IMG/VR virus record: IMGVR_UViG_3300027687_000083
Span: 1-22,237 of that record
Source of the DNA: a virus
Length of the DNA stretch: 22,237 nt
Direction: 5' to 3' (one strand)
The position numbers and the translations under genes were made by a program. Under the pieces are notes generated by a model. That model was not told the DNA's origin and did no database searches. It saw only the letters and a program-made list of their open reading frames with translations. Shown here piece by piece: positions 1-22,237 of the stretch (position 1 is the first letter of the stretch; the number at the start of each line of letters is the position of its first letter).

Positions 1-41
1 ATTGGGATAAAGTTAATAAAAGGTTTGACAAGAAGCATTGA
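1..41 (+). CDS. Possible 3' end of an upstream gene (partial)
   Basis: Reading from base 3, the frame encodes W-D-K-V-N-K-R-F-D-K-K-H and stops with TGA at 39-41. This is a hydrophilic, natural-looking C-terminus. A second frame, from base 1, is also open, to a TAA at 61-63, but its residues look less like a protein end. Only a dozen codons are visible, so which frame is used, and whether either is, cannot be settled. If the first frame is right, the -35 box of the promoter at 25-53 lies inside the tail of this gene. Confidence 0.3.
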   Translation, partial: WDKVNKRFDKKH

Positions 42-53
42 TACTGCTAATAT
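25..53 (+). promoter_or_regulatory. Sigma-70 promoter with extended -10 driving the rightward operon
   Basis: A perfect -35 hexamer TTGACA (25-30) is followed by a 17-base spacer and a -10 hexamer TAATAT (48-53). The -10 is preceded by TGC (45-47), which gives the extended -10 TGn motif. Transcription should start near base 60, about 40 bases before the ATG at 101. It is the only site of this quality that I noticed in the window and it stands in front of a long same-strand gene run, so it likely drives the early block through host RNA polymerase. Confidence 0.75.
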
Positions 54-100
54 TATTAAGTAACACAAATTAATTAACCTTTAAGAAGAAGGAGTACCAC

Positions 101-262
101 ATGAGTAAATCAAACGAACAATCTCTTGCAGTTCAGCAAGAGCAATCTGAAGAAGATAAAAACAACGCAGAAATGGCACAAGACTTTATTGAAATGGAAG
201 GGATGAAAAAACTCGCCTATCAGCAAGAAGTTATTAATAATCTATTTGGGAGTTTCAAATGA
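101..262 (+). CDS. Small hydrophilic hypothetical protein (53 aa)
   Basis: This is the first gene after the promoter. A strong ribosome binding site (AAGAAGGAG, about 83-93) precedes the ATG at 101. The product is acidic and glutamine-rich, and probably helical in its second half (M-A-Q-D-F-I-E-M-E-G). It has no Cys or membrane segment and no family I recognise. Its stop overlaps the start of the DUF1071 gene by four bases (ATGA at 259-262), so the two are translationally coupled. By position it could be a small partner of the recombination proteins that follow, but nothing in the sequence shows this. Confidence 0.75.
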   Translation: MSKSNEQSLAVQQEQSEEDKNNAEMAQDFIEMEGMKKLAYQQEVINNLFGSFK

Positions 263-756
263 GTAAATATAAAGATTTAAGAAAGATTGATGTATCAAAA
301 CACACAGAAAAGAAGGGGCAATTTACATATTTATCTTGGGCTTGGGGAGTGGATATATTACTGCAACATGATGAATCAGCAACATGGACTTATGCAGACC
401 CACTTACATTACCTGATGGCAGTATGATGGTGTTTTGTGCATTAACAGCATTTGGTAAGACAATGACAGCACAATTACCTGTGCTTAATTTTAGAAACCA
501 AGCCATTAAGAATCCTAGCACAATGGAATTAAATACAGCTATGCAAAGATGTCTAGCAAAAGCAATTTCTTTAACAGGAATTTCTCTCCATTTATATTAT
601 GGAGAGGATTTACCAGAGGGTGATGTACTAGAACGCATAGAGAATATTTATAAAGAACAAGGTATAGATGAAGCGAGAAAGTATTTTAACACTCTTGGTG
701 GTGCAGATAGAAAATTATGCACTCCCTTCATAGAGAAAGTTAAGGAGAGCAAGTAA
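259..756 (+). CDS. DUF1071 (Sak3-type) single-strand annealing protein
   Basis: This is probably a phage recombinase that anneals complementary single strands, working with the exonuclease encoded two genes downstream. The 165-residue sequence carries hallmarks of the DUF1071/Sak3 group: the early Y-L-S-W-A-W-G-V-D motif (near residues 24-32) and the C-terminal block with M-Q-R-C-L-A-K-A-I-S-L-T-G followed by L-Y-Y-G-E-D-L. Family members are usually 150-250 residues, so this is a compact but complete copy. The start overlaps the preceding stop (ATGA), and the stop overlaps the next ATG (TAATG). Association with YqaJ exonuclease is common in phages and supports the call. Annealing activity is inferred from the family. 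Confidence 0.85.
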   Translation: MSKYKDLRKIDVSKHTEKKGQFTYLSWAWGVDILLQHDESATWTYADPLTLPDGSMMVFCALTAFGKTMTAQLPVLNFRNQAIKNPSTMELNTAMQRCLAKAISLTGISLHLYYGEDLPEGDVLERIENIYKEQGIDEARKYFNTLGGADRKLCTPFIEKVKESK

Positions 757-992
757 TGGAAATTAATACTCAAGATTTATTAAAAAATTTAGAAGGTTCA
801 GCAACTCAAGAAATTGTTAATTATGTTAGGAAGAATATATATGAGGATTTTTTAGCAAAACCACATGACAAGAATAAGTCTTTTAATATAGGCGTGTATC
901 AAGGTATTTTAGTAGCAACAGACCTTATAAAAGAACATGAAAAAGAGCTTCTTCGCCAAGAAAGAAGAAATAAAGCATTGGAGAATAAATAA
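756..992 (+). CDS. Small helical protein between annealing protein and exonuclease
   Basis: This 78-residue protein is not one I recognise. It is highly charged and looks helical throughout. A central segment, S-F-N-I-G-V-Y-Q-G-I-L-V-A-T-D, is followed by a strongly charged amphipathic tail (E-H-E-K-E-L-L-R-Q-E-R-R), which may form a coiled coil. AGGAG a few bases upstream gives a good ribosome binding site. It shares one base with both neighbours (TAATG junctions), so it is co-translated with the annealing protein and the exonuclease. That position suggests a recombination accessory factor, but this is inference from context only. Confidence 0.8.
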   Translation: MEINTQDLLKNLEGSATQEIVNYVRKNIYEDFLAKPHDKNKSFNIGVYQGILVATDLIKEHEKELLRQERRNKALENK

Positions 993-1615
993 TGGAACAG
1001 CGAAGTGCTGAATGGTTTGCCTTTAGACTAGGAAAGATTACAGCTTCCGCATTAACAAATGTTATGAAGCGGACAAAGTATGGTGAGAGTAAGTACAAGA
1101 CTCGCTATAGGACAGAGTTAGCTATAGAAAGACTAACAGGTAAAAGAGCTAATATTGTGATACCTAACCAAGCTATGAAAGATGGTACAGAAAGAGAGCC
1201 TGATGCTAGGATTCTCTTTGAGAAGATAGCAGGGAAGAAGGTTGATGAGTGTGGAGCTTATGTCCACCCTGATATTAAGAACGCTTCAGCAAGCCCAGAT
1301 GGGATGGTTGTTGGGGAAAAAGCAATACTTGAGTTAAAGTGTCCGACTATGGTAACTCATAGTCATAACTTACTCTCTTCAACTATGCCTAAAGATTATG
1401 TGTATCAAGTACAATGGCAAATAGAATGTACTAAAAGCGATTATGGTTATTTTGCAAGTTACCACCCAGATTACCCTGATGGATTAAAGTTAAAATGGAT
1501 GAGGGTAGAGCGTGATGAAGAAATTATCAATGATTTAGTTAAAACTATAGGAGAGTTTGACAATGAAATAGAAGAATTAGTAACAGAACTAAAAGAAAGT
1601 AATATTCAATTTTAA
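992..1615 (+). CDS. YqaJ-type phage exonuclease
   Basis: This lambda-exonuclease-like nuclease of the PD-(D/E)XK fold is expected to resect DNA ends and feed single strands to the DUF1071 annealing protein. The N-terminus has the YqaJ signature Q-R-S-A-E-W with R-L-G-K-I-T-A-S (residues 3-19). A conserved E-R-E-P-D-A-R helix lies near 67-73. The active-site residues are S-P-D (101-103) and E-L-K (114-116), followed by Y-Q-V-Q-W-Q-I-E near 138-145. At 207 residues the length is typical. The GGAG upstream and TAATG overlap fix the start. All catalytic positions are present, so the enzyme should be active. Confidence 0.92.
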   Translation: MEQRSAEWFAFRLGKITASALTNVMKRTKYGESKYKTRYRTELAIERLTGKRANIVIPNQAMKDGTEREPDARILFEKIAGKKVDECGAYVHPDIKNASASPDGMVVGEKAILELKCPTMVTHSHNLLSSTMPKDYVYQVQWQIECTKSDYGYFASYHPDYPDGLKLKWMRVERDEEIINDLVKTIGEFDNEIEELVTELKESNIQF

Positions 1616-1630
1616 TAAGGAGAAATAAAA

Positions 1631-1933
1631 ATGGCTACAGTAGGAATTTCAGCAAGTATAGATGTAAGTAAGATTGATAAAGCTAAATTAATTAAAGGAG
1701 AAAAAGGTAATTATTTAAACATTACTGCTTTTGTTAATTTAGATGAGAAAGACCAATACGATAACAATGGCATGATTACTCAATCAGTTACAAAAGAAGA
1801 AAGAGATAATGGTACTAGAGGAGTTATATTGGGCAACACTAGGGTGTTTTATACAGGAGAATCAAGTAACACTTCATCTGGAGTAAAAGTTTCTAAAGGT
1901 GAAACAGATGACTCTGAAGATATACCCTTTTAA
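1631..1933 (+). CDS. SSB-like single-stranded DNA-binding protein
   Basis: This 100-residue protein probably binds single-stranded DNA during recombination or replication. The body is compatible with a small OB-fold (alternating strands around K-G-N-Y-L-N-I-T-A-F-V-N-L). It ends in an acidic, SSB-like tail D-D-S-E-D-I-P-F, the kind that recruits partner enzymes in bacterial SSBs. An AAGGAG ribosome binding site lies ten bases before the ATG. Position directly behind the exonuclease matches many phage recombination cassettes. The body does not closely match canonical SSB motifs, so the call rests on the tail, size and neighbours. Confidence 0.7.
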   Translation: MATVGISASIDVSKIDKAKLIKGEKGNYLNITAFVNLDEKDQYDNNGMITQSVTKEERDNGTRGVILGNTRVFYTGESSNTSSGVKVSKGETDDSEDIPF

Positions 1934-1943
1934 TTAAATAAAT

Positions 1944-1965
1944 TAGAGGGTTTAAACGCCCTCTA
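1944..1965 (+). promoter_or_regulatory. Stem-loop with TTTAAACG loop between SSB-like and DUF3310 genes
   Basis: TAGAGGG (1944-1950) pairs perfectly with CCCTCTA (1959-1965) around the 8-base loop TTTAAACG. Beyond one mismatch, AA/TT can add two more pairs. No strong U tract follows, so it is a weak terminator at best. It could set mRNA stability or partly separate the upstream genes from those downstream. The loop shares the 12-mer GGGTTTAAACGC (1948-1959) with the hairpin at 4605-4626. Confidence 0.6.
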
Positions 1966-1981
1966 TTTAATGGAGATAAAT

Positions 1982-2275
1982 ATGAGTGAAGAAAAGATAA
2001 ACCCAAGCCATTACCAATCATCTACAGGGTTAGAATGTATAGAATGTGTAGAGGCAGTTGTAGAAAATTTAATTGGGGTCGAAGCTACGGATACAGGAAA
2101 TATTATGAAGTATCTCTGGCGGTGGAAAAACAAAGAAGGCTCAACAGACCTAAAAAAAGCAAGGTGGTATCTTGACCATTTAATAGCTCATGTAGATAAT
2201 GATACTGATAAAATTAAGACAATGGAAGAGATTTTAATAGACCAACAATTTGATGAATTACATGACGAAGATTAA
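1982..2275 (+). CDS. DUF3310 protein (phage nucleotide kinase-like annotation)
   Basis: The protein is 97 residues from the ATG at 1982. I prefer this start to the ATG at 1970 because GGAG (1972-1975) sits at the right distance before it. The family signature is clear: N-P-S-H-Y near the start, then L-E-C-I-E-C-V-E-A-V, then the conserved G-N-I-M-K-Y-L-W-R-W, and D-L-K-K-A-R-W-Y-L-D-H-L. DUF3310 is widespread in phages and often labelled a nucleotide kinase, but this small domain has no P-loop and its activity is not established by sequence. Its end overlaps the next small gene by 14 bases. Confidence 0.88.
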   Translation: MSEEKINPSHYQSSTGLECIECVEAVVENLIGVEATDTGNIMKYLWRWKNKEGSTDLKKARWYLDHLIAHVDNDTDKIKTMEEILIDQQFDELHDED

Positions 2276-2417
2276 GTACGGAGAGCCATTTTTATGTCAT
2301 AGTTGCAGTAGTGAAGCAATGTTTATGGATAAAGACAAAAAGTGGTGGTGTTTTTTTAATTGGAAAGATTCAAAGGAACATTATGGAATCTGCAAAGCAA
2401 ATAATAATAATACCTAA
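2262..2417 (+). CDS. Small four-cysteine WWC zinc-binding protein, copy 1 (51 aa)
   Basis: This gene starts at ATG 2262, inside the end of the DUF3310 gene. Its 51 residues contain C-H-S-C (12-15), W-W-C (28-30) and G-I-C (42-44), giving four cysteines spaced like a small zinc ribbon. The downstream gene encodes a protein with the same order: C-x-x-C, then A, then W-W-C, then G-Y-C. That shared pattern is the main reason to accept this frame over the overlapping open frame that begins at 2311. I know no named family. A role in nucleic-acid or protein contact is typical of such ribbons but is not shown here. Confidence 0.7.
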   Translation: MTKIKYGEPFLCHSCSSEAMFMDKDKKWWCFFNWKDSKEHYGICKANNNNT

Positions 2418-2565
2418 AAATCCAATATGTAATGTATGTGGTAAAAGTGCTAAAATATATTTCATGAAACAATGGTGGTGTAGTTTAGATTCTAAAATAG
2501 GTTTGTTTAATACAAATGGTTATTGCAGTAAAGGGAATAAAAATGATAAATTGCCCAAAGTGTAA
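2383..2565 (+). CDS. Small four-cysteine WWC zinc-binding protein, copy 2 (60 aa)
   Basis: The start is ATG 2383 because AAAGGA (2372-2377) lies five bases upstream. The frame is open from 2311, but that extension has no such signal and runs through copy 1. The 60-residue product has P-I-C-N-V-C-G near residue 14, Q-W-W-C near 30 and G-Y-C-S-K-G near 46. It matches copy 1 in motif order and spacing, with an insertion before the last cysteine, so the two look like diverged tandem paralogues. It overlaps copy 1 by 35 bases and the next gene by 23. Function unknown. Confidence 0.75.
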   Translation: MESAKQIIIIPKNPICNVCGKSAKIYFMKQWWCSLDSKIGLFNTNGYCSKGNKNDKLPKV

Positions 2566-2737
2566 AGATATAAAAATGATATGGGGTGGCGACCATGACA
2601 ATGATGACGAAAATGACAAGCAATATTTAATTATGTCTAACTTTAGTTGTCCCAATTGTAAAACAATAGTATATGTAAATTGGAGTGAAAAAGATGGTAA
2701 AAGAAAAGAAAGAAATAAAAAAATGGATGGAACATAA
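2543..2737 (+). CDS. Small zinc-ribbon protein (64 aa)
   Basis: Start ATG 2543 has AAGGGA six bases upstream and places C-P-K-C at residues 4-7, as is usual for a zinc ribbon. A longer in-frame start at 2516 would put extra residues in front without a better signal. The second knuckle is C-P-N-C in the middle of the protein. Between the knuckles lies an acidic loop (G-D-H-D-N-D-D-E-N-D). The tail is lysine- and arginine-rich, suggesting nucleic-acid contact. It overlaps both neighbours (23 and 44 bases). No named family recognised. Confidence 0.78.
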   Translation: MINCPKCKDIKMIWGGDHDNDDENDKQYLIMSNFSCPNCKTIVYVNWSEKDGKRKERNKKMDGT

Positions 2738-2846
2738 ATGGATATTTGAGGGGTGGAATTACACTATGAGGTTTAATGATAAAGAGTTTAATGTTACACA
2801 CGAACCAACAGGGAAAGTTATAACTAAAGGAAAATTTAAGGAGTAA
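2694..2846 (+). CDS. Small basic/aromatic hypothetical protein (50 aa)
   Basis: ATG 2694 lies inside the zinc-ribbon gene in another frame, with GGAG (2682-2685) eight bases before it. The 50-residue product begins with a lysine-rich helix (M-V-K-E-K-K-E-I-K-K-W-M-E) and then has aromatic residues typical of a small beta sheet (W-I-F-E-G-W-N-Y-T-M-R-F). It ends with a second basic stretch. Its stop is three bases before the ATG of the next gene, whose AAGGAG lies within this coding end, so the two are tightly coupled. I do not recognise a family. The signal-plus-spacing pattern supports expression. Confidence 0.65.
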   Translation: MVKEKKEIKKWMEHKWIFEGWNYTMRFNDKEFNVTHEPTGKVITKGKFKE

Positions 2847-2849
2847 ATT

Positions 2850-3077
2850 ATGTTAGCTGAATTTGTTTTAATAATAAGCATGACAGCACCATTAGAAACT
2901 TGGGAATATAAAGGTCATTTTATGAACTGTAATCAGGCAACTATTTGGCAACAAATGCACTACCCAAAAGCCAAAGCAACAAGATGTTTGCTAGAAAAAT
3001 ATATTGCATTACCTAAAGCAACTAAAAAAAGAACTTATGACATAAGGGATGGAAAAAATGGGAAAAGGCTCAAGTAG
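2850..3077 (+). CDS. Small, possibly exported protein with two cysteines (75 aa)
   Basis: An AAGGAG at 2838-2843 gives a strong start. The first 13 residues are hydrophobic (L-A-E-F-V-L-I-I-S-M-T-A-P) and could act as a short signal or membrane anchor, although the basic residues normally preceding a signal core are missing. The remainder has C27 and C46, which could form a disulfide outside the cytoplasm, and a basic C-terminus. A small protein of this kind in an early block might act at the host envelope, but this is speculation. It overlaps the next small gene by 20 bases. Confidence 0.7.
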   Translation: MLAEFVLIISMTAPLETWEYKGHFMNCNQATIWQQMHYPKAKATRCLLEKYIALPKATKKRTYDIRDGKNGKRLK

Positions 3078-3192
3078 AAGACCAACAGACGATAAAAAGT
3101 TTGTTGATAATTATGACCGAATTTTTAACAACAAAAAGGAAAGACATGGCGATAAGTCCAACACAAAGAACACTAAAAAGACTGCGAGATAG
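3058..3192 (+). CDS. MGKGS-type conserved phage micro-protein (44 aa)
   Basis: ATG 3058 opens a 44-codon frame ending at TAG 3190-3192. It begins M-G-K-G-S-S-R-R-P-T-D-D-K-K-F and continues N-Y-D-R-I-F. I recognise this as a small phage protein type that starts MGKGS, is followed by R-R/Q-R-P, and then a short acidic-aromatic segment N-Y-D-x-I-F. The remainder is a basic tail. It overlaps the preceding gene by 20 bases and the nuclease gene by 47, so all three forward frames are used within 135 bases. GGGATGGA just upstream provides a ribosome binding site. Function is unknown, and the very basic composition suggests nucleic-acid binding. Confidence 0.8.
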   Translation: MGKGSSRRPTDDKKFVDNYDRIFNNKKERHGDKSNTKNTKKTAR

Positions 3193-3469
3193 TGGAGATT
3201 ATCCATTAGTTACCATCGTAGAAAGATGGAACGCATGGGCAAAAATTCGTCAAGACCTCTTCGGCATTATAGATATTTTGGCAATAGATAGTAAGGGAAA
3301 TACTGTTGGAATTCAAGTAACGACAAAAGGTAACATGGGGGCAAGAGTTAAAAAGATAGCAGACCACGAATCAACGCCTCATTTGCGTGATGCAAATTGG
3401 ATAATTTTAGTTGAAGGATGGGAAAAAGAATCAAACAGGTGGAAGTCTAATATTATAGATTTATCTTAA
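3146..3469 (+). CDS. Small PD-(D/E)XK-type nuclease, resolvase-like
   Basis: The product is 107 residues from ATG 3146, which has AAGGA five bases upstream. The frame is open to 3101, but that extension has no comparable signal. The fold signature is the strand pair F-G-I-I-D-I-L-A-I-D and V-G-I-Q-V-T-T, where the Asp and the Gln/Thr positions match the D and (E/Q)-x-K/T active site of VRR-Nuc and Hjc-like nucleases. The following G-A-R-V-K-K-I fits a DNA-binding helix. Small proteins of this type are common in marine phages. Action on branched or damaged DNA is inferred from the fold. The final Lys of the motif is replaced by Thr, so activity is less certain. Confidence 0.7.
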   Translation: MAISPTQRTLKRLRDSGDYPLVTIVERWNAWAKIRQDLFGIIDILAIDSKGNTVGIQVTTKGNMGARVKKIADHESTPHLRDANWIILVEGWEKESNRWKSNIIDLS

Positions 3470-3486
3470 TTAAGGAGATTATTTAA

Positions 3487-3711
3487 ATGAAAACAAGAAA
3501 GTTTACAGAAGAAGAAGAACAGGTTTTTATTGACCGAGCAAAAGATTTCATGCAAAGAAAACCAGAAGCAAGTAGAGCAAGAGTTGCAGTTTATGCAGGA
3601 GTAGGCATTGGAGTTCTTGAAAGGTTAGGGAAGAGAGATGGATTTAAATTACCTGAACCTATGACATCTAAACAAAGTAAACCTCTTAAAAAGAACTGGG
3701 GTGCTTTTTGA
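3487..3711 (+). CDS. Small putative DNA-binding (HTH-like) protein
   Basis: This 74-residue protein is preceded by a strong AAGGAG site. It has an acidic N-terminal helix (F-T-E-E-E-E-Q-V-F-I-D-R-A), then A-S-R-A-R-V-A-V-Y-A-G-V-G-I-G-V-L-E-R-L. That second segment reads like two helices joined by a glycine turn, as in a helix-turn-helix. A basic tail follows. This suggests a small DNA-binding regulator, but it matches no family I can name and the helix assignment is by eye. Its stop overlaps the TTG start of the next gene by three bases. Confidence 0.6.
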   Translation: MKTRKFTEEEEQVFIDRAKDFMQRKPEASRARVAVYAGVGIGVLERLGKRDGFKLPEPMTSKQSKPLKKNWGAF

Positions 3712-4034
3712 GGATTGCTAGATTAACACATATATTAGAGGACTGGGCTCGTTGGATGAAAACAGATTCTCATAAATTAGGTTATCCTAGCAAAACTTCT
3801 TACTTATCTTCTGGCGGAGAATCTACTTCAGATGTTTTTGAACATATGCTAAAGGAGTCAGACAATAATAATGTAAAGATACTTAATGCTTGTATAGATA
3901 GTTTACCTAAAGGACAGATACAGGCAATACATTATAAATGGCTAGGTGGTAATAAACCAATATTTTATGAAAAGAATTTAGATTTAGGAATAGATAATTT
4001 ATTAACGATAGTAGGAAAAAGAATATATGCTTAA
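3708..4034 (+). CDS. Putative phage regulator with LEDWARW motif, TTG start
   Basis: The 108-residue frame begins at TTG 3708, overlapping the preceding stop (TTGA). I keep this rare start because the conserved-looking L-E-D-W-A-R-W-M lies before the first internal ATG. The C-terminal half has I-L-N-A-C-I-D-S-L-P-K-G-Q-I-Q-A-I-H-Y-K-W-L-G. That resembles the region of ArpU/RinA or Q-like phage late regulators, in which a helical pair precedes Y-x-x-G. The similarity is weak, so a late-transcription role is a hypothesis supported only by position at the end of the early block. It overlaps the next gene by eight bases. Confidence 0.5.
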   Translation: MRIARLTHILEDWARWMKTDSHKLGYPSKTSYLSSGGESTSDVFEHMLKESDNNNVKILNACIDSLPKGQIQAIHYKWLGGNKPIFYEKNLDLGIDNLLTIVGKRIYA

Positions 4035-4569
4035 TATTAAATTAGAAGAAAGAATTTTTACTCGTTCTGTTCAATTCCAACAAGAGAATGATATTGGTAT
4101 GAGAGGTCATGCTGATGGAAATAAAGAAGAACAACTAACAGGAATATTAGGACAGAATATTATTTGTAATGCTTTAAATATTCCACTAATGGTTGGAGAT
4201 GGTTTTGATGATGGTGTAGATATTACTTTAAATGACTCAACAATTGATATAAAAACAATGGGTAGAAATGTTTATCCAAAACCTTATTATGTAAATAATT
4301 TAATAGCAAGCCAATTAAAATACAATGTAGGTAATTATTTATTTTGTAGTTATCATAAAAAAGATAATGTCTTAACTGTTTGTGGGTGGATAGATAAAAA
4401 AGGTTTTAAAGATAAAGCTAAATTTTACAAAGAAGGAGAAGTTAGAACAAGAAGTAATGGCACTAGCTTTATTACTAAAGCAGATTTATATGAAATAGAA
4501 AATAAAGAATTAAATAATATTAGTAATTACAGGGATTTATTAGGGGTAGGTTACCCCTTACCTAGCTAA
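4027..4569 (+). CDS. PD-(D/E)XK endonuclease-like protein
   Basis: This is the last gene of the rightward block, 180 residues. The fold is indicated by an acidic helix (N-K-E-E-Q-L-T-G-I-L-G-Q, residues 32-43), then D-D-G-V-D-I (61-66) and I-D-I-K-T-M (73-78), which gives the D...(D/E)-x-K active site. A basic segment with R-T-R-S follows. No specific subfamily (resolvase, restriction-like or packaging endonuclease) is obvious. It overlaps the previous gene by eight bases. Host DNA breakdown or branch processing would fit an early block, but this is inference. The three catalytic-type residues are all present. Confidence 0.65.
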   Translation: MLNIKLEERIFTRSVQFQQENDIGMRGHADGNKEEQLTGILGQNIICNALNIPLMVGDGFDDGVDITLNDSTIDIKTMGRNVYPKPYYVNNLIASQLKYNVGNYLFCSYHKKDNVLTVCGWIDKKGFKDKAKFYKEGEVRTRSNGTSFITKADLYEIENKELNNISNYRDLLGVGYPLPS

Positions 4570-4570
4570 T

Positions 4571-4608
4571 TTAAATTGCTTACAAGGCGATTGTGAAGGT
4601 CAATTTAA
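4571..4608. terminator. Long stem-loop in the convergent gap, possible bidirectional terminator
   Basis: TTAAATTG (4571-4578) is perfectly complementary to CAATTTAA (4601-4608). Inside it, CTT/AAG and ACAA/TTGT extend the stem around the loop GGCGA, with two small bulges (GT and G). It fills most of the 53-base gap between the two converging operons, the expected place for a bidirectional terminator. The U tracts on both sides are poor, so it may instead be a roadblock or RNA-stability structure. Confidence 0.5.
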
Positions 4609-4626
4609 TGGGTTTAAACGCATTAA
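4605..4626. promoter_or_regulatory. Second hairpin with GGTTTAAACG loop at the operon convergence
   Basis: TTAATG (4605-4610) pairs with CATTAA (4621-4626) around the 10-base loop GGTTTAAACG. It overlaps the larger stem-loop at 4571-4608 by four bases, so the two cannot form together. It also includes the stop codon of the leftward gene ending at 4623. The loop shares the 12-mer GGGTTTAAACGC (4610-4621) with the hairpin at 1944-1965. Confidence 0.45.
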
Positions 4627-4784
4627 TCGTCTAAATCTTGGATATTCATGTAAATGCTATCAACAATCATTTCAACAGTAGACCCATCAGATAAAGTAAT
4701 AATCATTTCAGATTCATTGCCTACTACCTCTACATTTTCTATTGTTTTGTCTATCATGTGTAGAGCAATTAAATCAACATTCAT
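4623..4784 (-). CDS. Small acidic hypothetical protein (53 aa), last gene of late block
   Basis: The start is ATG at 4784 because AAGGA lies upstream at normal distance and the longer frame (to 4865) runs into the endonuclease VII gene. The product is acidic. A beta hairpin is likely around M-I-I-T-L-S-D-G-S-T-V-E-M-I-V. It ends in an acidic tail (I-Q-D-L-D-D). It follows endonuclease VII with an 11-base gap and is the final gene before the convergent gap. No family recognised. Confidence 0.65.
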   Translation of the reverse strand: MNVDLIALHMIDKTIENVEVVGNESEMIITLSDGSTVEMIVDSIYMNIQDLDD

Positions 4785-4795
4785 TTTAATTTTCC

Positions 4796-5263
4796 TTATA
4801 TGGGTATAACCAAGTTGGATTTTGTTGTATTTTTTGTTTTTCTTAATTTGCTCCAGCTTTGGCAACTTTTCTCCATATATTTAATAGCACTTTTCATTGC
4901 TGTTATATCGTCCTTAAAACAACCCAATGCTTTATTACATTGGTTACATAATAACCCTCTTACCATTTTTGTTTCATGGCAATGGTCTATTACACCTTGA
5001 TTGATTGCTAGATTTACATTCTTTTTAACTTTTATATTACATATATTACATTTATTATTATGACTTTTAAAAAAAGCATCTCGTTCTTTTAAGGTAAAAT
5101 TGTATTGCCTTTTATAATAAGCCTCAAGATTGTATTTTTTTCTTTCAGTCTTGTTATTAGCATAAAATTCTTTATCTCTTTTTCTACAACAAGAAATACA
5201 AGTATTATTAGGAACTTTATAAAAATCATCTTTAATTTTATTACATAAATTACAAAGTTTCAT
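4796..5263 (-). CDS. Recombination endonuclease VII family (HNH) protein
   Basis: The 155-residue protein has the endonuclease VII signature D-H-C-H (93-96), R-G-L-L-C-N-Q-C-N (102-110) and A-L-G (112-114). The zinc pair C-N-I-C (72-75) joins C106/C109. An extra N-terminal C-N-L-C (4-7) with C-I-S-C-C (22-26) forms a probable second zinc knuckle, and a basic linker precedes the nuclease domain. T4 endonuclease VII resolves branched DNA before packaging, so a late position makes sense. A mobile HNH element cannot be ruled out because many phage HNH genes move, but no disrupted gene is seen around it. Confidence 0.85.
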   Translation of the reverse strand: MKLCNLCNKIKDDFYKVPNNTCISCCRKRDKEFYANNKTERKKYNLEAYYKRQYNFTLKERDAFFKSHNNKCNICNIKVKKNVNLAINQGVIDHCHETKMVRGLLCNQCNKALGCFKDDITAMKSAIKYMEKSCQSWSKLRKTKNTTKSNLVIPI

Positions 5264-5274
5264 CTATTAAATAC

Positions 5275-5294
5275 CTCTAAATACTTAATTAGAG
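5275..5294. repeat. Short inverted repeat upstream of endonuclease VII
   Basis: CTCTAA (5275-5280) and TTAGAG (5289-5294) flank an 8-base AT spacer. On the leftward transcript, one arm overlaps the purine-rich AGAGG likely used as the ribosome binding site of the endonuclease VII gene. Folding could therefore dampen its translation. The stem is only six pairs and AT-rich, so the effect may be slight. Confidence 0.3.
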
Positions 5295-5719
5295 TATATC
5301 ATAGTGCCTTGTTTATTAACAATTAAAGCCATTTTTTGAGGCGTTTCTTTATCTTCACAAAAAGAGATATGCACCCACCTATCATATTCCAGAATAAGTT
5401 GATTATAAGGAATAGAGGAATTAATAATAGCGAGTACAACATCATTAGGAGTTCCGAAGCGTTGGCAAGTGAAATCGCAAGCCAGTCCTTGAATGTGTGC
5501 AGAAGTCGCTTTACTACCAAGCAGTTGATTAAGAGCCAAGCAACGAAACCCGCTGCTAACACGAATAGCACCACTATTAAGAAGTTCTCTAACATTTTCC
5601 ATTTCCTTTGCTGTAATTAAAAGATTAGCTAACTGCTTATCATTAGGTGTGTTGTCTATACCATGTCGTGATGCTGTTTCGCTAAATGTAAGTTCTTCAA
5701 GACTAAAGTGAGGTGTCAT
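5285..5719 (-). CDS. Endolysin, peptidase M15 (VanY/Peptidase_M15_3-like)
   Basis: This zinc peptidase is expected to cut the peptide part of peptidoglycan at the end of infection. The motif S-A-H-I-Q-G-L-A-C-D (73-82) supplies H75 and D82. E-Y-D-R-W-V-H (111-117) supplies the catalytic Glu and third ligand H117. R-V-S-S-G-F-R (53-59) is the usual substrate-loop motif. At 144 residues it is a single-domain enzyme of typical size, without a signal peptide, so it depends on the holin for release. The start shares a base with the upstream stop (TAATG). A second, same-strand reading frame of hydrophobic character is nested inside it (5323-5595). Confidence 0.9.
   Translation of the reverse strand: MTPHFSLEELTFSETASRHGIDNTPNDKQLANLLITAKEMENVRELLNSGAIRVSSGFRCLALNQLLGSKATSAHIQGLACDFTCQRFGTPNDVVLAIINSSIPYNQLILEYDRWVHISFCEDKETPQKMALIVNKQGTMIYSN
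5323..5595 (-). CDS. Possible nested hydrophobic (holin-like) frame inside the endolysin gene
   Basis: This 90-codon frame lies in the +1 register of the endolysin gene. It has AAAGGA eight bases before its ATG. The product has a hydrophobic N-terminal span (about 5-29), a K-R pair, a second long hydrophobic stretch (about 39-80) and the basic tail K-I-K-K-R-L-K-K-W-L, a plan seen in holins. A caution applies: in AT-rich genes the +1 frame takes its second codon base from the T-rich third position of the main frame, so hydrophobicity can arise by chance. A proper holin is already encoded at 6264-6635. Expression is unproven. Confidence 0.2.
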   Translation of the reverse strand: MLENFLIVVLFVLAAGFVAWLLINCLVVKRLLHTFKDWLAISLANASELLMMLYSLLLIPLFLIINLFWNMIGGCISLFVKIKKRLKKWL

Positions 5720-6264
5720 TAGTTAGACAATAATCCTTTAACATAATCATACAAATCTTCTGTAGATGCTTCGTATTCTAATCCAACTCCACTTCCATAA
5801 TTATTTTTATAAGCGTTAGCAGAAACATCGCCACCCAATACATTATTGAATAATGCGTTTAATCCGAAAGACCTTCCTTCATTACTATCTCTAATGCTAG
5901 CACCAAGATTTTGTCCTTGTAAGCCTATCTGTTTAATTAAATCATTATCAGTCTGTGTAATATTTCCGTAAAGATTTCCTAGACCAGCTTCAGCAGTTTT
6001 CTTATTCTCTTCTATTAGTGCTTTAATGTAATCTCCATCTGGAGAATTATAACTTGCTGCAATTCTTGGAATTATTTGATTTTTATTACTTGGTAAATAG
6101 CTTGCACCAGCAGTTGCGTTTAGCCACCCACCATTGTTAAGAGAATATTGATTAGTTACATTTGCTGCTAATGCTTTAGCTTTTGGATTTAAACCAAGCT
6201 CTAAAAATCCCTTATTTTGACCTATATTATATAAATCTTCTTCTATAAATAAATCTTTAGCCAT
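5719..6264 (-). CDS. Hypothetical protein between holin and endolysin (181 aa)
   Basis: I do not recognise this 181-residue protein. It has no signal peptide, membrane segment or cysteine. The N-terminal third is helical and charged. The middle is rich in N, G, Y and A with beta-like stretches (W-L-N-A-T-A-G-A-S-Y-L-P, I-I-P-R-I-A-A-S-Y). A later block, V-L-G-G-D-V-S-A-N-A-Y-K-N-N-Y-G-S-G-V-G, is again strand-like, a pattern reminiscent of outer-membrane or virion beta proteins. It overlaps both neighbours by one base (TAATG), so it is co-translated with the lysis genes. It may be a small virion or lysis accessory protein. No function is assigned. Confidence 0.8.
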   Translation of the reverse strand: MAKDLFIEEDLYNIGQNKGFLELGLNPKAKALAANVTNQYSLNNGGWLNATAGASYLPSNKNQIIPRIAASYNSPDGDYIKALIEENKKTAEAGLGNLYGNITQTDNDLIKQIGLQGQNLGASIRDSNEGRSFGLNALFNNVLGGDVSANAYKNNYGSGVGLEYEASTEDLYDYVKGLLSN

Positions 6265-6635
6265 TATTTATTTAAACCATTTTTCTTTTCGTAACTTCTT
6301 AACCCACCTAGACCTAGCATACCCATAAGTACAGGTAACATAGTAGCTGTATCAGCTTGAGGTATTATTACTCCAAAAGGTGCAGCAAGTGGTGATATAA
6401 GAAAGTTTATAGCAAACCCTGCAACACACACCCATCCTACTGCTGGTCGCCATCCTGCTTGAAACCATGCACCTTTAGCATCCTCTTTGTTTACTGCTAT
6501 CTGTGCTAACGCAATCTCATGTGCTTGTCTTTCTGCAAGTGTAGCTATCTCATGTGCCAGTTTATTTTTAGTATCTGCATCAGGTATAAACTTGTCTAGC
6601 AATGCTGCGACTGGTGATATAAGTGCTGCTAACAT
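6264..6635 (-). CDS. Holin, 3TM superfamily (GTA_holin_3TM-like)
   Basis: This 123-residue protein should form the membrane lesion that lets the M15 endolysin reach the cell wall. The diagnostic block is W-R-P-A-V-G-W (62-68), followed by a hydrophobic span (about 66-90) and another (about 97-111), and the G-L-R-S-Y-E-K-K-N-G tail. The N-terminal L-A-A-L-I-S-P-V-A-A-L-L-D-K-F-I-P-D and the amphipathic helix rich in A-H-E-I-A are also typical of the family. Its ATG overlaps the stop of the 41-residue membrane peptide upstream, which places it in the middle of a lysis cassette. Confidence 0.85.
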   Translation of the reverse strand: MLAALISPVAALLDKFIPDADTKNKLAHEIATLAERQAHEIALAQIAVNKEDAKGAWFQAGWRPAVGWVCVAGFAINFLISPLAAPFGVIIPQADTATMLPVLMGMLGLGGLRSYEKKNGLNK

Positions 6636-6760
6636 TAGTTACTCCATCCATAGATTAAGCATAAAATTAAAGGTGTTACTGGCATTACAGCTAAAAAAGC
6701 CAAAACAAATATAATTTTTTTACTAAACAATTTATTAAAAGATTTTTGTTGTTCGTTCAT
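6635..6760 (-). CDS. Unlisted 41-residue single-pass membrane peptide
   Basis: An ATG at 6760 opens a 41-codon frame that exactly fills the space between two lysis genes. It overlaps the upstream stop (TAATG at 6762-6758) and the holin start (TAATG at 6637-6633). The peptide has a polar, basic N-terminus (M-N-E-Q-Q-K-S-F-N-K-L-F-S-K-K) and one hydrophobic span of about 23 residues (roughly 16-38). Exact fit on both sides is strong evidence that it is a real gene. By position and topology it could be a holin partner, antiholin or spanin-like component. No lipobox is visible. Confidence 0.8.
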   Translation of the reverse strand: MNEQQKSFNKLFSKKIIFVLAFLAVMPVTPLILCLIYGWSN

Positions 6761-6963
6761 TAGCTAATCCAATTTCTAATAGCGATAGATATTAAGCCAC
6801 CTACAAAGGAAGCTATCCCCATGCCCATCCAAAAACCACCTTTAGATTTATTAGCTAAAGCCAACATTTCTTTCATGTCTTTTTGGAGTTCGTCTTGACC
6901 TTTTTGTAATTGCTCTATTTGCTCTTTCATTTTACCAAACTCTATAGGGTTAATATCACTCAT
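6760..6963 (-). CDS. Coiled-coil plus membrane-anchor protein (XhlA-like lysis accessory)
   Basis: The start is ATG at 6963, overlapping the upstream stop in ATGAGTGA. A longer frame would need a TTG. The 67-residue product has a heptad-like helix (M-K-E-Q-I-E-Q-L-Q-K-G-Q-D-E-L-Q-K-D-M) over about residues 11-40, then a membrane span G-M-G-I-A-S-F-V-G-G-L-I-S-I-A-I near 46-63. This arrangement resembles XhlA-type holin accessory proteins. It heads the lysis cassette of four to five genes. The exact role (holin, antiholin or spanin) cannot be told from sequence. Confidence 0.75.
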   Translation of the reverse strand: MSDINPIEFGKMKEQIEQLQKGQDELQKDMKEMLALANKSKGGFWMGMGIASFVGGLISIAIRNWIS

Positions 6964-8986
6964 TATTTTTTCCAAAAGGTAGTGGATTTTCTAATAATGA
7001 AGAATATCCCATAAATGGCTGAATTATTGGAGATTTTTCTTGAGATAAAAGACCTTTTTCTATATTATAGAAATTTTCTTCTCGTTTTAAGCGTTCTATC
7101 ACATTTTTTATTTTTCCTTTTGGTTCAATAAACGACCTGTCTAAAATTTGTTTTGTACTTATATTTTTTTCATATTTAGCTGTATCACGAATTGCTCTTA
7201 ATTTCATAATTTCTTGCTTACTAAAAACAACCCCTAATTTTTTAGGATTATTTAAAATTTCAGTTAATTTATTTGTATTAATAGAATCACCAGACATAAT
7301 TTTATTTTTAATTACATTAAGGTAGTTATTTTTAAAGTTTAATTTTTGACTATTTGGTAGAGAATTAAAGAATTTTGAAAGCTCACTTGGAGTTTTATTT
7401 AATACTTTAGTTTCAAAAAAATTAGGTTTAATTTCATTACCCTTACTAACAAAGTTTCTAACATCATCCTTTCCTAAAGATTGTTTAAATGCTTTGTAAT
7501 CAGCTCTAACAGAATCTAATTCTTTAATAAGAAGTTTTTGTTTGTCGTTCATTATAAGTCTTTGATTTTTTATTAAAGGAGTTTCGTCTAATACATTTCT
7601 AATTTCTTTGTATGCAGCTTTTGCCCCTCCTTTTGAACCTGCTATTTCTTCACCTAATCTAGTTTTTAACATTTCTCTACTACTTAAAGTTAATTTATTT
7701 AGTCCTTGAGCAAAAGAATTTATAAGTTTTTGAGCTTCTAGTGGAGTAGCATATTGTTTAAAGGTATCTTTTAATCTAGCTGCTACTTTATTAGTAAAAT
7801 ATACATGGTCATATTTTAAATCTCTACCTTCTTTCATATTACTTATTCTTTTATATCTTTTTCCAAAAGAAGAGTATGTTTGGTCAATTGCATTTTTTAA
7901 AGATTTAGCTAAATCATCACTATAATCCCCTACTTCTTTTGCACTTCCTGCTCCCATATCATCAATTGTATCTCTAAATGCTTGTTTGTTTTTATCGGCT
8001 AGATTAAATAGCTCTGGGTTTTTCGTTGTTATTTTCGCTTCTCTACTTGCTATAGGTGTATTTGGATTTATTCTCCCTATTGTAGGAGTTGCTCCAGATA
8101 ATTTATAATCAATTAATTTTTTAATAGCAACTGGAGATATATTAGCGTTATTTTTAACAGCTTCATTAACAAGGCTTTTTAATGACATTGCCACTTCTTC
8201 AGGCAATTCTTGTAATGTTACATTTGAGCCTTTCAATGAATTATTAATAATATCGTTAGTTTTATTAATAATTTTAGGTGTTGTTTTTGTTATATTTCCC
8301 TTTAAATTTGATAAAGAGGTTCTTAATAAGTTTTGTGTTGGTTGTCTAAATAATGTTGCAGCAATTCCTCCTGCTACTTCTTTTGCAGTATCGTATTCTG
8401 GAGGAGTGTCAATTTGTGAAGCTAATCCTGCTCCCACGCCAAATGAAGTTCCTGCAAGTAATTGTCTTCTTGGGTCTGAAAGAAACCCTTTTTTTAATCC
8501 CTTCCCAGTAGCATCTAAAACTTGCCCTAATCTTGTGTCAGGAACCTTTAATAAAGGTTTTGGAGCTTTTAGTAATCCACCTGATTTAAGAAGTGCGTTT
8601 GTTCCAATGTTAGCAGCTTTAGCAACCCCTAATGGCATAGCTGTATAAGTTAATGCTCTTGATGGATATGAAACAAATTTTTCCATTTCTGTTTCTGGTT
8701 TATTTTGATATATACTTGGGAATGCTTCTGGCAATGTTCTACCATCTCCCACACCTATTTTCTCTAACACAGATGATACAGCGTTATATGGAAGCTCATA
8801 AGGCTCTGCTACATACCTTGCTCCAAGACCTAATTGCCTGTTAAACTTTTCCACAGGTGTTTTTGTATTCTTTTTTATTTTCATTTTAGAATACATATCA
8901 GTAAATAACTGTATTCCTTCAGCATTTTTTTGCTTAATAGATAGCCCTAGCCCTTCTTCAACTTCTTCTAATGTCATGTTTTCCAA
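6956..8986 (-). CDS. Large internal virion protein (T7 gp16-position ejection protein)
   Basis: The 676-residue protein follows the 548-residue one with a two-base gap, mirroring the gp15-gp16 order of T7-like phages, where these proteins are ejected with DNA to build a trans-envelope channel. The N-terminal part has small-residue-rich hydrophobic stretches (A-L-T-Y-T-A-M-P-L-G-V-A-K-A-A and Q-L-L-A-G-T-S-F-G-V-G-A-G-L-A), then long charged helices to the end. No lysozyme or transglycosylase active site is evident. The role is inferred from length, helical content and position. It ends overlapping the coiled-coil lysis protein. Confidence 0.7.
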   Translation of the reverse strand: MENMTLEEVEEGLGLSIKQKNAEGIQLFTDMYSKMKIKKNTKTPVEKFNRQLGLGARYVAEPYELPYNAVSSVLEKIGVGDGRTLPEAFPSIYQNKPETEMEKFVSYPSRALTYTAMPLGVAKAANIGTNALLKSGGLLKAPKPLLKVPDTRLGQVLDATGKGLKKGFLSDPRRQLLAGTSFGVGAGLASQIDTPPEYDTAKEVAGGIAATLFRQPTQNLLRTSLSNLKGNITKTTPKIINKTNDIINNSLKGSNVTLQELPEEVAMSLKSLVNEAVKNNANISPVAIKKLIDYKLSGATPTIGRINPNTPIASREAKITTKNPELFNLADKNKQAFRDTIDDMGAGSAKEVGDYSDDLAKSLKNAIDQTYSSFGKRYKRISNMKEGRDLKYDHVYFTNKVAARLKDTFKQYATPLEAQKLINSFAQGLNKLTLSSREMLKTRLGEEIAGSKGGAKAAYKEIRNVLDETPLIKNQRLIMNDKQKLLIKELDSVRADYKAFKQSLGKDDVRNFVSKGNEIKPNFFETKVLNKTPSELSKFFNSLPNSQKLNFKNNYLNVIKNKIMSGDSINTNKLTEILNNPKKLGVVFSKQEIMKLRAIRDTAKYEKNISTKQILDRSFIEPKGKIKNVIERLKREENFYNIEKGLLSQEKSPIIQPFMGYSSLLENPLPFGKNNE

Positions 8987-8988
8987 TT

Positions 8989-10635
8989 TTAATTCCTTAA
9001 CTGTTTAAGAAGTTCAAAGGCTTTTATCTGTAATGATTCTATTCGTTGCTCTACTGGAGCTAAATCATTATCTACTTCTACAGACTCTCCTGTTATTGGG
9101 TCAAATCCACCCCTCATCAAGGCTTCTTCAAGAGTATCTGCATAATCTCCATCAGAGCCAAAACTTTTATAAAGATGAGCTGCGGAAGGTAGATTACTTT
9201 TTTTAAATTCAGCTTGTCCGTAATCTGCAATATAAACTCCATTATAATAATCTGAAACTTCTTTAGATTTTTGGTATAGGTCTTTTAATGCTACATACAT
9301 ATTTCCACCAGAACCAGTTATGTCAAGAAATTGCTCCATATTTTGAAACATTGCAACCTCTTTGTCAGATACATTACCTACAGCACCACCAGTTTTGTTT
9401 GCATTTCTCATTGCAGTAATACCAGCAGTAAATTGTTTTGCTTTTAATGTTTCTATAAAGTTTTTAACATCTTGTGCATCTCCACCAAATTCAGCAAACC
9501 AACCAGCAGTCATTTCATTAAATTTAACTCTAAATCTACCGCCAGTAGTAAATAACTTTTTAAGAGTTTCTGGTTTACTCATTATCTTTTCAATATTTCT
9601 TTGTAAATCTTTATTTGCAGCTATACCAAACCGAAGAATTTTTTGGTCAGATACTTTATCATTTGAAATCTCATTATATTTTTTTAAATATTGGTCTTTA
9701 TTCATAGCTGGATTGTGCATAAGAATTTCTCTTCTGCCTAGATTGTTAAATTCATCTCTAGTATATCTTTCCCCACCCATACCATGATATATATCTTTTC
9801 CATCAACCTGTTTAAACCCAACAAATTTTTCATTTTGAGAATAATTATTTTTATTATTATATTCTTCAGTGAAATTTCTATTGTTGTTTTTATTTAATTT
9901 ATTATTATTTATTAAACTTTTTGCAAATTCTAATTTTCCTGTTACATAATTAGGATTGTAATTAGATGGGTCGGCTGCTTGTTTTGCTTGTTCTAACACA
10001 TTATGCCTGTCTGCTGCTTCTTGTGGCATAGTTAAATTATACTCACGAATAATATTTACTTTATCTTCTGGTATTTGAAACCTATTTGGTACACCTATAG
10101 ACTCATAAAATATCCTGTCTTGTTGAGTAATTGGGCGATTGTTATAAAAAGCCTTTGGTCCAACTGTAGCTAGTTCATATTGTTCATGTTCTGGAAGTGT
10201 TTTAATTAATCTTTTAATTCCATCTATTTGAGTGTCTGAAAGTATACTTTTATTTTTTGCTTCAGATGTTTCATAACCTAACTTTTTTGACTTTAAAGGA
10301 GCATCTGCTTCTGCATACTCATTAAGCCTAATATCTTGATTCAGCTTTCTATTTTTTAATGTTTGAGTAAGTATCTCTTGCTGGGTCATATAACCTTTTG
10401 TTTCTTTATCTATAACCCCTTGTCTACCAACTTTTGCACCTACTGCCATTTCTAAAGCAATTTGTGCGGCACTTTTTCTTCCATATCCTGTTATAAGTGG
10501 AGCTAATGCCCCAAAACCTGCGGCTACATTTTTTTGTGAATCCATATTAGGATTATCTAATAAAGCATTAACAGGACTAGCTGTTACGCCTAACATTTTA
10601 TCTAAATCAAAATCATAGTCTAGTAATGATGCCAT
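8989..10635 (-). CDS. Internal virion protein (T7 gp15-position ejection protein)
   Basis: The 548-residue protein is predicted mostly helical and charged. It contains a conserved-looking segment, T-G-G-A-V-G-N-V-S-D-K-E, after a helix with A-G-I-T-A-M-R-N-A, a combination often seen in large podovirus internal proteins. The N-terminus (N-V-A-A-G-F-G-A-L-A-P-L-I-T-G-Y-G-R-K-S-A-A-Q) is small-residue-rich. It lies between a glycine-rich virion protein and the 676-residue partner with two-base gaps on both sides. It likely travels in the capsid and is injected. No enzymatic motif was seen. Confidence 0.68.
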   Translation of the reverse strand: MASLLDYDFDLDKMLGVTASPVNALLDNPNMDSQKNVAAGFGALAPLITGYGRKSAAQIALEMAVGAKVGRQGVIDKETKGYMTQQEILTQTLKNRKLNQDIRLNEYAEADAPLKSKKLGYETSEAKNKSILSDTQIDGIKRLIKTLPEHEQYELATVGPKAFYNNRPITQQDRIFYESIGVPNRFQIPEDKVNIIREYNLTMPQEAADRHNVLEQAKQAADPSNYNPNYVTGKLEFAKSLINNNKLNKNNNRNFTEEYNNKNNYSQNEKFVGFKQVDGKDIYHGMGGERYTRDEFNNLGRREILMHNPAMNKDQYLKKYNEISNDKVSDQKILRFGIAANKDLQRNIEKIMSKPETLKKLFTTGGRFRVKFNEMTAGWFAEFGGDAQDVKNFIETLKAKQFTAGITAMRNANKTGGAVGNVSDKEVAMFQNMEQFLDITGSGGNMYVALKDLYQKSKEVSDYYNGVYIADYGQAEFKKSNLPSAAHLYKSFGSDGDYADTLEEALMRGGFDPITGESVEVDNDLAPVEQRIESLQIKAFELLKQLRN

Positions 10636-10637
10636 AT

Positions 10638-11561
10638 TTATACTGTCCTTCTTACATTAAGTATTGGTTGTTTCATTCTAACAAATGGGCTTCTTGACAC
10701 GCTTCCACCACCAGAACGAGGAGGAGCTGTATTTGATGATGTACCTTTATCACCAAAAGCAGTTAAACCTAAAGCTGCCATTTGAATTGGATTTTCTGAT
10801 GCGTAACTCATAACACTATCAAAGGCTTTCTCATATAGAGGTTTTTCATAACCACCTTGTGCCAGTTTTAAATCACTTGGAGTTGATTTTGTTATTTGGT
10901 CGGTATTAAAATTTGCACCTATATTAGTATTAGTTTTATTAGCAACGCCATCAGTATATCCATGAGTAAGTTGTCTTTGCATCCCCATTTCATCTGCATA
11001 ATTTAATTGTTGAGGAGTTCCAAAGTTACCTTGACTAATATCTGGAGTTGTATCTAAAAATGTTTGTTGAGCTGACATATTTGGACCAATACCTTTTGTT
11101 CCATTTAGTTGAGAATTTCCAAAATTACTTGTTGTTCCATAATCATTTCCAAAAGGAACATAACTGTTATTAACAACTTGAGATGTTTCTGGAATAGCAC
11201 TAGAAAAAGAACTTCCTAATGTTTCTGGAATAGCATAAGCATTTATATTACCAGTAGCGTTACCTAATAATGCTTGTGGGTATGATGTTTGTGCTGCACC
11301 GCCTATAAAACCAGCAGTTCCTGAACCAACACTTGAACCTAAAGCTCCACCTGAACCACTCAAAAGAGCAGAACCTCCACCTAAAGAGTTTACTGCGGCA
11401 GTAGAAGCTCCAGCAGCAGTTCCACCTTGTATTGCACTACCTAGTGCTCCTCCAGCTCCGCCTAAAGCCCCACCTAAAAAAGCCCCTTTAAACATATTCT
11501 CGCCTTGCAATTTTGCACTTAAAGCACCAATTCCAGCACCAACCATCATTCCAGTAGCCAT
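10638..11561 (-). CDS. Glycine/alanine-rich internal virion protein
   Basis: The 307-residue protein starts with a glycine-zipper segment (G-M-M-V-G-A-G-I-G-A-L-S-A and F-L-G-G-A-L-G-G-A-G-G-A-L-G) compatible with membrane insertion. It continues as a low-complexity S/G/A/N-rich chain. The end is basic (F-V-R-M-K-Q-P-I-L-N-V-R-R-T-V). Such proteins in the gp14 position of podoviruses are ejected and embed in the host outer membrane. Start and upstream stop share one base (TAATG). The specific role is inferred from composition and order. Confidence 0.65.
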   Translation of the reverse strand: MATGMMVGAGIGALSAKLQGENMFKGAFLGGALGGAGGALGSAIQGGTAAGASTAAVNSLGGGSALLSGSGGALGSSVGSGTAGFIGGAAQTSYPQALLGNATGNINAYAIPETLGSSFSSAIPETSQVVNNSYVPFGNDYGTTSNFGNSQLNGTKGIGPNMSAQQTFLDTTPDISQGNFGTPQQLNYADEMGMQRQLTHGYTDGVANKTNTNIGANFNTDQITKSTPSDLKLAQGGYEKPLYEKAFDSVMSYASENPIQMAALGLTAFGDKGTSSNTAPPRSGGGSVSRSPFVRMKQPILNVRRTV

Positions 11562-12478
11562 TATTTACCACCTCCAGATGATGTTGAGGTGCTGTTAATA
11601 GGGGCAGGAGCACCATAAGCTGCTGCTAAATAACTTTCTAGTTTTGAATAAGGAGCATTTTGACCATATTCAAATCTACCAATATCTGCATTTAGTGCTT
11701 CTTTTCCATAAGCCTCTTGTGTTTGTCCAATTTTAGCTAATTGATTAATGTCTTGATAATCTCCCATAGCCATTTGTGGGGCATTAGCTATTGCTTGATT
11801 TTGATATCCTCTTTCAGCACCATAGTTATTAAAGGCAAGTTCTGCTGCTCTACCTGATAATGAGTCTGCTAAATTAGATGATGCTGTACTTGCTAATTGG
11901 TCCATTGCTGATGAACCATATCTACCTGCTTGAGAGGATGTACTTGTCACATCTCTAATTGCTTTGTTAAATTCTGTTACAGCAGGTTTAGCTGCATTAG
12001 CCATCATAGCTGAAAAATAAGGATTTCCTGCTGATAATCTATCGCCTTGTATTGTATTTAATGCTTGAGCTTGAGCTGCTGGAATTAATGGACTTCCAGC
12101 TCTTGCTCTTGCTTCTGCTGCTGCTAAAGCTGATGTTGTTTGAGATGAAGGGTCTACATAAGTTTGTCCAGGATAATATTCTGGACCATCTGCTTGATAT
12201 AATCCTTTAGCTTCATCTAACCCATAAGTAATATAAGGTAATATTGCAGGGTCAATATTTTGTGTAGTTTCTGTAGTTTGTCCACCACCACCACCTTTAT
12301 ATTCTCTTAATCCAGTTATAGTATTTAAAGTCCCAGAACCGCCAATAGATATTAATAAGTTAGATTCTTTTTTATTAATATGTGCAAGTTCTGTATCTCC
12401 ATCACTTCCTAAAGATGCAATATCTTTGTAAAGTAATTTTAATAACCATATTTTAAATGTGGTTGGTAAAAATTTCAT
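11561..12478 (-). CDS. Internal/tail-proximal virion protein (gp14-like position)
   Basis: The 305-residue protein has a short hydrophobic N-terminus (F-K-I-W-L-L-K-L-L), a G-G-G-G-G linker near residue 64, and a long alanine/glutamine-rich helical region with A-A-A-E-A-R-A-R-A-G. A recognisable core follows: A-G-R-Y-G-S-S-A-M-D-Q, then helix A-E-L-A-F-N-N-Y-G-A-E-R-G-Y-Q-N-Q. This core recurs in many podovirus proteins of the ejection cluster (by memory, no search run). The ATGA overlap with the preceding GNAT-like gene shows tight coupling. Confidence 0.62.
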   Translation of the reverse strand: MKFLPTTFKIWLLKLLYKDIASLGSDGDTELAHINKKESNLLISIGGSGTLNTITGLREYKGGGGGQTTETTQNIDPAILPYITYGLDEAKGLYQADGPEYYPGQTYVDPSSQTTSALAAAEARARAGSPLIPAAQAQALNTIQGDRLSAGNPYFSAMMANAAKPAVTEFNKAIRDVTSTSSQAGRYGSSAMDQLASTASSNLADSLSGRAAELAFNNYGAERGYQNQAIANAPQMAMGDYQDINQLAKIGQTQEAYGKEALNADIGRFEYGQNAPYSKLESYLAAAYGAPAPINSTSTSSGGGK

Positions 12479-12894
12479 AGTTTAAGCTCCATAAGTGTGT
12501 ATTTCTTTTTATAACCATATAGTCTTGACCAAAGTCTAGCTATACTTTCAAATTTAGTAGCACCCTGTATTGCAGTTCCACCATTATGCTTGACCCAACT
12601 TTTAAATTGTTCAAACCCCTGTTTTGTAATAGCACCACTCTCTTTTCTAGTGCCAATATAAGTAATGTAAGCAATTCTTGCATTAGGGTACATCACCCAT
12701 TGTACAGTCAAAGCACAATAGCACTCCTTATCTTTCATCAAAAGCAGTAATTGCTGTTGTCCTTGTGCTACTGTTAGTTTAAGTGTATCAGCAGTAAACT
12801 CATCATTACCCTTATCTAAAGCTCTTTGTAGTAATGGTTCAGCTAAATGCCAATACTGTTGTATATGATTTGTTGGTACGATATATAATTTCAT
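12475..12894 (-). CDS. GNAT-like protein, T7 gp13-position internal virion protein
   Basis: The 139-residue product begins with W-H-L-A-E-P-L-L-Q-R-A-L-D-K-G, then two strand stretches (Q-Q-L-L-L-L-M-K and I-A-Y-I-T-Y-I-G-T) and a helix plus G-Y-K-K-K-Y-T-L-M near the end. This is the usual pattern of small phage GNAT-fold proteins. The acetyl-CoA-binding Q/R-x-x-G-x-G/A loop is not clear, so enzymatic activity is doubtful. Its position immediately before the ejection-protein cluster matches T7 gp13, which is needed for virion assembly. A structural or assembly role is more likely than acetylation. Confidence 0.6.
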   Translation of the reverse strand: MKLYIVPTNHIQQYWHLAEPLLQRALDKGNDEFTADTLKLTVAQGQQQLLLLMKDKECYCALTVQWVMYPNARIAYITYIGTRKESGAITKQGFEQFKSWVKHNGGTAIQGATKFESIARLWSRLYGYKKKYTLMELKL

Positions 12895-12910
12895 AGTGCA
12901 ATAATATCAT

Positions 12911-13210
12911 TTATCCTACTATAATATAATCAAAGTTTAAATCTGCACTTGCTACACTTGTATGAGTTATTACTGCACTTCCTTTAGCTTTAGTAGAAAT
13001 ATAAGGATTTTGTGCTGCTGCGTTTGCAGTTAATGCTGATAATAAAATAACACTATCAAAGCCTAATCTTTCATCAGTAATAGTTGTAGTTGTATTAGAG
13101 GCTCTTAAAGTAACAGAGCCTGTATTGTTTGTTTTTCCTGCCATAGAATTATTTAAAACTTCTGCAACTGCTCTAGGCTCTCCACCTTGATAAGGCAAGG
13201 TTCTATACAT
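12911..13210 (-). CDS. Small beta-rich virion protein (99 aa)
   Basis: The protein starts Y-R-T-L-P-Y-Q-G-G-E-P-R-A-V-A-E-V-L-N-N, then has alternating strand residues such as T-G-S-V-T-L-R-A-S-N-T-T-T-T-I-T-D-E-R and ends S-A-D-L-N-F-D-Y-I-I-V-G. I recognise this type from marine podoviruses, where a protein with a G-G-x-P-R-A-V-A-E-V-x-N-N start and T-x-T-D-E-R middle lies among the tail genes. A small beta-sandwich in the tail or neck is likely, but no function is established. It shares a base with the neighbouring DUF6973-like gene. Confidence 0.65.
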   Translation of the reverse strand: MYRTLPYQGGEPRAVAEVLNNSMAGKTNNTGSVTLRASNTTTTITDERLGFDSVILLSALTANAAAQNPYISTKAKGSAVITHTSVASADLNFDYIIVG

Positions 13211-13671
13211 TATCTAGTGCCTTTTTTAAAATTATCTAATAAACCTTTTTGTTTAGCATAAGATGTATAAGTCATCATAGGTTCATTTATAACCATAGCA
13301 CGATTTTTTTCTATTGCTTCTTTAGCTAATCTAACAGTATCTTCATAAGATTGACTTTGCTCACCTATGTTTATTCCAATTGCATTATTATATAAATCCA
13401 TTTTTTTTTCTTCTTCAGTTTGCAACGGATGTGCTGCACCTAATATTCCTAAAGGTAATTTTACATTTTCGTGATAATCACTAACCATTTGAGATATTGT
13501 TGGATTTGTTTTTCTTGCCATTTCTGCTGTCCATAATAAATGCCTGTAAGCATCTGCTTCATTATTTACATTTACACCAGTTTGACTTCCATAAGTATCA
13601 ACAGCTTCATTTATATATTGATTCCCATGTATTGTTTGTGCATAATCTTTTAACTTATTAAACCAATCCAT
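13210..13671 (-). CDS. DUF6973-like domain protein, possible metal-dependent enzyme in tail cluster
   Basis: The 153-residue protein carries A-D-A-Y-R-H-L-L-W-T-A-E-M-A, then D-Y-H-E, and then K-M-D-L-Y-N-N-A-I-G. This order of D-A-x-R-H, H-E and M-D-L-x-N-N-x-x-G is the pattern I associate with DUF6973, a domain often found in effector-like and phage proteins. The conserved His, Asp and Asn residues look like a metal site. It overlaps both neighbours by one base within the tail cluster, so it may be a virion-borne enzyme acting on the envelope. Family assignment is from memory and activity is inferred. Confidence 0.6.
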   Translation of the reverse strand: MDWFNKLKDYAQTIHGNQYINEAVDTYGSQTGVNVNNEADAYRHLLWTAEMARKTNPTISQMVSDYHENVKLPLGILGAAHPLQTEEEKKMDLYNNAIGINIGEQSQSYEDTVRLAKEAIEKNRAMVINEPMMTYTSYAKQKGLLDNFKKGTR

Positions 13672-15104
13672 TATCTAGTGCCTTGTGGCTTAAAGTCTAC
13701 ATCTATAGCCATAGCATTTGTCCATGAGCCTGTAGGTTTAACAGATACCCTGTGATATCTACCACCAGTTCTTACATTAGCTCTACCTTCTGATGTTGTA
13801 GATACTGTAGCACCAAAAATAATAGAATCATCTAATTCTCTGCGACTAGCAACTGCTATATCTGCACTTCCATTATCTATCTGTGGTCTTATTAAATTAA
13901 TTACAGAATTGTACCCATCTTCTAAATCAGTAGTAACTAATTCAGAGTTATATGTTGAGCCTGTAAATGTAGATATTTTTGTATCTGTAGCACCAGCAAA
14001 TAAGAATTTACCACCTACCCAAAGTCGTGCATCTAAACTTGCTGGCATAACATCTATGTCGGTGTACCCTAGAGTACCTAATCCTTCTAAAGTCGTTCCT
14101 ATGGTCGCTATATTGCCTAAAACATTAGCTGTGGTTTCTACTCTTGACCATTTACCTAATGTCCAATTATAAACCAACATACTTCTTCCACCAGCTACAT
14201 TAGCATAATTCCATATTGCAATATTTAATGCAGGGTTTATAGAAGCACTCATGTTATCTAGTAATGACAAATCAACATCATCAAAAAACCACCTGTCTAT
14301 TTTTTCATTTCCAATAGGAGTTACTTGACTACCATCACAACTATAAAATCCATCATCACTTAAAAAGAATGACACTTGATTATATTGGCAAATAGAATTT
14401 CCGTTTAAACAACCTAATCCTCTTGAGATATTGTCAAATTGGAAGAATAATGGTGAGCCTACATAAGACATTAATTGAATTGATTTTTCTAAAAATACTA
14501 AACCAAATTCTCCACCTGTAAGACCTACAACATTACCACCATCTGCGATTACTTGTAAATCTGATTGTGATGTAGAGCCTGCTGCCCAATCAGTTTCATC
14601 ATTGATATCTGACCATCTTACTGTAGAGCGACCTAAAGCTCCTGTTGCTAAACTTCCTGTTACTACAAAATCCCTTACTACTGTTATTTGTTTTGCTGTA
14701 GGAGAAGTTGCTACATCTGCCCATACAGTTGAAGTTCCTATAGTCCAGTATTGAATTTTAGCTGTACCATTTACAGCAAGAACTGTTTTACCAAATTGAG
14801 TAAATTTCCAAGCAAATGCACTTGTATATCCACCTGATTTAGATTTATCTTCTAATGCTTCTGTAGATGAATTAAACTTAAATAATTTAGTAGCTCCACC
14901 TGCAAATAATACTACTTCTGTATCATATTTTGCTACATAAACAGAGTTTAAATTTTCAGATGCTGCACCACTAAAATCTTCTGCATTAGGAAAGGGTTGA
15001 TAGCCAATAGATACTGGTGTTACATTTTTAGCTTCATTTAATGCACCTGAATTATCAGGTTGGTCTGGTAGCCAATCTGTAAACTGCACTCTTTTAGTTG
15101 CCAT
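13671..15104 (-). CDS. Tail hub/stabilisation protein, P22 gp10-like beta-propeller
   Basis: The 477-residue protein has repeated strand-rich blades. The marker segment is R-W-S-D-I-N-D-E-T-D-W, followed by L-Q-V-I-A-D-G-G-N-V-V-G-L and L-V-F-L-E-K-S-I-Q. It is typical of the packaged-DNA stabilisation protein gp10 family, which closes the portal channel and joins it to the tail needle or fibres. The N-terminus (V-Q-F-T-D-W-L-P-D-Q-P) is also characteristic. Position between the fibre genes and the ejection proteins fits a tail hub. Neighbours overlap by one base at each end. Confidence 0.75.
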   Translation of the reverse strand: MATKRVQFTDWLPDQPDNSGALNEAKNVTPVSIGYQPFPNAEDFSGAASENLNSVYVAKYDTEVVLFAGGATKLFKFNSSTEALEDKSKSGGYTSAFAWKFTQFGKTVLAVNGTAKIQYWTIGTSTVWADVATSPTAKQITVVRDFVVTGSLATGALGRSTVRWSDINDETDWAAGSTSQSDLQVIADGGNVVGLTGGEFGLVFLEKSIQLMSYVGSPLFFQFDNISRGLGCLNGNSICQYNQVSFFLSDDGFYSCDGSQVTPIGNEKIDRWFFDDVDLSLLDNMSASINPALNIAIWNYANVAGGRSMLVYNWTLGKWSRVETTANVLGNIATIGTTLEGLGTLGYTDIDVMPASLDARLWVGGKFLFAGATDTKISTFTGSTYNSELVTTDLEDGYNSVINLIRPQIDNGSADIAVASRRELDDSIIFGATVSTTSEGRANVRTGGRYHRVSVKPTGSWTNAMAIDVDFKPQGTR

Positions 15105-15955
15105 TAATTAACCTCTGGACCTGTTATTGTTCCTGCTACTGTTTTTGTTGTATAAGATATTCCATCTATTGCATTACCTGCTACACCACCTAAATTAGTT
15201 CCATCAAAGTCTGGTGCTGGCTCTCCTCTTGAACCTGCTGTTCCTAAATTACCACCTGCTCCACCTACAGAACCTATTTGTTGTTCGCTAGATGCTGGAG
15301 ATGAGCAATAACCTACACCTGCTCCACCATTTGTTGCTGTTCCATCTACTCCAGTTGTAGAGCAAAGATTATCTGGTATACCTGGTCCACCTGCTCCGAC
15401 TATAGCTCCTGCACCACCACCACCTGCTCCAGTAAAATCATCAAACGCTTGACCAGAACGATTAGTTCTTCCACCTCCACCTCCACCACCACCACCAGAA
15501 GCAATAGTTCCGTTATTGGTAAGTTTTAAAGTGTTTCTTGTGTACAAAGCTGCTCCACCAGGAAGTCCAAACTTTGCTGCTGGACCTGTTCCTGCAACTC
15601 TTCCACCACCTGCTCCACCTGCTCCAATAATACTTCCATTGTTTACTAAATAAATAACAGAGCCAGTAGCAAATCCAGATATAGAAAAAGCTGGATTAGA
15701 TGTGCTTGTGCTTGATAATGTAACGCCTGAATTAATTTCTATTCTTGCTGTTATTGGTGTTGTAGGACTACCTAAAGATGTAAATAAATTAAAATCTGTA
15801 GTGCTACTAGATACAGCTAAAGTTGTAAGCATTTGATACCATACCCCACCTTGCCTTACCCAAATTTGATTAGCTTCTTCCCATGCTCCAGAGTCTTTTA
15901 CATAAATATGAGATGGTACTACCCATGAGCCAGAATTTTTTACAGATATAGTCAT
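15104..15955 (-). CDS. Glycine-rich tail adhesin with polyglycine-type repeats
   Basis: The 283-residue protein begins with three imperfect W-containing repeats (V-K-N-S-G-S-W, V-K-D-S-G-A-W, V-R-Q-G-G-V-W), probably an attachment domain. A beta region follows, then from about residue 105 glycine-rich runs, including nine consecutive glycines. These runs are separated by polar loops such as R-T-N-R-S-G-Q-A-F-D-D-F and S-S-P-A-S-S-E-Q-Q. Glycine stretches joined by variable loops recall the polyglycine-II sandwich of T4-like gp38 adhesins, where the loops bind the receptor. It is likely a tip or receptor-binding protein. The two internal cysteines are unusual for this type. Confidence 0.7.
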   Translation of the reverse strand: MTISVKNSGSWVVPSHIYVKDSGAWEEANQIWVRQGGVWYQMLTTLAVSSSTTDFNLFTSLGSPTTPITARIEINSGVTLSSTSTSNPAFSISGFATGSVIYLVNNGSIIGAGGAGGGRVAGTGPAAKFGLPGGAALYTRNTLKLTNNGTIASGGGGGGGGGRTNRSGQAFDDFTGAGGGGAGAIVGAGGPGIPDNLCSTTGVDGTATNGGAGVGYCSSPASSEQQIGSVGGAGGNLGTAGSRGEPAPDFDGTNLGGVAGNAIDGISYTTKTVAGTITGPEVN

Positions 15956-16431
15956 TAAATCTGATACCAGATATCGCCATCAGAGCCACCAGATGGAGCA
16001 GAACTAGATATTGTTTTTGCTCCTGTTGCGTTAGTTCCTGGAGTTAGTGCATTTATAGTTGTGCCTGTAATTGTTCCACCAGTAATATTAACTGAATTAG
16101 ATGCTTGAGTTGCCATAGTTCCTAAACTTTGTGCAGTATTAGCAGTTGCTACAAAAGCTGTAGTAGCTAATTGAGTAGTATTAGTTCCAGCAGAAGCAGT
16201 TGGTCCAGTAGGAACACCTGTTAAAGTAGTTGTGCCATCTACAGTTAAATTACCACCGACTACAAAATTATCATTATCGTAACCTGTTTGTTGGTCTTTA
16301 ACTTGAGCCATTATTTCTCTAATAGCATTATTAATTGTTGCTGGTGGGCATCCTTCATTAATATTTATTCCACCTACATCCGTATTTGAACCTGGTGTTG
16401 ATGACCATTCACTTATTTTATCTCTACTCAT
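15955..16431 (-). CDS. Tail fibre anchor protein
   Basis: The 158-residue protein opens with I-S-E-W-S-S-T-P-G-S-N-T-D-V-G-G-I-N-I-N-E-G-C-P-P, then A-I-R-E-I-M-A-Q-V-K-D, an N-terminal block common in phage tail fibres that anchors to the tail. V-G-G-N-L-T-V-D-G-T-T-T-L-T-G is a typical trimeric fibre turn. The C-terminus P-S-G-G-S-D-G-D-I-W-Y-Q also recurs in fibre proteins. The receptor domain is missing, so it may act as a short connector, with the adjacent glycine-rich protein providing the tip. Neighbouring genes are spaced by at most one base. Confidence 0.75.
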   Translation of the reverse strand: MSRDKISEWSSTPGSNTDVGGININEGCPPATINNAIREIMAQVKDQQTGYDNDNFVVGGNLTVDGTTTLTGVPTGPTASAGTNTTQLATTAFVATANTAQSLGTMATQASNSVNITGGTITGTTINALTPGTNATGAKTISSSAPSGGSDGDIWYQI

Positions 16432-16432
16432 A

Positions 16433-16978
16433 TTATCCTATCCTTAACCAAATGTTTGAAGTTACTGGAACAACTGTCCAATTATTACCCTGAATATGTC
16501 CATCTGCTGTTAAATTACCTGTGCCTGAAATAGCTCCAGATGCTGAATAAGTTACTCCAGCTAATGCTGTTAATGTTGCTGTACTTAATATACTTGCATC
16601 TGCTGAATTTACTAAACCAGCTAATACAGTAAATGTTGCTTTTGCATCTATTGCAGCTACACCAAGAATTATTTGTCCAGAAGATATAACTGTAACTGTA
16701 GCAGTTCCATTAACTGTGGCACTTCCTGTAACCAATTGTCCAAGTGTTATTGCTTCTAATAAAGCTGTACCACTTACACTTGCATTGCCTGATATTATTT
16801 GACCAGCACTTATTGCAGTTAAAGTTCCTGAACCTGTAATGCTTCCAGTACCTAAAACTATTTGTCCATTAGTTATTGCAATTACATTTGCAGTTCCAGA
16901 TATAGATGCAGTTCCTTCAAACCTACTAGTTCCTAAAGAACTATATGCTGTTTCTGAAAAGGCAGTTATACCAAACAT
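16433..16978 (-). CDS. Tail-associated protein with 21-residue repeats
   Basis: The 181-residue protein has an N-terminus F-G-I-T-A-F-S-E-T-A-Y-S-S-L-G often seen in phage tail proteins. About seven imperfect repeats of 20-23 residues follow, with the pattern G-x-A-x-I-x-G-x-x-x-L-x-A-I-x-x-G-Q-I. The first four keep the G-Q-I/L motif and later ones degenerate. The alternating small and aliphatic residues suggest a beta-solenoid or stacked-strand shaft. The C-terminus ends N-N-W-T-V-V-P-V-T-S-N-I-W. It lies between the S74 fibre unit and the fibre anchor. Role: probable tail or fibre component, by context. Confidence 0.65.
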   Translation of the reverse strand: MFGITAFSETAYSSLGTSRFEGTASISGTANVIAITNGQIVLGTGSITGSGTLTAISAGQIISGNASVSGTALLEAITLGQLVTGSATVNGTATVTVISSGQIILGVAAIDAKATFTVLAGLVNSADASILSTATLTALAGVTYSASGAISGTGNLTADGHIQGNNWTVVPVTSNIWLRIG

Positions 16979-16981
16979 TAT

Positions 16982-17218
16982 TTATCCCTCAATCGCTGCG
17001 TTTACTTCCGTCATGTCTTCATCTGTCCAATAGTCTTTAGCAACCATAATTTCAAGATGTCTTACATTTTGTTCTATTACATGGTTTACTTGTTCTGCTT
17101 CCATATCATCTGGATGATTTCCAGCTCTAAAGTTATTAATTAATTCTACTGAATGACCCATAGATTCATAGTGCTTTGCTATTTTTTCTTCTTCTGTTAA
17201 TACAGGTGGTTTAAACAT
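16982..17218 (-). CDS. Small acidic protein after the S74 fibre
   Basis: The 78-residue acidic, helical protein includes the segment N-V-R-H-L-E-I-M-V-A-K-D-Y-W-T-D-E-D-M, followed by a helix to the end. Proteins with this kind of R-H-L-E-I-M-x-A-K-x-Y-W segment are often found beside phage tail-fibre genes. Its start overlaps the fibre stop by one base. A fibre-assembly chaperone is a reasonable guess, but the adjacent fibre already carries its own S74 chaperone. No signal, membrane or metal motif seen. Confidence 0.6.
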   Translation of the reverse strand: MFKPPVLTEEEKIAKHYESMGHSVELINNFRAGNHPDDMEAEQVNHVIEQNVRHLEIMVAKDYWTDEDMTEVNAAIEG

Positions 17219-19323
17219 TATTTACTCTCCAATTCTTTTACTTTAGCTGAAAGTTCTTGTACTGCTTTAACAAGTACAGGGATTAAATTACCATACTTTG
17301 CTTCTAGTTTTTCAGGATTATTTTCATATACTAAATCAAGAACATCATTGTTTCCGTCTGCTGCTTCTAGTAATTCTTGAGCAATGAAACCTAACCTTGT
17401 CTCTCCATCATTAGCTACTTTACCATCTCTTGATTCCCATTTAAATTGTCTAGGTTTAAGTGTATCAACAAAGTCTAATCCATAAGGTGAGTTTACAATA
17501 TCTGTTTTATCTCTTGCATCTGATAGAGCAGAAATAGATGTTTGCTGACATCTTAAAGTACCAACAGCACTATTACCTAAAGTCATTTCATTAGATACTG
17601 TAGCTGATGATGGAACAGCAGCGTAACCTAGAAAAGTATTATTAGAGCCAGTAGTCATTACTTGACCTGATTCATGACCAACGGCTGTGTTTCTAAATCC
17701 TGTATTTATTGCTGTCATTGTTGCATTACCAAATCCAGCATTGTCATATCCTGTAGTAACATTATATAAAGCATTAGCACCAAAGGCATCATTAGCATTA
17801 CCTGTAGTTAAATACATAAGGTTTTGTGTACCAAAAGTATTAGTGCCATCAGGTGTTGTGGCAATAGCCATTGAATTATAGCCATGATTATTATTATTAA
17901 CACCTTCAGTAATGTTTGGTCCAGAATTATTCCCAATAAGAGTATTATTTAACATTGAGGTTGCATCAAATCCAGTATCTTTACCAATTAAAACATTATC
18001 ATTACCTGTCATTGTCCCACCACCACCAGCACCTCTACCAATAGCTATGAGTCTTTCTGCCGATGTAGCAAATAAACCTGCTTGACTACCTATTATTACA
18101 CTATAACCAGCAGTATGTTTTTGTCCTGCTTCTGCACCAATAATAGTATTATGTAAAGAACCTGTTTGTTCATCACCAGCTTCATTACCAATCATTACGT
18201 TAGAGCCACCAGTTGTTAAAGCAAGCCCTGCTTTATGCCCTACTAAAGTATTATAAGCACCAGAGGTCATAACTAGACCTGCTGTATAGCCTAATCCTGT
18301 ATTACCTGCTCCTGTTAGAACGCCAGCACCTAAAGCTTCTCTACCCATTGCAACTGTTGTAGATGCAGATGTAGCTAGTTGCATAGCTCGATAACCTACT
18401 CCTGTATTATCAGAGCCTACTGTTGCTTTTAAAGAGTCTCCACCAACTGCTGTATTAGTAGCTCCTGTAAGGGTAGAAGAAAGAGCTGATGTTCCAATAG
18501 CTGTATTACCAAGAGCTGTAGTATTCCTTAATAAAGAGTTTCTACCTATGGCTACATTTTGAGACCCTTCTGTATTATCTGTTAAAGCATCTTTACCAAT
18601 AGCTACATTTAATGACCCAGTTGTATTAGCATCTAATGCTCCTACTCCAAGAACTGTATTTGTTGCTACTGAATTAGCTCCTTTACCAACTGTAAGGTCA
18701 TTAACTACAATATCTGTTGAGAATGGTGTTCCTGATGCTGCTGCCCAAGTTAGTCCACCAGTATCTCCACTTTGTGCAGAAAGAAAATAACCATTTGTAG
18801 GTGCGTTACTTACTTTAAGGTTAGCTTCATCAACTATGTTGTCTGTAATAGTAAGAGCAGTTGCTCCTGTTACTTCTCCTGAATGAGTAGCATTAGTTAC
18901 CTTTGCAGTATTAGCAGTTATTTCTGAATTGATTGCGTTAGCTAATTTATCAGCAGTAACTGCATCATTAACAATGTTTGCTGTAGCGACTACATCGGCA
19001 TCATTAATAACAGTACCATTTAGAGTTACAGCTTTTTCGGCAGGATAGGTACAAAATACATCACTTGTTCCTGATAATGTGAGTGCTGAACCAGAATTAC
19101 TAGATTCAAGTATTGTAGTTCTTGATAAAGTTGTGCCTGATGAAGTGTAAGTTCCTAGACCTACTTCCCAAGCATCCCCATTAATAATAGCGTAATAAGT
19201 AGTGTTACCATTTCCAATTACAGAAAATGCTTGAAAGCCATCTTCTGCTCCTGCTAATGTAACTGTACCTGTGCCACTAGTAGTGGTCGTTTCCTTTACC
19301 CTATCTTTGACGATAAGAGCCAT
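17218..19323 (-). CDS. Long tail fibre with head-type repeats and C-terminal S74 chaperone
   Basis: The 701-residue fibre has an N-terminal anchor (V-K-E-T-T-T-T-S-G-T-G-T-V-T-L-A-G with Y-P-A-E-K-A-V) seen in many marine phage fibres. A central region (roughly 200-580) carries about 15 repeats of the type N-T-A-x-G-x-x-x-L/A-G-x, resembling the YadA-type trimeric head repeats. The C-terminal peptidase S74 chaperone starts at S601 (S-D-A-R-D-K-T-D-I) and includes L-G-F-I-A-Q-E-L and a final coiled coil (V-K-A-V-Q-E-L-S-A-K-V-K-E-L). S74 domains assist trimer folding and then cut themselves off before the Ser of this motif, so the mature fibre should be about 600 residues. Confidence 0.88.
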   Translation of the reverse strand: MALIVKDRVKETTTTSGTGTVTLAGAEDGFQAFSVIGNGNTTYYAIINGDAWEVGLGTYTSSGTTLSRTTILESSNSGSALTLSGTSDVFCTYPAEKAVTLNGTVINDADVVATANIVNDAVTADKLANAINSEITANTAKVTNATHSGEVTGATALTITDNIVDEANLKVSNAPTNGYFLSAQSGDTGGLTWAAASGTPFSTDIVVNDLTVGKGANSVATNTVLGVGALDANTTGSLNVAIGKDALTDNTEGSQNVAIGRNSLLRNTTALGNTAIGTSALSSTLTGATNTAVGGDSLKATVGSDNTGVGYRAMQLATSASTTVAMGREALGAGVLTGAGNTGLGYTAGLVMTSGAYNTLVGHKAGLALTTGGSNVMIGNEAGDEQTGSLHNTIIGAEAGQKHTAGYSVIIGSQAGLFATSAERLIAIGRGAGGGGTMTGNDNVLIGKDTGFDATSMLNNTLIGNNSGPNITEGVNNNNHGYNSMAIATTPDGTNTFGTQNLMYLTTGNANDAFGANALYNVTTGYDNAGFGNATMTAINTGFRNTAVGHESGQVMTTGSNNTFLGYAAVPSSATVSNEMTLGNSAVGTLRCQQTSISALSDARDKTDIVNSPYGLDFVDTLKPRQFKWESRDGKVANDGETRLGFIAQELLEAADGNNDVLDLVYENNPEKLEAKYGNLIPVLVKAVQELSAKVKELESK

Positions 19324-19334
19324 GTGTTATTCCT

Positions 19335-19727
19335 CTATGCTAATGTTACTGTTAAATTACCTGATGTGATTTTAAAAATATCCCCAGAGTCGATTGTTTT
19401 GGCTGCATCTAAAGCTGTGTGGTAAAGCATGTTTCCACCAGAAAGTGAATCCCATAAACCAATCCATCCTACTGTTCCCCAACTTGCTGTTGCAGTTGGA
19501 AATGTTGCATCTGCATCAGAAGCTACAGAACCAGATGTGCCAGAAGCTGTTGCAAAGGAAGAAGTTACTCTAGCGTATGAACCACCAGAAACTTCTGTGC
19601 CAGTTCCAGCATCTGTTGGGTTTGCTGTGTGTAAAGAAATGTAAGGGTTATTTACTGCTGTAAAAGCTACCCCATTTAATGTTTCGTTTAGAAGTTTGAC
19701 TTCCAAATAATCTGACATATCTGCCAT
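19335..19727 (-). CDS. Tail fibre-like protein (HTANPTD-type)
   Basis: The 130-residue protein shows the recognisable order Y-I-S-L-H-T-A-N-P-T-D-A-G-T-G-T-E-V-S-G-G, then F-P-T-A-T-A-S-W-G-T-V and G-L-W-D-S-L-S-G-G-N-M-L-Y-H, and the closing strands T-I-D-S-G-D. This is a common small phage tail fibre-like or decoration protein found near adaptors and fibres. It is beta-rich and lacks cysteine. Its position right after the head-tail adaptor suggests a neck or tail component. The precise structural role is not known. Confidence 0.75.
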   Translation of the reverse strand: MADMSDYLEVKLLNETLNGVAFTAVNNPYISLHTANPTDAGTGTEVSGGSYARVTSSFATASGTSGSVASDADATFPTATASWGTVGWIGLWDSLSGGNMLYHTALDAAKTIDSGDIFKITSGNLTVTLA

Positions 19728-19733
19728 AGTAAA

Positions 19734-20360
19734 TTACCTCGTAGTTGTTGTTATAGACATTGGATGAGCAGGAAATTCCCCCTCATCATCTGATTTAGTT
19801 AAAGCATTAACACCTCTGTCGTACATTGCTGACCAAGTTGCTAATCTCTCGTCATTCATCAAGAATGGTTCTGCTTCACCAAGTGCTGCATAAAGCAGTA
19901 AATCAGGTGTATTTGCTAACCAAAGGTTTGATGAAACTGTTGAACTCATATATGGTGGCTTCACATAATAGAGCATTTGTATTGTATCTGTTGAAGAACC
20001 AATCGGAGCAAATCTAAACTCGCTACCTAATGCAGTATAAAAAGTAGGTAACCCTGATGTTAATGCTCTTGTATTCCTAAAAAAATTACTAGGAGATTGA
20101 AAGGTAACAGTTTGTATAGGGTTGCTAGAAGATATATGTATATCTTTCATACCTAAAAAATCTGCTGGTATCTCCACTGTTCCATCAGTTGATGTAATAG
20201 TAGTATTTGCTATTTGCAACATCTGTCTTATACGCAAATCTCTAGCTAATCTATCTTCTGCCAATCTAATAAATTCAGGAATAGAATTAGTTAAATCACT
20301 ACGAGCTAAATAATTAGCTATAGTAGCTTGTAGCGTTGTGTAATCAGTAAAAAATGCCAT
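19734..20360 (-). CDS. Head-tail adaptor (SU10 adaptor-like)
   Basis: The 208-residue protein begins F-F-T-D-Y-T-T-L-Q-A-T-I-A-N-Y-L-A-R-S-D, then helix I-R-L-A-E-D-R-L-A-R-D-L-R, then I-P-A-D-F-L-G-M-K-D-I. P-L-L/F-A-A-L-G-E-A-E-P-F-L-type helix L-L-L-Y-A-A-L-G-E-A-E-P-F-L follows near the end. These are the features of the SU10-type adaptor, which sits under the portal and connects to the tail. The partner tail protein is the gp10-like propeller gene. Length is normal for the family. Confidence 0.82.
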   Translation of the reverse strand: MAFFTDYTTLQATIANYLARSDLTNSIPEFIRLAEDRLARDLRIRQMLQIANTTITSTDGTVEIPADFLGMKDIHISSSNPIQTVTFQSPSNFFRNTRALTSGLPTFYTALGSEFRFAPIGSSTDTIQMLYYVKPPYMSSTVSSNLWLANTPDLLLYAALGEAEPFLMNDERLATWSAMYDRGVNALTKSDDEGEFPAHPMSITTTTR

Positions 20361-20651
20361 TTATACTTTTCCTGGTTTTGTTCTAAAAAATCTATTGTCA
20401 GGGTCATTAAGCCAATGTTTAAACTTTGGCATATCTAATACATGAAACCCTCTCATGATTCCTTGTTGGTTTAATTTATCAATAACAGTTAGTGGAATGG
20501 ATGCAATTTTATTATCAAAAACATCTCCGCCTCCCCAAGTTGTTGATGCGTTATTAAATTCGTGTTTGTTTTGTTCTACAATATCAGAAACATTTTGAAC
20601 AACTTCAACAACTGCTCCTTTGTCTGTTTTGTGTTTTTTAAATTCTCTCAT
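20361..20651 (-). CDS. Small conserved head protein between capsid and adaptor genes
   Basis: The 96-residue protein contains A-S-I-P-L-T-V-I-D-K-L and the C-terminal L-N-D-P-D-N-R-F-F-R-T-K-P-G-K-V. I recognise this W/L-N-D-P-x-N-R-x-F-R-T type of ending from small proteins that lie between the capsid and adaptor genes in marine podoviruses. The N-terminus is basic. It is separated from the capsid gene by a 57-base gap containing a hairpin. Translation starts at ATG 20651 behind AAGGAT. Role unknown; probably head assembly or a virion component. Confidence 0.7.
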   Translation of the reverse strand: MREFKKHKTDKGAVVEVVQNVSDIVEQNKHEFNNASTTWGGGDVFDNKIASIPLTVIDKLNQQGIMRGFHVLDMPKFKHWLNDPDNRFFRTKPGKV

Positions 20652-20670
20652 TTTTTATCCTTAATAATAC

Positions 20671-20688
20671 TGCCCACCGAAGTGGGCA
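20671..20688 (-). terminator. UUCG-capped hairpin downstream of the major capsid gene
   Basis: TGCCCAC (20688-20682 on the leftward strand) pairs perfectly with GTGGGCA (20677-20671) around TTCG, giving the very stable C(UUCG)G tetraloop. It lies 20 bases after the capsid stop. No clear U tract follows, so it may attenuate transcription or protect the 3' end of the capsid mRNA rather than stop transcription completely. Such a structure would favour high capsid output relative to downstream genes. Confidence 0.7.
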
Positions 20689-20708
20689 ACATTAACAAAT
20701 ACTATATA

Positions 20709-21704
20709 TTAAGTATTTTTGATATCAGCAACGATGCCATGTGCTTTTTGGTTAGATACTTGCAGAGTGTACTCTGAAAGCATTTGATGTTTTTCACTAT
20801 CACCATCTTTAGCTAACAAGTTAGACTGGAATGGTCTTAATGTTGCAATTGATAGCATAGTTGGGTCAAGCACAAACGCTTGGTCACCAGTTGTTGGTGT
20901 TGTTGAATCATAGTCCATTGTTAAAAATCTATCAGGAACTACAGATAATGTTCCAAAGTCTGATAAATAAACATCTGCTGCACCCATAATAGTAGTTTGG
21001 CTACCATTTGTAGGAGCTTCATAACGCTGTGCTGCAATACCAGCAAAGCCAGATACTACTTGTTTCAAGAATGGTGAAACAACCAACATAGTTGGGTTAC
21101 CACCATTTTCAAAGCATGATTTAACTGTTGCTTTTAATGCTGCTTCTGTAAATGCTACAGTAGCTTGAGCTGCTGTTGATGGAGTACGAGCTGTTGTACC
21201 ATTACCATTTGTAGGAGCTGCTGCTGTTGAACCAGTAGCTATTGAAGAATAGTTGGTTAATAACCATGTTTGTATAGAAGCAAGAAGTCTAGCTGCTGAT
21301 GAACTACCAGTAACCGCTATCTGATTTCCCATGATTGTTTTTTCCATATCTCGTTTTAGCTCTTGTCCTGCTTTAGCTAATTGGTAAGCTGTTTCTGTCT
21401 TACGACCAGCTTTATCAACTGCATCAAGAGTGCCAGAGATGTGTACTGTTTTACCTTGAATTTGTGTTCTGTTACCTACACGAACTGTAGGGCTATCAGA
21501 AGCACCGCCTGCTGCATCTCCTTCTTTTAAACCTGCTGCTGAAGCTGCTGCTAGGTCATCAGTCTGCCATTCATGATATACCGCTGTTGCTTTTGTTTTA
21601 CCAATAGATGAAACTACTGGTGTTTCGGTTGGTGCAATGTTGTAGATTGTATTACTTAAATCTTCCCTTTGCCCAACCGCTGTAAACGTTCTAAATTCTG
21701 CCAT
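20709..21704 (-). CDS. Major capsid protein (SU10-type, HK97 fold)
   Basis: The 331-residue protein has the SU10 capsid features: R-E-D-L-S-N-T-I-Y-N-I-A-P-T-E-T-P near the N-terminus, V-G-N-R-T-Q-I-Q-G-K-T-V-H-I-S-G-T, and then A-Y-Q-L-A-K-A-G-Q-E-L-K-R-D-M-E-K-T-I. The N-terminal E-T-P motif and the spine-helix region match this family. It is preceded by AAGGA and by the scaffold gene 12 bases away, and followed by a stable hairpin, as expected of a highly expressed head gene. No decoration domain is obvious within it. Confidence 0.88.
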   Translation of the reverse strand: MAEFRTFTAVGQREDLSNTIYNIAPTETPVVSSIGKTKATAVYHEWQTDDLAAASAAGLKEGDAAGGASDSPTVRVGNRTQIQGKTVHISGTLDAVDKAGRKTETAYQLAKAGQELKRDMEKTIMGNQIAVTGSSSAARLLASIQTWLLTNYSSIATGSTAAAPTNGNGTTARTPSTAAQATVAFTEAALKATVKSCFENGGNPTMLVVSPFLKQVVSGFAGIAAQRYEAPTNGSQTTIMGAADVYLSDFGTLSVVPDRFLTMDYDSTTPTTGDQAFVLDPTMLSIATLRPFQSNLLAKDGDSEKHQMLSEYTLQVSNQKAHGIVADIKNT

Positions 21705-21716
21705 TGTTATTTTTCC

Positions 21717-22237
21717 TTACATTAAGTTTTCAAAAATAGCTGCTGCATCTCTGGCTGAACCAGTTTGCTGCAACCTTTGCATTTGTTTTTTAGTTCTATC
21801 TGTTACATTTTGTTTTACTTTTGCTCCACCCTTCACCATTTTTGGTGCGTTTGCGACTTTCTTTTTTACACCTGATTTAGATGCTTGAAGTTTATCCCAT
21901 TGTGCAGCTTTATGTAAAACTAGAACATGGCGTGAATCATAGACTTGAGATAACTCATTATCTGTGAAACCAACCTTTTTCCCATAGCTACGAATATCAT
22001 TTCTGATTTGTTCGCCTTTGGTTTTGTCTGAAAACTCTGGCAAGGATTGTGTCAGCTTTTGTGCTTCGCCTTCTACATACTTCTGCATATTTGCTTCTTT
22101 ATCCGAGTTTTGCTCTTGAGCAATTCGTTGTCTTTCAGCATTTACTTGTTGTAGTTGGTCTTTTTTCTCGGTCATTTCTGCGACCTTAACTGCATATCCT
22201 ATTGGGTCGTTCTCTTTCATAGTAGCTAAATCTTCTG
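21717..22237 (-). CDS. Scaffold protein, 5' end beyond the window (partial)
   Basis: The frame stays open past the ATG at 22220 to the window edge (E-D-L-A-T before M-K-E-N-D-P), so the true start lies outside. The visible part is a highly charged helical protein: E-M-T-E-K-K-D-Q-L-Q-Q-V-N-A-E-R-Q-R-I-A followed by a basic C-terminus (V-K-K-K-V-A-N-A-P-K-M-V-K-G-G). The acidic-then-basic helical plan and the position right before the major capsid gene are typical of scaffold proteins, whose basic tail contacts the capsid shell. A portal gene is expected upstream (off-window). Confidence 0.75.
   Translation of the reverse strand, partial: EDLATMKENDPIGYAVKVAEMTEKKDQLQQVNAERQRIAQEQNSDKEANMQKYVEGEAQKLTQSLPEFSDKTKGEQIRNDIRSYGKKVGFTDNELSQVYDSRHVLVLHKAAQWDKLQASKSGVKKKVANAPKMVKGGAKVKQNVTDRTKKQMQRLQQTGSARDAAAIFENLM

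Follow-up and report, generated by a model that had tools for sequence, protein, structure and literature searches.

The octamer GTTTAAAC is likely to be a short DNA motif that is repeated by the phage lineage of the window (the whole stretch of 22,237 nucleotides analysed here) and by several unrelated phage lineages, and whose most probable reader is phrog_6361, a protein family of unknown function. An earlier note had reported that the 12-mer GGGTTTAAACGC occurs twice, both times between genes and each time flanked by an inverted repeat, and its coordinates and stems were verified. The copies are located at 1948-1959, in the gap 1934-1981 between an ssb-like ORF and a DUF3310 ORF, and at 4610-4621, in the gap 4570-4622 between convergent ORFs; a sequence search found none elsewhere in the record. 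A repeated, fully non-coding 12-mer arose in 2 of 300 order-3 Markov simulations. The octamer has six copies in the window against a shuffle mean of 0.81, and none of 100 shuffles reached six. Four of the copies (3 to 6 below) lie in late ORFs, beyond the two sites noticed earlier.

1950 to 1957, no strand: GTTTAAAC copy 1, in the site-1 hairpin (loop and upper part of the stem)
4612 to 4619, no strand: GTTTAAAC copy 2, where the rightward and leftward transcripts converge
9810 to 9817, no strand: GTTTAAAC copy 3, within the leftward ORF 8989-10635
14403 to 14410, no strand: GTTTAAAC copy 4, within the leftward ORF 13671-15104
17209 to 17216, no strand: GTTTAAAC copy 5, sharing one base with the start codon ATG of the leftward ORF 16982-17218
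20417 to 20424, no strand: GTTTAAAC copy 6, within the leftward ORF 20361-20651

Venkman, the nearest named phage, which has an OM43 host, contains 34 copies of the octamer, whereas 64 palindromes of similar composition average 1.05. The counts are 33 in G006, 20 in G001 and 19 each in G003 and G041. Among 50 pair-scan records the octamer is present in up to 54 copies, a number reached in phage contigs unrelated to the window, and the reversed pattern in 0-4 copies with one exception (9). The density in iterating phages is about one per kb. As in a HIP-type sequence, it is the exact palindrome that is in large excess over composition and over its one-base variants, which stay near background in most rich genomes; the flanks are Y...R. 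The excess is also found in contigs of about 50% GC. The octamer count is zero in the OM43 phages MEP301, MEP401 and Melnitz (the last over its whole length) and in the capsid relatives ctXG6705 and HTVC106P. Melnitz has the same host as Venkman, H5P1. The motif is not a host trait, as argued from these other OM43 phages. GC-rich proteobacterial phages with phrog_6361 often hold only 1-4 copies, and iteration is therefore not universal. Both the iteration and its lineage specificity follow directly from these computed counts.

The first of the two 12-mer sites is located in the following setting.

1631 to 1933, plus strand: putative ssb-like ORF, so read from its acidic ...DDSEDIPF end; no Pfam match; ends at site 1
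1944 to 1965, plus strand: site-1 hairpin TAGAGGG-TTTAAACG-CCCTCTA, of the terminator type; its plus-strand T tail, TTTAATGG, is short
1982 to 2275, plus strand: DUF3310 ORF (PF11753, E 1.6e-13), downstream of site 1

The stem TAGAGGG/CCCTCTA has 7 bp and the loop TTTAAACG has 8 nt, which places the first G of the octamer in the stem. The loop sizes given in the earlier note, 8 and 10, agree with those measured at sites 1 and 2. The hairpin that it proposed at site 1 is genuine, as judged by folding (-12.4 kcal/mol, z -3.3) and by the relatives, in which a perfect GC-rich hairpin directly follows the ssb-like gene in 16 of 44 distinct sequences, each of the 16 having a T-rich tail. The octamer is present in just three of these 16, and across the relatives the hairpin is kept while its stem and loop both vary. 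In the window, site 1 was called terminator-like by a scan on the minus strand only; the plus-strand tail TTTAATGG is short and received no call. The 27-mer 1942-1968 is also found in seven related contigs (L112, L113, L115, L118, L124, L132 and L140), where it is followed by a longer T run, has small genes on either side and a TTGACA promoter-like sequence downstream. The hairpin that hosts the motif at site 1 is an ordinary one of the terminator type, located after the ssb-like gene. It resembles a rho-independent terminator in its GC-containing stem right after a gene and in the T tails of the relatives, and differs from one in the short T tract of the window and in carrying an iterated octamer in its loop.

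Site 1 could be an intrinsic terminator whose loop is shared by coincidence in AT-rich DNA, as its type and the frequency of terminators at that place would allow, but the octamer excess is genome-wide and far beyond composition, also in the contigs of about 50% GC. The octamer counts refute this reading for the lineage, and it can hardly be upheld. A common terminator loop was considered and given up: TTTAAACG was frequent among terminator loops, and the count was dropped because loci L105-L145 had been selected for containing TTTAAACG. Matches of the 16-mer GGGTTTAAACGCCCTC in viral_contigs were set aside, most of the 41 stretches being a single context of an unrelated phage. The 18-mer has one match in the bacterial genome collection.

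The second site is the place where the early and late transcripts converge.

4605 to 4626, no strand: site-2 inverted repeat TTAATG-GGTTTAAACG-CATTAA, weak and unconserved
4623 to 4802, minus strand: leftward ORF of 53 aa (80 aa from an upstream TTG), the stop codon of which adjoins site 2

The stem TTAATG/CATTAA of 6 bp encloses a loop of 10 nt. Folded in isolation, a 27-nt segment forms the hairpin (-5.0), and the full 71-nt gap prefers another structure. Among the relatives compared, a contig 99.96% identical to the window is the only one that shares the stem. The octamer is kept at this position, without the stem of the window, in L044, L046, L048-L050, L045 and L014, and is missing there in L086-L088, L097 and others.

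The proposal that the two sites represent a structured element with a kept loop is not supported, since stem and loop both vary at site 1 and the site-2 stem is unconserved. The wider suggestion of a protein-bound palindrome under selection survives in part: the octamer appears to be under selection and probably has a protein partner, and it is the hairpin as the kept unit that is unsupported. Copies of the octamer also lie within ORFs, in the spacers before start codons and on stop codons, and this distribution suggests a DNA motif. In 15 GTTTAAAC genomes, 367 of 534 sites are within ORFs, in two of the three codon frames. Sites within a stem of at least 6 bp amount to 14 of 167 in the lineage of the window (control 1.3%) and 11 of 823 in other lineages (control 1.2%), and the hairpins are thus a lineage-specific extra. 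A structured RNA element whose GTTTAAAC loop is conserved and either dimerises or is recognised as RNA would agree with the two hairpins of differing stems and with the stem excess in the lineage of the window, but it is very unlikely given the lack of such an excess elsewhere, the sites within ORFs in two frames, the unconserved stem of site 2 and the 13 of 16 site-1 terminator sequences that have no octamer. A search of the window and 20 relatives against Rfam at gathering scores gave no match, and the antiterminator family PF06530 had no match in the window. Even spacing of the sites was seen in G075 and R5C only, the other genomes being random or clustered. It is GTTTAAAC itself that is kept, as a genome-wide DNA motif.

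The motif is accompanied by the gene for phrog_6361. The HMM of this family matched all 18 octamer-rich and none of the 8 octamer-poor pair-scan records of at least 17 kb (Fisher 6.4e-7, kinship ignored; the 17-kb and density cuts were chosen after the densities had been seen). In the gene-cluster comparison, the SprT-like cluster was present in 26 of 39 rich and in none of 11 poor genomes. Of the other HMM-scanned records, mostly of the window's lineage and many of them short, just 5 of 19 contain phrog_6361. It is not present in G005 (32.4 kb), which, judging from its ends, also appears to lack the genome arm where Venkman carries the gene. The window, a 22-kb fragment, lacks the gene, and the link is drawn from relatives; G001, which shares the ssb-hairpin-DUF3310 order, has phrog_6361, and the phage of the window may have it as well. 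Of 32 genes in the motif-selected set, just 2 are preceded by a copy within 60 bp, and about ten more by one at -62 to -73. A primase cluster exceeds the SprT-like coverage of the rich genomes (29 of 39 rich, 2 of 11 poor), and one primase query came top of the gene comparison. That such another co-inherited gene reads the motif is nevertheless highly improbable: the primase HMM matches just one (4A) of 11 named motif-carrying phages, it matches three poor genomes (G008, ctXG6705 and Melnitz), the primase is missing from five rich genomes that contain the SprT-like gene, and it is the SprT-like gene that a motif copy adjoins.

The association of motif and gene, and the gene-adjacent copy, were also observed when loci were selected by protein, with richness rules that were set, for both queries, after the densities had been seen. 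The ribbon query yielded 79 new loci, at least 9 of which overlap with loci of the motif-selected set or lie on the same contigs as these; 69 are GTTTAAAC-rich, 7 GTGTAAAC-rich and 3 neither, and together they contain 1,529 GTTTAAAC in 0.95 Mb against 18.9 expected. The SprT-like query yielded 76 new loci (42 GTTTAAAC-rich, 2 GTGTAAAC-rich, 32 neither) with 398 GTTTAAAC against 18.5. A copy lies within 60 bp upstream of the SprT-like match in 30 of 75 loci, many of them near relatives, compared with about 2 from density. The motif copy is often 11-60 bp upstream of the phrog_6361 gene, and in the named phages Persinger, Mano, Arya, Bas97, Alexa and F_TK it is 24-28 bp before it; R5C and 4A have no copy within 150 bp of the gene. 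In the phage collection, 163 records contain relatives of phrog_6361, among them phages that infect E. coli, Arthrobacter and Streptomyces.

Some actinophages repeat GTGTAAAC in place of GTTTAAAC; GTGTAAAC is iterated in Wildwest (25), UtzChips (23), UNTPL (39) and 4A (13). Its orientations same/opposite to the gene are 9/14, 8/13 and 14/18 in three phages, with no clear rule. For residues that could specify GTTTAAAC or GTGTAAAC, 7 distinct G-type ribbons gave suggestive columns only. The named phages Armstrong, MW2 and Epa5 have the gene without the motif, and the ribbons of all three are altered; L510 and L526 are octamer-rich though their ribbon arm deviates from QxTR.

An improbable alternative is a HIP1-like process, in which DNA methylation or mismatch repair targets the octamer or produces it as a by-product, and the ribbon protein is a mere passenger. 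The exact octamer with sharp boundaries at about one per kb has the form of HIP1, which goes with methyltransferases according to PMC4390886, and Venkman encodes a DNA methyltransferase. However, ctXG6705 has an annotated methyltransferase and no octamer, phrog_6361 and the motif track each other in both directions, and the model gives no reason to expect a copy next to the phrog_6361 gene.

The phrog_6361 protein has a SprT-like (Spartan-type) domain followed by a C-terminal zinc ribbon with a K-Q-x-T-R arm. Its likeness to SPRTN and other SprT-like proteases (PF10263; 6mdw, 6mdx) is seen in Venkman gp1, which matches PF10263 at E 1.3e-9, above its cut-off, and in the predicted fold of the L207 member, which aligns with 6mdw at Z 8.4 and rmsd 4.0 (103 aligned) and with 6mdx_A at Z 8.4 and rmsd 3.1 (97), both structures of human SPRTN; at E 0.1, PF10263 gave no match in four of the six members that were scanned. 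The phage proteins differ from these proteases in that some have no HExxH in the SprT-like domain or lack the domain altogether, and in their conserved zinc-ribbon end. HExxH is outside the invariant positions of 24 members and is missing in G058, G060, G065, G088, G090 and L192; what is kept across the family is the ribbon end instead. Stand-alone ribbons of 55-57 aa occur in octamer-dense contigs. The ribbon could anchor an active protease of the Spartan type to the phage DNA, which it would clear of bound or cross-linked host proteins, with the octamers as landing sites. Many members do keep HExxH, the fold aligns with SPRTN and the motif density covers the genome length, but the loss of HExxH and the stand-alone ribbons mean that protease activity cannot be the general role, and this explanation is unlikely. 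The fold search with the ribbon model gave no match at E <= 0.001 or Z >= 5 and no confident match to a known DNA-binding structure, and a PDB sequence profile search with A1 gave nothing meaningful.

With phrog_6361 as the reader, the zinc ribbon would bind GTKTAAAC, with the palindrome probably bound by a dimer. The motif is placed wherever the sequence permits: in terminator loops, between ribosome site and start codon, on stop codons and in two codon frames. The bound gene-adjacent copy would shut down the promoter of phrog_6361 itself, and the dispersed copies may serve as a stoperator-like roadblock, an insulator or a DNA-organising mark, the protein coating or insulating the phage DNA. 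We lean towards the view that the phrog_6361 ribbons are a new sequence-specific phage DNA-binding family, either joined to a Spartan-type protease or separated from it, that dispersed GTKTAAAC is a phage-wide mark or silencing array with an autoregulated reader, and that the site switches between GTTTAAAC and GTGTAAAC along with the ribbon. If true, phages would have a hitherto undescribed means of marking or controlling their own DNA; searches of open-licence PMC full text turned up no report of the motif. The family gains a motif and a candidate reader role, its E. coli, Arthrobacter and Streptomyces phages are easy to handle, and a protein of 55 residues and a site of 8 bp make the old puzzle of iterated palindromes open to experiment.

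The closest known systems are the HIP sequences and the stoperators. HIP1 itself is dense and is placed in coding and non-coding DNA. The phage motif is likewise an exact 8-bp palindrome, about once per kb, in coding and non-coding DNA. HIP1 and the alternate HIPs of cyanobacteria are exact 8-bp palindromes at high frequency, as described by Elhai (2015; PMC4390886). The phage motif differs in being AT-centred, in correlating with a SprT-like/zinc-ribbon protein rather than a methyltransferase, and in that a copy often adjoins the gene of the correlated protein. Stoperators have a fixed orientation relative to transcription. In mycobacteriophages they are numerous genome-wide sites for one phage-encoded protein, a repressor that reads an asymmetric site (PMC9283540). 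The phage motif shares with them the many sites across the genome for one phage-encoded, here candidate, protein; it differs in that GTTTAAAC is symmetric, that GTGTAAAC has mixed orientation in three phages, and that the candidate reader is a zinc ribbon.

The 12-mer GGGTTTAAACGC stands at two places in the window, both intergenic and each within an inverted repeat, as an earlier note had described:

1948-1959: first copy, in the hairpin 1944..1965 after the ssb-like ORF (site 1)
4610-4621: second copy, in the inverted repeat 4605..4626 between convergent ORFs (site 2)

This repeat is unlikely to have arisen by chance, because the 8-bp palindrome inside it, the octamer GTTTAAAC, occurs 6 times in the window versus 0.81 in shuffles, and a repeated, fully non-coding 12-mer of any kind appeared in 2 of 300 simulations. 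Folding gives a stable hairpin at site 1 and a weak one at site 2, where the gap prefers another fold. A 27-mer spanning site 1 is found again in seven related contigs, elsewhere in the genome, where a longer T run follows and a TTGACA promoter-like sequence lies downstream. Three loci (L158, L160, L161) have additional GTTTAAAC around such a promoter-like sequence, both immediately 3' of the terminator and within the spacer that leads to the next ATG.

The same note held that the loop is kept while the stems differ, and expected the loop sequence in the corresponding gaps of relatives. The former is not supported in relatives, and the octamer is present in some of these gaps and absent from others. 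The ssb-like gene has 80 relatives, 79 of which extend far enough past it, giving 44 distinct downstream sequences. In 16 of the 44 the gene is followed by a perfect hairpin, GC-rich and ending in a T-rich tail, with stems and loops that both vary widely (GGGGGC-TAACC-GCCCCC, GGGGGT-GTTTAA-ACCCCC, AGGGGG-TTTAAACAC-CCCCCT), and only 3 of these 16 hairpins contain the octamer. At site 2 the octamer is retained without the window's stem in related loci L044, L046, L048-L050, L045 and L014; L086-L088, L097 and others lack it, and Venkman and nearer relatives have it further upstream in the same gap. Stems of at least 6 bp enclose 14 of 167 octamers in the window's lineage (1.3% in controls) and 11 of 823 in other lineages (1.2%).

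The rightward early block of the window, an IMG/VR record of 22,237 bases, encodes a Sak annealing protein, a YqaJ exonuclease, the ssb-like ORF and DUF3310, and the leftward block an SU10-type capsid and an M15 peptidase; among named phages, Methylophilales phage Venkman comes closest. Further elements were noticed in the window and in Venkman:

3708-4034: ORF at the place of Venkman gp37, which is annotated antitermination-like; PF06530 has no match in the window
4540-4622: early transcript end with the conserved region GGTAGGTTACCCC, to which relatives add small hairpins, e.g. CGCACCACGAGGCTTGTGCG
L154:3196-3267 (Venkman, minus strand, unannotated): small convergent ORF MWTKPSATEMRFGFEVTMYVMNK, resembling the PQQ precursor PqqA

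L044-L050 and L045 also retain the region 4540-4622; in them the window's overlapping 180-aa ORF is not at that place. The small ORF occupies the ssb-DUF3310 gap of many relatives, and none was seen in that of the window. Directly 3' of the ssb-like gene, ten relatives (L003-L005, L009-L012, L016, L020, L063) carry a conserved RNA-like element of about 90 nt (GGTTACA...TTGA...ACTT...TGTA). Seven of these sequences, folded singly, give -28 to -41 kcal/mol; both sides change in 2 of 12 consensus pairs among the ten, and the loci scanned yielded no Rfam match at gathering scores.

The octamer is iterated across whole genomes.

Copies of GTTTAAAC per genome (G, compared genome records)
Venkman: 34
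G006: 33
G001: 20
G003 and G041: 19 each
G005: 18
G012: 12
G014: 8
G020 and G025: 7 each
Window: 6
G008: 1

G009 and G010 share the ssb-like gene and have none. The first 19 kb of Venkman holds 32 of its 34 copies; 12 of the 34 lie within genes, 6 in start-codon spacers, 4 on stop codons and 12 in other non-coding DNA. Across 18 genomes, 178 of the 621 sites lie at least partly in non-coding DNA (52 expected). Searching for pairs of octamers spaced 25-55 bp apart gave, among the matches listed, many unrelated contigs with GC up to about 50% and 1-3 copies per kb; in 50 of these records the count of the reversed pattern is 0-4, except for one record with 9. No GTTTAAAC occurs in the other OM43 phages, MEP301, MEP401 and Melnitz, the last of which shares the host H5P1 with Venkman; the phage accessions were taken from PMC10580990, PMC8024684 and PMC9004378. 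Judged from these phage genomes, the iteration is therefore a trait of the phage lineage rather than of the host.

In a comparison of 2,292 ORFs from 39 octamer-rich and 11 octamer-poor genomes, the two leading families were a primase (linked cluster in 29/39 rich, 2/11 poor) and an SprT-like protein (26/39, 0/11). The primase was set aside because its HMM matches just one of 11 named motif-carrying phages (4A), and three poor genomes besides. The SprT-like family, phrog_6361, which ends in a zinc ribbon, was found by HMM in 35 of 69 records: 18/18 rich and 0/8 poor pair-scan records of at least 17 kb, 12/24 shorter ones (including a partial match in G093, discounted) and 5/19 others, mostly of the window's lineage. 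Four rich genomes (G051, G055, G056, G063) encode the ribbon only, as 55-57-aa ORFs without the SprT domain. In the motif-selected set only 2 of 32 phrog_6361 genes have an octamer within 60 bp upstream, and roughly ten others have one at -62 to -73.

Loci were also chosen by protein. Selection solely by the stand-alone ribbon gave 79 new loci (952 kb), at least 9 of which overlap loci of the motif-selected set or lie on one of its contigs; they contain 1,529 GTTTAAAC against 18.9 expected, control palindromes averaging 7.9, and 69 are rich in GTTTAAAC, 7 in the alternative octamer GTGTAAAC and 3 in neither. With SprT-like proteins from the lineage of the window as the sole criterion, the matches listed comprised 76 new loci, many of them near relatives and some on contigs from earlier sets, with 398 GTTTAAAC (18.5 expected); 42 are rich, 2 GTGTAAAC-rich and 32 neither, and an octamer precedes the match by at most 60 bp in 30 of 75, including 14 of the 32 in neither class. 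A homologue occurs in 163 named-phage records, 60 of them listed, from which 14 besides Venkman were picked for host variety. Seven carry 2-17 GTTTAAAC, four repeat GTGTAAAC 13-39 times and three have 0 or 1 of either. The octamer lies 24-28 bp 5' of the gene in six of the seven (R5C has none within 150 bp), and GTGTAAAC at -45 in Wildwest, -46 in UtzChips and -81 in UNTPL, with none there in 4A. These four phages and loci L468, L469, L471-L474, L482, L547 and L554, all with related ribbons, iterate GTGTAAAC instead of GTTTAAAC. In the motif-less Armstrong, MW2 and Epa5 the QxTR arm of the ribbon is altered, as is the first cysteine in the latter two; L510 and L526 are octamer-rich despite an arm departing from QxTR.

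Most likely the ribbon reads GTKTAAAC, which covers both octamers, as a DNA motif; it would bind this site, probably as a dimer, repress the gene that encodes it and act at the numerous copies dispersed over the genome. Given such a reader, the loop of the terminator-type hairpin at site 1 would be a permissive place that hosts the octamer. Of the residues invariant in 24 phrog_6361 members, most belong to the C-terminal part (P-H, Q, T-R, C, C), and HExxH is not among them. For one member, L207, the predicted structure (mean pLDDT 90) aligns with 6mdw, an entry for human SPRTN, over residues 2-120 (Z 8.4, rmsd 4.0); the 55-aa ribbon is modelled with moderate confidence (77) as a small strand-strand-helix fold with no clear relative in the fold comparison. 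Delivery of the protease to phage DNA by the ribbon is improbable, the protease part being dispensable, and for this reason we tentatively prefer a role in silencing, insulating or organising phage DNA, itself somewhat short of an even chance.

Searches in the full text of open-licence papers yielded no description of the octamer motif. Neither of two known systems fits in full: HIP1 (PMC4390886) is nearest to the octamer in form, and the stoperators (PMC9283540) are nearest in logic.
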